NCBI RefSeq assembly: GCF_031583025.1
Contig: NZ_CP134062.1
Location: 2,046,001-2,110,000, forward strand
From: Mycobacterium sp. Z3061
Lineage (GTDB): Bacteria > Actinomycetota > Actinomycetes > Mycobacteriales > Mycobacteriaceae
Direction of reading: 5' to 3'
Length of the DNA stretch: 64,000 bases
Both the position numbers and the translations under genes were made by a program. This document shows positions 1 to 64,000 of this stretch, one piece after another. Position 1 is the first letter of the stretch. Each line of letters begins with the position of its first letter. The notes under the pieces were generated by a model, which was not told the origin of the DNA, ran no database searches, and saw nothing but the letters and a program-made list of their open reading frames with translations.

Positions 1-285
1 AAGGAATGCCTGCTGGCTGGCCTTTTCGTCTTCGTCGAGCAGCACCAACATCAGGCCGGACCGGCTGCCGAACCGGCGGAACAGGGTTCCCTTGCCGACA
101 CCCGCGGCGGCGGCGATGTCGTCCATGGTGACCGCGTCGGCGCCGCGCTGGGTGACCAGCTGACGCGCGGCCTCCAGCAGCAGCGCCCGGTTTCGCGCCG
201 CGTCGCTTCGCTCCGGCAGCGGCTCCCCGGCCAGGTCTTCGTGCGCAGCGAGCCGCAATCCGCCCCGGTCCTCAATACCGCTCAC
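1..285 (-). CDS. TetR-family regulator, 3' part cut by window edge
   Basis: Reads leftward from a GTG at 285; only the first 95 codons are inside the window. An in-frame TAA three codons further upstream limits the start; a TTG nine codons in is the alternative. The visible part is a TetR DNA-binding domain: helix-turn-helix around DDIAAAAGVGKGTLFRRFGS (about residues 51-70). It is divergent from the FMN reductase at 375, and a perfect 14-bp palindrome lies between them, so it probably represses that gene and itself. Position and orientation match Rv3055 of M. tuberculosis (from memory). The ligand domain is not visible, so no inducer can be proposed. Confidence 0.85.
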   Translation of the reverse strand, partial: MSGIEDRGGLRLAAHEDLAGEPLPERSDAARNRALLLEAARQLVTQRGADAVTMDDIAAAAGVGKGTLFRRFGSRSGLMLVLLDEDEKASQQAFL

Positions 286-314
286 TCCTGCACTTTAACG
301 CGGCGGGAATAAAG

Positions 315-328
315 CGGACTATAGTCCG
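315..328. promoter_or_regulatory. Perfect 14-bp palindrome, likely TetR operator
   Basis: CGGACTATAGTCCG is a perfect inverted repeat in the 89-bp gap between the divergent TetR gene (starts 285) and the FMN reductase (starts 375). Size, symmetry and position are typical of autoregulating TetR proteins. That it is bound by this regulator is inference. Confidence 0.65.
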
Positions 329-374
329 TTTCAACGATGCAAGGATGGACACCAACGACCGAAGGGAACGGACA

Positions 375-935
375 GTGACAGGAATCAAGATCTTGGCCCT
401 GGTGGGCAGCTTGCGAGCGGGATCGGTCAACCGGCAGATCGCCGAACTGGCCGCCGAGTTGGCCCCCGAAGGGGTTACCGTCGCGGTGTTCGAAGGGCTG
501 GGGGAGGTTCCCTTCTACAACGAGGACATCGACGATGCGATGAACAGCGAACTGGACCAGGCGCCGGCGCAGGTGGTGGCGTTGCGGGCCGCGGCCGCCG
601 AGGCCGACGCCGCGCTGGTGGTCACCCCGGAATACAACGGGTCCATTCCCGCCGTGGTGAAGAACGCGATCGACTGGCTGTCGCGGCCCTTCGGAAACGG
701 CGCGTTGAAGGACAAGCCGCTGGCCGTGATCGGCGGCTCGCTGGGCCAGTACGGCGGGGTATGGGCGCACGACGAAACGCGCAAGTCGTTCGGCATCGCG
801 GGCGCGCGGGTGAGCGACGCGATCAAGCTTTCGGTGCCGTTCCAGACCTTGGGTGGCAGCGCCCCGGCCGACAACGCGGAATTGTCGGGCAATGTGCGCG
901 ACGTGGTCGGCAAGTTGGCCGCAGAGGTCGGCTGA
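375..935 (+). CDS. NADPH-dependent FMN reductase family flavoprotein
   Basis: Predicted 186-aa cytoplasmic flavodoxin-fold reductase. The N-terminus ILALVGSLRAGSVNRQ carries the GSLR phosphate-binding loop for FMN, and PEYNGSIPAVVKNAIDWLSR is the signature of the NADPH-dependent FMN/chromate/quinone reductase family (Pfam FMN_red). The GTG at 375 is preferred because GAAGGGA sits at 361-367; an in-frame upstream ATG at 345 would only add a poorly conserved extension. It matches Rv3054c in M. tuberculosis (from memory). The divergent TetR gene and the palindrome between them suggest induction by a small molecule, perhaps a quinone. The true substrate is unknown. Confidence 0.88.
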   Translation: MTGIKILALVGSLRAGSVNRQIAELAAELAPEGVTVAVFEGLGEVPFYNEDIDDAMNSELDQAPAQVVALRAAAAEADAALVVTPEYNGSIPAVVKNAIDWLSRPFGNGALKDKPLAVIGGSLGQYGGVWAHDETRKSFGIAGARVSDAIKLSVPFQTLGGSAPADNAELSGNVRDVVGKLAAEVG

Positions 936-979
936 CCCGTTTGCACCGAGCCGGCCGTGCCCGGCTCAACCCTCCTAGT

Positions 980-1011
980 CAAAGCCGCCGGCGGTCTCGC
1001 CGGCGGCTTTG
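980..1011 (+). terminator. Strong stem-loop terminator after FMN reductase
   Basis: A perfect 13-bp stem (980-992 pairs with 999-1011) built on AAAGCCGCCGGC encloses a 6-nt loop, 45 bp after the FMN reductase stop. No long T-tract follows, which is common for mycobacterial terminators. Confidence 0.7.
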
Positions 1012-1473
1012 CTGGTAGGTGCCGGCCAGGTCGTGCGCGACGGAGTTGTCGGTGGCCGCTGATATACCTCTGATCATGGGTGCCTGCATGTCGGATCGGA
1101 TACACCAACGTGGCGATTTTGTGATCTGCGACACGCCGGAGCGACACGCCAGACGTGCCCTGCTACCTGGGAATTTCAGGAATGTTATTCAGAACATGTT
1201 GTATCTCTTCATGTTGTCACCCCCTAGGTGTAGTGTTTCGAGGACCAGCAGATCCCAGGTTCACCAAGTCCCGATCAGGTTCCGACCGACCAGGCGGGGC
1301 GTGATGAACTTCCCGGAATCGGACGGCGCAGCTCGAGCAGGGTCAGCTCGAAACCAGCGCCCGCCCGATGGGAATCTGGGGGCTCGCCGGGGCGCTGAAT
1401 ACAGCGTGGTTGTGCCAATCCAGTCGTTGCCAGTCTTATCAACCCCCCTCATCCGCAAAGGAGCGGTACGCCC
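1012..1473 (+). other. nrdHIE upstream region with long untranslated leader
   Basis: This 460-bp stretch has no gene I can support. It contains two NrdR-like boxes at 1189-1236 (separate entry) and then about 237 nt between the second box and the nrdH start. If transcription begins near the boxes, the mRNA carries a leader of over 200 nt. I looked for a cobalamin riboswitch, known upstream of some actinobacterial nrd operons, and did not find its conserved box. The ribosome binding site AAAGGAG is at 1457-1463. Confidence 0.5.
1189..1236 (+). promoter_or_regulatory. Tandem NrdR boxes of nrdHIE
   Basis: Box 1 (1189-1204) TCAGAACATGTTGTAT and box 2 (1221-1236) CCCCTAGGTGTAGTGT resemble the NrdR consensus ACACwATATATwGTGT. 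Box 1 matches 11 of 16 positions of the idealised form; box 2 keeps the right half TAGTGT intact. Their starts are 32 bp apart, three helical turns, the usual arrangement for the ATP/dATP-sensing repressor NrdR. The TAGTGT of box 2 also fits a TANNNT -10 element. The nrdF2 promoter has the same arrangement. Confidence 0.7.
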
Positions 1474-1713
1474 ATGAGCATCACCGTCTACAGCAAGCCG
1501 GCCTGCGTGCAGTGCGTCGCCACCTACAAGGCGCTCGACAAGCAGGGCATCGACTACCAGAAAGTCGACATCACCCTGGACCCCGAGGCGCGCGACTACG
1601 TAATGGCGCTGGGCTACCTGCAGGCACCCGTTGTGGTGGCCGACAACGCACACTGGTCCGGTTTCCGGCCCGACCGCATCAAGGCGCTCGCCGAAACGGC
1701 GCTGAGTGCGTAG
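1474..1713 (+). CDS. nrdH: NrdH glutaredoxin-like redoxin
   Basis: A 79-aa electron donor for class Ib ribonucleotide reductase, reduced by thioredoxin reductase. The redox motif CVQC follows the first beta strand (residues 11-14), and WSGFRPDRI near residue 61 is the NrdH signature that separates it from ordinary glutaredoxins. Length is normal. The start ATG follows AAAGGAG by 10 nt. It is first in nrdH-nrdI-nrdE, downstream of two NrdR-like boxes, so it should be derepressed when dNTP pools fall. It corresponds to Rv3053c. Confidence 0.96.
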   Translation: MSITVYSKPACVQCVATYKALDKQGIDYQKVDITLDPEARDYVMALGYLQAPVVVADNAHWSGFRPDRIKALAETALSA

Positions 1714-1753
1714 TTCGTAACCGGATAGATAGAAGGAAGGGTTGCGGTGCCCG

Positions 1754-2227
1754 ATGGACATCTCAGATATCGCGGGACGCAATCTGGTCTATTTCAGCTC
1801 CGTGTCGGAGAACACCCACCGCTTCGTGCAGAAGCTGGGTGTTCCCGCCACGCGGATACCGCTGCACGGCCGCATAGAGGTGGACGAACCGTACGTGCTG
1901 GTGCTCCCCACGTACGGTGGCGGGCGGGCCACTCCGAACATCAATGACGGTGGCTACGTCCCCAAGCAGGTCATCGCCTTTCTGAACAATGAGCACAACC
2001 GCTCGCTGATCCGCGGCGTCATCGCTGCGGGCAACAACAACTTCGGTGCCGAATTCGCCTACGCGGGCAACGTGATCTCCCGCAAGTGCGGTGTTCCGTA
2101 CCTCTACCGCTTCGAACTCATGGGTACCGAGGACGACGTGGCCGCCGTTCGCGCAGGCCTCGCTCAGTTCTGGGCTCAATATTGGAAGGAACAGACGTGC
2201 CACCAACCGTCACTGCAGAGCCTGTAA
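1754..2227 (+). CDS. nrdI: NrdI flavodoxin, class Ib RNR maturation
   Basis: A 157-aa flavodoxin-like protein that supplies oxidant (superoxide/peroxide from its FMN) to assemble the dimanganese-tyrosyl radical cofactor of NrdF. The FMN loop [14 protein letters not shown] is near residues 11-24, and VLPTYGGG and GAEFAYAG are further family motifs. The ATG at 1754 with GAAGGAAGGG at 1732-1741 is chosen over an upstream in-frame TTG at 1742, which abuts that site. The 3' end overlaps nrdE by 31 bp, implying translational coupling. The C-terminus [13 protein letters not shown] is typical of the mycobacterial protein. Confidence 0.95.
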
Positions 2228-4362
2228 CCGCCGGCGTGCACGGCTTGCCCGACGAAACGGACTACCACGCGCTCAATGCCAGGCTGAATCTGTACGACGC
2301 GGACGGCAAGATCCAGTTCGACAAGGACGTGCTGGCCGCGCGTCAGTACTTCCTGGAGCACGTCAACCAGAACACGGTCTTCTTCCACAACCAGGACGAG
2401 AAGCTCGACTACCTGATTCGCGAGAATTACTACGAGCGTGAGGTTCTCGACCAGTACTCACGTAACTTCGTCAAGAGTCTGCTCGACCGCGCCTACGCCA
2501 AGAAGTTCCGCTTCCCGACCTTCCTGGGCGCGTTCAAGTACTACACCTCCTACACGCTGAAGACCTTCGACGGGAAGCGTTACCTGGAGCGTTTCGAGGA
2601 CCGCGTCGTGATGGTCTCGCTCACGTTGGCCGCCGGCGACACCGGGCTGGCCGAGAAGCTGGTCGACGAGATCATCGACGGCCGGTTCCAGCCGGCCACC
2701 CCGACCTTCCTGAACTCGGGCAAGAAGCAGCGCGGCGAGCCGGTTTCGTGCTTCCTGCTGCGCATCGAGGACAACATGGAGTCGATCGGGCGATCCATCA
2801 ACTCCGCGCTGCAGCTCTCCAAGCGTGGCGGGGGAGTTGCGTTGCTGCTCAGCAACATTCGTGAGCACGGCGCGCCGATCAAGAACATCGAGAACCAGTC
2901 CTCGGGTGTCATTCCGATCATGAAGCTGCTCGAGGACTCCTTCTCCTACGCCAACCAGCTGGGTGCCCGGCAGGGCGCCGGCGCGGTGTACCTCAACGCC
3001 CATCACCCCGACATCTACCGCTTCCTGGACACCAAGCGGGAGAACGCCGACGAGAAGATCCGGATCAAGACGCTGAGTCTGGGCGTGGTGATCCCGGACA
3101 TCACCTTCGAACTGGCCAAGAAGAACGAGGACATGTACCTGTTCTCGCCGTACGACGTCGAACGGGTCTACGGCACTGCGTTCGCCGACATCTCGATCAC
3201 CGAGAAGTACTACGAGATGGTCGACGACGGCCGCATCCGCAAGACCAAGATCAAGGCCCGCGAGTTCTTCCAGACGCTGGCCGAGCTGCAGTTCGAGTCC
3301 GGTTACCCGTACATCATGTTCGAGGACACGGTGAACCGGGCCAACCCGATCGAGGGCAAGATCACCCACTCGAACCTGTGCTCGGAGATCCTGCAGGTGT
3401 CCACGCCGTCGTTGTTCAACGACGACTTGTCCTACGCCAAGGTGGGCAAAGACATTTCGTGCAACCTGGGGTCGCTGAACATCGCCAAGGCGATGGACTC
3501 GCCGGACTTCGCGCAGACCATCGAGGTGGCGATCCGCGCGCTGACCGCGGTGAGCGACCAGACCCACATCACCTCGGTACCGTCAATCGAGCAGGGTAAC
3601 AACGACTCCCACGCGATCGGCCTGGGTCAGATGAACCTGCACGGCTACCTGGCTCGCGAGCAGATCTTCTACGGCTCCGAGGAAGGCGTCGACTTCACCA
3701 ACATCTACTTCTATACGGTGCTCTACCACGCGCTGCGCGCCTCGAACCGCATCGCGATCGAACGCGGCACACACTTCAAGGGTTTCGAGAGGTCCAAGTA
3801 CGCCTCGGGTGAGTTCTTCGACAAGTACACCGAGCAGGTCTGGGAGCCCGCGACCGACAAGGTGCGCCAGCTCTTCGCCGATGCCGGCATCCGCATCCCG
3901 AACCAGGACGACTGGAAGCGGCTCAAGGAATCGGTGCAGACGCACGGCATCTACAACCAGAACCTGCAGGCGGTGCCGCCCACCGGGTCGATCTCCTACA
4001 TCAACCACTCGACGTCGTCGATCCACCCGATCGTGTCCAAGGTGGAGATCCGCAAGGAAGGCAAGATCGGCCGCGTCTACTACCCGGCCCCGTACATGAC
4101 CAACGAAAACCTGCAGTACTACCAGGACGCCTACGAGATCGGCTACGAGAAGATCATCGACACCTACGCCGCGGCCACCCAGCATGTGGACCAGGGGCTG
4201 TCGCTGACGCTGTTTTTCAAGGACACCGCCACCACGCGCGATGTGAATAAGGCGCAGATCTACGCCTGGCGCAAGGGAATCAAAACCCTCTACTACATCC
4301 GGCTGCGTCAGATGGCGCTGGAAGGAACGGAGGTCGAGGGCTGCGTGTCCTGCATGCTGTAG
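2197..4362 (+). CDS. nrdE: Class Ib ribonucleotide reductase alpha subunit NrdE
   Basis: The 721-aa large subunit reduces ribonucleoside diphosphates to deoxyribonucleotides with NrdF and NrdH. Visible family features are [11 protein letters not shown] and PVSCFLLR (substrate-site cysteine), SNLCSEI with the thiyl Cys and catalytic Glu, and the C-terminal redox pair in EGCVSCML. The start is a GTG at 2197 with GGAAGGA six bases upstream, inside the end of nrdI. The roughly 25 residues before [11 protein letters not shown] are less conserved, so a start downstream is possible. It ends 20 bp from the convergent lipoprotein gene. It corresponds to Rv3051c. Confidence 0.97.
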
Positions 4363-4382
4363 GGCAATTCGGGTCAGGGACT

Positions 4383-5126
4383 TCAGCCACCTGGGCTGCT
4401 CGTCGCGGCGAACCAAGCCGTGGTCACCGAGTGCGTCTGCGGGGGTGGGAAGTGCGCGTCGCCGGCTCCGAGTGGACCCACCTTGACCGTCCACAGCGGC
4501 TGGGACCGATCGATAGGCGTCGAAGCGTCGTCGGTTGCCACCAGGACGACGTCCTTGCCGCTGCATCCGTAGGCGCCGACCAGGCCGTCGTCGCGGCCAC
4601 CCCAGGCACCTCCGTTGCGGAGTCGACACTGCACACCGTCGTCCAGCAGCAGCGCGAACGGCTGCGGCAACGACACCGGATGGATGGAAGGCAGCGCATC
4701 GGTCACGGTCACCCGGTGAAGTTCCTTTTTCCATGGATCGCCGACGCACAACAGGGTCTGCGCGCTCGATTTCCAGCACACGTCGGCGGCCGCTGCTGAC
4801 GGTGAGCATCGATAAATGCCGGGGTCTACCGCTGAGGGCGAGGCGTCACACATCTCGACGGTGCCGCTCACTTCTCCGGCTGTCACGTCGCGGTAGCCGT
4901 CGGCGGGTTGTCCGTCGATGACCGCAACGACATTGATGACCTGCGTTTTGGCGGCCGCGGGCGTGGAAGCTGCAGCGCTCGGCGACCCCACCACCGAAGA
5001 ACTCGGAGGCGTAGGGGTGTTAGAGGTCTGGCATGCGGTGACCGCGGCGGCGACTACGAGACATGCGGATATGGTTGCGTGGCGTCGCGATCGGAGTTCA
5101 CAGGCGACGAGTCGCGTTCGGTGCAT
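4383..5126 (-). CDS. Putative lipoprotein of unknown function
   Basis: About 247 aa, secreted. After the basic start MHRTRLVACELRSRR comes a hydrophobic segment ending in the lipobox AVTAC, then a Ser/Pro/Thr/Ala-rich linker (TPTPPSSSVVGSPSAAAST) typical of mycobacterial lipoproteins. The rest contains several cysteines (MCDA, YRC, DVCW, LLC, QCR, GCSG) that could pair in the oxidising envelope. The ATG at 5126 is preferred to an in-frame ATG at 5162 because it places the signal peptide at the N-terminus. I do not recognise a named family. It converges on nrdE and is not part of the usual M. tuberculosis order here. Confidence 0.7.
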   Translation of the reverse strand: MHRTRLVACELRSRRHATISACLVVAAAVTACQTSNTPTPPSSSVVGSPSAAASTPAAAKTQVINVVAVIDGQPADGYRDVTAGEVSGTVEMCDASPSAVDPGIYRCSPSAAAADVCWKSSAQTLLCVGDPWKKELHRVTVTDALPSIHPVSLPQPFALLLDDGVQCRLRNGGAWGGRDDGLVGAYGCSGKDVVLVATDDASTPIDRSQPLWTVKVGPLGAGDAHFPPPQTHSVTTAWFAATSSPGG

Positions 5127-5276
5127 TTGGTGATTCTGCGCTACGTGTCTTCCGGCCGACAATGAATCCCACGGCGCTCAATGCGCGTGTCGCGTTGGCT
5201 AATTCACCCTCGGCTGAACCGTGAGTAGCCGGTCTGCGCAGGTCAGCGGCTCCCAAGCGGTAAGGTGCATGACGTG

Positions 5277-6017
5277 GTGAGAATGCCTCGACCCGCTTTA
5301 CCCCACCCGAGCGCGAAGCCCGGTGTGAAAGTCGACGCGCGCAGCGAGCGTTGGCGCGAGCACCGCAAGAAGGTGCGCGCCGAGATCGTGGACGCCGCCT
5401 TCCGCGCCATCGACCGCCTCGGTCCGGAGTTGAGCGTGCGGGAGATCGCCGAGGAGGCCGGCACCGCGAAGCCGAAGATCTACCGCCACTTCACCGACAA
5501 GTCCGACCTCTTTCTGGCCATCGGGGAACGACTGCGCGACATGCTGTGGGCGGCGATTTTCCCGTCGATCAACCTGGCCACCGACTCGGCCCGCCAGGTG
5601 ATAAACCGGGCCGTCGAAGAGTTCGTCACCCTCCTTGACCAGCACCCCAACGTCATGCGGGTCTTCATTCAGGGCAGTTCCAGCGCCCAGTCCAAGGCCA
5701 CGGTCCGGACCCTGAACGAGGGCCGCGAGATCACGCTGACCATCGCCGAGATGTTCAACAACGAGCTGCGCGACATGGAGCTCGACGCCGCCGCACTCGA
5801 GCTCGCCGCGTTTTCGGCGTTCGGGTGCGCCGCGTCGGCCACTGAATGGTGGCTGGGTCCCGAACCCGACAGCCCACGCTCGATGACCCGCGAGCAGTTC
5901 GTCAGCCAGCTGACCACCATCATGATGGGCGTCATCGTCGGCACCGCCGAAACGCTCGGCATCGCGATGGACCCCGACAAGCCGATCCACGATGCGCTGC
6001 CGGCCGCCCTGCCGTGA
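5277..6017 (+). CDS. TetR-family regulator (Rv3050c type)
   Basis: About 246 aa. The N-terminal HTH SVREIAEEAGTAKPKIYRHF is a standard TetR DNA-binding domain; a long all-helical C-terminus with the conserved EWWLGPEPDSPRSMTREQF would bind ligand. The start is uncertain: GTGs at 5265, 5274 and 5277 and an ATG at 5283 are all in frame; GGTAAGG lies at 5259-5265. It is followed 133 bp later by the flavin monooxygenase at 6151 in the same orientation, and that gap holds palindromes (6063-6098). The pair matches Rv3050c-Rv3049c order, and the regulator probably controls the monooxygenase. Confidence 0.9.
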   Translation: MRMPRPALPHPSAKPGVKVDARSERWREHRKKVRAEIVDAAFRAIDRLGPELSVREIAEEAGTAKPKIYRHFTDKSDLFLAIGERLRDMLWAAIFPSINLATDSARQVINRAVEEFVTLLDQHPNVMRVFIQGSSSAQSKATVRTLNEGREITLTIAEMFNNELRDMELDAAALELAAFSAFGCAASATEWWLGPEPDSPRSMTREQFVSQLTTIMMGVIVGTAETLGIAMDPDKPIHDALPAALP

Positions 6018-6062
6018 GCTGAGCCTCAGCAACGTTGACATCGTCCTGGGTTTCCATGACAC

Positions 6063-6098
6063 TCGGATATATCCGATACCCCGGGTACTGGGTATCCG
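6063..6098 (+). promoter_or_regulatory. Palindromic operator cluster upstream of monooxygenase
   Basis: TCGGATATATCCGA (6063-6076) is a perfect 14-bp palindrome. It runs into a second inverted repeat in which GATACCC (6075-6081) pairs with GGGTATC (6090-6096) across 8 bp. Both lie in the gap between the TetR gene and the monooxygenase and are good candidate operator sites for that regulator. Binding is inferred. Confidence 0.6.
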
Positions 6099-6150
6099 CG
6101 TCTCAATGAGCACGCCCGCCCTCTAGCGGCCACAACAGGAAAGATCCACC

Positions 6151-7692
6151 ATGACCGACGTCGTGACCTCGGCTACCGAATCCGCCGAGAAACCGCAGTC
6201 CCAGCCGACCCACACCCGCACCCTGATCATCGGGACCGGATTCTCCGGCCTCGGCATGGCCATTGCGCTGCAGAAAGAGGGCGTGGACTTCATCATCCTG
6301 GAAAAGGCCGATGATGTCGGCGGCACCTGGCGCGACAACAGCTACCCCGGCTGCGCGTGCGACATCCCGTCGCACCTGTACTCGTTCTCATTCGAGCCCA
6401 AGCCGGACTGGCGGAACCCGTTCTCCTTCCAGCCCGAGATCTGGGACTACCTCAAGGGCGTCACCGAGAAGTACGGGCTGCGCCGCTACATCGAATTCAA
6501 CTCGCTGGTCGATCGCGCCTACTGGGACGACGACGAGTACCGCTGGCACGTGTTCACCGTCGACGGACGGGAGTACGTGGCGCAATTCCTGGTCTCCGGA
6601 GCCGGCGCTTTGCACATCCCGTCGGTCCCGGAGATCGAGGGTCGCGACGAATTTGCCGGTGCCGCTTTCCATTCCGCGGAATGGGATCACAGCGTCGACC
6701 TGACCGGAAAACGGGTGGCGATCATCGGCACCGGTGCCAGCGCAATCCAGATCGTGCCCGAGATCGTCGGGCAGGTCGCCGAACTTCAGCTCTACCAGCG
6801 CACCCCGCCCTGGGTGGTGCCGCGGTCCAACCCCGACATTCCGCCGACGCTGCGCGCGGCCATGGAGAACGTGCCGGGATTGCGTGCGTTGACGCGCCTG
6901 GCGATCTACTGGGGCCAGGAGGCACTCGCCTTCGGCATGACCAAGCACCCCAACGCGCTGAAGTTCATCGAGGCGTACTGCAAGTGGAACATCCGGCGTT
7001 CGGTGAAGGACCGCGAACTGCGCCGTAAGCTGACGCCGAAGTACCGCATCGGCTGCAAGCGGATCCTGAACTCGTCCACCTACTACCGTGCGGTGGCCGA
7101 CCCGAAGACACAGCTGATCACCGAGGGCATCACCCGGATCACCCGCGACGGCATCGTCACCGCCGACGGCCGCGAACACAAGGCGGACGTGATCGTGTAT
7201 GCCACCGGCTTCCACGTCACCGACTCCTACACCTATGTCCAGATCAAAGGCCAGCGCGGTGAGGACCTGGTGGACCGGTGGAACCGGGAAGGCATCGGGG
7301 CCCACCGCGGCATCACCGTCGCCGACGTGCCGAACCTGTTCTTCCTGCTCGGGCCCAACACCGGGTTGGGCCACAACTCGGTGGTCTTCATGATCGAATC
7401 GCAGATCCGCTACGTGGCCGACGCGATCGCCCAGTGCGACAAGCGGGGTGCCCAGGCGCTGGCGCCGACCCGCGCAGCGCAGGACCGGTTCAACGCCGAG
7501 CTGCAGGAGAAGCTGTCCGGATCGGTATGGAACAGCGGTGGCTGCAGCAGCTGGTACCTCGACGAGCACGGCAAGAACACCGTGCTGTGGGGCGGCTACA
7601 CCTGGCAGTACTGGATGGCCACCCGGTCGGTGAAGCCCGAGGAGTACCAGTTCCTGGGAGCGGGCAAGAAGTCTCGCAAGTCAGTGGCGTGA
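6151..7692 (+). CDS. FAD-dependent Baeyer-Villiger-type monooxygenase
   Basis: A 513-aa flavoprotein monooxygenase using NADPH and O2. Two Rossmann motifs are present: GTGFSGLGMAIAL (about residue 28) for FAD and GTGASAIQIVPEI (about residue 194) for NADPH. Between them FAGAAFHSAEWD fits the Baeyer-Villiger fingerprint FxGxxxHxxxW. The C-terminal NTVLWGGYTWQYW is common in the EthA/Rv3049c group. It lies downstream of a TetR gene, as does Rv3049c. The natural substrate is unknown; EthA relatives oxidise ketones and activate thioamide prodrugs. It overlaps the convergent SDR gene by 12 bp. Confidence 0.92.
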   Translation: MTDVVTSATESAEKPQSQPTHTRTLIIGTGFSGLGMAIALQKEGVDFIILEKADDVGGTWRDNSYPGCACDIPSHLYSFSFEPKPDWRNPFSFQPEIWDYLKGVTEKYGLRRYIEFNSLVDRAYWDDDEYRWHVFTVDGREYVAQFLVSGAGALHIPSVPEIEGRDEFAGAAFHSAEWDHSVDLTGKRVAIIGTGASAIQIVPEIVGQVAELQLYQRTPPWVVPRSNPDIPPTLRAAMENVPGLRALTRLAIYWGQEALAFGMTKHPNALKFIEAYCKWNIRRSVKDRELRRKLTPKYRIGCKRILNSSTYYRAVADPKTQLITEGITRITRDGIVTADGREHKADVIVYATGFHVTDSYTYVQIKGQRGEDLVDRWNREGIGAHRGITVADVPNLFFLLGPNTGLGHNSVVFMIESQIRYVADAIAQCDKRGAQALAPTRAAQDRFNAELQEKLSGSVWNSGGCSSWYLDEHGKNTVLWGGYTWQYWMATRSVKPEEYQFLGAGKKSRKSVA

Positions 7693-8574
7693 CAACTGCC
7701 GTTCCGGGCGGGGCGCGCGGTCGGCAAACGACCGCAGGTTGCGGCGCACGATACGGTCCAGCAGCCGGTCGGGTAGCACCCGGCTGAGCCGCACCAGGAC
7801 CGCCGCGTCGCGGCCGATGGTGTAGCGGGTGCGGGGACGAGATGCGGTGGCGGCCTTGGCGATAACTCGCGCGGCCTGTTCGGCCGGCACGCCGGTCTCG
7901 ATGAACGACCGCGCCTGCGCCGTCACTGCCGCGTTGAGCTGGCCGTAGCGCTCCAGCTGTGCTGCGCTCATGGTCGCCGTGAGTTCCTCCGCCGTCGCGA
8001 TGCCGCGCTCCGGCATCGCCGTCTTGACCGCGCCGGGTTCGACGACGACCACCTTGACCCCCAATGCGGCGACCTCCCGCCGCAACGCATCGCTGGCGGC
8101 CTCGAGGGCGAACTTCGAGCCCGCGTAGGCGCCGTAGGTCGGCAGCACCACCTTCCCGCCGACCGAGCTGATGTTCACCACGGTTCCTGAGCTGCGCAAG
8201 AGCGCGGGAAGCAGCGCCTGGGTGATCGCGATGTGGCCGAACAGATTGACCTCGAACTGCCGGCGCCACTGCGCCAGCGGCAGCGTCTCGACCGGTGAGT
8301 TGATCGCGATCCCGGCATTGTTGATCAGCGCACGCAGCGGGCGCGGGTCGCGCTCGACCCGGTCGGCGATCGCAGCCACATCGGCAGCGACGGTGATATC
8401 CAGGATGTGCGGCTCGATCCCGTCCGCGCGCAGCGCGTCGGCGTCGATATCCCGCCGCACTCCGGCCAGAATCTGAAATCCTCTGCGCGCCAGTTCTTTT
8501 GCGGTGGCTGCCCCCATGCCGGTGGACGCGCCGGTCACGACGATCAGTTCATTGCGTTGCTCGGATGGTGTCAC
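7681..8574 (-). CDS. Short-chain dehydrogenase/reductase
   Basis: A 297-aa classical-type SDR oxidoreductase. Cofactor motif TGASTGMG (about residues 14-21), NNAG, catalytic Ser in NISSVGG and YxxxK in YGAYAGSK are all present. The substrate is probably a hydrophobic alcohol or ketone, but the sequence does not say which. It is divergent from the TetR gene at 8674, with two operator-like repeats between, so that regulator very likely controls it. It belongs to a four-gene block (SDR, TetR, lipoprotein, hydrolase) between the monooxygenase and nrdF2 that is absent there in M. tuberculosis as I remember it. Confidence 0.9.
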   Translation of the reverse strand: MTPSEQRNELIVVTGASTGMGAATAKELARRGFQILAGVRRDIDADALRADGIEPHILDITVAADVAAIADRVERDPRPLRALINNAGIAINSPVETLPLAQWRRQFEVNLFGHIAITQALLPALLRSSGTVVNISSVGGKVVLPTYGAYAGSKFALEAASDALRREVAALGVKVVVVEPGAVKTAMPERGIATAEELTATMSAAQLERYGQLNAAVTAQARSFIETGVPAEQAARVIAKAATASRPRTRYTIGRDAAVLVRLSRVLPDRLLDRIVRRNLRSFADRAPRPERQLSRH

Positions 8575-8602
8575 GGCGGCCTCCGTTGAGTCTGGTGATT
8601 TG

Positions 8603-8650
8603 AGTTGACGTTGTCATCTGAAACTATCACTTAAGTTGACGTTGTCAACT
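8603..8650. promoter_or_regulatory. Twin TetR operators between SDR and TetR genes
   Basis: The perfect repeat AGTTGACGTTGTCAACT (8634-8650, arms of 7 with 3 bp between) and the near-copy AGTTGACGTTGTCATCT (8603-8619) are 31 bp apart, about three helical turns. They lie in the 99-bp divergent gap. A double operator of this kind would let the TetR dimer control both directions. Confidence 0.75.
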
Positions 8651-8673
8651 CAAGTGCGGCATATGCTCGGCGG

Positions 8674-9255
8674 GTGATGACACGAGCGGAGAGTGCGGCG
8701 GCCACGCGCCGCTCGCTGCTTGAGGCTGCCGGGGCGTTGCTCGACCGCGGGGGAGTCGAGGCAGTGACGCTGCGGGAGGTCGGCGCCCGTTCTGGTGTGT
8801 CCCGGTCGGCGGCCTACCGTCACTTCGACGCCAAGGAATCGCTGCTCGCGGAGCTGGCGATGAATGCCCTTAACGAACTCGGTGATTCACTCGAGGTGTT
8901 GGCCGCCAGTGACGCTTCGCCCGAGGAGGCGTTGCGGTCCGCGCTGCTGTCGCTGATCAATCTCGGTCGCACGCGACCACATCTGTACCGCCTGATCTTC
9001 ACGACGCCGCCGGCCGACATCGCCGCCGCGGCGCAGGCGGGGGAGCGCACGCAGCATTTGTTCCTCGACATCGTCGGTCGCGTCACGGGCCCGCAACAGG
9101 CCAGGCGCTACGGCGCGCTCCTGCTGGCCAGCGCCCACGGGATCGCGGGCCTGGATCTGAGCGGCCATCTGGATCTCGACAAGTGGCACACCAACGCGGA
9201 AGAACTCGTCGACACCATGATCGCCATGCTCTCGGCCGCGACGGGAGATGCGTGA
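8674..9255 (+). CDS. TetR-family regulator with WHG-type C-terminal domain
   Basis: A 193-aa repressor. The HTH TLREVGARSGVSRSAAYRHF is in the N-terminal third; the C-terminal LDLDKWHTNAEELVDTM resembles the TetR_C WHG domain. The start GTG at 8674 is followed directly by an in-frame ATG. It is divergent from the SDR gene over two operator-like palindromes. Its stop overlaps the start of the lipoprotein gene (GTGA), so TetR, lipoprotein and hydrolase probably form one transcript under autoregulation. Confidence 0.9.
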   Translation: MMTRAESAAATRRSLLEAAGALLDRGGVEAVTLREVGARSGVSRSAAYRHFDAKESLLAELAMNALNELGDSLEVLAASDASPEEALRSALLSLINLGRTRPHLYRLIFTTPPADIAAAAQAGERTQHLFLDIVGRVTGPQQARRYGALLLASAHGIAGLDLSGHLDLDKWHTNAEELVDTMIAMLSAATGDA

Positions 9256-10325
9256 GGTCTGGAAATCCCTGCAGGGCAACCTATTTGGTGGTCGGGCTCT
9301 GCGCGACGTTGCTGCTGGTGACCGGTTGCGGTCATCCCGGCGGTGCGCCACAGGCGGGTTCGGCGTCCGTGTCAACCGAGGGCAGTCGCCCGCCCGACGC
9401 GGGACTGCCCTCGGCCGCTGAACCGCGTGAAGCGCCGCCACCCGTTGCGGGCCCGGTGGGCCGGACTGTCGCGGTGGGACGATCGCCCGAAGGTATCGTC
9501 GTCGACGCGCAGACCCGGACCGTCGCCGTCGCCGTGCGCAGCCCCGACGAGTTGGTGCTGCTCAACGCCGACTCGGGCGCCGTCACCGGCCGGGTGTCAC
9601 TTCCGGGATCAGTCCGCCATCTGCAACTCGCCGCTCCCGGTGGTCCCGTGTTGGTGCCGGTGGAAACCGCCGACGTCTTGATCCGCGTCGACCTGCCGCA
9701 AGGCAAGGCGGGGCCGGCCATTCATACCGGGGCGCATCCGCACGACGCGGCCGCCGCATCCAACGGCACGGTCTTCGTCGCCAACGAACACGGCGGGACG
9801 GTGGCCGTGCTGCGCGGCGATCAGATCGTCAAAGTGTTCGCCGACAGTGTCCAGCCGGCCGGGACGGCGCCGGTGGGGACGTCGATGGGTGTGCTGGATG
9901 TGCGCAAGAACGACCTCACCGTGTACGACGCCGACCGGTTGACGGTTGTGGGGTCCGCACCGGCCGGTGCTGGCCCCACCCATCTGGTCGCCGACCGGCA
10001 CGGGCGGATGATCGCCGCCGACACCCGTGGAGACGCGGTCCGGGTGTTCCTGCCGTTGCCCACGCCGCACGAGGTAGCTGTCGTGGCGCAGCCGGGCGGG
10101 CCGTACGGCATCGCCTACGACGGGACACGTGACCGGCTCTGGGTCGCGTCGTCAGGAACCAACGAGGTCGTCGGCTACGACATGACCGAACCGAAACCCC
10201 TTGAGGTGCAACGCTTTTCTACGGTGCAGAACCCGTACACCGTCGGCGTCGACGCGAAAACCGGTCGGCTGTTCGTGGCCGGGGTGACCGCTGGCGTGGT
10301 GCAGATCATCGACGCCGGCGCTTGA
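9252..10325 (+). CDS. Lipoprotein with YncE-like beta-propeller repeats
   Basis: A 357-aa exported lipoprotein starting at a GTG that overlaps the TetR stop by 4 bp. The signal segment ends in LLLVTGC, placing the lipidated Cys at residue 26. After a Pro/Ala-rich linker there are about seven degenerate repeats of the YncE/40-residue beta-propeller kind (for example GRTVAVGRSPEGIVVDAQTR and GGPYGIAYDGTRDRLWVASS), suggesting a propeller outside the membrane. Its role may be ligand binding or scaffolding; no catalytic motif is seen. It appears to belong with the TetR and hydrolase genes. Confidence 0.8.
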   Translation: MRSGNPCRATYLVVGLCATLLLVTGCGHPGGAPQAGSASVSTEGSRPPDAGLPSAAEPREAPPPVAGPVGRTVAVGRSPEGIVVDAQTRTVAVAVRSPDELVLLNADSGAVTGRVSLPGSVRHLQLAAPGGPVLVPVETADVLIRVDLPQGKAGPAIHTGAHPHDAAAASNGTVFVANEHGGTVAVLRGDQIVKVFADSVQPAGTAPVGTSMGVLDVRKNDLTVYDADRLTVVGSAPAGAGPTHLVADRHGRMIAADTRGDAVRVFLPLPTPHEVAVVAQPGGPYGIAYDGTRDRLWVASSGTNEVVGYDMTEPKPLEVQRFSTVQNPYTVGVDAKTGRLFVAGVTAGVVQIIDAGA

Positions 10326-10352
10326 ACCGGAGGCGGCGGGGTACCCGCTGGA

Positions 10353-11126
10353 ATGCATTTCGTTCGCCGCGGTGAGGGCAAGCCACTGCTGCTGGTCCAC
10401 GGACTCGGATCGAGTTGGCGCAACTGGGATCTGGTGCTGCCGGCGTTGTCGGCGCAGCGGGAGGTGATCGCGGTGGATCTGCCGGGGTTCGGCGAGAGCG
10501 CGCCGATGGCGGGGCCGGTGACCATCGCGTCGCTGACCGATTCCGTCGAGGCGTTCATCGGCGAACACCGGTTGGGCGATGTCGACATCGTGGGCAGTTC
10601 CATGGGTGCGCGCATGGTGCTGGAGATGGCCCGGCGCGGACATGGCGGAACCGTCGTGGCGCTGGATCCGGGCGGGTTCTGGACCGACGGCGAACTGAAA
10701 GCATTCGGCCTGACGGTCGGCGCTTCGATCGGGTTGGTGCGCCGCATCCAGCCGTTGTTGCCCACGCTGACCCGCAGCCGCGCCGGGCGTACGGCCTTGC
10801 TGTTGCAGTTTTCGGCCAAGCCGTGGCGGTTGCCGGCCGATCTGGTGTTGCAGGAACTGCGCAGCTTCGCCCGGGCGACACGGCTCGACGAAGCGCTGGA
10901 CGCACTGGTGCACGGGCCCAAGCAGCAGGGCGCGCCCGCCGGGTCGTTGCGCGGCAGGGCGGTCATCGGGTGGGGTCGCAATGACCGGGTGACGCTGCCC
11001 CGCCAGGCCCCGCGCGCCCAGCAACTCTTTCCGGACGCGACTGTGCACTGGTTCGGCGATTGCGGGCATTTTCCGCACTGGGACCAGCCCGAACAGGCGG
11101 CCGAACTGATTCTGGCGGCGACGTAG
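10353..11126 (+). CDS. Alpha/beta-hydrolase fold protein
   Basis: A 257-aa putative esterase or lipase-like hydrolase. LLLVHGLGSSWRNWD supplies the oxyanion HG motif, GSSMGA (about residue 81) the nucleophile elbow with the second Ser, WGRNDRVT the likely acid Asp, and CGHFPHWDQP the catalytic His. There is no signal peptide. It is last in the TetR-lipoprotein-hydrolase run, 27 bp after the lipoprotein. The substrate is not predictable. The nrdF2 promoter starts immediately downstream. Confidence 0.88.
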   Translation: MHFVRRGEGKPLLLVHGLGSSWRNWDLVLPALSAQREVIAVDLPGFGESAPMAGPVTIASLTDSVEAFIGEHRLGDVDIVGSSMGARMVLEMARRGHGGTVVALDPGGFWTDGELKAFGLTVGASIGLVRRIQPLLPTLTRSRAGRTALLLQFSAKPWRLPADLVLQELRSFARATRLDEALDALVHGPKQQGAPAGSLRGRAVIGWGRNDRVTLPRQAPRAQQLFPDATVHWFGDCGHFPHWDQPEQAAELILAAT

Positions 11127-11140
11127 CGACACGCGCAAAA

Positions 11141-11188
11141 ACACAAGTTGTTGTGTTGCGCCGGCTTGTCGGACACCAGGGGTAGTGT
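11141..11188 (+). promoter_or_regulatory. Tandem NrdR boxes of nrdF2
   Basis: Box 1 ACACAAGTTGTTGTGT (11141-11156) matches 13 of 16 positions of the idealised NrdR box and is a nearly perfect palindrome. Box 2 ACACCAGGGGTAGTGT (11173-11188) keeps both ACAC and GTGT ends. Starts are 32 bp apart, as at nrdHIE, and the word GGGGTAGTGTTTGAGG here parallels GGTGTAGTGTTTCGAGG there. Joint control of the two RNR loci by NrdR is the natural reading. Confidence 0.78.
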
Positions 11189-11238
11189 TTGAGGCCTAAG
11201 CACGTCCGGCGCTGCCGGCAGCCAAATCGGCCTGGTGA

Positions 11239-12265
<1,027 letters not shown>

Positions 12266-12269
12266 CTTG

Positions 12270-12929
12270 CTACAGAAATGCACCGAATGTAATGAGGTGA
12301 GCAAGCAGTAGCGGGAAGAACGGCGCCATAAGTGCTTGGTAGAGAGTCGGATACACCTCGTAAATGGGGCTGATCAAGTCGATCCAGAGGCGCAACAGGG
12401 GACCGGAGACATAGAGACCGGCAACCAGCGGTCCACCTATCAGGAACAACGGTAGTGCGCTGTACAAGTAGTCCGGGTTGGTGAGGTAGAGCTGATTCAG
12501 TTGCCCCGCCAGGCCCGGTAACGAACTGCCGATAAATCCTATGCGGCGCACTGCCTCGCCCAAGTAGTAGAAAATTGTCGACGGGTCCGCGGCTGCCGTG
12601 GCGATCGTGTTCGAAACGGCGGTGACGGGGTTCAGCAGCGACGCGACGTTGGCCGCCTCGGCGAGGGCATACGAGCCCGCACTGGCGGTCAAGTGCTCCA
12701 CGAACTGCTGATGAAATGTCGCCGCCTTCGCGGCGAGCTTCTGATAGTCCTCGGCATAACCAGAGAACAGGTGCGCGATGCTCGCCGACACTTCGTCGGC
12801 GGCCGCCGGCAGCAACGATTGGGTCGAGGTTGCCGCCGTCAGATGGGCGGCATCGAGCGATGAAGCAATAGCGCCTAAATCCGTTGCCGCCGCGGCTATC
12901 TGTTCTGGCGCCGCGATTACCTGCCCCAT
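12270..12929 (-). CDS. PE-family protein with hydrophobic C-terminal domain
   Basis: A 219-aa PE protein. Residues 1-95 are a PE domain: PEQIAAAATDLGAIASSLDA near the start gives the Pro-Glu pair at residues 8-9, and YALAEAAN (around residue 87) contains the YxxxE type VII secretion signal. After a short linker the C-terminal 120 residues are rich in Leu, Ile, Phe and Tyr (for example SALPLFLIGGPLVAGLYVSG), unlike PGRS glycine repeats, and may insert in the outer membrane. No PPE partner is adjacent. PE proteins are exported by ESX systems and expanded in slow growers. Nothing similar occupies this spot in M. tuberculosis in my memory. Confidence 0.88.
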   Translation of the reverse strand: MGQVIAAPEQIAAAATDLGAIASSLDAAHLTAATSTQSLLPAAADEVSASIAHLFSGYAEDYQKLAAKAATFHQQFVEHLTASAGSYALAEAANVASLLNPVTAVSNTIATAAADPSTIFYYLGEAVRRIGFIGSSLPGLAGQLNQLYLTNPDYLYSALPLFLIGGPLVAGLYVSGPLLRLWIDLISPIYEVYPTLYQALMAPFFPLLLAHLITFGAFL

Positions 12930-13067
12930 TTCACTGCCCCTCTGGCTAGTCGGTCATCGGCAAACCGACGCGCAATGGTCGGTCGCGCACGAACTAGTTT
13001 TGCAAGCAACGACTGGGCTGGCCTAAGTATTCGACTACCCAATCGGGCTGGCGGTGGAACCGCACTG

Positions 13068-13604
13068 TCAGGCGAGGTGACCGACCGGCTGCGGCACCCA
13101 GGTCTGCAGCACCTTCCGGCCGATCAACTGGCAGCCGTGGGTGCGCGCCAACTGTTTTGCGGCTGAGGTGAATTCCTGGTTGCTGACGACGATGCTGCGG
13201 CTGCAGCCGTGGTGGCGCGCGCCCGCCACCACTTCCTGGACGGCCGAGACGCCCACCGGTTTGGCGTAGCGCTTGCACTGCACCGCCACATACCGGCCGT
13301 CTTTTTCGGCGATCAGGTCGACGCCGTAGTCGCCGACGGGCGGGGTGAACGTGACCTGCCAGCCCGCCCGGCCGAGGCGGGCGGCGACGTAGCTCTCGAA
13401 CTCGGCACCGTCCATCGCGTCGATGTCTCGCAGACTCGTGACGCGTCCCGCGCGGCGCGGCCACTTCCGGTTGGCCAGCCACCCGACCAGCACCACGCAC
13501 AGCAGCGCAAGATAGAACGCCAGAACGCCGGCCGCCAGGCTGTGCCTGAGGATGCCGACGACCGCCGCGACGATCAGCGGAAGGGCAAGCAGGGCCGCCG
13601 TCAT
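13068..13604 (-). CDS. Membrane-anchored Mrr-like restriction endonuclease-fold protein
   Basis: 178 aa. Two hydrophobic helices (about residues 3-19 and 24-44) precede an Mrr-type nuclease domain. The catalytic pattern is present: acidic residues near E68/E70, D96 in GDYGVDLIAE, and Q109-C-K111 in VAVQCKRY. This fits the D-QxK core of type IV Mrr restriction enzymes and related DUF2034 proteins. The membrane anchor suggests a role at the envelope, possibly against incoming or methylated DNA, but that is inference. It has no methylase partner nearby. Confidence 0.8.
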   Translation of the reverse strand: MTAALLALPLIVAAVVGILRHSLAAGVLAFYLALLCVVLVGWLANRKWPRRAGRVTSLRDIDAMDGAEFESYVAARLGRAGWQVTFTPPVGDYGVDLIAEKDGRYVAVQCKRYAKPVGVSAVQEVVAGARHHGCSRSIVVSNQEFTSAAKQLARTHGCQLIGRKVLQTWVPQPVGHLA

Positions 13605-13751
13605 GCCGGTGTCATCGCGAAAACCATGCGCACGAGGCGAGGATAGTGAAGCCTGCCGACAAGCGGGTCCCGGCTCGCAAGTGTCAGGAACGGCTTGCGG
13701 CCGGCTTCATCGGGATGAAGGCACAACTCTGCCCACGCCGAGCATTTGGCG
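13605..13751. other. Intergenic gap without clear features
   Basis: About 150 bp between the Mrr-like gene and the end of the membrane-protein gene; both read leftward. I see no RNA gene, strong hairpin or conserved reading frame. It must hold the promoter of the Mrr-like gene. Confidence 0.4.
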
Positions 13752-14852
13752 TCAACGAATTTCAGCTCTCACGCGGTTCAGCCGTTCCGTGAGATACGGA
13801 CTCACGAGCCAGGCGCACGCCACAGTGCAGGCAAGCTCGTACGGCAGTGAGCCGATCGGTGTTCCCCTTGCCGTGACACCGCCTGCTGCACCAAAATATT
13901 CGGGCAGCGATACCGCCCATAGGGTAGTCAGGGTGACCAGGTAAACCGACGCGAACAGCGGCAGGTAGGTTGCCGCGAACCCGCTGTCGACGAGCAATGG
14001 TCGCGACCGGATGCGCCAGAATGCGTTGAGCGCGAACAACACCGCGACGATAAGCATCGTCCAGCCCAGCCCGGCAACCAGCATGGGATGGGGTCCGAAC
14101 AGCCGAGCGGCAACCAGGTTGACCGACAGCGCCGCACCCAGCGCGGGAGTCAGAAGTCCCACCAGCACACTGCGGCCCAGCACGTGGGTGCGTCGCCGGC
14201 CGACCAGAGCGTGCGCCAGCAGCGCAAATGCGATCGGGTCGACCAGGGAGAAGTTGACCAGGCTGAACAACGGCACCGACGCGAGGGTGATGTTGCCGAT
14301 TCCGGGCAGTTGGTAATCCCACAGCCACCACTTGAGTTGCGGCCCAAGCTGGTCGAACACCTCGTAGAAGCAGTGATGCACAACGCCGACGCAGACCGCC
14401 CCGCGGATCAGGCCCCACCGTCCGTCGAACAGGCCGCGCTGGCGCACCAGCACGTAGGCGGGATACAACAGGGCCGGGTACAGGGCCAGAATGTACAGCG
14501 GCATGCGGCCGTAGAACGCGCCGACGGTGAACTCGTTATGGATGAAGATGACCGCCCCACGGTCGATTCCCAGCGCCGACGGGAAGAAGTAGATCGGCAC
14601 TTCCATCACGATGCAGTAGAGCGCCGCCGCCAGCCAGACGCCGAGGTAGGAACTGTCGCCGCTGCGGCGAAAGATGTTGAGCGAGTGGGCAAAGCCCAGT
14701 GCGGCCGAGATGACCATGAGCAGCTCGATCACGTTCAGCGTCGCGTTCTGCAGATCCAAAGGGTTGTGCAGGTAAAAGAAGTGCTGCAGCGCGCCCGGGG
14801 AGATGCCGCCGAGTCGGATGGCCAGCTCCAGGAATCTGTCGCTGGGATTCAT
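13752..14852 (-). CDS. Multi-pass membrane protein of unknown function
   Basis: 366 aa with about nine hydrophobic segments, for example NATLNVIELLMVISAALGFA, LGVWLAAALYCIVMEVPIYF and the C-terminal SLPYELACTVACAWLVSPYL. Conserved-looking polar sites inside membrane regions include HNEFTVGAFYGRMPLYI and VGVVHHCFYEVFDQLG, whose His residues could bind metal. I do not recognise a named transporter family. Its start overlaps the end of the metal-hydrolase gene by 4 bp (ATGA), so the two are translationally coupled and probably act together, perhaps on a lipid. Confidence 0.75.
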   Translation of the reverse strand: MNPSDRFLELAIRLGGISPGALQHFFYLHNPLDLQNATLNVIELLMVISAALGFAHSLNIFRRSGDSSYLGVWLAAALYCIVMEVPIYFFPSALGIDRGAVIFIHNEFTVGAFYGRMPLYILALYPALLYPAYVLVRQRGLFDGRWGLIRGAVCVGVVHHCFYEVFDQLGPQLKWWLWDYQLPGIGNITLASVPLFSLVNFSLVDPIAFALLAHALVGRRRTHVLGRSVLVGLLTPALGAALSVNLVAARLFGPHPMLVAGLGWTMLIVAVLFALNAFWRIRSRPLLVDSGFAATYLPLFASVYLVTLTTLWAVSLPEYFGAAGGVTARGTPIGSLPYELACTVACAWLVSPYLTERLNRVRAEIR

Positions 14853-15691
14853 GGAGCCGTGTCCGGCCGCGCTCCGTAGAACATGGTCATGTCCTCACCG
14901 CGCGCCCAGTGGTCGAACCAGGTCGCTGCCCATTCCGGCAACGGCTGATTGTCGTGGTCGTATCCGGGCAGGATCGAGGCGAATACCTGCCGAACCATCG
15001 AAACCTGTTGCCGGACGGGAACAGTGGCGAAGGCATTACGTGGTCTGCTGCACAGTTCCCGCGCGCCGGGCACTGCGTTGCTGAACTCCCGCAGCAGCAT
15101 CCGGTGGCACCGCCAGACGTGGCGCATGGTGGGCGAAAAAGACCGGATCTTGTAGCCGGGTTCGCCCACGACATGGTCGTAGATGGTGACCGCCGAGCTG
15201 CGGTGCTCGACCTCTTCGCAGAAATGCCAGAGGCACAACGAGGCGACGCGTGCGTCGCCGTCGGCGAACAGGCTCGCCCGATTGTCGATGATCATCTTGA
15301 AAATCGGTGTGAAGGTGCCCTCCAGTGCGGCGGCGTAGGCCAGCAGATAGCGCAGGTCGTTGTCGCGGTGCAGAACGTCGTAGTGCGCGATCGCCTTGTC
15401 CAGTGCTACCTGCAGGCCCGGGTACCGCTCGATCAGCGCCTTGACGTGGCGGCGATGACACGACGTGTGCACCGACTCCTGTTGCAGGAACAGTCGGGCC
15501 TCCCGGCGTACCGCGGCGTCGGTGATGACGGTGTCGGCGTCCTTCATCGTCTTCACCAGGTAGCGCTCCAGGCCGATCGCCCAGAAGGACAGGACGTTCA
15601 TGGCGACCGCAAACCGGGGATTAGCGCGATTCCAGATGAATTCCACCCCGTCGAACTCGAACGGAATGTGGCGGACAACGAGGTCACTCAC
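14849..15691 (-). CDS. Predicted metal-dependent hydrolase (PF10118 family)
   Basis: A 280-aa protein with a helical, ferritin-like look. Metal-ligand motifs FLQQESVHTSCHRRH (about residues 76-90) and WHFCEEVEHRS (about residues 157-167) are those of the predicted metal-dependent hydrolase family PF10118, whose biochemical activity is not established. The GTG at 15691, preceded by GAGGGAG, is preferred over an upstream in-frame ATG at 15733. It is first in a two-gene unit with the membrane protein and divergent from a TetR gene, with a palindrome in the gap. Confidence 0.82.
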   Translation of the reverse strand: MSDLVVRHIPFEFDGVEFIWNRANPRFAVAMNVLSFWAIGLERYLVKTMKDADTVITDAAVRREARLFLQQESVHTSCHRRHVKALIERYPGLQVALDKAIAHYDVLHRDNDLRYLLAYAAALEGTFTPIFKMIIDNRASLFADGDARVASLCLWHFCEEVEHRSSAVTIYDHVVGEPGYKIRSFSPTMRHVWRCHRMLLREFSNAVPGARELCSRPRNAFATVPVRQQVSMVRQVFASILPGYDHDNQPLPEWAATWFDHWARGEDMTMFYGARPDTAP

Positions 15692-15743
15692 GATTTTCGC
15701 TCCCTCACGACACTGGCTACATTGCCACCCCAAGGCTAAAATG

Positions 15744-15757
15744 TGAGCTACTGCTCA
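15744..15757. promoter_or_regulatory. Palindrome, candidate TetR operator
   Basis: TGAGC-TACT-GCTCA lies between the divergent hydrolase (start 15691) and TetR (start 15791) genes. The arms are only 5 bp, so it is a moderate candidate. Confidence 0.45.
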
Positions 15758-15790
15758 TGTCAACCCCGCGATCGTACTAAGGGGGTTCCG

Positions 15791-16507
15791 GTGCCCGACG
15801 CGCGTTCAGGAAAGCCGCGACGAACAGGCAGTTCGCAGCGGCGCAAGCCCTCCCAGGAGCGATCGGTGGAATTGGTGGGCAAGGTCATCGAAGCGACCGC
15901 TCAGGTTATCGGGGACGTCGGGCTGGAAGCCACGAGCACGAACAAGATCGCCGCGCGCGCGGGTGTGGCGATCGGCTCGATCTATCAGTACTTCCCGAAC
16001 AAAGAGGCGCTGATCGATGCGCTGCTCGACGATCGTCTGCACCGGCTGGAGGCGTTGGCCGCAACGCGGATGCAGGCGCTGAGCGCTGACTCCTACCCCG
16101 AAGCGGCCGAAGCGATGATGCGGGCGACGATCGCCTTCTGTGAAGCCGAACCGGGCGTCACGGCCATGCTGGCGTCTCGAGCCGCTGCGCCGCAGCCGAA
16201 TTCAGGCGATCACGCCCTGTATCAGCGCGTCCACGACATCGCGCGCCGCTACCTGCTGGCCCACGCCGATCATCTCGACGTCGACGACGTAGAGATAGCG
16301 GCCACCATTTCCACACGGGTCGTCGCCAACTTCGCCCCGTGGATCGCCCTATCCGTGACCGATCGCGACGAGCGGGAGAGATACATCGCCGAGGTCGTTC
16401 GCATGCTCTCTCAATGGGTCGGAGCCCAACAGCGGCAGGCCCTGAGCACGCCGCGGCCGCTGCGTACAACCCGGCCCGCACGTGTGCGCGTCGTGAACGA
16501 AGCGTGA
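15791..16507 (+). CDS. TetR-family regulator
   Basis: A 238-aa repressor. A basic N-terminal extension precedes an AcrR-like HTH with TSTNKIAARAGVAIGSIYQYFPNKEAL at about residues 50-76. The start GTG at 15791 follows AAGGGGGT at 15779-15786. The C-terminal domain carries NFAPWIALSVTDRDERERYI. It is divergent from the metal-hydrolase/membrane-protein unit and probably controls it. SDR and hydrolase partners of such regulators often handle lipid-like ligands, but nothing here identifies the ligand. Confidence 0.87.
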   Translation: MPDARSGKPRRTGSSQRRKPSQERSVELVGKVIEATAQVIGDVGLEATSTNKIAARAGVAIGSIYQYFPNKEALIDALLDDRLHRLEALAATRMQALSADSYPEAAEAMMRATIAFCEAEPGVTAMLASRAAAPQPNSGDHALYQRVHDIARRYLLAHADHLDVDDVEIAATISTRVVANFAPWIALSVTDRDERERYIAEVVRMLSQWVGAQQRQALSTPRPLRTTRPARVRVVNEA

Positions 16508-16570
16508 ATTGTCTGCTCAGCACGCCTTCGCAAGTGGCGTCCTCGACGTCGGTTTCGGGACACTGGGCGG

Positions 16571-16981
16571 GTGACGAAAGACCGTAACGATGGCGCCCAC
16601 CCCAACTTCTTTCGCTCGGTGATCCGCTGGCTGCAGGCCGGCTATCCCGAAGGCGTGCCCGGGCCCGATCGGGTCCCGCTGTTCGCCCTGCTGCGCAGCA
16701 CGCCCCTGACGTCCGACCAGCTCAAGGAAGTCATCGACAATCTCACTGCCAAGGGTTCGCCCGCGGTGGCTGACGGCGTGATCGACGGCAACGAGATCGC
16801 CGAACAGATCGCGGAATTGACCCACCACGACCCCGGTCCGGAAAACGTCCGGCGGGTGGCCGCCACGCTCGCCGCCGCCGGGTGGCCGCTGGCCGGCATC
16901 GACGTCAGCGAGGTGATCCCCGGCGACGAGGACGGCGAAGCGGCCGAAGAGGTGGCGGCGCGGCTGCGCGCCGCCCTCTGA
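16571..16981 (+). CDS. DUF3349 family protein (Rv3046c type)
   Basis: A 136-aa small soluble protein found in mycobacteria. FRSVIRWLQAGYPEGVPGPDRVPLFALL is the conserved N-terminal core of DUF3349; LTSDQLKEVIDNL and ELTHHDPGPENVRRVAATL follow, with an acidic tail. The function is unknown; structures of relatives show a small helical bundle. It converges on adhC, leaving 16 bp between stops, the same neighbourhood as Rv3046c next to Rv3045. The backbone order resumes here. Confidence 0.88.
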   Translation: MTKDRNDGAHPNFFRSVIRWLQAGYPEGVPGPDRVPLFALLRSTPLTSDQLKEVIDNLTAKGSPAVADGVIDGNEIAEQIAELTHHDPGPENVRRVAATLAAAGWPLAGIDVSEVIPGDEDGEAAEEVAARLRAAL

Positions 16982-16997
16982 CGCTTACCGGGGTCGC

Positions 16998-18038
16998 TTA
17001 CAAAGTCGAGATGTCGATGACGAAGCGGTAGCGCACGTCGCTGGCCAGCACCCGCTCGTAGGCCTCGTTGACGTAATCGGCTTCGATGACCTCGATTTCG
17101 GGCGTCACGTTGTGTTCGGCGCAGAAGTCGAGCATCTCCTGGGTCTCCGCGATCCCGCCGATGTTCGAACCGGACAGGCTGCGTCGTGCCGCGGCCAATG
17201 CGAACGCATGCACCTCCATGGGGTGCTCGGGAATGCCAAGCTCCACCATGGTGCCGTCGACGTCGAGCAGGTTCATGTACTGCCCGAGGTCGAGGTTCGC
17301 CGAGACAGTGTTGAGGATCAGGTCGAAGCTGCCGCGCAGCTTCTTGAAGGTGTCCGGGTCGGCGGTCGCGTAGTAATTGCTTGCGCCCAAACGCAATCCG
17401 TCTTCCATCTTCTTCAAGGACTGGGACAGCACGCTCACCTGGCAGCCCATCGCGGCGCCCAGCTTGACGCCCATGTGGCCCAGGCCGCCCAGTCCGACGA
17501 TGGCCAGCCGGGTGTCCTGTCCGGCTTTCCAATGCCGCAGCGGTGAGAACAGGGTGATGCCGGCGCACAGCAGCGGCGCCGCGGCGTCCAGTGGCAGCGA
17601 CTCGGGGATGTGCACGACGAAGTTCTCGTCCACCACGACCGCCTGGCTGTAGCCACCCTGGGTGGGGGTGCCGTCCTTGTCGGTGGAGTTATAGGTGAAC
17701 GTGGCGCCCTTCTTGCAGTACTGCTCGAGGCCGGCCTTACAGCTGCTGCACTGACCGCAGGAGTTCACCATGCAGCCGACGCCGACGTGGTCGCCGACCT
17801 TGTGCTTGGTGACCTCAGAGCCGACGGCGGTGACCACGCCGGCGATCTCGTGGCCGGGCACCACCGGGTAGTTCGGTACGCCCCATTCGGCTTTGACGGT
17901 GTGGATGTCGGAGTGGCAGATTCCGGCGAACTTGATGTCGATGGCCACATCGTGCGGGCCGGGCTCGCGGCGTTCGATCGTGGTCTTGCTCAGCGGTTCG
18001 GTTGCCGACGTGGCGGCGTATGCGGAAACGGTGCTCAT
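16998..18038 (-). CDS. adhC: Zinc-dependent NADP(H) alcohol dehydrogenase
   Basis: A 346-aa medium-chain dehydrogenase of the cinnamyl/YahK type. Catalytic zinc ligands occur in [10 protein letters not shown] and PGHEIAG, structural zinc ligands in [15 protein letters not shown], and the Rossmann loop is GLGGLGHMG. Three ATGs run in a row; the third (18038) is best spaced from AGAGG. It matches Rv3045 and is followed by fecB in the same direction after 103 bp. It probably reduces aldehydes from lipid metabolism or stress. Confidence 0.94.
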
Positions 18039-18141
18039 CATCATCCTCTGCGTCTGGTTGCTCTATAAAGGTTAGCTAAGGTAACGGTCTGCGCGCCAAT
18101 CGCGGCGGCGTTGCGCTGGTCACTCTCGGTCGATCGTTACT

Positions 18142-19224
18142 TCAGTTGATCGGCGCGTTGATCCAACGCAGATCATTAACGATGCCCCGGGCGGCGATCA
18201 TTCCCTCACCGGTCTGCCAGATCTCGTCATTGACGATGAAGATCCGGTTGTCGCGGTTGGCGCCGAGCCGGCGCCAGGGGGCGCTGTCCAGGACAGTGGC
18301 CGCGCGGTCGGCGGCCGCGGGCCCGGCACACGACACATAGATGATGTCGGCGTCGGCGGCCGAGAAGTCGGGGTTTCTGGACAGGTCGGTGTCGGTGGTG
18401 CCGAACTCCAGGTAGGGCTTGTCGGTGAACCGCTGCGCCGCGGGACGGTCCACGCCGACGGCGCTCAACACGCTGGCGGGGAAGTTGTTGGACCCGTAGA
18501 CGCGCAGCGTGTTGGTGGTCAGCTGCACCACCGACACCTGGAAGTGGGGCGCATCGTGCTTGGTGCCGATATCGGTCGCGCGCTGCCGAAAGCCGTTGAT
18601 CAGCGCGTCGGCGGCGGCACCGCGCGAGGTAGCGGCGCCGACCCCGCGCAGATTGTCCTCCCAGGCCGCACCCGGGGCCGCGGTGAACACGGTAGGCGCG
18701 ATCGCGGCGAGTTGCGGATACAGCGCCGGTGTCAGCGCGACCGAGCCGAGGATCAGGTCCGGGTGGGCCGCCGCGACGGCCTTCAGGTCCGGGGCATTGC
18801 GCGGGCCGGCACCCGGCGCGTCGTGAATCACCTTGCCCAGGTAGGACGGCTGACTCGACGATCCGTCAGGCAGTGCCGCGGCGACGACCCGGGATTGCAG
18901 GCCGAGCGCGCACAGCGAGTCGAGCTGATCTCCGGAGAGGACCACGATGCGTTGGGGGTCGGCCGGCACCTGAACCTCGCCGGGTCCGGCCCCTGCCACA
19001 TTGCGGGCGGGACGCGGGGGACCGGGGTCCGGCGCGGCGGCATCCCGGGCGCACGACTCGTCGGGCTTGCGGTCGTTACCGAGCACCCCGGCACCGGCGA
19101 TCTGGGTGGTCGGCGTTACCAGTGACGACGTGGCCGCGGGTTTGTCCGAACCGCATGCCGATGTCAGGACCAGCGCGGCCGCCGCCACGGCGCTCAGACT
19201 GGTTCGGAAGCCGCCGGATTGCAC
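18142..19224 (-). CDS. fecB: FecB-like siderophore-binding lipoprotein
   Basis: A 360-aa lipoprotein. The signal peptide ends in the lipobox VLTSAC (Cys about residue 24). The rest is a class III periplasmic binding protein of the cobalamin/Fe3+-siderophore type: RIVVLSGDQLDSLCALGL and DLKAVAAAHPDLILGSVAL mark the two lobes. In mycobacteria the homolog Rv3044 is linked to envelope integrity and siderophore binding. It is transcribed away from ctaD; a 176-bp gap separates the starts. Confidence 0.92.
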   Translation of the reverse strand: MQSGGFRTSLSAVAAAALVLTSACGSDKPAATSSLVTPTTQIAGAGVLGNDRKPDESCARDAAAPDPGPPRPARNVAGAGPGEVQVPADPQRIVVLSGDQLDSLCALGLQSRVVAAALPDGSSSQPSYLGKVIHDAPGAGPRNAPDLKAVAAAHPDLILGSVALTPALYPQLAAIAPTVFTAAPGAAWEDNLRGVGAATSRGAAADALINGFRQRATDIGTKHDAPHFQVSVVQLTTNTLRVYGSNNFPASVLSAVGVDRPAAQRFTDKPYLEFGTTDTDLSRNPDFSAADADIIYVSCAGPAAADRAATVLDSAPWRRLGANRDNRIFIVNDEIWQTGEGMIAARGIVNDLRWINAPIN

Positions 19225-21146
<1,922 letters not shown>

Positions 21147-21149
21147 TGA

Positions 21150-22409
<1,260 letters not shown>

Positions 22410-22414
22410 AGCTG

Positions 22415-22476
22415 CGCGAGCAGACACAAACTCGCGTCGGAACACGCGTTCCCGTGCGATTTTGTGTCTGCTCGCG
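22415..22476. repeat. Long perfect hairpin at serB2/hyc junction
   Basis: The arms CGCGAGCAGACACAAA (22415-22430) and TTTGTGTCTGCTCGCG (22461-22476) are exact reverse complements over 16 bp. After one mismatch TCGC pairs with GCGA, and the loop holds a nested GGAAC/GTTCC pair, so nearly the whole element folds. It begins 5 bp after the serB2 stop. It may serve as a terminator; it may also be a dispersed intergenic repeat. No second copy was noticed in this window. Confidence 0.8.
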
Positions 22477-22502
22477 ATGTCGAGGAGACCAACGTCTGAT
22501 AA

Positions 22503-22528
22503 ATTCTTCAATTGTTAAATTGACGAAT
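22503..22528. promoter_or_regulatory. Operator-like inverted repeat of the ArsR regulator
   Basis: A 26-bp AT-rich inverted repeat: core TCAATT-GTTA-AATTGA (22508-22523) extends outward with ATTC on the left and GAAT on the right after one mismatched pair. It ends 15 bp before the ArsR start codon. ArsR-type proteins bind such 12-2-12-like repeats, and Rv0081 of M. tuberculosis binds its own promoter. Confidence 0.72.
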
Positions 22529-22543
22529 CCTTAGCGAGGGTCG

Positions 22544-22888
22544 GTGTCGGAGCCGCTGTACAAATTGAAGGCCGAGTTCTTCAAGACGCTGGGCCACCCG
22601 GCGCGGGTCCGCATCCTGGAGCTGCTGTCGGAACGCGACCACACGGTCGCCGAACTTCTCCCCGAGGTCGGCCTGGAGTCCTCGAACCTGTCCCAGCAGC
22701 TCGCGGTGCTGCGGCGGGCCGGGGTGGTGACGGCGCGCAAGGACGGCAACACGGTCATCTACTCGATCACCTCGCCGCTGATCGCCGAGCTGATGGCGGT
22801 GGCCCGACGAGTGCTGACCGGAATGCTGACCGGCCAGGTCGCCATGCTCGAGGATCTGCGCGCCGACGTCCCCACGGCTCGGCGGTAA
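22544..22888 (+). CDS. ArsR/SmtB-family regulator (Rv0081 type)
   Basis: A 114-aa winged-helix repressor. LGHPARVRILELLSERDHTV and the recognition helix ESSNLSQQLAVLRRAGVV are the ArsR hallmark. There is no CVC metal motif and no cysteine at all, so it is not a classical metal sensor. The GTG start lies 15 bp after the inverted-repeat operator. It leads the complex genes after 6 bp, as Rv0081 leads Rv0082-Rv0087. In M. tuberculosis Rv0081 is a hub of the hypoxia response, which suggests hypoxic control here too. Confidence 0.92.
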   Translation: MSEPLYKLKAEFFKTLGHPARVRILELLSERDHTVAELLPEVGLESSNLSQQLAVLRRAGVVTARKDGNTVIYSITSPLIAELMAVARRVLTGMLTGQVAMLEDLRADVPTARR

Positions 22889-22894
22889 GCGCCG

Positions 22895-23374
22895 ATGAGC
22901 TGGATCGGCAGGATATTGCGTCAGGGCCGGGTTGCCGAACCCGCGGGCGAGCGGCCCGCACCGGCCGTCGCGCCGCCGACCGGCGTGTCCGGCTCGTTGC
23001 AGGTGCGCCACGTCGACGCGGGTTCGTGCAACGGCTGTGAAGTGGAGATCTCCGGGGCATTCGGCCCGGTGTACGACGCAGAACGGTTCGGCGCCCGGCT
23101 GGTCGCATCGCCCCGGCATGCCGACGCGTTGTTGGTCACCGGCGTGGTGACCCGAAACATGGCGCAGCCGTTGCGCAATACCGTGGCAGCCACGCCGTTG
23201 CCCCGGGTGGTGATCGCCTGCGGGGACTGTGCGCTCAACCGCGGCGTGTTCGGTGACGCCTACGGGGTGGTCGGTGCGGTCGGTGACGTGATACCCGTCG
23301 ACGTCGAGATCCCCGGTTGCCCGCCGTCACCCGATCAGGTGGTGGCGGCCCTGAGATCGGTGACGGGCAGGTGA
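22895..23374 (+). CDS. NuoB/HycG-like Fe-S small subunit
   Basis: 159 aa, related to the 20-kDa subunit of complex I and the small subunit of group 4 hydrogenases. Four-iron cluster ligands are visible: C45 and C48 in GSCNGCEVE, C109 (or C112) in IACGDCALN and C142 in PGCPPSP. It would pass electrons to the interface with the large subunit. Its stop overlaps the start of the next gene by 4 bp. It corresponds to Rv0082. The proximal cluster is intact although the partner subunit has lost its Ni site. Confidence 0.9.
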   Translation: MSWIGRILRQGRVAEPAGERPAPAVAPPTGVSGSLQVRHVDAGSCNGCEVEISGAFGPVYDAERFGARLVASPRHADALLVTGVVTRNMAQPLRNTVAATPLPRVVIACGDCALNRGVFGDAYGVVGAVGDVIPVDVEIPGCPPSPDQVVAALRSVTGR

Positions 23375-25341
23375 CGGCGACCCTGGCGCCCGCGGCTGCA
23401 CCGGAGGACCTGCGCCGCAACGGTATTGGCGCAGCGTTGAGCGGGGTTGCGACCGCGGTGACCGGTATCGCAGGTGCGGGGCTGGGCGTCACGGCGGTAT
23501 TCGGTTCGTTGCCGACAGTGTGGCTGCCCTGGCTGCTGCCGCTGAGCGGTGTGGAACTCAGCGTCAACCGGTTGGGCGGGTTCTTCATGGCGTTGACCGG
23601 GGCGGTGGCCGTGGTCGTCGGCATTTACAGCATCGGATACCTGCACCGCGAGCGACTCGGCGTCGTCGCGCAGGTCACGCTGCCGACGTTCGTCGCTGCG
23701 ATGCTGCTGGTGCCCGCCGCCGGTTCGGTGAGCACCTTCCTGCTGGCCTGGGAACTGATGGCGGTCACCTCGTTGATCCTGCTGGCCTCTGGTCATGCCC
23801 GCGCCGAAGTACGTTCCGCCGCAGTCTATTACGCGGTGATGACGCAGCTGGGTTTCGCGGCGATACTGCTCGGTCTGATGGTGGCCGCCGCGGCGGCCGG
23901 CACCGACCGGTTCGCCGGCATCGCCGGTGTGCAAGCAGGGACGCGCAACGCGGTCTTCCTGTTGACTCTGCTGGGATTCGGCTCCAAAGCCGGCCTGCTG
24001 CCGTTGCATGCGTGGTTGCCGCGCGCTCATCCGGAAGCGCCGAGTCCGGTTTCGGCGTTGATGAGTGCCGCTATGGTCAACCTCGGCGTATACGGCATCA
24101 TCAGGATCGACCTGCAGTTGCTCGGACCGGGCCCCCGGTGGTGGGGAGTCACGTTGCTCGGCGTCGGGGCCGTCTCGGCCGTATACGGGGTTCTGCAGGC
24201 GTCGGTGGCCGCGGATCTCAAACGGCTGCTCGGCTATTCGACGATCGAGAACATGGGGCTGGTCATCCTGGCGCTGGGCGCCGCCACCCTGCTGTCGGCC
24301 TGCGGTGCGGTTGCGGCCGCAGTGATCGCGATGACGGCGGCGCTGCTGCACCTGGTCGCGCACGCCGCGTTCAAGAGCCTCGGGTTCATGGCCGCCGGTT
24401 CGGTGTTGGTGGCCACCGGTGAACGCGACCTCGACCGGATGGGTGGACTGGCCCGGCGGATGCCCTTCACGACAACGCTTTTCGGGATGGCCGCGCTCGG
24501 CGCGTCGGGGTTGCCACTGGGCGCGGGATTCGTCAGCGAATGGCTGTTGGTACAGTCGCTGATTCACGCACGGCCGGAACACGATTCGTTGCTCGGACTG
24601 GTGACACCGGTCGGCGTCGGCGCAGTGGCACTGACCACGGGGCTGGGTGTGGCAGCGATGGTCAAGGCATTTGGCACCGGCTTCCTGGCGCGAGCGCGCT
24701 CCGAGGGTGCCGAGTGGGCGCGCGAGGCGCCGGTCAGCATGATCATCGGCATGGCCGGGGCGGCCGTCGGCTGTGTCGTCCTGGCGGTGCTGCCATCGGT
24801 CGTCACCGCAGCCCTGCAATCGGTGCTGCACAGCGTGCCGGCCGCCCGCGACGCCGATCTCCGTGGACTCGGTATCGTGTTGCGGCTGCCCGGGATTCAC
24901 GGCTCTATGTCGCCCGCCCTGTTGGCTGCGGCACTGGCCGGCGCGGTGCTGGTCGTCGTGGCGCTGACCAGGTGGGGAGCACGGCACCGCCCCGAGCCGG
25001 TGACATCGCCGTTGTGGGCCTGTGGCGCAGACGGCCTGACGCCTCGGATGCAGTACACCGCAACATCATTCGCGCAACCGCTGCAGAGGGTTTTCGATGA
25101 CGTGCTGCGCCCCGATAGCGGTATCGAGGTGACGCACCTGGAGGAGACCCGCTACCACGTCGCGCGGATCGCATACCGCACCAACGTCTCCGACGCCGTC
25201 GAAGACCGGGTCTACGCGCCGGTGCTACGCACGGTCGCGAGGTGTGCACAGGCGGTCCGCCGGGCGCACAACGGAAGTGTGCACCTGTACCTGGCCTACG
25301 GCGTGCTCGGTGTGTTGATCGTTCTGGTGGTGGCGCGGTGA
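23371..25341 (+). CDS. HyfB/NuoL-like membrane antiporter subunit
   Basis: A 656-aa polytopic protein with about 15 hydrophobic helices and a Proton_antipo_M core. Channel residues appear in LLAWELMAVTSLIL (Glu in TM5) and SKAGLLPLHAWLPRAHPEAP (Lys and His in TM7-8); LLHLVAHAAFKSLGFMA carries the later His/Lys pair. It should move ions across the membrane. The GTG start at 23371 overlaps the previous stop. It corresponds to Rv0083 and pairs with a second antiporter-like subunit at 26964. Confidence 0.9.
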   Translation: MTATLAPAAAPEDLRRNGIGAALSGVATAVTGIAGAGLGVTAVFGSLPTVWLPWLLPLSGVELSVNRLGGFFMALTGAVAVVVGIYSIGYLHRERLGVVAQVTLPTFVAAMLLVPAAGSVSTFLLAWELMAVTSLILLASGHARAEVRSAAVYYAVMTQLGFAAILLGLMVAAAAAGTDRFAGIAGVQAGTRNAVFLLTLLGFGSKAGLLPLHAWLPRAHPEAPSPVSALMSAAMVNLGVYGIIRIDLQLLGPGPRWWGVTLLGVGAVSAVYGVLQASVAADLKRLLGYSTIENMGLVILALGAATLLSACGAVAAAVIAMTAALLHLVAHAAFKSLGFMAAGSVLVATGERDLDRMGGLARRMPFTTTLFGMAALGASGLPLGAGFVSEWLLVQSLIHARPEHDSLLGLVTPVGVGAVALTTGLGVAAMVKAFGTGFLARARSEGAEWAREAPVSMIIGMAGAAVGCVVLAVLPSVVTAALQSVLHSVPAARDADLRGLGIVLRLPGIHGSMSPALLAAALAGAVLVVVALTRWGARHRPEPVTSPLWACGADGLTPRMQYTATSFAQPLQRVFDDVLRPDSGIEVTHLEETRYHVARIAYRTNVSDAVEDRVYAPVLRTVARCAQAVRRAHNGSVHLYLAYGVLGVLIVLVVAR

Positions 25342-26297
25342 ACGTCATGTCAGCGGTTGCCGGTGCGGCCCAGATCGGCGGGGTCATGGTGGGCGCACCG
25401 CTGATACTGGGGTTGATGCGCCAGGTCCGGGCCCGCTCGGAGGGGCGGTGCGGCGCGGGCGTTCTGCAGCCGTGGCGCGATCTGCGCAAGCAGCTGCGCA
25501 AGCAGCAGGTCAAGCCGTCGGGCACCACGCTGGTCTTCGCGGCCGCGCCGGTTCTGCTCGCGGCCACCACTTTGCTGATCGCCGCGATCGTGCCACTGGT
25601 GGCAACCGGCTCACCGCTGGACCCCGTCGCCGACCTGTTCGCTGTGGTGGGTCTGCTCTTCCTGGGAACGGTGGCCCTGACGTTGGCGGGCATAGACACC
25701 GGCACGTCCTTCGGTGGCATGGGCGCCAGCCGCGAGATCACCATTGCCGCGCTGGTGGAGCCGACGATTCTGCTCGCCGTCTTTGCGTTGTCCATTCCCG
25801 CCCGCTCGGCCAACTTGGGCGCGATCGTCGGGTTCACCCTGGCCAACCCGGGCGAGGTGGTGTCGCTGGCGGGAATCCTGGCTTTCGTCGCGCTGGTGAT
25901 CGTCGTCATCGCCGAAACCGGGCGCTTGCCGGTGGACAATCCCGCCACGCACCTGGAATTGACCATGGTGCACGAGGCGATGGTGCTCGAGTATGCCGGG
26001 CCCAGGCTGGCACTCGTCGAGTGGGCGAGCGCGATGCGCCTGACGGTGCTTTTGGCGTTGCTGGCGAATCTGTTCCTGCCGTGGGGGATTGCCGGCGATC
26101 AGCCCACCGCGCTCGGCGTCGGCATCGGCATAATCGCCATCAGCATCAAAGTCGCCCTTGCCGCCGTCGTTCTGGCCGGCGCTGAGGTGTTCATCGCCAA
26201 GTTGCGGCTCTTCCGCGTGCCGGAGTTGCTGGCCGGGTCTTTTCTGCTTGCTCTGCTCGCGGTGAGCTCGGCGAACTTCTTTGCGGCGCAGGGGTGA
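25338..26297 (+). CDS. hycD: HycD/NuoH-like membrane subunit
   Basis: A 319-aa membrane protein with about eight helices that links the Fe-S arm to the antiporter modules. [30 protein letters not shown] is the NuoH/HycD signature, keeping the acidic residues of the coupling funnel (E in AETGR, E in LELT, HEA). The GTG start overlaps the previous stop by 4 bp; an ATG three codons later is an alternative. It corresponds to Rv0084 (hycD). Confidence 0.9.
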
Positions 26298-26301
26298 TGC
26301 G

Positions 26302-26964
26302 ATGAGCGATCTCGACTATTCCGGCGTGCTGGATCTGGCACCAGGGGGACTGGTGCTGACCGCGGTGCTGATCGTGTGGCGCCGCGACCTGCGTTCGATC
26401 GCGCGGTTGCTGGCGCTGCAGGGCGTGGCCCTGGCCGCGATCCCGGTCATTCTCGGTGTGCACGGCCGGGATTGGGAGCTGGTCGGCGTGGGGGCGGCCC
26501 TGTTCGTGCTGCGCGGCGTGGTGCTGCCCGGGCTGCTCGCGCATGCGCTGGGTGCCGAGGAGCGCCAACAGCGCGAGGCCACACCGTTGGTCAACACCAC
26601 CGCATCGCTGCTGATCGCCGCGGCGCTCACGGTGGTCGCCCTGGCGGTCACCCGCCCGGTGGTCGACCTGGATCCCGGCGCCGCCGTCAGTGTGGTCCCC
26701 GCGGGGCTGGCGGTGGTGTTGATCGCGATGTTCGTGATGGTCACTCGGCGCCACGCCATTTCCCAGGCCGCGGGTTTTCTGATGTTGGACAACGGGATTG
26801 CGGCCACCGCCTTCCTGTTGACGGCGGGGGTGCCACTGATCGTCGAACTCGGCGCGTCGCTGGATGTTCTGTTCGCCCTGATCGTGCTGGGGGTGCTGAC
26901 CGGCCGACTGCGGCGCATGCTCGGCGGCGCCGACCTGGACCGGCTGCAGAGATTGCGGGATTGA
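26302..26964 (+). CDS. hycP: HyfE/NuoK-like membrane subunit
   Basis: A 220-aa protein with about six or seven helices. The HyfE class corresponds to NuoK with extra helices; the [30 protein letters not shown] region carries the membrane Glu and Asp residues of that family. ATG at 26302 follows the hycD stop by 4 bp, and the stop overlaps the next start (TGATG). It corresponds to Rv0085 (hycP). Confidence 0.85.
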
Positions 26965-28445
26965 TGACGGGATCGATCACAGCGGGCCTGATTCTGGCGC
27001 CGATACTGGCGCCGGCGCTAGCCGCCATCGTCGCGTTGGCCGGTGGGTGGCGACGCTGGACCACGGCGCTCACCGTGGTGTCCGCGTTGGTTGTGCTGGG
27101 ATCCGCAGCGGCACTGGGCATTACGACCGGTGCCCGGCCGCGGCTGGCGCTGGGCGGGGTGTTGCGCACCGACGCGCTCTCGGTCACGATGCTGATCGTC
27201 ATCGGCCTCGTCGGCACCCTGGCGACCTGGGCGAGCATCGGCTACATCGACGCCGAACTGGCTCACGGCCACACCGATCGGCGCGACGCCCGCCTGTACG
27301 GCGCCCTGACTCCGGCGTTCCTGGCGGCGATGGCGGTCGCGGTGTCGGCCAACAACATCGGGGTGATCTGGGTGGCCGTCGAAGCAACCACAGTGATCAC
27401 GGCGTTCCTGGTTGGCCACCGTCGCACCGCCACCGCGCTGGAAGCCACCTGGAAGTACGTGGTGATCTGTTCGGTCGGCATCGCCGTCGCGTTCCTGGGC
27501 ACGGTCTTGTTGTACTTCGCCGCGCGTCATGCCGGCGCCGACGGGGCGAGCGCGCTGAACCTCGATGTCCTCGGCTCCCGCGCCGCACATCTGGACCCGG
27601 CAGTCACCCGGCTCGCCGGCGGGCTGTTGCTGATCGGGTACGGCGCGAAGGTCGGACTGGTTCCGTTCCACGGGTGGCTGGCCGATGCGCACAGCCAGGC
27701 GCCGGCGCCGGTTTCGGCGCTGATGAGCGGAGTGCTGCTCTCCGTTGCCTTCTCGGTGCTGATCCGGCTGCGGACGATCATCGACGCCGCCGTGGGGCCG
27801 GGCTTTCTGCGGGCCGGACTGCTGACGGTGGGACTTGCCACCGTATTGATCGCCGCGCTATTGCTGACTGTCGCAACCGATCTCAAGCGGATGCTGGCCT
27901 ACTCATCAATGGAGAACATGGGACTGATCGCGGTGGCGGCGGCCGCGGGCACCAAGCTGGCGATCGCGGCGCTGCTGTTGCACGTGCTGGCGCACGGCGT
28001 CGGTAAGACGGTGCTGTTCCTGGCCGGTGGGCAGTTGCAGGCCGCGCACGGCTCGACGGTGATCGACGACATCAGCGCCGTGCTGTCCCGCTCGCGCTTG
28101 ATAGGCGTGTCATTCGCCGCCGGAGTTGTTGTCCTGCTTGGCTTGCCGCCGTTCGCCATGTTCGCCAGCGAAATCTCGATCGCGCGGTCGCTGGCGGACG
28201 CCCGGTTGTCCTGGGTGCTCGGCACCGCACTGCTGCTGATGGTCGTGGCGTTCGCGGCCCTGGTCAGCAACTCCCGGCGCATCCTGCTCGGAACGCCGGA
28301 CGAGCATGCGCCGCCCATTGCGGTACCCACCACGGTGGCAGGTGCTCTGGTGTGTGGCGTGGTGGCGTCGCTGGTGCTGGGTGTGACGGCGGGTCCGTTG
28401 ACGGCATTGTTCAGTGCGGCCGCCGGCCAGTTCGGAGCCGGGTGA
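26964..28445 (+). CDS. hycQ: HyfF/NuoN-like membrane antiporter subunit
   Basis: A 493-aa polytopic antiporter-like subunit with about 13 helices. Key channel features: WVAVEATTVITAFLVGH (TM5 Glu), GYGAKVGLVPFHGWLADAHSQAPAPVSALMSG (TM7-8 Lys and His) and LLHVLAHGVGKTVLFLAGG (later His and Lys). It is a second ion-moving module of the complex and overlaps both neighbours by one base. It corresponds to Rv0086 (hycQ). It is paralogous in layout to the 23371 subunit. Confidence 0.9.
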   Translation: MTGSITAGLILAPILAPALAAIVALAGGWRRWTTALTVVSALVVLGSAAALGITTGARPRLALGGVLRTDALSVTMLIVIGLVGTLATWASIGYIDAELAHGHTDRRDARLYGALTPAFLAAMAVAVSANNIGVIWVAVEATTVITAFLVGHRRTATALEATWKYVVICSVGIAVAFLGTVLLYFAARHAGADGASALNLDVLGSRAAHLDPAVTRLAGGLLLIGYGAKVGLVPFHGWLADAHSQAPAPVSALMSGVLLSVAFSVLIRLRTIIDAAVGPGFLRAGLLTVGLATVLIAALLLTVATDLKRMLAYSSMENMGLIAVAAAAGTKLAIAALLLHVLAHGVGKTVLFLAGGQLQAAHGSTVIDDISAVLSRSRLIGVSFAAGVVVLLGLPPFAMFASEISIARSLADARLSWVLGTALLLMVVAFAALVSNSRRILLGTPDEHAPPIAVPTTVAGALVCGVVASLVLGVTAGPLTALFSAAAGQFGAG

Positions 28446-29902
28446 TGGAGCGGCGTGAGGTCACCGGCGATGAACTCGCCCACGCGGTAGGGGAGTTGCT
28501 GGACAATGGGTTTCGTTTGGCGTTGGTGGCCGCTCACGATGACGGCCATGCGGTCCGGATCGTGTATCTGCTCCTGGCCGGCGCGCCGGACCGCCGCGTC
28601 GAGCTCACCCTGACGACCGACGCAACCAGCCCGTCGGTGCCGTCGCTGGGTCATCTGTCGATTCCCGCGGGCCGCTTCGAGCGGGAGATGATGGACCTCT
28701 ACGGGGTGACGCCGGTCGGCCATCCGCAGCCGCGGCGGTTGGTCAGCCACGCGCACTGGCCGCAGGACTGGCATCCGATGCGGCATGATGCCGGGCGGCC
28801 GCCGGAATTCGCTACGGTCGGCGCATTTCCGTTCGTGACCGTCGACGGCACCGGGGTCTACGAGATCCCGGTCGGACCGGTGCATGCCGGTCTGATCGAG
28901 CCCGGACACTTCCGGTTCTCGGTGATCGGTGAATCGGTGCTGCGGCTCAAGGCGCGACTGTGGTTCGTGCACAGGGGAATTGAAAAGCTCTTCGAAGGCC
29001 GGGCGGTCGCGGACGGCGTCGAGTTGGCCGAGCGGATAAGCGGCGACAGCGCCGCGGCTCACGCTCTTGCGTACTGCCTGGCCGTGGAGGACGCGCTCGG
29101 CGTCGAAGTACCAGAACCGGTGCACCGGTTGCGGGCCCTGCTGGTCGAACTCGAACGGCTCTACAACCACGCCACCGACCTGGGTGCACTCGCTAACGAT
29201 GTCGGCTTCGCACTGGCCAACGCGCATGCTCAGCGTGTCCGCGAGTCGGTGCTGCGGATCAATCGTCGCGTCACCGGACACCGTCTGCTGCGTGGCGGGA
29301 TCCAGCCGGGAGGCGTTGTGCTCCAACAGCTCCCGGATCCCGCGGAATTGCGGGTGCTGGCCGCTGAGATTGCGGAGATCAGCGAGCTGACACTGGGCAA
29401 CCCGGTGATCTACGACCGGTTCGCCGAGACCGCGGTGCTGCGTCGCGACGACGCCCGCGCCCTCGGTTGCCTGGGCTACGTCGCCCGCGCCAGCGGCATC
29501 AGCACCGACGCCCGCCGCGACCACCCGACCACCGACCTGCCGATCTCGACCGTGCAGGGCGGCGAAGGCGACGTGCTGGCCCGCTACACGATGCGGCGCG
29601 ACGAGTTCGCCGCATCCACCGAGCTGATCGCGGCGTTGATCGAACCGCACAGTGGCCCGCTGGAATATCGCGCACCGGTGCCCACGGCCGGGACCTCCGG
29701 AGTGGGGATCGTGGAAGGGTGGCGAGGCACCGTGGTCCACCGGGTCGAGGTGGACGCCGGGTTCGTCACGCGATGCAAGGTGGTCGACCCGTCGTGGTTC
29801 AACTGGCCCGCCCTGCCCGTCGCGATGGCGGACACGATCGTGCCGGACTTCCCGCTGGCCAACAAGAGCTTCAACCTCTCCTACGCCGGCAACGACCTCT
29901 AG
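28445..29902 (+). CDS. hycE: HycE-like large subunit lacking Ni-Fe site ligands
   Basis: 485 aa. Residues about 10-115 resemble NuoC (GRFEREMMDLYGVTPVGHPQ) and the rest NuoD/HycE (HRGIEKLFEGRAVADGVELAERISGD). The two CxxC motifs that bind Ni-Fe in hydrogenases are replaced: SGDS at 199-202 where HycE has CGIC, and DPSWFNW at 448-454 where it has DPCxxC. A true H2 site is therefore not possible as read. This fits energy-converting hydrogenase-related complexes. It corresponds to Rv0087 and is last in the run; the ABC gene starts 72 bp later. Confidence 0.9.
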   Translation: MERREVTGDELAHAVGELLDNGFRLALVAAHDDGHAVRIVYLLLAGAPDRRVELTLTTDATSPSVPSLGHLSIPAGRFEREMMDLYGVTPVGHPQPRRLVSHAHWPQDWHPMRHDAGRPPEFATVGAFPFVTVDGTGVYEIPVGPVHAGLIEPGHFRFSVIGESVLRLKARLWFVHRGIEKLFEGRAVADGVELAERISGDSAAAHALAYCLAVEDALGVEVPEPVHRLRALLVELERLYNHATDLGALANDVGFALANAHAQRVRESVLRINRRVTGHRLLRGGIQPGGVVLQQLPDPAELRVLAAEIAEISELTLGNPVIYDRFAETAVLRRDDARALGCLGYVARASGISTDARRDHPTTDLPISTVQGGEGDVLARYTMRRDEFAASTELIAALIEPHSGPLEYRAPVPTAGTSGVGIVEGWRGTVVHRVEVDAGFVTRCKVVDPSWFNWPALPVAMADTIVPDFPLANKSFNLSYAGNDL

Positions 29903-29973
29903 CCCCGCGACGGTCCCGCGAGGTAACGCGACCCGGCAGTGAAAGCGGGCACGCGGTACGGCACGATGGGCGG

Positions 29974-30816
29974 GTGCCCGAACCCGGCTCGCTCGAGGCC
30001 GATCCCGACCTGCTGATCGACTTCAGAAATGTGTCGCTGCGCCGCGGCGGTCGCACCCTGGTGGGCCCGCTGGACTGGGCCGTCGAACTCGACGAACGCT
30101 GGGTGATCATCGGCCCCAACGGCGCCGGCAAGACCTCGCTGCTGCGCATCGCGGCCGCCTCCGAGCACCCCACCAGCGGCACCGCCTTCGTGCTGGGGGA
30201 GCGGCTCGGCCGGGTCGACGTCAGTGAACTGCGGTCGCGGATCGGTCTGAGCTCCTCCTCCTTGGCGCAGCGCATACCGTCCGACGAAGTGGTGCGTGAC
30301 CTCGTCGTGTCGGCCGGCTACTCGGTGCTCGGTCGATGGCGCGAGCAATACGAGGACGTCGACTACCGGCGCGCGGTCGACATGCTGGAAAGCCTGGGCG
30401 CCGAACATCTCGCCGAGCGTACCTACGGGACGCTGTCCGAAGGCGAACGCAAACGGGTGCTGATCGCGCGCGCGCTGATGACCGACCCCGAACTGCTGCT
30501 GCTCGACGAGCCGGCGGCCGGCCTGGACCTGGGCGGCCGCGAGGAACTGGTGGCCCGGCTGGCCGACCTGGCAGCCGACCCCGACGCGCCGGCCCTGGTC
30601 CTGGTCACCCACCACGTCGAGGAAGTGCCACCCGGATTCAGCCACTGCCTGCTGCTGTCGGAGGGCCAGGCCGTCGCGTCGGGTCTGCTGCCCGACGTGC
30701 TGACCGCCGAGAATCTCTCCACCGCCTTCGGGCAGCGGATCGCGCTCGATGTGGTCGACGGGCGCTACTTCGCCCGCCGCGTGCGGACCCGTGCAGCTCA
30801 TCGGAGAAGCTCATGA
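29974..30816 (+). CDS. ABC transporter ATP-binding protein (Rv3041c type)
   Basis: A 280-aa ATPase. Walker A GPNGAGKTS (about residue 45), signature LSEGERKRV, Walker B LLLLDEPAAG and the switch His in LVTHH are intact. No permease gene is adjacent, so its transport partner lies elsewhere or it has a soluble role. The GTG at 29974 is the first plausible start after hycE. It overlaps the NUDIX gene by 4 bp. In M. tuberculosis it directly follows serB2; here the hyc-type locus separates them. Confidence 0.92.
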   Translation: MPEPGSLEADPDLLIDFRNVSLRRGGRTLVGPLDWAVELDERWVIIGPNGAGKTSLLRIAAASEHPTSGTAFVLGERLGRVDVSELRSRIGLSSSSLAQRIPSDEVVRDLVVSAGYSVLGRWREQYEDVDYRRAVDMLESLGAEHLAERTYGTLSEGERKRVLIARALMTDPELLLLDEPAAGLDLGGREELVARLADLAADPDAPALVLVTHHVEEVPPGFSHCLLLSEGQAVASGLLPDVLTAENLSTAFGQRIALDVVDGRYFARRVRTRAAHRRSS

Positions 30817-31631
30817 ACGAACCGCAACTACCCCTGCCGGCCCGCCCGGCCGCCACCGTGATGCTCGTGCGGGACGCTCCCGGGGGCCTCAACATCTTCC
30901 TGATGCGCCGGCACTCCGCGATGGAGTTCGCACCGGGCGTCATCGTGTTCCCCGGCGGCGGGGTCGACGACCGCGACCGCAACGCCGATATCGCATGGGC
31001 CGGCCCGCCGCCGGAGTGGTGGGCGCAGCGGTTCGGCATCGAGACCGACCTGGCGATCGCGCTGGTCTGCTCGGCGGCCCGGGAGACGTTCGAGGAATCC
31101 GGGGTGCTGTTCGCCGGACCGGCCGACGACCCCGACGGTATCGTCGGCGACGCCTCGGTGTACCGCGAGTCGCGGCACGCGCTGGCCGACCGCACGCTGT
31201 CCTTCGCCGACTTCCTGCGCGGCGAGAAGCTGGTGCTGCGCTCCGACCTGCTGCGGCCCTGGGCCAACTGGGTCACCCCGGAAGCCGAGCGCACGCGCCG
31301 CTACGACACCTACTTCTTCGTGGCGGCCCTGCCCGAGGGGCAGCGCGCCGACGGCGAGAACACCGAGTCTGACCTGTCCGGCTGGGCACTCCCGCAGGAC
31401 GCCATCGCCGACTTCGAGACCGGTCGCAATGTCCTGCTGCCGCCGACCTGGACCCAGCTGGACTCGCTGGCCGGCCGCAGCGTCGCCGAGGTGCTGGCCG
31501 TCGAACGCCAGATCGTGTCCATCCAGCCACTGCTGGAGAAGCGCGGCGACAACTGGGTCTTCGAGTTCTTCGACTCCGACCGCTACCACCGGGCGCGCGA
31601 GGCCGGCGGATCGATGCAGTGGCCGCTTTGA
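30813..31631 (+). CDS. NUDIX hydrolase
   Basis: A 272-aa protein. The N-terminal strand [11 protein letters not shown] leads to a Nudix domain; the Nudix box is read from GGGVDDRD through [18 protein letters not shown], which gives the REx2FEESG metal-binding core. The insertion between GG and the RE helix is longer than usual, as in NUDT19/CoA-pyrophosphatase-like members. The substrate is probably a nucleotide or CoA derivative. It overlaps both the ABC gene (4 bp) and echA17 (13 bp) and corresponds to Rv3040c. Confidence 0.88.
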
Positions 31632-32395
31632 GTGAGTTCGTGAGCGTCGTGGTCAGCGACGGCTCCCAGGACGCCGGGCTGGCCATGCTGTTGCTGTCGC
31701 GGCCACCTACCAACGCGATGACCCGGCAGGTCTACCGGGAGGTCGTCGCCGCGGCGGAGGAGTTGGGCCGGCGCGACGACGTCGCCGCGGTGATCCTGTT
31801 CGGCGGGCACGAGATCTTCTCCGCCGGTGACGACATGCCCGAACTGCGGACTTTGAACCCGGACGAGGCCGGCACCGCCGCCCGGGTGCGGCGCGAGGCC
31901 ATCGACGCGGTCGCCGCGATCCCGAAGCCCACCGTCGCCGCCATCACCGGATACGCCCTGGGCGCCGGGCTCACGCTGGCGCTCGCCGCCGACTGGCGGG
32001 TCAGCGGCGACAACGTGAAGTTCGGCGCCACCGAGATCCTGGCCGGCCTGGTGCCCGGAGGCGACGGCATGGCCCGCCTGACCCGCGCCGTCGGGCCGAG
32101 CAGAGCCAAAGAACTGGTGTACAGCGGGCGGTTCTTCGATGCCGAGGAGGCGCTGGCGCTGGGCCTGATCGACGACATGGTGGCCCCCGACAACGTCTAC
32201 GACGCCGCGGCGACGTGGGCGCGGCGCTTCCTGGACGGTCCGCGGCCGGCCCTGGCCGCCGCGAAAGCCGGCATCAACGCCGTGTACGACGGTTCCCCGG
32301 CAGCCGAACGCCACGCCGCCGAAGATCGCCGCTACATCGAGGTTTTCGCCGCTGGTCAGGACGCTGACGCGAAAGCCGACAGCGACGGCGGTTAG
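31619..32395 (+). CDS. echA17: Enoyl-CoA hydratase/isomerase family protein
   Basis: A 258-aa crotonase-fold enzyme. [13 protein letters not shown] provides the first oxyanion-hole strand, [19 protein letters not shown] the second, and [14 protein letters not shown] the active-site Glu region. It likely hydrates trans-2-enoyl-CoA in fatty-acid or sterol breakdown. A GTG start at 31619 overlaps the NUDIX gene; a TTG three codons later is also possible. It corresponds to Rv3039c. Confidence 0.9.
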
Positions 32396-32405
32396 GCTGC
32401 CCTGC

Positions 32406-33380
32406 ATGACGAGGAGTTCTGAGATCCCCGCTTCCAACCCGCACGCCACCGCCGAGCAGGTGGAGGCGGCGCGGCACGACAGCAAGCTCGCCCAGGTGCT
32501 CTACCACGACTGGGAAGCCGAGAGCTACGACGACAAATGGTCGATCTCCTACGACCAGCGCTGCATCGACTACGCCCGCGGCCGCTTCGACGCGATCGTG
32601 CCCGACGAGGTGATCCGCGAGCTGCCGTACGACCGTGCGCTGGAACTCGGCTGCGGCACCGGCTTCTTCCTGCTCAACCTGATCCAGGCCGGGGTGGCGC
32701 GGCGCGGGTCCGTCACCGACCTGTCGCCCGGCATGGTCAAGGTCGCCACCCGCAACGGGCAGTCGCTGGGTCTAGACATCGACGGCCGGGTCGCCGACGC
32801 CGAAGGCATTCCGTACGACGACAACACCTTCGATCTGGTGGTCGGGCACGCCGTGTTGCACCACATTCCCGACGTCGAGCTGTCGCTGCGTGAGGTGCTG
32901 CGCGTGCTCAAGCCGGGCGGCCGGTTCGTGTTCGCCGGGGAGCCGACCACCGTCGGCAACGGCTACGCCCGGGCCCTGGCGGACCTGACATGGAACGTCA
33001 CCATCCGCGCGGTGAAGCTGCCCGGGCTCGGGAGTTGGCGTCGCCCGCAGGAGGAGATCGACGAAAACTCGCGGGCCGCGGCCCTGGAATGGATCGTCGA
33101 CCTGCACACCTTCGATCCCAAGGACCTGGAGCGGATGGCCGCCAACGCCGGCGCGGTCGAGGTCAGAACCGCCAGCGAGGAGTTCACCGCCGCCATGCTC
33201 GGCTGGCCGGTGCGCACCTTCGAGTCGACGGTCCCGCCCGGAAAGCTGGGCTGGGGCTGGGCGAAGTTCGCCTTCAACGGCTGGAAGGCGCTGAGCTGGG
33301 TGGACGCCAACGTCTGGCGGCACGTCGCGCCGAAGGGCTGGTTCTACAACGTGATGGTCACCGGGGTCAAACCCTCCTGA
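32406..33380 (+). CDS. SAM-dependent methyltransferase (Rv3038c type)
   Basis: A 324-aa class I methyltransferase. Motif I ELGCGTGFF (about residue 79) binds SAM; motif post-I SVTDLSPGM, and AEGIPYDDNTFDLVVGHAVLHH and LKPGGRFVF complete the fold. A C-terminal extension of about 130 residues (TWNVTIRAVKLPGLGSWRRP onward) probably shapes the acceptor site. The acceptor is unknown. It starts 10 bp after echA17 and ends at the start of the next methyltransferase. Confidence 0.9.
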   Translation: MTRSSEIPASNPHATAEQVEAARHDSKLAQVLYHDWEAESYDDKWSISYDQRCIDYARGRFDAIVPDEVIRELPYDRALELGCGTGFFLLNLIQAGVARRGSVTDLSPGMVKVATRNGQSLGLDIDGRVADAEGIPYDDNTFDLVVGHAVLHHIPDVELSLREVLRVLKPGGRFVFAGEPTTVGNGYARALADLTWNVTIRAVKLPGLGSWRRPQEEIDENSRAAALEWIVDLHTFDPKDLERMAANAGAVEVRTASEEFTAAMLGWPVRTFESTVPPGKLGWGWAKFAFNGWKALSWVDANVWRHVAPKGWFYNVMVTGVKPS

Positions 33381-34558
33381 CGGTTTTCACCTGCGACGAC
33401 GTCGGTTATCTGCGCTCGGAGTCGGGCGTCGCGGCGCTGGCCGCCGTCGCTGAGTTCGAGTTGAGCGACACCACCCTGATCGCCGACATCGCCGCCGTGC
33501 GCCGGAGTTTCGGCGAGCGGGCTCCGGTGCTGGTGGAGACGACGCGGCTGCGTCGCCGGGCCGCCGACAAGCTCGGCGAACTGGGTGATGTGTCGCGGTG
33601 GCTGTTCACCGACGAAGCGCTGCAGCAGTCCACCGCCGCACGCGTCGCCCTGCACCGCGCGCGCCGGTTGGCCGGACGGGTCGTGCACGACGCGACCTGC
33701 TCGATCGGCACGGAGCCGGCGGCCCTGCACGGCGTGGCCGAGCTGGTGATCGGCAGCGACATCGACCCGGTCCGGCTGGCGATGGCGCGCCACAACCTGG
33801 GGCCCACGACGGCTCTGTGCCGGGCCGATGCGCTGCATCCGGTCACCCGTGACGCGGCCGTCATCGTCGATCCCGCGCGCCGCAGCGGCGGCCGACGCCG
33901 CTTCAGCCCGGCCGACTACCGGCCCGCCCTGGGCCCGTTGCTGCAGGCCTACCGTGGCCGGGACCTGGCGGTGAAGTGCTCTCCTGGAATCGATTTCGAT
34001 GAACTCGGCCGACTCGGATTCGACGGGGAGATCGAGGTGACGTCTTACGGCGGCTCGGTCCGGGAGGCGTGTCTGTGGTCGGGCGCTCTGGCGGGTGTGC
34101 GCCGGCGCGCGAGCGTCCTGGACCGCGACGAACAGATCACCTCGGCCGATTCCGACGACTGCCCGGTCGGGCCGGCGGGCCGATGGATCGTCGATCCCGA
34201 CGGCGCCGTCGTCCGCGCCGGGCTGGTCCGGCACTACGGCGCCCGGCACGGATTGTGGCAACTCGACCCCGATATCGCCTACCTGTCCGGTGACCGGCTG
34301 CCGCCCGGAGTGCGTGGTTTCGAGGTCCTCGAGCAACTGGCCTTCGACGAACGGCGGTTGCGTCAGTCGCTGACGGCCCTGGACTGTGGCGCTGCCGAAA
34401 TCCTGGTCCGCGGCGTCCAGGTAGACCCCGACGCGCTGCGTCGGCGACTGCGGCTGCGGGGCGGTGCGGCGCTGTCGGTGGTGATCGCCCGGATCGGACG
34501 CAGCGGCGCGAAGAGCGCCAGTCACGCGGTGGCCTACGTTTGCCGTCCGTCTCGGTAA
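33377..34558 (+). CDS. THUMP-like domain methyltransferase, probable CTG start
   Basis: About 393 aa. DATCSIGTEPAALHGVAELVIGSDIDP is the SAM-binding region and the C-terminus RGVQVDPDALRRRLRLRGG is THUMP-like. It matches Rv3037c. Homologous residues begin around VFTCDDVGYLRSESG, but no ATG, GTG or TTG lies near: the frame has CTG at 33377 overlapping the previous stop (CTGA), exactly where mycobacterial genes use ATGA or GTGA. The next canonical start is a TTG at 33461, which would delete about 28 residues. I therefore propose CTG initiation. Substrate unknown, possibly RNA. Confidence 0.8.
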   Translation: MTVFTCDDVGYLRSESGVAALAAVAEFELSDTTLIADIAAVRRSFGERAPVLVETTRLRRRAADKLGELGDVSRWLFTDEALQQSTAARVALHRARRLAGRVVHDATCSIGTEPAALHGVAELVIGSDIDPVRLAMARHNLGPTTALCRADALHPVTRDAAVIVDPARRSGGRRRFSPADYRPALGPLLQAYRGRDLAVKCSPGIDFDELGRLGFDGEIEVTSYGGSVREACLWSGALAGVRRRASVLDRDEQITSADSDDCPVGPAGRWIVDPDGAVVRAGLVRHYGARHGLWQLDPDIAYLSGDRLPPGVRGFEVLEQLAFDERRLRQSLTALDCGAAEILVRGVQVDPDALRRRLRLRGGAALSVVIARIGRSGAKSASHAVAYVCRPSR

Positions 34559-34641
34559 CGCCGGGTACGCTGACGGCGATTACCTCATAGGGCGTACTCA
34601 CGCCACTTTGGTGTGCAGAAACTGCAAGGACAGAAACGACG

Positions 34642-35325
34642 ATGCGTTACCTGATAGCGGCCGCAGCGCTGACCGCTGCCGCGGTGATGGGCTGGCCGGC
34701 CAGCGCCGCGCCGCCGTCCTGTGCCGCACTGGGCGGCTCGGTCGAGGCTGCCCAGACCTGCCACATCCATCAGTCCAGTGCCACCTACACGCTGGACATG
34801 ACGTTCCCCGTCGACTATCCCGACCAGCAGGCGCTGACCGACTACATCACGCAGAACCGCGACGGCTTCGTCAACGTCGCGCAGAGTTCGGGCGGCCGGC
34901 GCGACCAGCCCTATCAGATGGACGCGACCAACGAACAACACAGCTCCGGACAGCCACCCCGCACCCGCAGCGTGGTGCTGAAGTTCTTCCAGGACCTCGG
35001 CGGAGCCCGCCCGTCCAACTGGTTCAAGGCGTTCAACTACAACCTGGGGACGAAACAGCCCATCACGTTCGACACGCTGTTCGCGCCCAACACCAACGCG
35101 CTGGACGCCATCTTCCCGATCGTCCAGCGCGAACTGGAACACCAGACCGGCCTGGGCGTGGCGATCTCGCCGGGCGCCGGCCATGACCCGACGAACTATC
35201 AGAACTTCGCCATCACCGACGACGCGCTGATCTTCTACTTCGCCCAGGGCGAGTTGCTGCCGTCCTTCGCCGGGTCCACCCAGGTCCAGGTGCCGCGGGG
35301 TTCGATCCCGCCGCTGGCCATCTAG
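34642..35325 (+). CDS. Secreted RsiV/DUF3298-type protein (Rv3036c, TB22.2)
   Basis: 227 aa. A clear Sec signal (MRYLIAAAALTAAAVMGWPASA) is cleaved before APPSCAAL. The mature part, with a Cys pair (CAAL and CHIH) and VVLKFFQDLGGARPSNWFKAFNYNL, matches the mycobacterial TB22.2/MPT64-like group related to DUF3298. Homologs are found in culture filtrate, and Rv3036c has been reported as an esterase (from memory). It starts a single-gene unit after an 83-bp gap. Confidence 0.87.
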   Translation: MRYLIAAAALTAAAVMGWPASAAPPSCAALGGSVEAAQTCHIHQSSATYTLDMTFPVDYPDQQALTDYITQNRDGFVNVAQSSGGRRDQPYQMDATNEQHSSGQPPRTRSVVLKFFQDLGGARPSNWFKAFNYNLGTKQPITFDTLFAPNTNALDAIFPIVQRELEHQTGLGVAISPGAGHDPTNYQNFAITDDALIFYFAQGELLPSFAGSTQVQVPRGSIPPLAI

Positions 35326-35402
35326 CGCTGCCCCGATCCGTTCACTCAGCGCCTGCGGCGACGAACTGCGAGTAGCTCGCGCCGTCAACGCAGAGTCAAC
35401 GG

Positions 35403-36665
35403 TTAGACCGGGTCGAAGGAATAGATCTGGCCGTCGCTGGTGGCGGCCACCACTCGCCGGTCCTTGCCCACCGCAACGCCCAGCGCAGACCCGGTGGCCG
35501 CCGGCAGCGGATAGCTGTTGAGGGTGTGGCCGTCGCCCGGGTCGAAGACCAGCAGGCTCATGCCCGCGGCCACGGTGTAGCCGACATCGCCGGCCACCGA
35601 CGACGTCGAGAGCGGGGTGACGTCATCGCGTCGCCAGGCGGCGTCGGCATGGTCGCCCCTGTCGCGGAAGGCGGCCAGTCGGGTGTCGGGGCCGCCGCCG
35701 GAGACGATCAGCCCCTGCGGGGTGACGGTGGGCGGCGTCTGTGCCGTGAAACCAAGCGGCACAGACCATTTCACCTTCCCGTCAGCGGCGTGCAAAGCCC
35801 ACAGCCGTTGGTCGCGTCCGTTGACATAGACGGTGGTTCCGTCGGCCGACAAGACTGGACTGGCAAGCACCCCGGCACCGACGGCGTCGCTGGTCCACTC
35901 GCGGGACAGCTGACCCCCGCGGTACTTCAGGCCGATCAGCCCCGCGGCGGGTGCCCCCGGCTGCCAGACATTGACCACCACCGTCCCGCTCGCCGTCGAG
36001 AACGCGGGTGCGGCCGCCACCGGGCAACCCGCCCGCGCCGGCGTACAATCGGCCAGCCCGCGGGTGGCATCGGCCGGGTCGACGCCGTCCACCAGATCCA
36101 GTGCGGTGCCGACGACGGCGCCGCGGTGCGTGTCGAACACCAGCATCTGGCCCAGGTGCGTACTCACCAGCAGGTGGCCGTCGCCCAGGAACCGCGGAGT
36201 GGTCGGCATCCCGATGACCGGCTCCCGCCAGCGGGTCCACTGAGTCGGCGGGAAGGAGATGATCGCCCCGGGCTGCCCGACGTAAAGGTTGTCGAAGCCG
36301 TCGAACAGCGGGCCACCGAAGCCGCCGCCCTGGACCAGCCGGGTGCACCAGCGTTGCCGGCCGTTATTGACTTCCCACTCCATGAACGAGCAGCCGCCGG
36401 GGGTCTGTGCATTGAGCGCCAGGAAGCCGCGCGCGCCGAGCGCCGGTCCGGCCGCCAGGCTTCCCTTGGCCGAACGGGTCCACCGCAGCACCAGCTTGCC
36501 GGCCCCGGTGGTCGGGCTGTAGCTGCTGTTGGCCGCGTCGCCGTACTGTGCCGGCCAGCCCAGCGCGGGCGCGGCGTCCACCCAGGAGTCGGTGTTGCCG
36601 CAACCGCCGAGCGCGAGGGTGAGGATGGTCACCAGGACAGGCGTCAGGAGACGTCGCGCGAGCAC
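35403..36665 (-). CDS. Lipoprotein with PQQ-like beta-propeller (Rv3035 type)
   Basis: A 420-aa lipoprotein. The GTG at 36665 puts the lipobox LALGGC at residues 17-22. The mature part consists of repeated beta-propeller blades of the PQQ/quinoprotein type, for example WALHAADGKVKWSVPLGF and TVYVNGRDQRLWALH. Such propellers resemble BamB and quinoprotein dehydrogenases, but no cofactor ligand set is evident. It is divergent from the acyltransferase at 36708. An inverted repeat spans its start codon. It matches Rv3035. Confidence 0.87.
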   Translation of the reverse strand: MLARRLLTPVLVTILTLALGGCGNTDSWVDAAPALGWPAQYGDAANSSYSPTTGAGKLVLRWTRSAKGSLAAGPALGARGFLALNAQTPGGCSFMEWEVNNGRQRWCTRLVQGGGFGGPLFDGFDNLYVGQPGAIISFPPTQWTRWREPVIGMPTTPRFLGDGHLLVSTHLGQMLVFDTHRGAVVGTALDLVDGVDPADATRGLADCTPARAGCPVAAAPAFSTASGTVVVNVWQPGAPAAGLIGLKYRGGQLSREWTSDAVGAGVLASPVLSADGTTVYVNGRDQRLWALHAADGKVKWSVPLGFTAQTPPTVTPQGLIVSGGGPDTRLAAFRDRGDHADAAWRRDDVTPLSTSSVAGDVGYTVAAGMSLLVFDPGDGHTLNSYPLPAATGSALGVAVGKDRRVVAATSDGQIYSFDPV

Positions 36666-36686
36666 ACGTGAGGGTATCGCGCGACG
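36652..36686. promoter_or_regulatory. Inverted repeat across the lipoprotein start
   Basis: CGTCGCGCGA (36652-36661) and TCGCGCGACG (36677-36686) are exact reverse complements separated by 15 bp. They span the GTG start and leader of the Rv3035-type gene, within the narrow divergent gap to the acyltransferase. It could be an operator or an mRNA hairpin that hides the start. Confidence 0.4.
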
Positions 36687-36707
36687 CCTTGGGTAGGCTT
36701 GCGGCCC

Positions 36708-37445
36708 ATGACGAGCATGTGGGGTGCTCCGCTCCATCGCAGGTGGCGCGGAGGGAGGCTCAGAGACCCGCGCCAGGCGAAATTCCTGACGCTGGCTTCG
36801 CTGAAATGGGTGCTGCGCAATAAGGCCTACACACCGTGGTACCTGGTGCGATATTGGCGGCTGCTGAAGTTCAAGCTGCAGAATCCGCACATCATCACCC
36901 GCGGCATGGTGTTCCTGGGCAAGGGCGTCGAGATCCACTGCACACCCGAGCTGGCGCAGCTGGAGATCGGCCGCTGGGTGCATATCGGGGACAAGAACAC
37001 CATCCGGGCGCACGAGGGTTCGCTGCGGTTCGGCGACAAGGTCGTGCTGGGCCGCGACAACGTCATCAACTGCTACCTCGACATCGAGCTCGGCGACTCC
37101 GCGCTGATGGCCGACTGGTGCTACGTCTGCGACTTCGACCACCGGATGGACGACATCACGCTGCCCATCAAGGACCAGGGCATCATCAAGTCACCGGTGC
37201 GGATCGGGCCCGACACCTGGATCGGGGTGAAGGTGTCGGTGCTGCGTGGCACCGCAGTCGGGCGAGGTTGCGTGCTCGGTTCGCACGCGGTGGTCCGCGG
37301 CGTGATCCCGGACTATTCGATCGCGGTCGGCGCGCCGGCCAAGGTGGTCAAGAACCGCAAGTTGTCCTGGGAGACCTCGGCGGCGCAACGCGCCGAACTG
37401 GCCGCCGCCCTGGCTGACATCGAACGCAAGAAGGCAGCGCAGTAG
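36708..37445 (+). CDS. Hexapeptide-repeat acyltransferase (Rv3034c type)
   Basis: A 245-aa left-handed beta-helix acyltransferase. Hexapeptide repeats run from about residue 65 (IITRGMVFLGKGVEIHC, RWVHIGDKNTIRAHEG, KVVLGRDNVINCYLDIEL) to the end of the coil (TWIGVKVSVLRGTAVGRGCVLG, GAPAKVV). DFDHRMDD contains a His in the place of the catalytic base. It probably acetylates or succinylates a sugar or lipid. The ATG at 36708 is the best start. It converges on the DUF4333 gene. Confidence 0.88.
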   Translation: MTSMWGAPLHRRWRGGRLRDPRQAKFLTLASLKWVLRNKAYTPWYLVRYWRLLKFKLQNPHIITRGMVFLGKGVEIHCTPELAQLEIGRWVHIGDKNTIRAHEGSLRFGDKVVLGRDNVINCYLDIELGDSALMADWCYVCDFDHRMDDITLPIKDQGIIKSPVRIGPDTWIGVKVSVLRGTAVGRGCVLGSHAVVRGVIPDYSIAVGAPAKVVKNRKLSWETSAAQRAELAAALADIERKKAAQ

Positions 37446-37550
37446 GGAAGGCTTGCTGGGCGGCGCGACACTGACAGCACGCACACGACACGCCGCCGAG
37501 TGTGTACACAGCGTCAATCTCGACGGCCACCACGCGACGGTGACAACGGC

Positions 37551-38096
37551 CTACTCGGGGTGGTCATCGACCTTGAAGTCGAAGTTGACGTCGCCGCCGA
37601 CCACCTCGGTGACGGTGACGTTGATGCCGTACTTGGAGCTACCGTCGGTGAGTTGGCAGCGCAGCGTGGCGCCCTCGACGCCCTTCAGGTTGTCGGGGCA
37701 GGTCACGGCATCGGGCCGCTGACCGACCTGTTGGTACAGCTTGTCGCTGATGATGTGGGCGACGTGGTCCTTGTCGACCGTCTCGACCATGTCGAATTTG
37801 ACGTCCTTGCCTTCGACGCTGGTGACGGTGACGTTGACGTTGTAGGTGTCGTCCTTGACCTTCATCTCGCAGTTCGTCTGAGCGCCCACCTTGGCCGGCA
37901 GGTCGTCCGGACAGCTGACCGAGCTGGGCTTGTTGCCCTTGGCGTCGGTCATCTTGGTGATGATCTGGCCGGCGACGTCCTTCTTGCTCACCGTCTTGGG
38001 ACCCGACGATCCGACCGAACACGAGCAGGCCCCGGCGCTGGCCATCAGGCCGACGGCGGCCCCCGAGATCAGCAGCGTCCGAACGAACCGAGCCAT
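37551..38096 (-). CDS. Secreted protein with two DUF4333 repeats (Rv3033 type)
   Basis: 181 aa, length as in Rv3033. A signal segment (MARFVRTLLISGAAVGLMASAGAC) ends in a possible lipobox SAGAC. Two DUF4333 domains follow: KDVAGQIITKMTDAKGNKPSSVSCP with a second Cys in AQTNCEM, and HIISDKLYQQVGQRPDAVTCP with TLRCQL. Each has one likely disulfide. The function is unknown; DUF4333 is an envelope domain of actinobacteria. Ribosome site GGGAGG precedes the ATG. The inserted island begins just upstream. Confidence 0.9.
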   Translation of the reverse strand: MARFVRTLLISGAAVGLMASAGACSCSVGSSGPKTVSKKDVAGQIITKMTDAKGNKPSSVSCPDDLPAKVGAQTNCEMKVKDDTYNVNVTVTSVEGKDVKFDMVETVDKDHVAHIISDKLYQQVGQRPDAVTCPDNLKGVEGATLRCQLTDGSSKYGINVTVTEVVGGDVNFDFKVDDHPE

Positions 38097-38144
38097 AGCG
38101 CCTCCCTGGCGTGTGCAGAACGTTGAGTCGGGGAGATGATTGCA

Positions 38145-38175
38145 CGCCGGACAAAATCTGGGAAGCAATCCGGCG
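38145..38175 (-). terminator. Weak stem-loop after photolyase
   Basis: CGCCGGA (38145-38151) pairs with TCCGGCG (38169-38175) across 17 nt, 14 bp beyond the phrB stop. It would end the mmpL-tspO-phrB transcript at the island edge. No T-tract follows. Confidence 0.35.
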
Positions 38176-38188
38176 AAACGCGCTCTGG

Positions 38189-39523
38189 TCAGCTGATGTC
38201 GCGGTAGCGGCGCAACGCCTCGGTCCGCTCGGCGGCGTGGTCGACAATCGGTTCCGGATACCCGTCCGGCCGCTGCCCCTTCGAGAGATGCACATCGTCG
38301 GCGTCCCTCAGTTCGGGGACCCATCGACGAATGTAATCCCCTGCGGGATCGAACTTTTCGCCCTGCTTTGTCGGATTGAACACCCGGAAGTAGGGCGCCG
38401 CGTCGGTGCCGCAACCGGCACTCCACTGCCAGCCGTGTTGATTGTTGGCCATGTCGCCGTCTACCAGTTGCTCCAGAAACCAGCGGGCTCCCCACTGCCA
38501 CGGCAGGTGCAGGTCTTTGACCAGGAAGGAGGCGACGATCATGCGCACCCGGTTGTGCATGAACCCGGTCTCGCGCAGTTGGCGCATGCCGGCGTCCACG
38601 AACGGATAACCGGTCTCACCCGCCTTCCAGGCCTCGAACCGGCGTTTCGCCTGCGCGTCGGTGTCGGTCTCGATGGCGTCGAAATCGCGGTTCCAATTCC
38701 ACCAGACGCTGTGCGGCCAGTGATGCACGACCGCAGCGTAGAAATCGCGGAATGCCAACTCCCGCAAGTAGGCCGAGTCACCCTGGCGCCGTCGGTTGAG
38801 GTCGGCGACCATGGTTCGGGGGTGGATGGTGCCGAACTTGAGGTGCGCCGACATCCGGCTGGTGCCCGGCAGATCCGGCCGGTTGCGGTCGTCGGCGTAG
38901 CCTTTGACACCGCCCTCGAGGAATGTCGCCCACTGCGAAAGTGCCGCTGCCTCACCGGCCGCCAGATCCAGCTCGACGCCGGGATCAGGTGCCTTCACCT
39001 GTTTCCGGTTCTTGACCTCCGAGGGGTCCAGCCAGCTTGCTGAATCGGCGCCGGTCGCAGCGGGGGAGCGCCAACCGGTTTCGCGCCACCTGCCGAAGAA
39101 GGGTGTGAACACCTTGTACGGGGTGCCGTCGTCCTTGATGACCCGACCGGGCGAAACCAGGTACGGCGAGCCGGTGGCGACCAGCGGGACCGAGCCCAGC
39201 TCGTCGCGCACCAGCTCGTCGCGGCGCCGCCCGAACGGCGTGAAGTCCTCGGAGATGTGCACCGACGACGCGGCAATCGCTTTGGCCAGGGTGGGGATTC
39301 GCTCTTCGGGACGTCCGCGGGTCACCAGCAGCCGGCCGCCCAGATCGTCGTTCAGCCCGCGCAGTGAGTCGCCCAGAAACTGCAGGCGCCGTGGGCCCGA
39401 AGAGGCTTCCAGCCGCGGATCGAGAACGAAACAGGCCAGCACCTGATCGTTCTCCGCTGCAGCCGCAAGCGCTGGATGATCACCCAGACGCAGGTCGCGT
39501 CGAAACCACAACAATGCCGCCAT
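38189..39523 (-). CDS. phrB: Deoxyribodipyrimidine (CPD) photolyase
   Basis: 444 aa; repairs UV-induced cyclobutane pyrimidine dimers using FAD and blue light. The N-terminus ALLWFRRDLRLGDHPAL is the antenna domain. FAD-domain motifs include GTSRMSAHLKFGTIHPR, MHNRVRMIVASFLVKDL (motif for FAD contact), WQWSAGCGTDAAPYFRVFNP with the terminal electron-transfer Trp region, and DPAGDYIRRWVPEL. Length is normal. Ribosome site GGGGG precedes the ATG. M. tuberculosis lacks this gene. It is last in an apparent mmpL-tspO-phrB unit. Confidence 0.95.
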   Translation of the reverse strand: MAALLWFRRDLRLGDHPALAAAAENDQVLACFVLDPRLEASSGPRRLQFLGDSLRGLNDDLGGRLLVTRGRPEERIPTLAKAIAASSVHISEDFTPFGRRRDELVRDELGSVPLVATGSPYLVSPGRVIKDDGTPYKVFTPFFGRWRETGWRSPAATGADSASWLDPSEVKNRKQVKAPDPGVELDLAAGEAAALSQWATFLEGGVKGYADDRNRPDLPGTSRMSAHLKFGTIHPRTMVADLNRRRQGDSAYLRELAFRDFYAAVVHHWPHSVWWNWNRDFDAIETDTDAQAKRRFEAWKAGETGYPFVDAGMRQLRETGFMHNRVRMIVASFLVKDLHLPWQWGARWFLEQLVDGDMANNQHGWQWSAGCGTDAAPYFRVFNPTKQGEKFDPAGDYIRRWVPELRDADDVHLSKGQRPDGYPEPIVDHAAERTEALRRYRDIS

Positions 39524-39554
39524 TTTTCGTTTCCCCCTTCAGCGGTTGAGCCCG

Positions 39555-40034
39555 TCAGCGATTGAGCCGCCACACACTCGTTGCCAGCACCGTGGCGAAT
39601 CCACACCACAGTGGGTACGGCAACAACGCCCACCCCTTACGCGGGTCGGCGTCGACGGCGCGGCGCACCAGATCGGCACTGCTGACGGTCAGCGCGGCGG
39701 CACCCACGGCGGAGGGACCCAACTTGTGGTAGCGAAAGAACAGCCAGCTCCAACCCGCATTGATGGCCAGGTTGACCCCGAGCGCGGCGATGTAGCCGCG
39801 GGCTTCCTCGTCGCGCCCGTCTTCGCGGAACCGGTCGATGGTGTTAGCGGAAGTGACCGCGATATCGGTGTAGAGGCTGGTCCAGGCGATCGGGAAGGCG
39901 ACTTTGGGTGGCTGGAAGCTCGGCTTGCGGAGTCGGTCGTACCAGCCGGGGGTGCGGTTCGGGCTGGCGACGCTGCCGGAGGCCGCCGCGGCGGTGACGG
40001 CGAGGGCGGTGCCGGCCAGAGTTGACTTACTCAT
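39555..40034 (-). CDS. tspO: TspO/MBR-family tryptophan-rich membrane protein
   Basis: A 159-aa protein with five likely membrane helices. GWYDRLRKPSFQPPKVAFPIAWTSLYTDIA is the TspO signature, and NLAINAGWSWLFFRYHKLG gives the conserved W-x-x-x-F motif. Bacterial TspO binds porphyrins and modulates light- and stress-dependent pigment genes. It overlaps the upstream mmpL by 8 bp and lies 31 bp before phrB. Such genes recur beside carotenoid clusters in actinobacteria. Confidence 0.9.
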   Translation of the reverse strand: MSKSTLAGTALAVTAAAASGSVASPNRTPGWYDRLRKPSFQPPKVAFPIAWTSLYTDIAVTSANTIDRFREDGRDEEARGYIAALGVNLAINAGWSWLFFRYHKLGPSAVGAAALTVSSADLVRRAVDADPRKGWALLPYPLWCGFATVLATSVWRLNR

Positions 40035-42108
40035 GCTGTTTCCCTTCGGTTTCGGTGTGGGTGAGGTCAGCCGGCCACCAGATGCGGTCGCCGATGAGGG
40101 CGAAGAGTGCGGGGATCACCAGGGTTCGGACGACGAAGGTGTCCAGCAGGATGCCCAGGCCCACGATGATGCCCAGTTGGGTCATCACGATCAGCGGCAA
40201 GACGCCGAGGACGCAAAACACCGCCGCCAGAACGATTCCCGCGCTGGTGATGACACCGCCGGTGGCCGACACCGCGCGAACCATGCCGTCCCGCGCGCCG
40301 TGCCCGGCTGCCTCCTCGCGTGCACGGGTGACCAGGAAGATCGTGTAGTCCACTCCGAGCGCGGCCAGAAAGAGGAACGCGTACAGCGGCGCGATGTTGT
40401 CCAACGCAGGGAATCCGAACACGTGGATGCTCGCCCAGCCGCCGAGGCCCAGCGCGGCCAGCGCACCCAGAATGGTCGCCGCCAACAGGGTGGGCGGGGC
40501 CAGGGCAGACCGCAGCAGCGCGTAGAGGACGACCAGGATCACCAGCAGAATCGCCGGTATCAACAGGATTCGATCGTGTACTGCGGCGTCTCGGGTGTCC
40601 AGTGCCTGGGCGTCCGGCCCGCCCACCAGCGCCTCGGGCGTCACCGCCCGGGTCGAATCTCGCAGCGCCGCAATGGTACTGAACGCTCGCGGGGAGGACG
40701 GCGCCGCATCTGTGACGACCGACCACTTGGTCAGACCGCTACCCGAGGTGCCGGCCGGATTGGCCGAAACGACCCCCGGGGTGGCGGTGATGGCCTGTTG
40801 CACCTGCGGTGCGTTGTCGGTCGGCGCGATCACTTCGGTGGGATTGGCCAGCCCCGCGGGAAAATGTTGGGCCACGATATCGAAGCCTGTCACCGAATCC
40901 GCTTTGACGCGAAACTGTTCCGTCTGGGACAAGCCGATGCGGGTACTGAGCAGACCGGTGGCCAGCACGCCCAGCAGAACAATCGTGACGGAGGCGACCA
41001 GAACCGGACGGCGCGATACGGCTTCGGCGACCCGGTGCCAGATGCCGGTTTCGGTCGCCTCGTGCTCCGTGTCACCGGGCTGAGGTACGAACGGCCAGAA
41101 CAGCCGCCGGCCGCACACCGCCAGCAGCGGTGGAAGCAGCACCAGCACCGAGACGGCGGCAACCAACAGCCCGCAGGCGGCCAGCGCTCCCAGGCTGCGG
41201 GTGCTGGGGGTGGACGCGAAGACCAGGGTGAGCAGCGCCAGCACCACCGTGGCGTTGCTGGCCACGATCGCCGGTCCGGCCATCCGGACCGCTCGACGCA
41301 ACGCGTCCCGGTGATCCCGGTGGCGTCGAAGTTCCTGCCGGTAACGCGAAATCAGCAGCAGCGCGTAGTTGGTGCCCGCACCGAACACCAACACGCTGGT
41401 GATGCCCGAAGTGGAACCGTCGAAGTTCAAACCGGTCAGCGACGCCACCGTGACACCGACGGCGCTGGCCAACCGGTCGGCGAAGCCGATCACCACCAGG
41501 GGTACCAGCCACAGCACCGGCGAGCGGTAGGTGGCGATCAGCAGCAAAGCAACCACCGATGCGGTCACCGCCAACAGGGTGATGTTGGCATTGCTGAAAG
41601 CGTTGGCGATGTCCGCTCCGAACGCCGGCCCGCCGGTGACGTTTGCCGTCATTCCCGCGGGCAAGCCCTGGTTCGCGGCGGTGCGCAGCGCAGCCACTTC
41701 CTCGTTGAGCGGCAACCCGGACAGCTCGGCGCTGATCGGTACGATTCCGATCGCCGCCTTGCCGTCGCCGGACACCAGTACCGGCGCCGCGGGCGCCCCG
41801 TCGTGGATAGTCGCCAGCATCCGGCCGCGGGCGCCTTCGCAGGCTTGCTTCAGGGCATCCGTGGCGCCGGACCCGTTCACCACCACGATCAGCGGTACCC
41901 GGTCACCACCGGGGAACTGGTTGGACAGCTTCTGCACCTTCGCCGAATCAGAATCGGTAGGCACCGACAGCGGCGCCTGCCCAGCTGCGGCATTCCCTCC
42001 GACCAGTGCCATGAAACCGGCGGCCAGCACGAAGACGCCGAGCGCAAGCAGCCAGGAGCGGCGTCGGGTCAGGGTTGCGGCGAATCCGTCCCACACACCA
42101 CCAAGCAT
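40027..42108 (-). CDS. MMPL/RND-family transporter
   Basis: A 693-aa membrane transporter with two RND halves, each with a large extracytoplasmic loop and about six helices. The second half has GVDYTIFLVTRAREE, the proton-relay Asp-Tyr pair. In the first half the matching site reads GTNYALLLISRYRQEL, with N247 in place of Asp. The ATG at 42108 is chosen; an in-frame TTG at 42132 would add eight residues. The start lies inside a palindrome (42107-42123) shared with the divergent MarR gene, so MarR probably represses it. The cargo may be a lipid or carotenoid. Confidence 0.9.
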   Translation of the reverse strand: MLGGVWDGFAATLTRRRSWLLALGVFVLAAGFMALVGGNAAAGQAPLSVPTDSDSAKVQKLSNQFPGGDRVPLIVVVNGSGATDALKQACEGARGRMLATIHDGAPAAPVLVSGDGKAAIGIVPISAELSGLPLNEEVAALRTAANQGLPAGMTANVTGGPAFGADIANAFSNANITLLAVTASVVALLLIATYRSPVLWLVPLVVIGFADRLASAVGVTVASLTGLNFDGSTSGITSVLVFGAGTNYALLLISRYRQELRRHRDHRDALRRAVRMAGPAIVASNATVVLALLTLVFASTPSTRSLGALAACGLLVAAVSVLVLLPPLLAVCGRRLFWPFVPQPGDTEHEATETGIWHRVAEAVSRRPVLVASVTIVLLGVLATGLLSTRIGLSQTEQFRVKADSVTGFDIVAQHFPAGLANPTEVIAPTDNAPQVQQAITATPGVVSANPAGTSGSGLTKWSVVTDAAPSSPRAFSTIAALRDSTRAVTPEALVGGPDAQALDTRDAAVHDRILLIPAILLVILVVLYALLRSALAPPTLLAATILGALAALGLGGWASIHVFGFPALDNIAPLYAFLFLAALGVDYTIFLVTRAREEAAGHGARDGMVRAVSATGGVITSAGIVLAAVFCVLGVLPLIVMTQLGIIVGLGILLDTFVVRTLVIPALFALIGDRIWWPADLTHTETEGKQHE

Positions 42109-42139
42109 TTCAGTAACTGAAATATTAATCAACTGAAAT
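42107..42139. promoter_or_regulatory. MarR operator region between mmpL and marR
   Basis: ATTTCAGTAACTGAAAT (42107-42123) is a perfect inverted repeat with 8-bp arms and a single central base. AACTGAAAT recurs at 42131-42139, 16 bp after its first copy at 42115. The region lies between the divergent mmpL and marR genes and covers the mmpL start codon. CAGTAACT (42111-42118) also occurs upstream of the SOUL gene. Confidence 0.75.
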
Positions 42140-42156
42140 TAGGGACGAAAAACGAT

Positions 42157-42666
42157 ATGCTGCTCATCGGTATGCAACCCGACGAGCCGGCGTGCCACCG
42201 CGCAGCCCTGGAATCGCAGATCACCGCTGATCTGCGGGAGTTGTCGTCTGAATCCGACCAGATCGGGCGGATTTTCGCAGTCTCCCACGATGTTCGGCCC
42301 ACTGACTTTCGGGCCCTGCTGCACATCATGGTGGCCGAGACCGCCGGCCAGCCCATGACATCCGGGGATCTGAGTCAGCGAATGGGTCTGTCGGGCGCGG
42401 CGATCACCTACCTTGTCGACCGGCTGATCGACTCGGGTCACATACGTCGGGACTCCCATCCCGCTGATCGGCGCAAGGTGATCTTGCGCCACGCGGAGCC
42501 GGGGATGCACACCGCGCGGTCATTCTTCACCCCGCTCGGCCAGCACACCCATGAGGCGATGGCCGACCTGCCCGACGCCGATCTGGCTGCTGCGCATCGG
42601 GTTTTCGACGCATTGCTGGCCGCGATGCGCCAGTTTCAGGCCGAACTGGGCCCCACCGATTCCTGA
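42157..42666 (+). CDS. MarR-family regulator
   Basis: A 169-aa winged-helix regulator. The HTH and wing are in MTSGDLSQRMGLSGAAITYLVDRLIDSGHIRRDSHPADRRKV. An ATG five codons later (42172) is an alternative start. It is divergent from the mmpL-tspO-phrB unit across a perfect palindrome. It is strikingly similar to the second MarR gene at 49133: both share ALLHIMVAETAG and ITYLVDR. Its 3' end overlaps the convergent second mmpL by 31 bp. Confidence 0.9.
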   Translation: MLLIGMQPDEPACHRAALESQITADLRELSSESDQIGRIFAVSHDVRPTDFRALLHIMVAETAGQPMTSGDLSQRMGLSGAAITYLVDRLIDSGHIRRDSHPADRRKVILRHAEPGMHTARSFFTPLGQHTHEAMADLPDADLAAAHRVFDALLAAMRQFQAELGPTDS

Positions 42667-44894
42667 AACGCCCGCGGTAATCCGCGACCGCGTGCCATGT
42701 TGAAAGTCCGCCGGTGCCACTCGGCCAGGGGTCTGGGCGCCCACCAGTTGAGCCGGCCGAGCACGTGCATGAACGCCGGGACGAGAATCATGCGGATAAC
42801 GGTGGCGTCCACCAGGATCGCGATCGTCAACCCGACGGCGAACATGCGCATGAACGACACCCCGGCGGACATGAGGGCGGCGAATGAGATCGACATCAGC
42901 AGCGCCGCGGCAGTCACCACCCGACCGGTGCGGGCGATACCGAGAGCGACGCTTTCGTCGTTGTCGGCGTGGGTTTGCGGTGACGCGAGCCAGTATTCGC
43001 GGATCCGGGACAGTAGGAAGACTTCGTAATCCATCGACAGGCCGAACGCGATGCAGAACATCAGCACCGGAACGTTCACCGCCAGCGTCCCGGTGGGAGT
43101 GGTACCGGCCGCCCCGAGGTGGCCTTCCTGGAAGATCCACACCAGCGCGCCGAACGTCGCCGTCAGCGACAACATGTTGAGCAGTACGGCCTTGATCGGC
43201 AGCACCACGCTGCCGGACAGCAGGAACAACAACGCCAGCATCACGACCGCGATGAAGCCGAATACCAGGGGCAGTCGTGAGGTGATGCCGTGCACGCAGT
43301 CGCGATTCGTCTGCGCCAGACCGGTGACCAGAGCCCGCTTGCCCGCGGGCAGCGCGACCTCATGCACACGGGCCAGTTGCTCCTCGGACTCTTGCGTATA
43401 CAAGGCCGCGGTGCTGTCCACCGTGAGAAACGCTGCGCCGTCGGCCATTCCGGTCGGCGCCGACGGCGGTCCCTTGGGTTCCCCGGCGATGAAAGTGCCG
43501 GTCGGCGCCGACACCGACGACACGTCGGGCACCCGCGACAACTCCGCGGCGTACTCGTCGATATCCGAGCGGCTCAGTCCTGCGGTGTCGGGGATCACGA
43601 TCTTGACCCGCGTCGTGGAGTTCGACGGGAACTCCGATCGGATCCGGTCGTTGGCCAACCGCGCCGATGAAGTGGCGGGCAGCACGCGGTCGTCGGCATA
43701 CCCCCACTTCACTCCGAGGAAGGGTGTGCCTAACGCAAGCAGCAGCACGATCAGGATCAAGCCCAACGGGATCGCTTGCCTGATAACGAGTTTCGCCATC
43801 CGATACCAGAAGGTCTGTTCGATCGGCGGGGCGGCCGGTTGCGGTAGACGCAGCATCCGTCGCGCCAGGCGCCGCACGTCGAACGCATCGATGCGGTGGC
43901 CCAGTAACACCAGCGCGGCCGGTGTGATCGAGACGGCGGCGGCAGCGGCGAAGGCCACTACCGCGATGCCGGCATAGGCGAACGACTTGAGAAAGTACAT
44001 CGGGAAGAAGATCATCCCGAGCAGCGCCAGCGCCACCGTCATCGCGGAGAAGAGCACGGTTCGGCCGGCGGTGGCCATGGTATGCACCACGGCCTCATCC
44101 GGTGGCACCCCGTCGCCCAGCTCGTCCCGATAGCGGCTGACGATCAGCAGGGTGTAGTCGATGGCCAGCGCGAATCCCAGTGCGACAGAGACGTTCAACG
44201 CAAAGATCGACACGTCGGTGAACAGAGCGATGCCGCGTAGCGCGGCGAGTGAGCCCAGGATCGCGAACCCGCCCACCGCCACCGGCAGAGCGGCCGCCAA
44301 CAGACCTCCGAAGACCCATACCAGCGCGATAAAGCTCAGCGGGATGGCGATGACTTCCATTCGCAGCAAGTCGTTTTCGGTCTGTTTGTTGATCTGTGCG
44401 TAGACCATCGCCGACCCACCGGCTTGCACAGAGACCCCGTCACGTTCGCCGGCGAAGCGGTCCGCCAGTGCCTGGGCGTGTTTGGCGCTGGTGTTCTCGT
44501 CACCCTTGAGCGTGGCGATGATCATGGCCGTTTTGCCGTCGCCGCTGAGCGTGCCCGGGGTGGGTTGGGGCTGCCAGGGCGAGGCGACCTGGGAAACAAA
44601 GGGCGATTCGGCGAGTTGTCGAGTCAGGTCGGTGCCCACCAGGTGCCCGGGGCCGGCTTTCACCCCGTTCTCGGAGCTGACCAGCAGCACGAGTTCCATG
44701 TCACCCTGATGAAACTCATCGGCGAGCAGCGTCGATGCCCGGGCCGATTCCGAAGTGGGATCGAGGAATCCTCCGCCGGAGAGACTGCCCGCGGCCGGGA
44801 TGCCGAAGACCGCGGCCGCGATCATCACTAGGACGGCAGCGGCAATCACCCGCCGCGGCGCGGCGACGGAGACTCGGGCAAGTTGCGCAAGCAT
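42636..44894 (-). CDS. MmpL11/MmpL3-like transporter
   Basis: A 752-aa RND-type transporter. Both proton-relay pairs are intact: D246-Y247 in AIDYTLLIVSRYRDEL and the C-half MDYEVFLLSRIREYW. The two porter-domain loops lie at about residues 45-175 and 400-540. The ATG at 44894 has GAGGAC upstream. MmpL proteins export envelope lipids; MmpL11-like ones are linked to wax esters and heme uptake, which would fit the heme-binding neighbours, but the cargo is not shown. An AT-rich element lies about 50 bp upstream. Confidence 0.9.
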   Translation of the reverse strand: MLAQLARVSVAAPRRVIAAAVLVMIAAAVFGIPAAGSLSGGGFLDPTSESARASTLLADEFHQGDMELVLLVSSENGVKAGPGHLVGTDLTRQLAESPFVSQVASPWQPQPTPGTLSGDGKTAMIIATLKGDENTSAKHAQALADRFAGERDGVSVQAGGSAMVYAQINKQTENDLLRMEVIAIPLSFIALVWVFGGLLAAALPVAVGGFAILGSLAALRGIALFTDVSIFALNVSVALGFALAIDYTLLIVSRYRDELGDGVPPDEAVVHTMATAGRTVLFSAMTVALALLGMIFFPMYFLKSFAYAGIAVVAFAAAAAVSITPAALVLLGHRIDAFDVRRLARRMLRLPQPAAPPIEQTFWYRMAKLVIRQAIPLGLILIVLLLALGTPFLGVKWGYADDRVLPATSSARLANDRIRSEFPSNSTTRVKIVIPDTAGLSRSDIDEYAAELSRVPDVSSVSAPTGTFIAGEPKGPPSAPTGMADGAAFLTVDSTAALYTQESEEQLARVHEVALPAGKRALVTGLAQTNRDCVHGITSRLPLVFGFIAVVMLALLFLLSGSVVLPIKAVLLNMLSLTATFGALVWIFQEGHLGAAGTTPTGTLAVNVPVLMFCIAFGLSMDYEVFLLSRIREYWLASPQTHADNDESVALGIARTGRVVTAAALLMSISFAALMSAGVSFMRMFAVGLTIAILVDATVIRMILVPAFMHVLGRLNWWAPRPLAEWHRRTFNMARGRGLPRAFQESVGPSSA

Positions 44895-44942
44895 GGTCCG
44901 TCCTCGTGATGACGTATCTCCAGCCAACCGCAGCAACGGTTA

Positions 44943-44962
44943 AGATTATTAAACATTAATCT
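44943..44962 (-). promoter_or_regulatory. AT-rich repeat upstream of second mmpL
   Basis: AGATTA (44943-44948) and TAATCT (44957-44962) form an inverted repeat around TTAAACAT. TTAAACATT (44949-44957) also occurs in the SOUL promoter at 46063-46071. The island is strikingly AT-rich in a GC-rich genome and probably holds promoter plus regulator site for the mmpL gene. Confidence 0.5.
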
Positions 44963-45043
44963 AATGAAGCGACGGTTGCTAGCTCTAACGAGGCGGGCGT
45001 GCCGCTGGTTCAACCGTATTCGGCAACGAGTTGCCGTTTTCGG

Positions 45044-45442
45044 TTAACCGGCCAACTTTAGCGCCGTGACCAGCGTGTCTGGATCGGCGACAGTCACTGT
45101 CAATGCAGAGTGATCCCGAAATCCGATGACTCGCCGGATCCTCGGCTCGAAGTGGATGCACACGCCCGCTGCCGCATTCGTTCCGAAGGTGAGTCCGTCG
45201 TCGGCCATCGACAGGCGCGGGCCGACGGCGGTCCACCATCGGTAGGGTCCGGTGACGTGCGCCTCGACCGCGTCGGACAACGGCACTTCGACGCGCAACG
45301 CCCCGTACCGGGCGACGAAGCGGCCGTCGACGGTCAATGTCACACCCTGTTCGCCGGGCCAGCGGAAGGGGAGCCACAGCGGCGCCAGGCGGGGGTCGTA
45401 GTGGTAGGGGAAGTGTCGGGCGGTCTTCCCGGGTGAGTTCAT
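45044..45442 (-). CDS. Conserved hypothetical protein
   Basis: 132 aa, no signal peptide or membrane segment. FPYHYDPRLAPLWLPFRWPGEQGVTLTVDGR starts a region of beta-strand character through VPLSDAVEAHVTGPYRWWTAVGPRL and CIHFEPRIRRVIGFRDHSALTVTV. I have seen similar mycobacterial hypotheticals but no assigned function. The ATG at 45442 is chosen because it lies 5 bp past the STAS stop; a longer frame reaches 45484. It forms a unit with the STAS gene. Confidence 0.7.
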   Translation of the reverse strand: MNSPGKTARHFPYHYDPRLAPLWLPFRWPGEQGVTLTVDGRFVARYGALRVEVPLSDAVEAHVTGPYRWWTAVGPRLSMADDGLTFGTNAAAGVCIHFEPRIRRVIGFRDHSALTVTVADPDTLVTALKLAG

Positions 45443-45446
45443 CGCC

Positions 45447-45881
45447 CTACCGCACCAGTCCTGGCACCTGACGCCGAGTGGCAAGGGCGTCCTCGATCAG
45501 TTGCAGCGCCTCGGGCACGGATCTCACCAGCGGTAAGCCGTGATCGCGCACCACCCTCAAAACCGTTCGCACGGCCGGACCGCTGACGATGTTGCAGTAC
45601 AGGCCGGCGGCTCGATGCTGATGGTTGAGAGCGAGCAGTTGCTGGAATCCTTCGATGCCGAGGAAATCCAGGTGGCTGAGATCGATGATCAAAGGCGTAC
45701 GCGCCTTGGTGAAACGGCGGACTTCCGCAGCGATCTGTCCGGCGTTCGACGCATCAATATCTCCGTCGAGTTGAACTACTGTCGCCAGACTGCGGGCGTA
45801 TACGAACATCTGTGCCCCATCGCAATTCACCACGTAGCGGTAGCGGGGGCGTCGTTGGTCTTGGGAATCTGCAGCGTGCAT
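45447..45881 (-). CDS. STAS-domain protein without phosphorylatable Ser
   Basis: 144 aa. VVQLDGDIDASNAGQIAAEVRRF and PLIIDLSHLDFLGIEGFQQLLAL define a STAS (anti-sigma factor antagonist) domain. In classic members this loop reads D-S-S-G with a phosphorylated Ser; here it is L-G-I-E-G, so the usual phosphoswitch is absent and a Glu sits nearby. It could be a constitutively binding antagonist or a ligand sensor. It lies with a hypothetical gene and divergent from the SOUL gene. Confidence 0.85.
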   Translation of the reverse strand: MHAADSQDQRRPRYRYVVNCDGAQMFVYARSLATVVQLDGDIDASNAGQIAAEVRRFTKARTPLIIDLSHLDFLGIEGFQQLLALNHQHRAAGLYCNIVSGPAVRTVLRVVRDHGLPLVRSVPEALQLIEDALATRRQVPGLVR

Positions 45882-46231
45882 CGGCGTGGCCTATCAAATT
45901 GTGGGTGAAACCGATGGAACTCGATGTTCCAGAGCTCCGGGACTGTAGCTGCGGACTCAACTGATACCAGCCTAGACGCAATCTGGGAGGTTGGTTCTTG
46001 CAGTGATCTGGGCAACACCGGTGGAGTCTGCAGGCACACCGTTCGCCTGGAGCTTAATTAATTTAAACATTCAGTAACTTAACAAAATCACCATATCCGC
46101 GTATGCTGAACGTGCCGAGGCTAGTGCCCGGGTGGTGGTTCAGCAGTGACGGCGCCGGTCTGAGTTACTGGCTCAGTTGTGGGCGCCGAAGATTCGCGAC
46201 ACCATGGGAACGATGAGGGAAAGAGGCGACC
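45882..46231. promoter_or_regulatory. STAS-SOUL divergent promoter with AT-rich element
   Basis: A 350-bp gene-free gap. The stretch 46052-46090 is very AT-rich and contains TTAAACATT (46063-46071) joined to CATTCAGTAACTTAAC (46068-46083). The first word recurs upstream of the second mmpL, CAGTAACT recurs in the marR/mmpL operator, and CATTCAGTAACTTAAC matches 14 of 16 bases upstream of crtE. The rest shows nothing I recognise. Confidence 0.55.
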
Positions 46232-46828
46232 TTGTTCAAATCTATTGGAGCAGTGGTGGGGCAGGTCGCTGAAGCGGCCGGCATGGTCGTGGGGTACCGG
46301 CACAGCATCGAAGAGCCTGCTCACACCACCGAAAAGCTGACGCGCGACGTGGAGCTCCGCCACTACGGCGATCGGATCGCGGCCCAGACCACCGTCGTCG
46401 CTGATGAGGAATCGGCCCGCAACGTTGGGTTCCGACGGCTGGCACGCTACATCTTCGGGGCGAACAACGATCGCGAGAAGGTCGCAATGACGGCTCCGGT
46501 GGCGCAGGAGTCGCGCAACAAGGGAGAGTGGGTGATCCAGTTCTTCATGCCCTCGGAAAAGACGATGGAGACGCTTCCCTCGCCCGACGACGGCGATGTC
46601 GAGTTGGTGACCGTGCCGCCCTCGACGGTTGCGGTGCACAAGTTCAACGGCATCCCCAGCCGGCGCGCGGTCGCCTCTCACACCAAGCAGTTGATGGACA
46701 CGCTGGGGGAGTTGGGATTCGAGGCGACGGACTCTCCGGCGGCCTGGTTCTATGACCCGCCCTGGACCGTTCCGGCGTTGCGCCGCAACGAAATCGCCGT
46801 CCCGGTCAAACCCAGGAGTGGAGTCTGA
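46232..46828 (+). CDS. SOUL-family heme-binding protein
   Basis: A 198-aa SOUL domain protein. VELRHYGDRIAAQTTV, REKVAMTAPVAQE and EWVIQFFMPSEKTMETLP are SOUL/HBP motifs. Family members bind heme or other tetrapyrroles and include proteins in photosynthetic or light-stress contexts. The start is a TTG at 46232 with AGAGG upstream. It lies 28 bp before the IPP isomerase gene in the same direction, so heme-binding protein, Fni and the glycosyltransferase may be one transcript. Confidence 0.88.
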   Translation: MFKSIGAVVGQVAEAAGMVVGYRHSIEEPAHTTEKLTRDVELRHYGDRIAAQTTVVADEESARNVGFRRLARYIFGANNDREKVAMTAPVAQESRNKGEWVIQFFMPSEKTMETLPSPDDGDVELVTVPPSTVAVHKFNGIPSRRAVASHTKQLMDTLGELGFEATDSPAAWFYDPPWTVPALRRNEIAVPVKPRSGV

Positions 46829-46856
46829 GCATGCTGACCGGTAGGGCCGGAGTCCC

Positions 46857-47903
46857 ATGACGTCGCCGCGCCGCGACATGGCGTCGCGCAAGCTACGTCA
46901 TATCGACGCTTGCCTGGACGGCGACGTCACGTATCACGGGGTCACGACGGGCCTGGAGCGTTACCGATTGCCCTACAACGCACTGACGCAGACCAGCCTT
47001 CACGACGTCGACCTGTCGACGGAGTTCCTCGGGGTCGGGCTACGGGCGCCGGTGCTGGTGGGCGCCATGACCGGAGGTGCCGAGTTGTCGGGCACCATCA
47101 ACCGGAATCTGGCCACCGCCGCGCAACGACTGGGCGTTGGCATGATGCTCGGCTCCCAGCGGGTGATGCTGGAGAGTGCCCTGGGCGAGCAGGCCGCGCC
47201 CAGCTTCGCGGTGCGCGACGTGGCACCGGACGTGCTGCTGGTGGGCAATATCGGACTGTCGCAATTCGTCAAGGACGCGATCCCCGAGATCATCCGGGCA
47301 CTCGACCGGGTTGGGGCGAATGCGCTTGCGGTGCACACCAATCCGCTGCAGGAGGCGATGCAGCACAACGGTGACACTGACTTCGCCGGATCGCTGGACC
47401 GACTGCACGAGCTGACCCCGATGCTGGATTACCCCGTGCTGCTGAAGGAAGTGGGCCACGGCATCGGCGCCACCGCGGTCGCCGATCTGCTTCGCCTGAC
47501 CGGAGAGCCCCCGGTTGCGGCCATCGACGTCGCAGGGGCCGGCGGGACGTCGTGGTCGCGTGTCGAGCAGCTGGTCCGTTACGGCGAACTGCGCTATCCG
47601 GATCTGGCCGACTGGGGGATTCCCACGGCGCAGGCGCTGCTCGAGGTTCGTGCGGCACTTCCGCGGATTCCGCTGGTCGCCTCCGGTGGGATCCGCACCG
47701 GGATGGACGCGGCCAAGGCGCTCGCCCTGGGCGCCGACGTGGTGGCAGTCGCCCGGCCGCTGCTGGCCGCCGCTATCGAGTCCGCCGATGCGGCAACGGA
47801 GTGGCTGCAAGGGTTTATCGACGAGCTGCGTATCTGTCTGCACGGTTGTGGTGCCGCCGATCTGCCGTCGCTGCGCAAGCTCGGCGCGCTCCCCGTCACT
47901 TAG
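46857..47903 (+). CDS. fni: Type 2 isopentenyl-diphosphate isomerase (FMN-dependent)
   Basis: 348 aa; interconverts IPP and DMAPP, feeding CrtE. Family motifs [12 protein letters not shown] (start), [42 protein letters not shown] (substrate and Mg2+ site) and [21 protein letters not shown] (FMN phosphate) are all visible. It is FMN/NADPH-dependent and unrelated to the type 1 Idi found in M. tuberculosis. Its presence beside the crt operon links it to carotenoid supply. Confidence 0.93.
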
Positions 47904-47911
47904 GCGTACGC

Positions 47912-49213
47912 ATGGCGGTGATTCTGGCTTACGGTTCGCCCGCGCTGGGTCATCTCTACCCGATGGCGGCTCTGTTGGGGGAGCTGACCGCGCGCGGCCA
48001 CCAGGTTCACCTGCGAACGATGAGCAGTGAAGTCGCCGGCATGCGCGCGGCCGGCGTGCACGCCGCCGCCGTGGACCCGCGGATCGAGGCCATCGTCGGA
48101 GATGATTGGTTGGCGCACAACGCGTTAGGTGTTCTCAAGCGGTCCATCGACGTACTGTGCCGGCGGGCCGTCTTCGAGGTCGATGATTTCCGGAGCGCGA
48201 TCAGCGAGGCGAGGCCCGACGCGGTCATCGTCGATGCGAACTGTTGGGGCGCGATGTCGGCGGCTGACGTCGCCGGCTTGCCGTGGACGGTGTTCTCGCC
48301 GTTCACGCCATATCTGCGCTCGCAGTTCGCGCCACCGTTCGGACCCGGGCTGCGGCCGCTGCCCGGCCTCATCGGGCGCGTCCGTGACGCGTCGATGCGG
48401 CCGTTCGTCAGATATCTGTTCGATCGCCCGATGTTGCCGCGGATCAATGCGCTTCGCGCCGGTCTCGGGGCGCCGGTGATCCGTTCGGTGGACGAGTTGA
48501 TGCGCCGGGCGCCGCTGCTGTTGGCGGTGGGCGGTGAGCCGTTCGAATATCCGCACCCCGATTGGCCGGACTCGGTGCAGTTCATCGGAGCGTGCGTACC
48601 CCAGCAGACCGCGGGGCCGGCGCCGGACTGGCTGGACGCCATCGACCGGCCCATCGTGCTGGTGAGCACCTCTTCGATCGCCCAGGGCGATGCGAAGTTG
48701 GGCCATGTTGCGCTACAGGCCTTGGCTGACGAGCCGGTGCACGTCATTGCGACGTTTCCGGCGGGGGTTCCCGGCGGTCTGCCCCAGACGGCGAACTCGA
48801 CGGTGTGTCAGTTCCTGGAGCATGGTCCGGTGCTCGAGCGGGCGGTGTGTGTCGTCACGCACGGTGGGATGGGCACCACGGTCAAGGCGCTCAACCGTGG
48901 CGTTCCGGTCTGCGTGGTGCCGTTCGCGCGGGACCAGGGCGAGGTTGCGCGCCGCGTCGAGGTGGCCGGCTGCGGTACCCGCTTATTGCCCAAGCGGCTC
49001 ACTCCGGCACGGTTGCGGGCCGCGGTGCTGGGAGCGGCGACCATGACGGGTGGAGCCCGTCGGGTGGCCGCCGGATTCGCCGCGACCGGGGGAGTGGCTC
49101 GAGGTGCGGATCTGGTCGAGCAGCGGTTGCTCTCAGCGCCTCGGAGCGTCGGACCGAGCCACACCCTGCCGCCGCCTGCCGGCCGGCGACGAACCTCGAG
49201 CGAGATCCGCTGA
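47912..49213 (+). CDS. GT1-family glycosyltransferase, CrtX-like
   Basis: A 433-aa UGT/MGT-type glycosyltransferase. AYGSPALGHLYPMAALLGEL is the N-terminal acceptor site with the catalytic His; THGGMGTTVKALNRGVPVCVVPFARDQGEVARRV is the C-terminal donor motif. It could glycosylate a hydroxylated carotenoid, as CrtX does, or another lipid. The ATG at 47912 follows the fni stop by 8 bp. Its last 81 bp overlap the convergent MarR gene. Confidence 0.85.
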   Translation: MAVILAYGSPALGHLYPMAALLGELTARGHQVHLRTMSSEVAGMRAAGVHAAAVDPRIEAIVGDDWLAHNALGVLKRSIDVLCRRAVFEVDDFRSAISEARPDAVIVDANCWGAMSAADVAGLPWTVFSPFTPYLRSQFAPPFGPGLRPLPGLIGRVRDASMRPFVRYLFDRPMLPRINALRAGLGAPVIRSVDELMRRAPLLLAVGGEPFEYPHPDWPDSVQFIGACVPQQTAGPAPDWLDAIDRPIVLVSTSSIAQGDAKLGHVALQALADEPVHVIATFPAGVPGGLPQTANSTVCQFLEHGPVLERAVCVVTHGGMGTTVKALNRGVPVCVVPFARDQGEVARRVEVAGCGTRLLPKRLTPARLRAAVLGAATMTGGARRVAAGFAATGGVARGADLVEQRLLSAPRSVGPSHTLPPPAGRRRTSSEIR

Positions 49214-49723
49214 TTCGTCGTGCTGTTCGGCCGCGGACAGTTCGTTCTCGAAGGTGGCCATCGCCTCGATCATCGCCATGAACACGCGGTGTGCCGCCAC
49301 CAGGTCCTTGTCCGGCATGTCGGCCAGGGCTTCCCGGATGTGTCCCCCGAGTGGGCTGAAGAACGTGTGCGCCAGCGTCATCCCGCGCGTCTCGTACCGC
49401 AGGAGCCACTTGCGGCGGTCGTCGGGATCTGGTTCGCGCCGGATGTGGCCCGCCTCGATCATCCGGTCGACCAGATAGGTGATGGCCGGCGGGGACACGT
49501 CCATGCGCTGCCGCAGTTGTGCCAGGGTCAGCGGGGTACCCGCGGTCTCAGCCACCATGATGTGCAGCAGGGCATGAAAATCGCTGTTGCTGACGTCGTT
49601 GACGCGCGCGTAGTGCCGGCCGACGCGATCAGAGCGAGCGGTGATTGCGCGAATGTCGGCCGAGAGCTGCCTCTCCAGCTCCGCCCGCCTCGGCGGCGGC
49701 TCGCCCGCGCCCCGCTTGCTCAC
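49133..49723 (-). CDS. MarR-family regulator, paralog of the one at 42157
   Basis: A 196-aa regulator. LTLAQLRQRMDVSPPAITYLVDRMIEAGHIRR is the HTH and wing. Long blocks match the first MarR: DFHALLHIMVAETAG against DFRALLHIMVAETAG, and FFSPLGGHIREALADMPDKDLVAAHRVF against its counterpart. The C-terminal tail of about 30 residues is extra and is encoded antisense to the glycosyltransferase end. Two related regulators bracketing the island suggest a duplicated control circuit for the pigment and transport genes. Confidence 0.9.
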   Translation of the reverse strand: MSKRGAGEPPPRRAELERQLSADIRAITARSDRVGRHYARVNDVSNSDFHALLHIMVAETAGTPLTLAQLRQRMDVSPPAITYLVDRMIEAGHIRREPDPDDRRKWLLRYETRGMTLAHTFFSPLGGHIREALADMPDKDLVAAHRVFMAMIEAMATFENELSAAEQHDESADLARGSSPAGRRRQGVARSDAPRR

Positions 49724-49841
49724 TTACCCGCACCCCTTCGTCAACCATTCAGAGTACGGCGTGATCGCTCATTAGTGCTTCAGCCGGTCCCGCGACTTCA
49801 TCTTTCCGTCGGGTCTTGACTCGCAGGATGTCGATTGGTCG

Positions 49842-50057
49842 TCAATTGTCGCGGCGCAGGGCATCCGGCTTGTGCACCGCGTCTTTGCCGGTCTTGTCGC
49901 TGCGGACCTGGTACTGCGGGTCGTCTTTGGAAGCCCGAACGGTTCGCCCGGCCGCTTCGGTGTCCGACGTGATCTTGCGTTCCACCTTGCCTTTGACGGT
50001 GTTACCGTGGCTCTTCCACTCGACCTTGTCGCCCTTGCGCAGATTGTCGTCGCTCAA
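49842..50057 (-). CDS. DUF2945 / TUDOR-like small protein
   Basis: 71 aa. GDKVEWKSHGNTVKGKVERKITSD and DPQYQVRSDKTGKDAVHKPDALRR match the DUF2945 (hypervirulence-associated TUDOR) family, a small beta-barrel protein. The start is a TTG at 50057. Function unknown; such proteins may bind nucleic acid or stress ligands. The last 56 bp of the DUF2784 gene overlap its start. Confidence 0.78.
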   Translation of the reverse strand: MSDDNLRKGDKVEWKSHGNTVKGKVERKITSDTEAAGRTVRASKDDPQYQVRSDKTGKDAVHKPDALRRDN

Positions 50058-50454
50058 TTGACTTCGCTTCCCTCGCCATCGATTTCCCCTCGGATACCCG
50101 CCGACTCTGGATCAGTAACGCGATCCAGGACAGCGCGGCGGCGGTGAAAGCGAGCGCCTGAGCGGTTCCGGTGCGGTTGGCAGGCAGGACGCCGCCGTCG
50201 ACGTAACGGCCGATGAACCCGTTCTGGGGAAGGGCGCCCATCCCGGCCCGGGCGCGGGCCCAATCTTCCAGTGACGTCAACGGGCACCGGAGATCAAGCG
50301 CCACAACCGCGGCACCCCAGCAGACGGTCGGAACGTGCAACCAGAATGTGCGCCGCCAGCGCAACGCCAGAAAGCCGCCGCTCGGCAGGTACGCCAGATA
50401 GGCGAAGTGCGCGGCCACAGTGGCAACGACAAGGGCGAAATATCTTCTCTTCAT
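50002..50454 (-). CDS. DUF2784 membrane protein
   Basis: 150 aa with about four hydrophobic helices. RCPLTSLEDWARARAGMG followed by GFIGRYVDGGVLP is the DUF2784 signature. The C-terminus is basic and cytoplasmic-looking. The function is unknown, though DUF2784 genes occur widely in oxidative and respiratory contexts. It overlaps the DUF2945 gene by 56 bp, and the Rieske stop lies 40 bp upstream. Confidence 0.82.
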   Translation of the reverse strand: MKRRYFALVVATVAAHFAYLAYLPSGGFLALRWRRTFWLHVPTVCWGAAVVALDLRCPLTSLEDWARARAGMGALPQNGFIGRYVDGGVLPANRTGTAQALAFTAAALSWIALLIQSRRVSEGKSMAREAKSIERRQSAQGRQGRVEEPR

Positions 50455-50493
50455 CGCCGATTCAGCCTAGAGGACCGAACGGCGGTGCGTTGC

Positions 50494-51489
50494 TCAGCCG
50501 CCGCTGCGCAGCCGGTACCGGCGTTCGGCGTAAGCAAGGTCGTCGCGCCACAATCGGTTGGCGGCGTAGCGCATCAGCGGGGTCACCAGCGGGGCGACCG
50601 AAAGTGCCGCTTTGAAGCCGGGCCGCTGCGAATGTGCGACGACCGCTTCGATCACGGCGACGCGGGGCTGCCCGTCGGGCCCCGGACCCACTGGGGTGGC
50701 ATGGGTTTCGACGACGCTTCCGGCGCCCTCACCTTCGACGATGCGCATCACGATGGTGCGCGCGTCGGGGCAGGTGAATTCCGCGATGGTCGGCACCCCG
50801 AAGCGGCCGACCCGGAAGGTGACCGAGACGACGAACCGGTCGTCCTCCTCGGTCGGGGTGGTGAGCACCTCGAGTCGGGTGAACGAGTAGGGGTGGAACC
50901 AGCCGCCATGCCACGGGTCGAGGCGGTTGGCGATGATGTCCTGCGGTTCAGCGGTGCCTTCGACGCGGGCGACGGCGGGCAGCGTGGTCCCGGTGGGCCG
51001 CTCCGGGATCACCGGCACGTCCAGCGGCGTTTCGCCGCCGACGGCGTCCAGTCGCACCCAGGCCAGCACGCCGTCGTCGTAGCCGGGTAACGGAGCCCAA
51101 CCCAGCTTGCACGACCGGCCGTCCAGGGCCAGCCCATGCCAGCGGCAGAACAACACGCCGTCGGAAACCGTGCCGGTGGCCAGGTCCGCGCCCAGATGGG
51201 GGCAACTGGCCGGGCCGACCGTCAGATGGCCCAGTCGGTCACGCCAGGCGACGAGTTCGACACCGGCCACGCGGACGCCCAGTGGTCGAGTCGCCCGCAC
51301 GGCGCTGCTGGCCGCGAACACGTACCAGTTGCCAGTGGGACGGCGCTGCGACCGGTCCAGGGCGGCGTTGATGATCCCCGGCTGCGCCTGCCCGTAGGTG
51401 GGGCGCTGCTGCGTCCACGCCGCGCGCGGAACCAGTTGCAGCGGCCAGTCTTTGGGCCACCGCTCGCGGAACTGATCGCCGACGCTCAT
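50494..51489 (-). CDS. Rieske 2Fe-2S oxygenase-like protein (DUF5914)
   Basis: 331 aa. The Rieske site is complete: C and H in CPHLGADL and C and H in CRWHGLALDG (about residues 96-118). The C-terminal half resembles the DUF5914-type domain, with no clear mononuclear-iron D/H/H set that I can assign. It is the last gene of the crt operon, overlapping crtU by 4 bp. The location suggests a role in carotenoid oxygenation or in electron supply to the CrtU step. Confidence 0.82.
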   Translation of the reverse strand: MSVGDQFRERWPKDWPLQLVPRAAWTQQRPTYGQAQPGIINAALDRSQRRPTGNWYVFAASSAVRATRPLGVRVAGVELVAWRDRLGHLTVGPASCPHLGADLATGTVSDGVLFCRWHGLALDGRSCKLGWAPLPGYDDGVLAWVRLDAVGGETPLDVPVIPERPTGTTLPAVARVEGTAEPQDIIANRLDPWHGGWFHPYSFTRLEVLTTPTEEDDRFVVSVTFRVGRFGVPTIAEFTCPDARTIVMRIVEGEGAGSVVETHATPVGPGPDGQPRVAVIEAVVAHSQRPGFKAALSVAPLVTPLMRYAANRLWRDDLAYAERRYRLRSGG

Positions 51490-53012
51490 TTCCGCCCTCG
51501 GATTTGCCGCAGCGCCAGCGATCTCAGCAGCACTGACCGTCCGCGGGTGGGAACGGTGAACAGGTCATGACCACTCACGCCCCATCGCGAAAGCAGCTGG
51601 TTGGCCGCCACCCAGCCGGTGGTGGCGGCGCGCTCCATCAACGCCACCGGCAGGTCCACCCGGATGCCGTCACCGGCCAGCACCAAGCCGGCTTGCGGCG
51701 TCGCCACGGTAGGTCGCCGGGTGTAGGTACCAGGGGTGAACAACGGGCAGTCACTTCGGCGCAGCACTCGTTCCTGAATCACGTTGGCGGCCGCGGTCTC
51801 CGGGTACAGCTTGTGCAGCTGCTCGATCGCGGCGTCGCTGGGCGTTGCGGAATCCATTGCATAGGAGTGTAATTCGACGACGGAACCACCGGTCTGGCGG
51901 GCCCAGGCGGCGGCCTCGGCCTCGTAGCGCTCCAGCACGCTGATGTTGTCGAGCGGTGGGTGGCCCGCGGTGCCCAGGAAGGGTGGCCGGTCGGATTTGA
52001 CCGGGCGGTCCAGCCACAGCCGGTGCACCACGAACGACGGGGCGGAGCGCAACCGCCGAATCTGCGCGCGCCACAGGTCGTTACCGAGATCCCCCGACGC
52101 GGCCAGGACCTGTTGCAACCCGCCCACGTCGAGCGCCAGCACCACCGCGTCGGCGGACAGCGTGTCGCCGTCGGTGTGCACGCGGAATTCGTCGTCGACG
52201 GCGTCGACGCGCTGCACCGGCGTGTCGAGCCGGAACCGGACACCGCGTTCGCTCAGGTACTCCCGCAACGGATTCCACAGGCTGACATCGAAATTGGCGT
52301 TGGCAACGTCGAAGATCAGTCCCTCACTGGAGCCCAGGAAGTAGATGTGGAACATGGTGGCCAGCTCACCGGCAGACAGCTGGGTCGGGTCGGCGAAGAA
52401 GCTGCGGGAGAACACCTCGAATGCCAGGTGACGCGCCGACTCCGGGAAATTGATGCTCTTCAGGAACGTTTCGGCGTCGATGTGATCCAGCTGGTGGTAG
52501 ATCTCGGGAACCGAGACCGCCGCCAGCGGCGCCGACGCCCCAGCGTCGATGCGCATCAGGTCGGAAAGCCGGAAGGTCGGGCTGCGCAAGGCGAAAACCA
52601 GGGCGTTCCAGGGCGGCGTGCGGGGCAGGCCGCGGAAGGTGTCGCGCCGGCCAGCCCCGTCGATCAACGGGTAGTCGGTGACCGGCGTCAGCATGCGCAG
52701 CTGCGGATCCACCCGGCTCAACAGCGCCCGCAGGTTGTAGTACTGCCGGAAGAAGGCGTGGAACCCGCGGTTCATCGGCACGTCGGACCCCGGGTCGGAA
52801 CCGTCGTGTTCGGTCCAGCCCCCGACCCGCCCGCCGAGGTAGGGCTCCTTCTCCACCACCTCGACGTCGACACCGCGTTCGGCGAGTCCGGTGGCGGCGG
52901 CCAGGCCGGCGATCCCGGCCCCGACGACCACGACGCGCGGACGCGAGGACAGTGAGGCGGCGTCGGCCAACCCGGGCGTTGCCGAGTGTCGTTCGCGGCG
53001 GCGGTCGGTCAC
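51486..53012 (-). CDS. crtU: CrtU-like carotenoid desaturase/methyltransferase
   Basis: 508 aa, FAD-dependent. VVVVGAGIAGLAAATGLAERG (about residue 26) is the dinucleotide fold, and VPMNRGFHAFFRQYYNLRAL is highly typical of actinobacterial CrtU, which converts beta-carotene rings to aromatic phi rings (isorenieratene). The C-terminal QAGLVLAGDGIRVDLPVALMERAATTG closes the FAD domain. The GTG at 53012 overlaps the crtT stop. Leprotene (isorenieratene) is known in some mycobacteria. Another carotenoid oxidoreductase is possible but less likely. Confidence 0.8.
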   Translation of the reverse strand: MTDRRRERHSATPGLADAASLSSRPRVVVVGAGIAGLAAATGLAERGVDVEVVEKEPYLGGRVGGWTEHDGSDPGSDVPMNRGFHAFFRQYYNLRALLSRVDPQLRMLTPVTDYPLIDGAGRRDTFRGLPRTPPWNALVFALRSPTFRLSDLMRIDAGASAPLAAVSVPEIYHQLDHIDAETFLKSINFPESARHLAFEVFSRSFFADPTQLSAGELATMFHIYFLGSSEGLIFDVANANFDVSLWNPLREYLSERGVRFRLDTPVQRVDAVDDEFRVHTDGDTLSADAVVLALDVGGLQQVLAASGDLGNDLWRAQIRRLRSAPSFVVHRLWLDRPVKSDRPPFLGTAGHPPLDNISVLERYEAEAAAWARQTGGSVVELHSYAMDSATPSDAAIEQLHKLYPETAAANVIQERVLRRSDCPLFTPGTYTRRPTVATPQAGLVLAGDGIRVDLPVALMERAATTGWVAANQLLSRWGVSGHDLFTVPTRGRSVLLRSLALRQIRGRK

Positions 53013-53731
53013 AGCGGCACCTCCCCGATAAAGGTATGGACGATGTTTCGCTCCCAGCCTGACATGGTTTCGCCGCGTACCGAAGTGAATCCGGCATCGG
53101 ACATCCGTTGGCGGAACCGCTGCGCCCCGTCGAAACTGAGCACGCTGCGCCACAAGTGTCGGTACAGCGTGGTGCTCCGGGTCCGCCACCAGCCCGACGG
53201 GATGATGATGGCCCAGCACACGGCGTGCCAAATCTTCACCGCGGCAGGGGAATCGCGCACGGAATACTCGTGCACCGCCAGCGTTCCGCCGGGCCGCAGC
53301 AGTCCCGTGAAGGCGCGCAGTTGCCCATCCGGGTCAGCGAGGTTGCGCAGCAGATAAGCCGCCAGGATGGCGTCGAACGGGCCGGTGATGCCGTGCTCAC
53401 CGAGTTCTTCGATCGGGGTGTGCACGAACCGCACGGAAGCCGGCCACGACTTGGCGCGCGCGGCCTCCAGCATGCCGGCCGATGCGTCGACGGCGATGAT
53501 CTCGGCTTCGGGAGCCGCTGCCAGCAGCGCGGCCGTGGATGCGCCGGTGCCGCAGCCGGCGTCCAGCAGTCGCAGGCCGCGCCCGTTGTCGGGCAAGCGC
53601 ATGCGTTGCACCGAACGCCGCAGGTTCGTGTGATAGCCGGGGTTGGCGCCCACCAGTCGGTCGTAGGCGTCGGCGCCGACGTCGAACGCGTCCGGAACGT
53701 CGCCGCGAGCAAGGCCTGCTTTATCCATCAT
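53009..53731 (-). CDS. crtT: CrtT-like SAM methyltransferase
   Basis: A 240-aa class I methyltransferase. LLDAGCGTGASTAALL (motif I), IIAVDASAGMLEAARAK (post-I), and LRPGGTLAVHEYSVRD are clear. ATGATG at 53731 offers two starts; the first overlaps the crtYd stop by one base. In Streptomyces crt clusters a methyltransferase (CrtT) accompanies CrtU and the cyclase; its exact substrate is unsettled. Confidence 0.75.
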   Translation of the reverse strand: MMDKAGLARGDVPDAFDVGADAYDRLVGANPGYHTNLRRSVQRMRLPDNGRGLRLLDAGCGTGASTAALLAAAPEAEIIAVDASAGMLEAARAKSWPASVRFVHTPIEELGEHGITGPFDAILAAYLLRNLADPDGQLRAFTGLLRPGGTLAVHEYSVRDSPAAVKIWHAVCWAIIIPSGWWRTRSTTLYRHLWRSVLSFDGAQRFRQRMSDAGFTSVRGETMSGWERNIVHTFIGEVPL

Positions 53732-54042
53732 CACCGCCGTACACGTTGATACTCCCACAGCAGCAGGACTCCCGTGACCAGCGCGAAGCCGAACAGGAAG
53801 TCCTCGACCGGGATGTCGAAGGGAAAGCGCAGCCCGCTGGTCTGCCGCTCGTCGTAGATGACCACCGGGGCGCTGAGCTTGGTCAGCCAGCCGTCGACGG
53901 GAACCTGAAATCCCAGCACGATCACCATCGACAGCCAGTAGGCGAGCTTGCGGAACAGTCCGGTGCGCAACACCGTGAACTCCAGCGCACACACCGCGAG
54001 CACCGAGACGACGGCCGGGACGGTGTAACCCAGTCCGGTCAT
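53731..54042 (-). CDS. crtYd: Lycopene beta-cyclase subunit CrtYd
   Basis: A 103-aa membrane protein with three helices, one half of the heterodimeric lycopene cyclase of actinobacteria. The PVEDFLFG motif, conserved acidic and Phe residues in this family, is present. It overlaps crtYc by 4 bp (ATGA), and crtT by one base. With CrtYc it would close the two beta rings of lycopene to give beta-carotene. Confidence 0.9.
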   Translation of the reverse strand: MTGLGYTVPAVVSVLAVCALEFTVLRTGLFRKLAYWLSMVIVLGFQVPVDGWLTKLSAPVVIYDERQTSGLRFPFDIPVEDFLFGFALVTGVLLLWEYQRVRR

Positions 54043-54362
54043 CGGCGCCGGCTCCAGCCGAGGATGGTGCTCACCGCGCTGTAGGTGAGCAACCCGCACA
54101 CGGGGATCACCAGGAAGAACAGCACCTCCTCGATGGGTATGCGAGGCGGCAACTCGATGCCGGTGATGTATTTGCCGTTGTACCACCATATTCCGGCGGC
54201 GATCGCGATGGCATCCCACACCAGGAACACCGCTGCGAACGGCACCACGGAACGCAGCAGGCGCCCGGGTTGGCGGTACACGCCTTTGCCGAACAATTCC
54301 AGCGGCAGGGTGATCAACAGGCACAGACCCAGAACGACCAGATACTGCCAGTGATCGCTCAC
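54039..54362 (-). CDS. crtYc: Lycopene beta-cyclase subunit CrtYc
   Basis: 107 aa with three hydrophobic helices. The partner motif PIEEVLFFLVIPVCG is present, as is DAIAIAAGIWWYNGKYITGI, both standard for CrtYc. The GTG start at 54362 overlaps the crtB stop (GTGA). Length fits the family. It acts with CrtYd in the membrane. Confidence 0.9.
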   Translation of the reverse strand: MSDHWQYLVVLGLCLLITLPLELFGKGVYRQPGRLLRSVVPFAAVFLVWDAIAIAAGIWWYNGKYITGIELPPRIPIEEVLFFLVIPVCGLLTYSAVSTILGWSRRR

Positions 54363-55312
54363 GCGGCACCGGATTTCCGCTGATCTGGCAGCGTCCGGCG
54401 GATGCGCCAGGCCTCGAACAGCGCGCTGCCGGCCACCTGGATGCGGCGCGCCTTGCCGACGGTGGCGCGGTGGCTGAACACGGCGAAGTCGCTGTCCTCG
54501 ATGCGGTCCAGGATCTCGGAGTACAGCGTGAGCGCCGTTGCCACACACGGGCGTGAACGGGGTGCCAGCAACGGGATGCCTTGCGCGGCAAAGCTGTAGA
54601 TCTCCCGGGTGATCTTGTGCTGCTCGGCCAGTGCGTCCCGGACCCGGGCATCGGTGCGCCGGTGCATGTGACACCACAGCATCAACTCGCGGTCCACACC
54701 GTGAGCGGCGAGTTCGTCGGCAGGCAGATAGACCCGGTCGCGCAACAGGTCCTCGTTGACGTCGCGCAGGAAGTTGGTCAATTGGAACGCGCGGCCCAGC
54801 GCTTCGGCGTACGGTGCCGCCTCGCTCGGGTCGGAGACGGTGCCCAGCACCGGAAGCACTTGCAGGCCAATGACTTCCGCTGAGCCGCGCATGTAGCGGT
54901 TGAGGGCGGCGCGGTCGGGGTAAGCGGTAACGGTCAGGTCCATGCGCATGGAGTCCAGGAAGTCCACGAACAGCTCCGCCGCAATCCGGTAGCGGTTGAT
55001 CGTGTGGTCGACAGCCGTCAGCACCGGCTCGTCGCGGTGCGCACCGCCGGCAAAGAAGCGGTCGGACAGTAGCTGCAGCCGATCGGCCCGCGCCGCGGCG
55101 TCCAGGGTGGGATTGAACTCATCGAGAATGTCGTCGGCGAGCCGGGCGAAGGCGTACAGCGCATGGATCGCCGGACGCTGGTCAGGGGCCAGCAACCTGG
55201 TCGCCAGGAAATAAGTGCGACCGTTCTGCGCCGCGATCTTGCGGCAGCTGCGATAGGCGTCGCGCAATGCGGGATCGTCGATGCCGGCGGCGTCCAGTTC
55301 GGTGCGGATCAT
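54359..55312 (-). CDS. crtB: Phytoene synthase
   Basis: 317 aa; condenses two GGPP to phytoene. The first Asp-rich site is RLADDILDE, the second DVNEDLLRDRVYLP; YFLATRLLAPDQR and the flap AFQLTNFLRD are typical. The start overlaps the crtI stop by 4 bp. This is the committed step for all carotenoids in this cell. Confidence 0.95.
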   Translation of the reverse strand: MIRTELDAAGIDDPALRDAYRSCRKIAAQNGRTYFLATRLLAPDQRPAIHALYAFARLADDILDEFNPTLDAAARADRLQLLSDRFFAGGAHRDEPVLTAVDHTINRYRIAAELFVDFLDSMRMDLTVTAYPDRAALNRYMRGSAEVIGLQVLPVLGTVSDPSEAAPYAEALGRAFQLTNFLRDVNEDLLRDRVYLPADELAAHGVDRELMLWCHMHRRTDARVRDALAEQHKITREIYSFAAQGIPLLAPRSRPCVATALTLYSEILDRIEDSDFAVFSHRATVGKARRIQVAGSALFEAWRIRRTLPDQRKSGAA

Positions 55313-56829
55313 GGCAGTGGCGCTTTCAGATCCAGGTGAATCGAAGAGCGGTCCGGAGTGCCGGTGACGCGGTCGGCGGCCAACCGTCCGGAGATCAGGG
55401 TGGTCGGCACGCCTACGCCCGGGGTGGTCGACGACCCGGCCAGCACCGCGTTGTCGATGCCGCGCACCATGTTCGCGGGGCGGAAAGGTCCGGTCTGGGC
55501 GAAGGTGTGGGCCAGCGCGAACGGGGTGCCCGAGGTCATGCCGGCGCGGGCCCAGTCGGCCGGGGTGTCCACGTGCAGCACCTCGGCGCTCTCGCGCAGG
55601 TCCGGCAACAGTCGTTGCTCCACCGCATCCAGCATTGTCTGAGCGTAGGGGCCGGCGGTGGCCGACCAGTCGACACGGCCGCGGTCCAGGTTGGGCGCTG
55701 GTGCCAGCACGTAGAGCAGGTCACGTCCGGGTGGGGCGAGACCGGGATCGCTGGCCGTCGGCCGGGTCACCAGCAGCGAGGGATCCCGCATCAGCCTGCC
55801 GTCGGTGATGATGTCGGTGAAAGTCTGATCCCATGCGTCGCCGAAGAGGATCGTGTGGTGGGCCGGCGGTGGTTCGATGGCGCGGCAACCCACATGCATC
55901 ACGACCGCCGACGGGGCCGCGCGCAGCTTGAGCGGGCGCTTCGGCCGTCGGCCCAGCAGTTCGTACGTCAGCGGTAGCTCGGTGGTCAGAACCACAGCGT
56001 CGCACGCGATGCGGTCGCCCTCGGCGGTGATCACCGCGTTGACGCGCTCACCGCTGCGCTCCAGCGCGGTCACCGTAGATCCGTACCGGAACTGCACCCC
56101 GGCGTCTTGGGCTGCCGCGGCAAGCGCGTCGGGCAGGGCCCGCACACCGCCGCGGGGGAAGAACACGCCCGACACGGTGTCCATGTAGGCGATCACCGCG
56201 TACACGGCCAGCGCGTCCTGGGGAGCCACCCCGGCGTAGAGGGCCTGGAAGGTGAACACCCGCAGCAGCCTCGGGTCGCTGATGTAGCGCTTGACCATGG
56301 TCTCCCAGCGGCGGAAGCCCCCGATTCCGGCGAGTCTGGCCAACTGCGGGGTGACCATCGACAGCGGCGAATCGAAGTTGGCGCTGATGAAGCCCGCGAA
56401 CTCCGTCCGGTAGAGCTTGTCCAGCCAGTCGCGCAATGCGCGGTAGCCGGCGGCTTCCTGCGGCCCGGCGAATTCCCGCACCGAGGCGGCCATCCGCTCG
56501 GCGTCGGTGTGGACGTCAAGGGCCGCACCGTCGGCGAACATGGCCCGGTAGGCCGGGTCAACCGGCAGCAGGTCGAGTCGCTGCGCCAGGGATTCGCCGA
56601 CGGCGGCGAAGGCCTCGTCGATCAGGTCCGGCATGGTGATAACCGTCGGGCCGGTGTCGATCAGGTAGCCGCCGATATCGCGGCGACCCGCACGACCACC
56701 CGGCCACGGTTCACGCTCGACCACCGTGACTTCGCGCCCCCGACCGGCCAGGTGCAATGCCGACGACAGGCCGGAGAGCCCGGCGCCCACCACGACCACC
56801 CGATCGGTGCGGCCCCCTACCGTACGCAT
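55309..56829 (-). CDS. crtI: Phytoene desaturase
   Basis: A 506-aa FAD enzyme that desaturates phytoene to lycopene. VVVVGAGLSGLSSALHLAG is the N-terminal FAD fold, GGRAGRRDIGGYLIDTGPTV follows, and the C-terminal LAGSSTTPGVGVPTTLISGRLAA is the CrtI signature. The ATG at 56829 with GGGAGG seven bases upstream is preferred to the ATG at 56835. It follows crtE by 19 bp and overlaps crtB. Confidence 0.95.
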   Translation of the reverse strand: MRTVGGRTDRVVVVGAGLSGLSSALHLAGRGREVTVVEREPWPGGRAGRRDIGGYLIDTGPTVITMPDLIDEAFAAVGESLAQRLDLLPVDPAYRAMFADGAALDVHTDAERMAASVREFAGPQEAAGYRALRDWLDKLYRTEFAGFISANFDSPLSMVTPQLARLAGIGGFRRWETMVKRYISDPRLLRVFTFQALYAGVAPQDALAVYAVIAYMDTVSGVFFPRGGVRALPDALAAAAQDAGVQFRYGSTVTALERSGERVNAVITAEGDRIACDAVVLTTELPLTYELLGRRPKRPLKLRAAPSAVVMHVGCRAIEPPPAHHTILFGDAWDQTFTDIITDGRLMRDPSLLVTRPTASDPGLAPPGRDLLYVLAPAPNLDRGRVDWSATAGPYAQTMLDAVEQRLLPDLRESAEVLHVDTPADWARAGMTSGTPFALAHTFAQTGPFRPANMVRGIDNAVLAGSSTTPGVGVPTTLISGRLAADRVTGTPDRSSIHLDLKAPLP

Positions 56830-56848
56830 CAGCATTCCTCCCGTGCGA

Positions 56849-58021
56849 TCATGCGGCACGCCTCGTGCACACGCCGGCCATACTTGCCAGCGCGCCACTG
56901 ATCGGGCCGTCGATTCCGCTGCTGTCCAGTGCTTTCTGGGCGATCTCAACGCGGTCGGTGATGAGTTGCTCGATCCGCTGCACGGCGCCGGTCGCGAAAA
57001 TCAGGGAGCGCCAGTGCTCCAGATCCTCCTCGGTGAGCTGGTCGCGGTCGACCAGTTCCCCGAACTGCCGTCGCGTCGAGGTGTCGGCAAGCTCGTAGGC
57101 CGCGACCATCAGGCTGGTTGCCTTGCGTTCGAGCAGGTCGCCGCCGTTGGGCTTGCCGGTGGTGCCCGGGGACCCGAAGACGCCGAGGATGTCGTCGCGC
57201 AGTTGGAAGGCTTCACCCACGGCGCTGCCGTATTCGCCGAGCCGTGCCAGGGTGTGCTCGCTGCAGCCGGCCATCGCGGCGCCGATCTCGAGGGGCCGGC
57301 GCACCGTGTAGTTGCCGGACTTGAGCCGCGCCACGTTGAGCACGGCATCCAGGGTGGGCAGCTTGCGGACATCGAGGGTGAGGTCGGCGAACTGGCCGAC
57401 TGCCAGTTCGGTCCGCATCGCGTCGTAGCGCGGCCAGGCACGATGCAGCTGATGACGGCTCAGGCCGCAGTCGCGCAGCATCTGTTCGGCCCAGATCAGG
57501 CAGAGATCACCGAGCAGCACCGCGGCAGATTCTCCGAACCGGCGTGACGAGCCGGACAGACCGCGCTGGCGGTGCCAGCGCTCGAACTGGATGTGTGCGG
57601 CGGGCAGTCCGCGCCGCGATGGCGAATCGTCCATCACATCGTCCTGCAGCAGTGCGAAAGCGTGCAGTAATTCTAAGCTGGCGGTGGCTGACAGTGCCGC
57701 GTCGCTGGGCGGCGCACCGGACAGCCAGCCCAGGTACATGAACGTCGACCGCAGGCATTTTCCGCCTTTGACGAACTCGAGCAGGACTTCGCCGGCGGCG
57801 TCGACGCCACAATCACCCAGGGTGTCGGTGCAGCGGGCGGAGACGAACGTCTCTACCTCTTGCAGCACGGCCCGGCGCAGACTGGTTCGCCACTCGTCGA
57901 AGTTATCGGTGGCTGACAGTCCCGCTGGGTCTCTGCGTGCGGCTTCGGCGAGGGCCACCCGGGGGAATTCACGCACATCTCCCACGACGGCTCCCTTGAG
58001 TTCGGCGTCGGCCGCTGTCAT
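56849..58021 (-). CDS. crtE: Geranylgeranyl diphosphate synthase
   Basis: A 390-aa trans-prenyltransferase. First Asp-rich motif LLQDDVMDDS; second LRDDILG; GGKCLRS near the front is the usual substrate Lys/Arg site. It makes GGPP from IPP and FPP/DMAPP. The start is uncertain: ATG 58021 gives MTAADAEL, but an in-frame GTG at 58039 and a TTG at 58102 preceded by GAAG are also open. It leads the eight-gene crt operon; its promoter lies in an AT-rich stretch. Confidence 0.93.
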   Translation of the reverse strand: MTAADAELKGAVVGDVREFPRVALAEAARRDPAGLSATDNFDEWRTSLRRAVLQEVETFVSARCTDTLGDCGVDAAGEVLLEFVKGGKCLRSTFMYLGWLSGAPPSDAALSATASLELLHAFALLQDDVMDDSPSRRGLPAAHIQFERWHRQRGLSGSSRRFGESAAVLLGDLCLIWAEQMLRDCGLSRHQLHRAWPRYDAMRTELAVGQFADLTLDVRKLPTLDAVLNVARLKSGNYTVRRPLEIGAAMAGCSEHTLARLGEYGSAVGEAFQLRDDILGVFGSPGTTGKPNGGDLLERKATSLMVAAYELADTSTRRQFGELVDRDQLTEEDLEHWRSLIFATGAVQRIEQLITDRVEIAQKALDSSGIDGPISGALASMAGVCTRRAA

Positions 58022-58101
58022 CGGACGGCTCGGATTCACGCGCTGGTACCCCCTCGACGAGATGCCAAACCGCCGGCTGGCGGCGGTGGGTGGGTCGGAC
58101 A

Positions 58102-58140
58102 ATTATCTTCATTTATTTAATCGTTAACTTAATGAATGAT
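58102..58140 (-). promoter_or_regulatory. AT-rich crt operon promoter/operator
   Basis: CATTTATT (58110-58117) and AATGAATG (58131-58138) form an inverted repeat with 7 of 8 pairs and 13 bp between. GTTAACTTAATGAATG (58123-58138), read on the minus strand, matches 14 of 16 bases of the SOUL promoter element. The stretch is strongly AT-rich, consistent with a regulated crt promoter. If crtE begins at 58102 instead of 58021 this lies directly before it. Confidence 0.55.
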
Positions 58141-58249
58141 TCTTTGGTGCGCCACTCGTGCGGGTCGGGCCCCGACTATTGAGCACACGTAGCAGAGCCG
58201 GGTTCGGTTCAACCGGTTTTCCTGTGAAGAGAAGGGGAACCCGGCGCCG

Positions 58250-58939
58250 GTGAATGTTTCTGAACTTGTCGCACTGCCGTTCCAGTGGGGTTCCGCCGCC
58301 CGGGGCAAGCGGTTCTTTCATCCGCTCGGCGTGGTAGCCACCGGTTCCCTCCGGCGCACCGCACCCGACGGCGAGGGTCTGCCGATCCCGACCTCCGATG
58401 TGGTCGGCCGATTCTCCAAGGCGACCGGCACCCCGGGTGGCCTACCCGATTTCATCGGACTTGCCCTGCGGGTGGACTCCGGCGTCGGACCGTGGGACAT
58501 CCTGTTGGTGTCCGCCGGATCTGGAGTGCTGACGCGGGCGGTCGCGCTTCGGCCGGTCGCCTCCTGGTCGGGCCATGACATGACCACACTGATGCCGCTG
58601 AGTTACGGCGGCAAGAAATGGTGGCTGCGGGCCCGAATCGACACCGGAGTCCGCGGGGCCGGCCTCTCCCTCGACGACGTCCGGCAGCAAGTGGAGGACG
58701 GCGGCGTCGACGTCGCGCTCGACCAGGCCTGTGGTAGCTCCGCATTCCGGGAACTGGGCCGGCTCTCGTTGACGAAGATGGTCGAACTGCCACCCGGACA
58801 GGATGTCTCGTTCGATCCGGTGCTCAATACCGCGCCCGGGGTGAAGCTCTATCCGGGTTGGCTGGCCGATCTGCGGGCGAGCGCCTATGCGCGCAGCCGT
58901 GACGGCAGGGAGGCACACGGCAGCGGTGACCGGCAGTGA
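58250..58939 (+). CDS. Catalase-fold-like protein of unclear activity
   Basis: 229 aa. GKRFFHPLGVVATGSLRR, VGRFSKATGTPGGLPDFIGLALRV and DILLVSAGSGVLTRAVALRP resemble conserved strands of the catalase-related barrel, but no full catalase core or proximal Tyr motif is seen. Mycobacterial homologs are often labelled phosphodiesterase; I cannot support that. It is divergent from the crt operon and so may share its regulation. Start GTG at 58250, though the ribosome site is weak. Confidence 0.65.
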   Translation: MNVSELVALPFQWGSAARGKRFFHPLGVVATGSLRRTAPDGEGLPIPTSDVVGRFSKATGTPGGLPDFIGLALRVDSGVGPWDILLVSAGSGVLTRAVALRPVASWSGHDMTTLMPLSYGGKKWWLRARIDTGVRGAGLSLDDVRQQVEDGGVDVALDQACGSSAFRELGRLSLTKMVELPPGQDVSFDPVLNTAPGVKLYPGWLADLRASAYARSRDGREAHGSGDRQ

Positions 58940-58960
58940 CCACGTCGGGGGCGTAACCCC

Positions 58961-60310
58961 TCAGGCGTCGCGTCCGAGCAGGTGTCGCAGCGCGGAGTCG
59001 AGGTCGGGCTGGCGGAACGGGTGCCCCAGGTTGTTCAGTCGGGCCGGAGCGACCCGCTGATTCGCCAGCGCGAGTTCCCGTGCCCCCTGGGCGCCGAGGA
59101 GGACGCGTGGCCCCAGCGACGGCACCGGCAGGATGGCCGGGCGGTGCAGCACGTGAGCGAGCGTGCGGGTGTAGTCGGTGTTCCGAACCGGTTGTGGCGC
59201 AACGGCGTTGATCGGCCCGGACAGGTCCGCGTCCCACCAGCCCCGGTGATAGATGTCGACCAGGTCGTCGATCCCGATCCAGGAGAACCACTGCCGTCCG
59301 TCGCCGAGCCGGCCGCCCAGTCCGGCGCTGAACAGCGGCCGCATCAGCTGCAGCGTGCCCCCGGCGGGGGACTGGACGATACCGGTGCGCACCTTCACCA
59401 CCCGGGCTCCGGCCTGCTCGGCCGGCGCCGTGGCAGCCTCCCAGTCGGCCACCACGTCGGCGAGGAACCCGTCGCCGCGCTCGCTGTCTTCGGTGAGGGT
59501 CTCGTCGCCACGATCGTAGCCGTAGAAACCGATCGCCGAGGCCGAGATCAGCACCGGGGTTTTGCTGCGCGCCACCAGTTCGGCCAGCCGCCGGGTCGGC
59601 CCGATCCGGCTGTCCCGGATGGCTTTTCGATGCTTCTCGGTGAATCGCCCGGCGATCGAGGCACCCGCGAGGTGAATGACCGCGTCCACTCCGGACAGCA
59701 GGTCGGGGTCGGGGTCGTCGGTGTTCCACTGTCGCTCATCAGGCCCGTGCGCCGTGCCGCGGACGAGTCGGATGACGCGGTGGCCTCCGGTACTGAGGAA
59801 CGCCGACAGGGCGGTGCCGACCAGGCCCGACGAGCCCGTCACGGCGACCGTCGAGGCGGCCAGACCGTGCTCGGCGGCCCTGTGGTGCGCCGCCAGATCG
59901 TCGGCCAGCTGACGGTGCCGGTAGACGAACATCGGCCGCAGGGCGCGCTCGGGCACCGGCGTGTCCACCCGGTCGATGACGCGGGTCTGTTCGGCGCCGA
60001 CTTCCTCGAAGTCGTGGGTGTGCCGCCAGTGTCCGATGATGCGCGGGGGCAGCGAAGCCAGACCGTCGCTGCTCAGGACGTCGACGAAACGCCTTGGCGG
60101 GTCATAGGAATCCGCCTGGTGCTGGGCCACCCACCGCAGGCCGCCGGGTAAGCCGAGGATGGCGCGGCCGTCCTTCAGCGAGTCGGCCTCGCTGACCAGC
60201 CGCATCGGCGACCACGGCGGTGAAAGCCTGGCGAAGGCGCCGGGTCGGGTGTGCCAGGCGAAAACCTCGTCGCGGGGTGCGTCGATCACGCTCGAATAGA
60301 TCAGGCCCAT
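58961..60310 (-). CDS. TIGR01777 epimerase fused to SRPBCC domain
   Basis: 449 aa. Residues 1-150 (MGLIYSSVIDAPRDEVFAWH onward) are an SRPBCC/START-like lipid-binding domain; the rest is a TIGR01777-type NAD(P) Rossmann protein: VAVTGSSGLVGTALSAFL, VIHLAGASIAGRF, SASAIGFYGYDRGDE and WFSWIGIDDLVDIYHRGWW. Fusions of this sort are common in actinobacteria. Substrate unknown. The ATG at 60310 is preferred over the longer frame to 60367. It is divergent from the SDR gene. Confidence 0.87.
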   Translation of the reverse strand: MGLIYSSVIDAPRDEVFAWHTRPGAFARLSPPWSPMRLVSEADSLKDGRAILGLPGGLRWVAQHQADSYDPPRRFVDVLSSDGLASLPPRIIGHWRHTHDFEEVGAEQTRVIDRVDTPVPERALRPMFVYRHRQLADDLAAHHRAAEHGLAASTVAVTGSSGLVGTALSAFLSTGGHRVIRLVRGTAHGPDERQWNTDDPDPDLLSGVDAVIHLAGASIAGRFTEKHRKAIRDSRIGPTRRLAELVARSKTPVLISASAIGFYGYDRGDETLTEDSERGDGFLADVVADWEAATAPAEQAGARVVKVRTGIVQSPAGGTLQLMRPLFSAGLGGRLGDGRQWFSWIGIDDLVDIYHRGWWDADLSGPINAVAPQPVRNTDYTRTLAHVLHRPAILPVPSLGPRVLLGAQGARELALANQRVAPARLNNLGHPFRQPDLDSALRHLLGRDA

Positions 60311-60365
60311 GCGTGTGACGTTACCGACGAATGACACGGCGCGCCGGTGCGGCATTCTTGTCAGC

Positions 60366-61328
60366 ATGGGTGTTCGCGACGGAATCGTTTCGCTGTTCGA
60401 CGCCGTGCTGGACCGGGCGGTGGTGCCGGGCTATACCCGGATCGGCTATCGCCTGCGCACTCTCGAGTGGCCCGATGACCCACCCGCGGACGCCCTGCGT
60501 GGCCGCACCGCGCTGGTCACCGGCTCCAATCGCGGCCTCGGTAAAGCCATCGCCGCCGGCCTGGCCGGGCTGGGGGCGACCGTGCTGCTGACGGTGCGCG
60601 ACGGGGCCAAGGGGGAGCAGGCGCGTGCGGAGATCCTCGCCGAGCACCCCGGTGCCGACCTTCGTGTCGAGGTGTGTGACATGTCCGACCTGGCCGCCGT
60701 GCGTGCGTTCGCCAAGGATCTGGCCGGGCGGATGGCCGGCCTGGACGTGCTGATCCACAACGCGGGACTGCTGCCGGCCGAGCGCACGGAGACCAGCGAC
60801 GGGCACGAGATCACCTTGGCCACCCACGTGTTGGGTCCGCTGCTGCTGACCGAGGGCCTGTTGCCGTTGCTGCGCGCGTCCAGCGATCCGCGGGTGATCC
60901 TGATGTCGTCTGGCGGCATGTACACCCAGCAGTTGCCGGTCGAGGACCCCGAATACCGGACGGGCCGGTACCGGGGCGCCATCGCCTACGCCCGTAGCAA
61001 GCGGGTCCAGGTGGCGTTCACCTCGATCCTGGCCCGCCGGTGGGCGGGCATCCGGGTGTACTCGATGCACCCCGGGTGGGCGGACACCCCTGGCGTGGCA
61101 TCCTCCCTGCCCGGGTTCCGGCGCATCACCGGGCCGTTGCTGCGCACCGCCGAGGAGGGCGCCGATACCGCGGTCTGGCTGGCCGCGACCAAACCGGCAC
61201 CGCCGACGGGACTTTTCTGGCATGACCGACGGCCGCGCCCGCAGCACTACCTGCCGACAACCTGGTACAGCGACGACGAACTGCAGCGCATGTGGCGGTA
61301 CTGCGCCGACGCGGTCGGGCTGGACTAG
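60366..61328 (+). CDS. Short-chain dehydrogenase (DHRS12-like)
   Basis: 320 aa. TGSNRGLGKAI is the cofactor site, LIHNAGLL the NAG motif, MSSGGMYTQQ the Ser and AYARSK the YxxxK. An N-terminal extension of about 45 residues precedes the fold, as in lipid- or retinol-type SDRs. The start ATG at 60366 has no good ribosome site. Its stop overlaps the GT4 stop tail to tail (CTAG at 61325-61328). It is the last gene of the inserted block. Confidence 0.88.
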   Translation: MGVRDGIVSLFDAVLDRAVVPGYTRIGYRLRTLEWPDDPPADALRGRTALVTGSNRGLGKAIAAGLAGLGATVLLTVRDGAKGEQARAEILAEHPGADLRVEVCDMSDLAAVRAFAKDLAGRMAGLDVLIHNAGLLPAERTETSDGHEITLATHVLGPLLLTEGLLPLLRASSDPRVILMSSGGMYTQQLPVEDPEYRTGRYRGAIAYARSKRVQVAFTSILARRWAGIRVYSMHPGWADTPGVASSLPGFRRITGPLLRTAEEGADTAVWLAATKPAPPTGLFWHDRRPRPQHYLPTTWYSDDELQRMWRYCADAVGLD

Positions 61329-62569
61329 CGATCCGGCAACGCGTGCTCGACCACCGGCCGCCGCGGCTGTGGTTGCCGCTCACGGCGTTTGGCGGACAGA
61401 TAGACCTGTGCCGTCTCGCGGGCCACGGTCTGCCAGTCGAAGTCTGACGTCAGCCGCTCACGGGCGGCGCGGGCCCGGCGCTGCGCCGCCGCGGGGTCGT
61501 CGAGCACGGCGCGGACCTTTTCGGCCAGGCCCGCAACGTCGCGGGGTGTGAACGACATCCCGGTGACGCCGTCGATCACGGCCTCGCCCAGGCCGCCGGT
61601 GTTGGACGTCACCAGCGGAATGCCGGCCGCGGCGGCCTCCAGCGCGGCCAGTCCGAACGGTTCGTAATGGCTGGGCAGCACCGCGGCGTCGGCCCGGTGC
61701 AACGCGGCCAGCAGTTCGTCATGGTGGAGATGTCCGACGAAGCGGGTTGCCTTGCGGACCTTGTGTTTACGGGCCTGCTCGACGAGCCAGTCCTGCTGGG
61801 TGCCGTCGCCGGCGATGGTCAGGGTGGTGCCCGGGTGGGCACGTCTGATCCGGGGTAGGGCGGCGATGGCGTCGTGCACGCCCTTCTCGTATTCCAGCCG
61901 TCCGACGTAGAGAAGCTCGGCCGGCCCGGTGCGGGGGCGGCGGGCGCCGAACGGCCATCTGGCGGCGTCGATTCCGTTGCGTATCACGGTGGTCTCGGAC
62001 AGGCCGGGGCCGAACAGTTCGGTGATCTCCTCCCGCATCGAGGCCGAACACGTGATGAGTGAATCGGATTCGCGCACCAGCCACGACTCCACGGCGTGCA
62101 CCTGCCGGCTGATCGCCCCGCTGACCCAGCCGGAATGCCGGCCGGCCTCGGTCGCGTGAATCGTCGAAACGATTGGCACGTCGTAGAATTCGGCGAGGGC
62201 AAGGGCCGGGTGGGCCACCAGCCAATCGTGTGCGTGCACCACGTCGGGGCGCCACTGCCGCTTGTTGCCGGGGCTTTTGATGGACAGTCCGGCACGGATC
62301 ATGGCATGGCCCATGGCCAGCGTCCAGGCCATCATGTCGGCGCCGAAGGTGAACTCGTGGGGATCCTGCGCGGCGGCGATCACCCGCACGCCGTCGTGGA
62401 CCTCGTCCGACGTCGGGTGGGTGCTGGGATCGGTGCCGGTGGGCCGGCGGGACAGCACGACGACTTCGTGGCCGGCCTCGGCGAGTGCGGTGGACAGGTG
62501 GTGGACGTGTCGGCCGAGGCCGCCGATGACGACAGGCGGGTACTCCCACGAGATCATCAGGATCTTCAT
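61325..62569 (-). CDS. GT4 alpha-glucan glycosyltransferase (Rv3032 type)
   Basis: 414 aa, the length of Rv3032. MKILMISWEYPPVVIGGLGR is the N-terminal donor/acceptor loop with GGLGRHVHHLS; GRLEYEKGVHDAI and EPFGLAALEAAAAGIPLV complete a GT-B fold. Rv3032 elongates methylglucose lipopolysaccharide or glycogen precursors in the cytoplasm (from memory). It overlaps the small ORF at its start (ATGA). The next enzyme, a GH57, acts in the same pathway. Confidence 0.94.
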   Translation of the reverse strand: MKILMISWEYPPVVIGGLGRHVHHLSTALAEAGHEVVVLSRRPTGTDPSTHPTSDEVHDGVRVIAAAQDPHEFTFGADMMAWTLAMGHAMIRAGLSIKSPGNKRQWRPDVVHAHDWLVAHPALALAEFYDVPIVSTIHATEAGRHSGWVSGAISRQVHAVESWLVRESDSLITCSASMREEITELFGPGLSETTVIRNGIDAARWPFGARRPRTGPAELLYVGRLEYEKGVHDAIAALPRIRRAHPGTTLTIAGDGTQQDWLVEQARKHKVRKATRFVGHLHHDELLAALHRADAAVLPSHYEPFGLAALEAAAAGIPLVTSNTGGLGEAVIDGVTGMSFTPRDVAGLAEKVRAVLDDPAAAQRRARAARERLTSDFDWQTVARETAQVYLSAKRRERQPQPRRPVVEHALPDR

Positions 62570-62688
62570 GCGGGCGCCTTTGCGGGGCGTGAGCGACCGC
62601 GAATTGTCAGTGTCGGCGGCGTGGCAGTGGCGAAACGCGGGCGCTCGGCGGGGGTGTGGGGGGCGGCCAGGGACAAGGCGGCGCTCAC
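62566..62688 (-). CDS. Small overlapping ORF between GH57 and GT4
   Basis: A 40-aa frame starting at a GTG that overlaps the GH57 stop (GTGA) and ending at a TGA that overlaps the GT4 ATG (ATGA). The product is basic and Ala/Pro-rich, with no recognised domain. The exact stop-start overlaps at both ends argue it is translated, at least as a coupling link. A similar tiny gene may occur in other mycobacteria here, but I cannot verify this. Confidence 0.55.
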   Translation of the reverse strand: MSAALSLAAPHTPAERPRFATATPPTLTIRGRSRPAKAPA

Positions 62689-64000
62689 TTGGGGAGTCTC
62701 CGTGCGTCCAGGGCGCCGAACAGGCCGTCGGCCCGGTTCCAGCCCTGCGCCAGTCGCTGCGCGGAGTCCCGGCGACCCGACGCCAGGGCCCCGGCGATCT
62801 CCCGGGTGGCATGCGCGTGTAGGTGGGCGCGGTAGCGGGCGTAGTCGGCGGCGGAGTCCTTGCTGACCATGAACGGCCAGTCGCTGGACACGGTCAGCAG
62901 CGTCTCGCGCAGGATCTGGTCGGCGACGTGATCGCGGGGGATGGGCCCGTCCAGCGACGCCGTCTGGGCCAGCGCCTTGTCCACGGTGGTGAGCGCGGTG
63001 TCGACCACTTCGGAGTTGAGCTGGACCAGGTCGGCTACCTGCTCGCCGTTCCACACCTGCCAGTCCTTGCCGGAACCCCAAGAGCTGGGCGGCAATTCGA
63101 CCGGTGAGCCGACGAACCCCGCCGACATCGCCTCGCGCAGCGTCCCCACCCGGACCCCGGCCTCGGGCAGTGCGCGCAGCACGCGCGCCAGCCAGGTCGG
63201 GCCCTCATACCACCAGTGGCCGAACAGCTCGGTGTCGAACGCGGCCACCACGTGCGGGGGTCGGCCGATCCGCTCGGACTCGGACATCAGCCGGTTGCGC
63301 ACCACCTCGACGAAGTCGGCGACGTGGACGTCGACCGCGCGGTCGGCGCGCTCGGGGTCATAGGGAGCCTTGCCGTCGGACCCCACGTTGCGGCCCGTGA
63401 CGCGCGCCGGCTTGAGCCCGGTCAGGTGGTCATAGGTGTGGAAGTCCCGGTACGCGGCGTGCCCGGGGTAGCCGGACTTGGGTGACCACACGCGGTAGCT
63501 GACCTGCAGGTCACGTCCGAACGCGACCACTGAGCTGCTGCCGACGGGTCGGCCCAGCGCGGTGTCCCCGTGCAGCGACGGCCCGTCGACCATGAAGTGG
63601 CTGACCCCGGCCGCGGCATAGTCGTGCTCCATGCCGGGGGCGTACGCGCATTCGGGCGCCCAGATCCCGGTCGGGCGGGCAGACATCCGCAGACACGCGT
63701 CGGCCAGACCTTCGCGCAGCGCGAACTCCCGCAACCGGGGATTCAATAGCGGCTGGAACGGGTGGGCCAGCGGTCCGCCGAGCAGCTCCACCGTGCCGGC
63801 GTCGATCAGGCCGCGCAGCAGCGGGCTGCCGCCATGCCGCCACAGTGTGGCGAAGTCCTCGAGCGCCCGGTCGGCCTCGGCGGACTCACGAATGCCGAAG
63901 GCGCGCAACGCTTCCGGCGTGCAGGACAGATAGCCGGACGATTTCGACCGCGGCAGTGACCGCACGCTGGCAGCCTCGGCAGCGCGCAGTCGCCAATTGG
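62685..64000 (-). CDS. GH57 glycoside hydrolase/branching enzyme, 5' end cut
   Basis: Reads leftward and continues beyond the window; the visible 438 codons are the C-terminal part, and the frame is open to the right edge (NWRLRAAEAS). GIWAPECAYAPGMEHDYA contains the catalytic Glu region of GH57, and HVVAAFDTELFGHWWYEGP the catalytic Asp region. It matches Rv3031, a 1,4-alpha-glucan branching enzyme working with Rv3032. The stop overlaps the small ORF. Confidence 0.92.
   Translation of the reverse strand, partial: NWRLRAAEAASVRSLPRSKSSGYLSCTPEALRAFGIRESAEADRALEDFATLWRHGGSPLLRGLIDAGTVELLGGPLAHPFQPLLNPRLREFALREGLADACLRMSARPTGIWAPECAYAPGMEHDYAAAGVSHFMVDGPSLHGDTALGRPVGSSSVVAFGRDLQVSYRVWSPKSGYPGHAAYRDFHTYDHLTGLKPARVTGRNVGSDGKAPYDPERADRAVDVHVADFVEVVRNRLMSESERIGRPPHVVAAFDTELFGHWWYEGPTWLARVLRALPEAGVRVGTLREAMSAGFVGSPVELPPSSWGSGKDWQVWNGEQVADLVQLNSEVVDTALTTVDKALAQTASLDGPIPRDHVADQILRETLLTVSSDWPFMVSKDSAADYARYRAHLHAHATREIAGALASGRRDSAQRLAQGWNRADGLFGALDARRLPK

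What the first reader, a model, noticed from the sequence alone, without database searches (positions are those of the whole stretch)
28445..29902. Hydrogenase-like large subunit has lost both Ni-binding CxxC motifs
In HycE and other group 4 hydrogenases the Ni-Fe site is bound by two CxxC motifs. Here they read SGDS (residues 199-202) and DPSWFNW (448-454), while the Fe-S small subunit keeps its cluster cysteines and the membrane subunits keep their ion-path residues. The complex should therefore couple some other redox reaction to ion movement. Such Ehr-type complexes have no proven substrate, which makes this the strongest candidate here for an uncharacterised system.
Basis: partly seen in the sequence, partly recalled or inferred. 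Interest (0 to 1): 0.75.

Follow-up and report, generated by a model that had tools for sequence, protein, structure and literature searches.

The report
Nickel-less hydrogenase-like membrane complex (Ehr)
This mycobacterial operon encodes a known but unexplained relative of respiratory complex I that has lost its nickel site; some relatives elsewhere have also lost the iron-sulfur cluster while keeping the rest, which suggests that the machine may move ions without doing redox chemistry.

Summary
The gene at 28445-29902 encodes a 485-residue relative of HycE/NuoD with no cysteine at any of the four nickel positions. The first motif is S199-G-D-S202, as reported. The second was misplaced: DPSWFNW (448-454) is another conserved motif; the counterpart of the C-terminal CxxC is S479-Y-A-G482, just before the protein ends at L485. 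Homologues share the replacement, so it is no sequencing error.

The operon (ArsR regulator plus six subunits) is a typical Ehr (energy-converting hydrogenase-related) complex; the M. tuberculosis locus was already called Ehr in print (PMC6728331). It is a new member of a known kind.

New here is evidence against the inference 'some other redox reaction'. The operon has one Fe-S cluster site and no ferredoxin-type subunit. In at least two independent lineages of the same type, the small subunit has lost most or all cluster ligands, while the core of the large-subunit pocket and the ion-path residues stay and the genes remain under purifying selection. I favour an ion-translocating complex whose pocket activity does not need electrons (about 50%); single-cluster redox coupling is the main rival (about 35%).

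The parts
22544..22888 (+). ArsR/SmtB-family regulator (Rv0081-like by recall), first gene of the cluster
   Evidence: NCBIfam NF033788 over its cut-off; Pfam HTH_5; an ArsR-like ORF lies in 25 of 35 actinobacterial stretches
22895..23374 (+). small subunit (NuoB/HycG/MbhJ-like, EhrS); predicted cluster ligands C45 (23027), C48 (23036), C112 (23228), C142 (23318)
   Evidence: Pfam Oxidored_q6; PDB hits FHL HycG 5.1e-34, MbhJ 2e-32; ligand columns
23371..25341 (+). antiporter-like subunit, HyfB/NuoL type; GTG start overlapping the previous stop (an upstream TTG at 23317 gives the longest frame)
   Evidence: NCBIfam 'hydrogenase 4 subunit B' 1e-163, below its cut-off; E146, K224, K353 in 79 of 79 rows, E408 in 78 of 78; start
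25338..26297 (+). NuoH/HycD-like membrane anchor
   Evidence: Pfam NADHdh; E142, E194, D201, E208, E214, E219 in 82 of 82 rows
26302..26964 (+). HyfE-like membrane subunit
   Evidence: NCBIfam 'hydrogenase 4 membrane subunit' 3e-21, below its cut-off
26964..28445 (+). antiporter-like subunit, HyfF/NuoN type
   Evidence: NCBIfam 'hydrogenase 4 subunit F' 2.6e-98, below its cut-off; E142, K231, K350 in 91 of 91 rows, E405 in 83 of 91
28445..29902 (+). large subunit (NuoCD/HycE-like, EhrL) without Ni ligands
   Evidence: AlphaFold2 model pLDDT 88.9, pTM 0.91; closest solved fold FHL HycE 7z0s_E, TMq 0.90
29039..29050 (+). first former Ni motif, S199-G200-D201-S202 (HycE CGIC)
29879..29890 (+). 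second former Ni motif, S479-Y480-A481-G482 (HycE CYSC); not 448-454

Best explanation
A six-subunit Ehr complex: a complex I/group 4 hydrogenase-type membrane ion translocator whose [NiFe] site has been replaced by a conserved polar pocket (S199-G-D201-S/T202 ... N477-x-S479-Y-x-G482-N483-D484, plus H147). SHOWN by sequence: no Ni ligands, ion-path residues present, one cluster site, no ferredoxin-type, flavin or formate subunit in the operon, tight gene overlaps. INFERRED: it moves H+ or Na+ through the HyfB/HyfF/HycD-type subunits, driven or gated by binding or (de)protonation of a ligand in that pocket, and this pocket activity does not need electrons from the small subunit's cluster, because homologues with the same pocket core dispense with the cluster. 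In mycobacteria, where the ligands are kept, the cluster would be structural, a redox/O2 sensor, or a secondary electron entry. The ligand is not identified.
For: Identity. Six-gene module: all six seen in 60 of 80 named loci (57 by the ORF panel alone), in 15 of 20 and 39 of 40 fetched stretches. No HycF, HycB or NuoE/F/G/I-like ORF in a window-type operon by BLAST with E. coli queries; hits only far off in L099 and in other types (L216, L217, L225). Cluster loss: of the 80 loci, 13 had no small subunit in view; of 63 window-type (D201) rows 57 had four ligand Cys (one, L110, with the Cys pair shifted), 2 three, 3 one, 1 none. With targeted additions, duplicates within the set dropped: 85 full (83 distinct), 6 partial, 16 lost. 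Pocket core in the lost set: N473 and K474 16/16, N477, S479, Y480, D484 15/15, G482 14/15. Lost state: two changes on the tree; one common clade rejected, p-AU 1.5e-42. dN/dS of degenerate small subunits 0.017-0.171 (four partial pairs, two lost pairs; two more CPR pairs saturated) against 0.077-0.104 in four cluster-bearing pairs. Path residues listed under parts are invariant except HyfF E405; the alignments hold 17, 16 and 17 ligand-less rows for HyfB, HycD and HyfF, three of each duplicates. A further Ni-less type in three Microbacteriaceae genomes (L253-L255) also lacks the ligands (D, D, D, A/S). Two Patescibacteria-phylum hits that keep four Cys are Ni-type hydrogenases (L256, L257).
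Against: Most members keep all four ligands, and so do all Mycobacterium small subunits read: 14 of 14 loci of the window's genus fetched as stretches (L228-L241; L233 is the same as L076), L075, L077, L078, L086 and the window, so the cluster is under selection in this lineage. Some Ehr with the D201 motif carry two ferredoxin motifs in the small subunit (L213-L215), which looks like an electron input. The pocket is not wholly unchanged in ligand-less rows: N483 is N in 9 of 15 (70 of at least 82 in full rows) and position 202 is M or A in 3 of 16. L199, one of the lost rows, has a ferredoxin-type motif elsewhere in its small subunit, and HyfB, HycD and HyfE were not found in its stretch. Of seven genomes with degenerate small subunits searched, six have no other NuoB-like match at E<=1e-5, but G813 has two, of complex I type with cysteines. 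Ligand-less lineages may have changed function. The Patescibacteria-type sequences are largely metagenome assemblies. D201 was my selection criterion. No ligand or transport was shown. Passages of PMC6349859 favour redox coupling and name Mbx as a related complex with a redox role.
Confidence: 0.5

Rival explanations
1. Redox Ehr: a soluble low-potential carrier (ferredoxin, flavodoxin or similar) docks on the exposed face of the small subunit, passes electrons through its single [4Fe-4S] cluster to a small substrate in the pocket (quinone, disulfide, polysulfide or other), and this drives ion pumping as in MBH, MBS or complex I. Ligand-less relatives then have a derived function.
For: Four ligands kept in all mycobacterial small subunits read; hydrogenase-type CxxC spacing; ferredoxin motifs in the small subunits of L144 and L213-L215; MBS is a precedent for a Ni-depleted member that reduces polysulfide (PMC7684303 passages); published expectation (PMC6349859 passages).
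Against: No ferredoxin-type subunit in the window's operon; pocket core unchanged in lineages that lost the ligands; the Tyr of the Nqo4 quinone site aligns to G200 (the role of the Tyr from PMC7684303) and the cysteines that MBS retains are absent.
Confidence: 0.35
2. Non-redox chemistry in the pocket coupled to ions, involving inorganic carbon or C4 acids (hydration or decarboxylation), as a specific form of the favoured reading.
For: Neighbours in some lineages: SulP-type transporter in four methanotroph loci, PEP carboxykinase in Kibdelosporangium, Kutzneria and Lentzea, a protein with a weak malic-enzyme match beside it, ACS-epsilon-like and 2-oxoacid oxidoreductase-like genes in Nitrospira-type loci.
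Against: Lineage-specific; none beside the window's operon; not compared with a genomic background.
Confidence: 0.06
3. It is still a formate hydrogenlyase or H2 enzyme, as the hyc names of the M. tuberculosis genes say.
For: HycE is the closest solved relative; the genome encodes HypD twice.
Against: All four Ni ligands replaced in the window and in the window-type rows; no HycB, HycF, HycI or formate dehydrogenase gene among the seven genes.
Confidence: 0.01
4. The complex is a decaying remnant.
For: Patchy: 45 of 148 genus genomes at E<=1e-60; one homologue has an internal stop (G031).
Against: Intact overlapping frames; dN/dS 0.08-0.19 for small, large and HyfB subunits between the window and two relatives; conservation across phyla.
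Confidence: 0.02

Closest known systems
Ehr (energy-converting hydrogenase-related complex), including the M. tuberculosis Rv0081-Rv0087 locus
   Same: No Ni ligands, antiporter-like subunits, large and small subunit, ArsR-type regulator; PMC6728331 (passage) names the M. tuberculosis locus Ehr and not a functional hydrogenase; PMC6688271 (passage) names ehrABCDLS in Methylacidiphilum
   Different: The host genome here has HypD, so the lack-of-maturation argument of PMC6728331 does not apply and the ligand loss itself decides; the M. tuberculosis and Methylacidiphilum sequences were not fetched
Formate hydrogenlyase / hydrogenase 3 and 4 (HycE, HyfG)
   Same: Fold and subunit homology; closest PDB match
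   Different: No Ni ligands, no HycB, HycF, HycI; protein ends right after the second motif
MBS sulfane sulfur reductase of Pyrococcus
   Same: Ni-depleted large subunit in a complex I-like machine
   Different: MBS keeps two of four Cys and has three clusters, one with three Cys ligands (PMC7684303 passages); the window has none of the four Cys and one cluster site
Respiratory complex I (NuoB/NuoCD/NuoH/NuoL/NuoN)
   Same: Homologous core, His of GPxH kept
   Different: No NuoE, F, G, I; Tyr of the quinone site aligns to G200; the genome has its own NuoC and NuoD elsewhere
Mrp antiporters
   Same: Antiporter-like subunits (recalled)
   Different: Mrp lacks the hydrophilic arm (PMC7684303 passage)

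Membership tests
Ehr | Large subunit homologous to group 4 hydrogenases but without the Ni-binding CxxC pairs | tested here: met
Ehr | Large plus small subunit with four membrane subunits (ehrABCDLS-like set) | tested here: met
   the six-letter gene name is from a passage of PMC6688271
Ehr | Antiporter-like subunits with ion-path residues | tested here: met
Ehr | Phylogenetic place with other Ehr, apart from group 4 hydrogenases and complex I | tested here: inconclusive
   Window groups with Ni-less sequences apart from HycE/HyfG and NuoD; published Ehr reference sequences were not placed by name, only taxa (Nitrospira, CPR) in which papers report Ehr
Ehr | Redox-coupled ion translocation | not testable with these tools
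   needs purified complex
Group 4 [NiFe] hydrogenase / formate hydrogenlyase | Four Ni-ligating cysteines | tested here: not met
   S199, S202, S479, G482
Group 4 [NiFe] hydrogenase / formate hydrogenlyase | Ferredoxin-type subunit (HycF/HycB) | tested here: not met
   only seven genes between 22544 and 29902
Respiratory complex I | NADH module NuoEFG and NuoI, quinone-site Tyr | tested here: not met
MBS sulfane reductase | Two retained cysteines and three Fe-S clusters | tested here: not met
   for the cysteines; definition from passages of PMC7684303
Mrp antiporter | No hydrophilic arm | tested here: not met
   small and large subunits present

The most novel reading that the evidence does not exclude
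Ehr complexes of this type are complex I-family machines that have given up redox chemistry: the former [NiFe] cavity is a ligand- or proton-binding site that gates or drives ion movement, and the last Fe-S cluster is accessory and has been discarded at least twice, perhaps three times counting a further Ni-less type. [quoted passage not shown]
Probability: 0.4. Interest if true: 0.85.

Novelty: new member of a known kind. Interest (0 to 1): 0.5.

Why it matters
Ehr-type sequences are widespread (mycobacteria, Streptomyces-type actinobacteria, Nitrospira, Rokubacteria, methanotrophs, Patescibacteria), and the passages read that discuss function call it unknown or only suspected. If the pocket works without the cluster, the search for a redox substrate is misdirected and the question becomes directly testable: compare cluster-bearing and naturally ligand-less complexes for ion transport. 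It would also give a minimal system for how a complex I-type cavity drives ions without electrons.

Tried and rejected
Considered and rejected: formate hydrogenlyase (no Ni ligands); complex I fragment (own NuoC/NuoD elsewhere); sequencing error; pseudogene. A conserved electron-donor gene beside the operon was sought among 80 named loci and not found; neighbours are lineage-specific and were not set against a background. A DosR-type box was sought in the window with up to 3 mismatches: 0 matches (consensus recalled). Promoter and terminator scans gave about what shuffles give. A one-clade test on 13 Patescibacteria-type rows rejected the clade because L138, which lies inside it, had been left out; with L138 the 14 rows are one side of a branch with weak support 76/64. 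Tree counts cannot tell loss from gain; loss is inferred because the Ni-type sisters and NuoB have the cysteines.

Rows dropped: L199 from the careful tree (long branch); thirteen short, cut or redundant large subunits and NuoD and HycE-type rows from the trees; L200, L201, L208, L210 as duplicates and L202 for want of a large subunit; L233 and L244 duplicate L076 and L085. In one search the L205/L206 large-subunit pair (dN/dS 0.549) uses overlong ORFs and is not trusted. The numbers are biased, because degenerate small subunits were the queries. Not all 80 loci show the whole module: in stretches of 19-21 kb L111 shows only the large subunit, L129 no HycD, L148 no small subunit, L153 no HycD or HyfE; most other gaps are at contig ends. 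L058, which I had first grouped as Ni-type, lacks one of the four cysteines. Whether ligand-less small subunits are in print was checked only by searches of an open-access library (listings seen, plus passages of PMC7304191 and PMC4378227); none showed it, and two Ehr papers (PMC7894505, PMC3569383) could not be opened.
Full report
WHAT IS THERE. The window lies in a one-contig 6.79 Mb genome (G000). Among the named loci the nearest large subunit is that of Mycobacterium persicum, 81% identical, so it is a mycobacterium or close to one. Seven genes run on the + strand from 22544 to 29902: an ArsR regulator, a NuoB/HycG-like small subunit, a HyfB/NuoL-like, a NuoH/HycD-like, a HyfE-like and a HyfF/NuoN-like membrane subunit, and the large subunit of the finding. 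Successive genes overlap or lie within a few bases, so I take this as one operon. There is no HycB, HycF/NuoI or NuoEFG gene among them.

THE LARGE SUBUNIT. The 485-residue protein is a NuoC-NuoD fusion-type relative of HycE (PDB 7z0s_E, E=5.5e-55; T. thermophilus Nqo4 3.4e-29; MbhL 1.6e-26). The AlphaFold2 model is confident (pLDDT 88.9, pTM 0.91) except in places, lowest at residues 145-153, the loop of GPxH; the closest solved fold is again E. coli formate hydrogenlyase HycE (TMq 0.90). The four Ni-ligand positions are S199, S202, S479 and G482. In alignment A1 (19 chosen window-type sequences, 42% identity or more to the window) S199-G-D201 and S479-Y-x-G482-N-D-L are invariant.

FAMILY AND DISTRIBUTION. 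Matches: 45 of 148 genomes of the genus (E<=1e-60), 24 of 298 of the order (E<=1e-50), 37 of 396 of the phylum (E<=1e-40; this looser set also holds Ni-containing and other Ni-less types). All six subunit genes are seen in 60 of the 80. An ArsR-like ORF lies in 25 of the 35 actinobacterial stretches and directly upstream in three of four Rokubacterial ones; I found no other partner that recurs across phyla. On the tree a group of nine rows (Bryobacterales, Myxococcales, Bacillota and actinobacterial-phylum genomes) that ends SFELCYxCxDR is one side of a branch, support 100/99; eight of the nine keep all four Ni cysteines, L058 has lost one. Against Ni-type rows the window type differs at C199, position 201, C202, E477, C479, C482 and R485: the former metal site was replaced by a largely conserved polar site.

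WHAT IS KNOWN. These complexes are called Ehr. I read passages, not whole papers. PMC10284858, PMC4378227 and PMC6728331 call the function unknown. PMC6349859 says Ehr are suspected to couple redox reactions to charge translocation, proposes a formate dehydrogenase-Ehr complex in some lineages, and cites Mbx as a related complex with a ferredoxin:NADP role. PMC7304191 reports Ehr in CPR bacteria without the Ni cysteines. The HydDB classifier excludes Ehr (PMC5037454). PMC6688271 names ehrABCDLS and suggests a role in pH homeostasis among other systems. PMC6728331 calls M. [quoted passage not shown] Others still call that locus a formate hydrogenlyase. The defining paper, Marreiros 2013, and He 2011 were seen only as citations. 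In the window's genome HypD is present twice and a further NiFe-hydrogenase-like match exists (L003), so here the ligand loss itself, not absent maturation, speaks against a hydrogenase.

IS IT A REDOX ENZYME? The window's small subunit has one cluster site (C45, C48, C112, C142; extra C109). I read the same columns in the other small subunits. In the named set, 13 of 80 loci had no small subunit in view; of the other 67, three were Ni-type and one other, with four Cys each; of 63 window-type (D201) rows, 57 had four (in L110 the pair is shifted), two had three (both Cryobacterium isolates), three had one and one had none. I then searched with degenerate small subunits. In the Daviesbacteria phylum 13 of 331 genomes matched: ten had lost three or four ligands (states such as TCDD, DCDD, TEGD, SEGD, DADN), one was cut by a contig end, and two kept all four but belong to Ni-type hydrogenases with both CxxC pairs. 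In the Microbacteriaceae 11 of 249 matched: six had three Cys, two had one, and three had none; the last three (L253-L255) belong to a further Ni-less type (RVEGIAS, SFGxxYAGVAM). Two actinobacterial-phylum genomes carry the TCDD type too (L211, L212).

Totals for the window type after dropping duplicates within the set: 85 full rows (83 distinct), 6 partial, 16 lost, 13 without a small subunit; besides these, 7 other Ni-less and 8 Ni-type rows (L253-L257 came later and are not in these counts). On the careful tree, which left out L199, the lost state needs two changes (88 rows with a known state); forcing the lost rows plus L138 into one clade is rejected (p-AU 1.5e-42). The degenerate small subunits are under purifying selection (dN/dS 0.017-0.171: four partial pairs and two lost pairs; two CPR pairs were saturated). 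One of them is modelled as the usual NuoB fold (pLDDT 79.6; MbhJ rmsd 2.4, TMt 0.86). Of seven such genomes searched whole, six have no other NuoB-like match at E<=1e-5; G813 has two more, of complex I type.

The core of the large-subunit pocket does not change with cluster state: N473 and K474 16/16, Y480, S479, N477 and D484 15/15, G482 14/15 in the lost set. It is not untouched: N483 is N in only 9 of 15 and position 202 is M or A in 3 of 16; R197, beside the first motif, is mostly Q in Microbacteriaceae. The path residues of HyfB, HycD and HyfF types listed under parts are invariant also in the ligand-less rows, except HyfF E405 (83 of 91 overall). The natural reading is that what the pocket does, it can do without electrons from this cluster.

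MECHANISM. I favour an ion translocator gated or driven by ligand binding or protonation in the polar pocket, with the cluster accessory (structural or sensing) where it is kept. The main rival is a single-cluster redox machine fed by a soluble carrier; Ehr with ferredoxin motifs in the small subunit (L213-L215), the persistence of the cluster in all mycobacterial loci read and the published expectation speak for it. Neither transport nor a ligand has been shown, and the hint of inorganic-carbon or C4-acid neighbours (SulP, PEPCK, malic-enzyme-like, ACS-epsilon-like) is too lineage-specific to build on.

VERDICT. The finding is real, with one motif misplaced; it is a known kind of complex; the redox inference is not safe. 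The comparison of cluster-bearing and naturally ligand-less Ehr is what makes the old question testable.

Noticed in passing
window 16998-32395: The Ehr operon follows genes that I recognise as adhC, fecB, ctaD and serB2 and precedes an ABC ATPase, a MutT-like and an enoyl-CoA hydratase gene (names recalled, order as in the M. tuberculosis serB2 region by recall). The serB2/ctaD/fecB/adhC side recurs in four relatives (L228, L229, L231, L232) but was not detected in ten other loci of the genus (L230, L233-L241), so the operon's place varies.
   Followed up: partly
L107, L122, L146, L149, L191-L198, L207, L211, L212: NuoB-like small subunits of Ehr operons without most or all Fe-S ligands.
   Followed up: yes
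L253-L255 (G1151, G1369, G1322): A further Ni-less complex in Microbacteriaceae: large subunit RVEGIAS and SFGxxYAGVAM, small-subunit ligand columns D, D, D, A/S.
   Followed up: partly
L144, L213-L215: Small subunits with two CxxCxxCxxxC ferredoxin motifs; in L144 the domain is N-terminal (Pfam Fer4). L144 keeps the Ni ligands, L213-L215 do not.
   Followed up: partly
L216-L219, L226, L227: Further Ni-less large-subunit types (SGTD, AATT, SGTS); L216 and L217 have a HycF-like ORF and ligand columns CCPS in my alignment.
   Followed up: no
L199 (G990:C4:108000-123500): Small subunit without the four ligands but with one ferredoxin-type motif; HyfB, HycD and HyfE not found in the stretch.
   Followed up: no
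L078, L082, L083, L085, L087: A roughly 270-residue protein (no Pfam match for the L078 and L082 copies; weak malic-enzyme similarity for L082) lies near Ehr, with PEP carboxykinase beside it in L082, L083 and L085 (Pfam run on L082).
   Followed up: partly
L140, L141, L150, L152: SulP-family transporter gene upstream of the Ehr operon in methanotroph genomes (Pfam and NCBIfam run on L141; the others by BLAST cluster).
   Followed up: partly
G134:C4:3803432-3807384 and G031:C1:5431034: Two copies of the large subunit side by side in one genome of the genus; an internal stop in the homologue of another.
   Followed up: no
G000:C1:2363556 and 4354350; L003: The window's genome has two HypD genes and a separate NiFe-hydrogenase-like protein closest to sulfhydrogenase-type alpha subunits, below cut-off on a 102-residue slice.
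   Followed up: no
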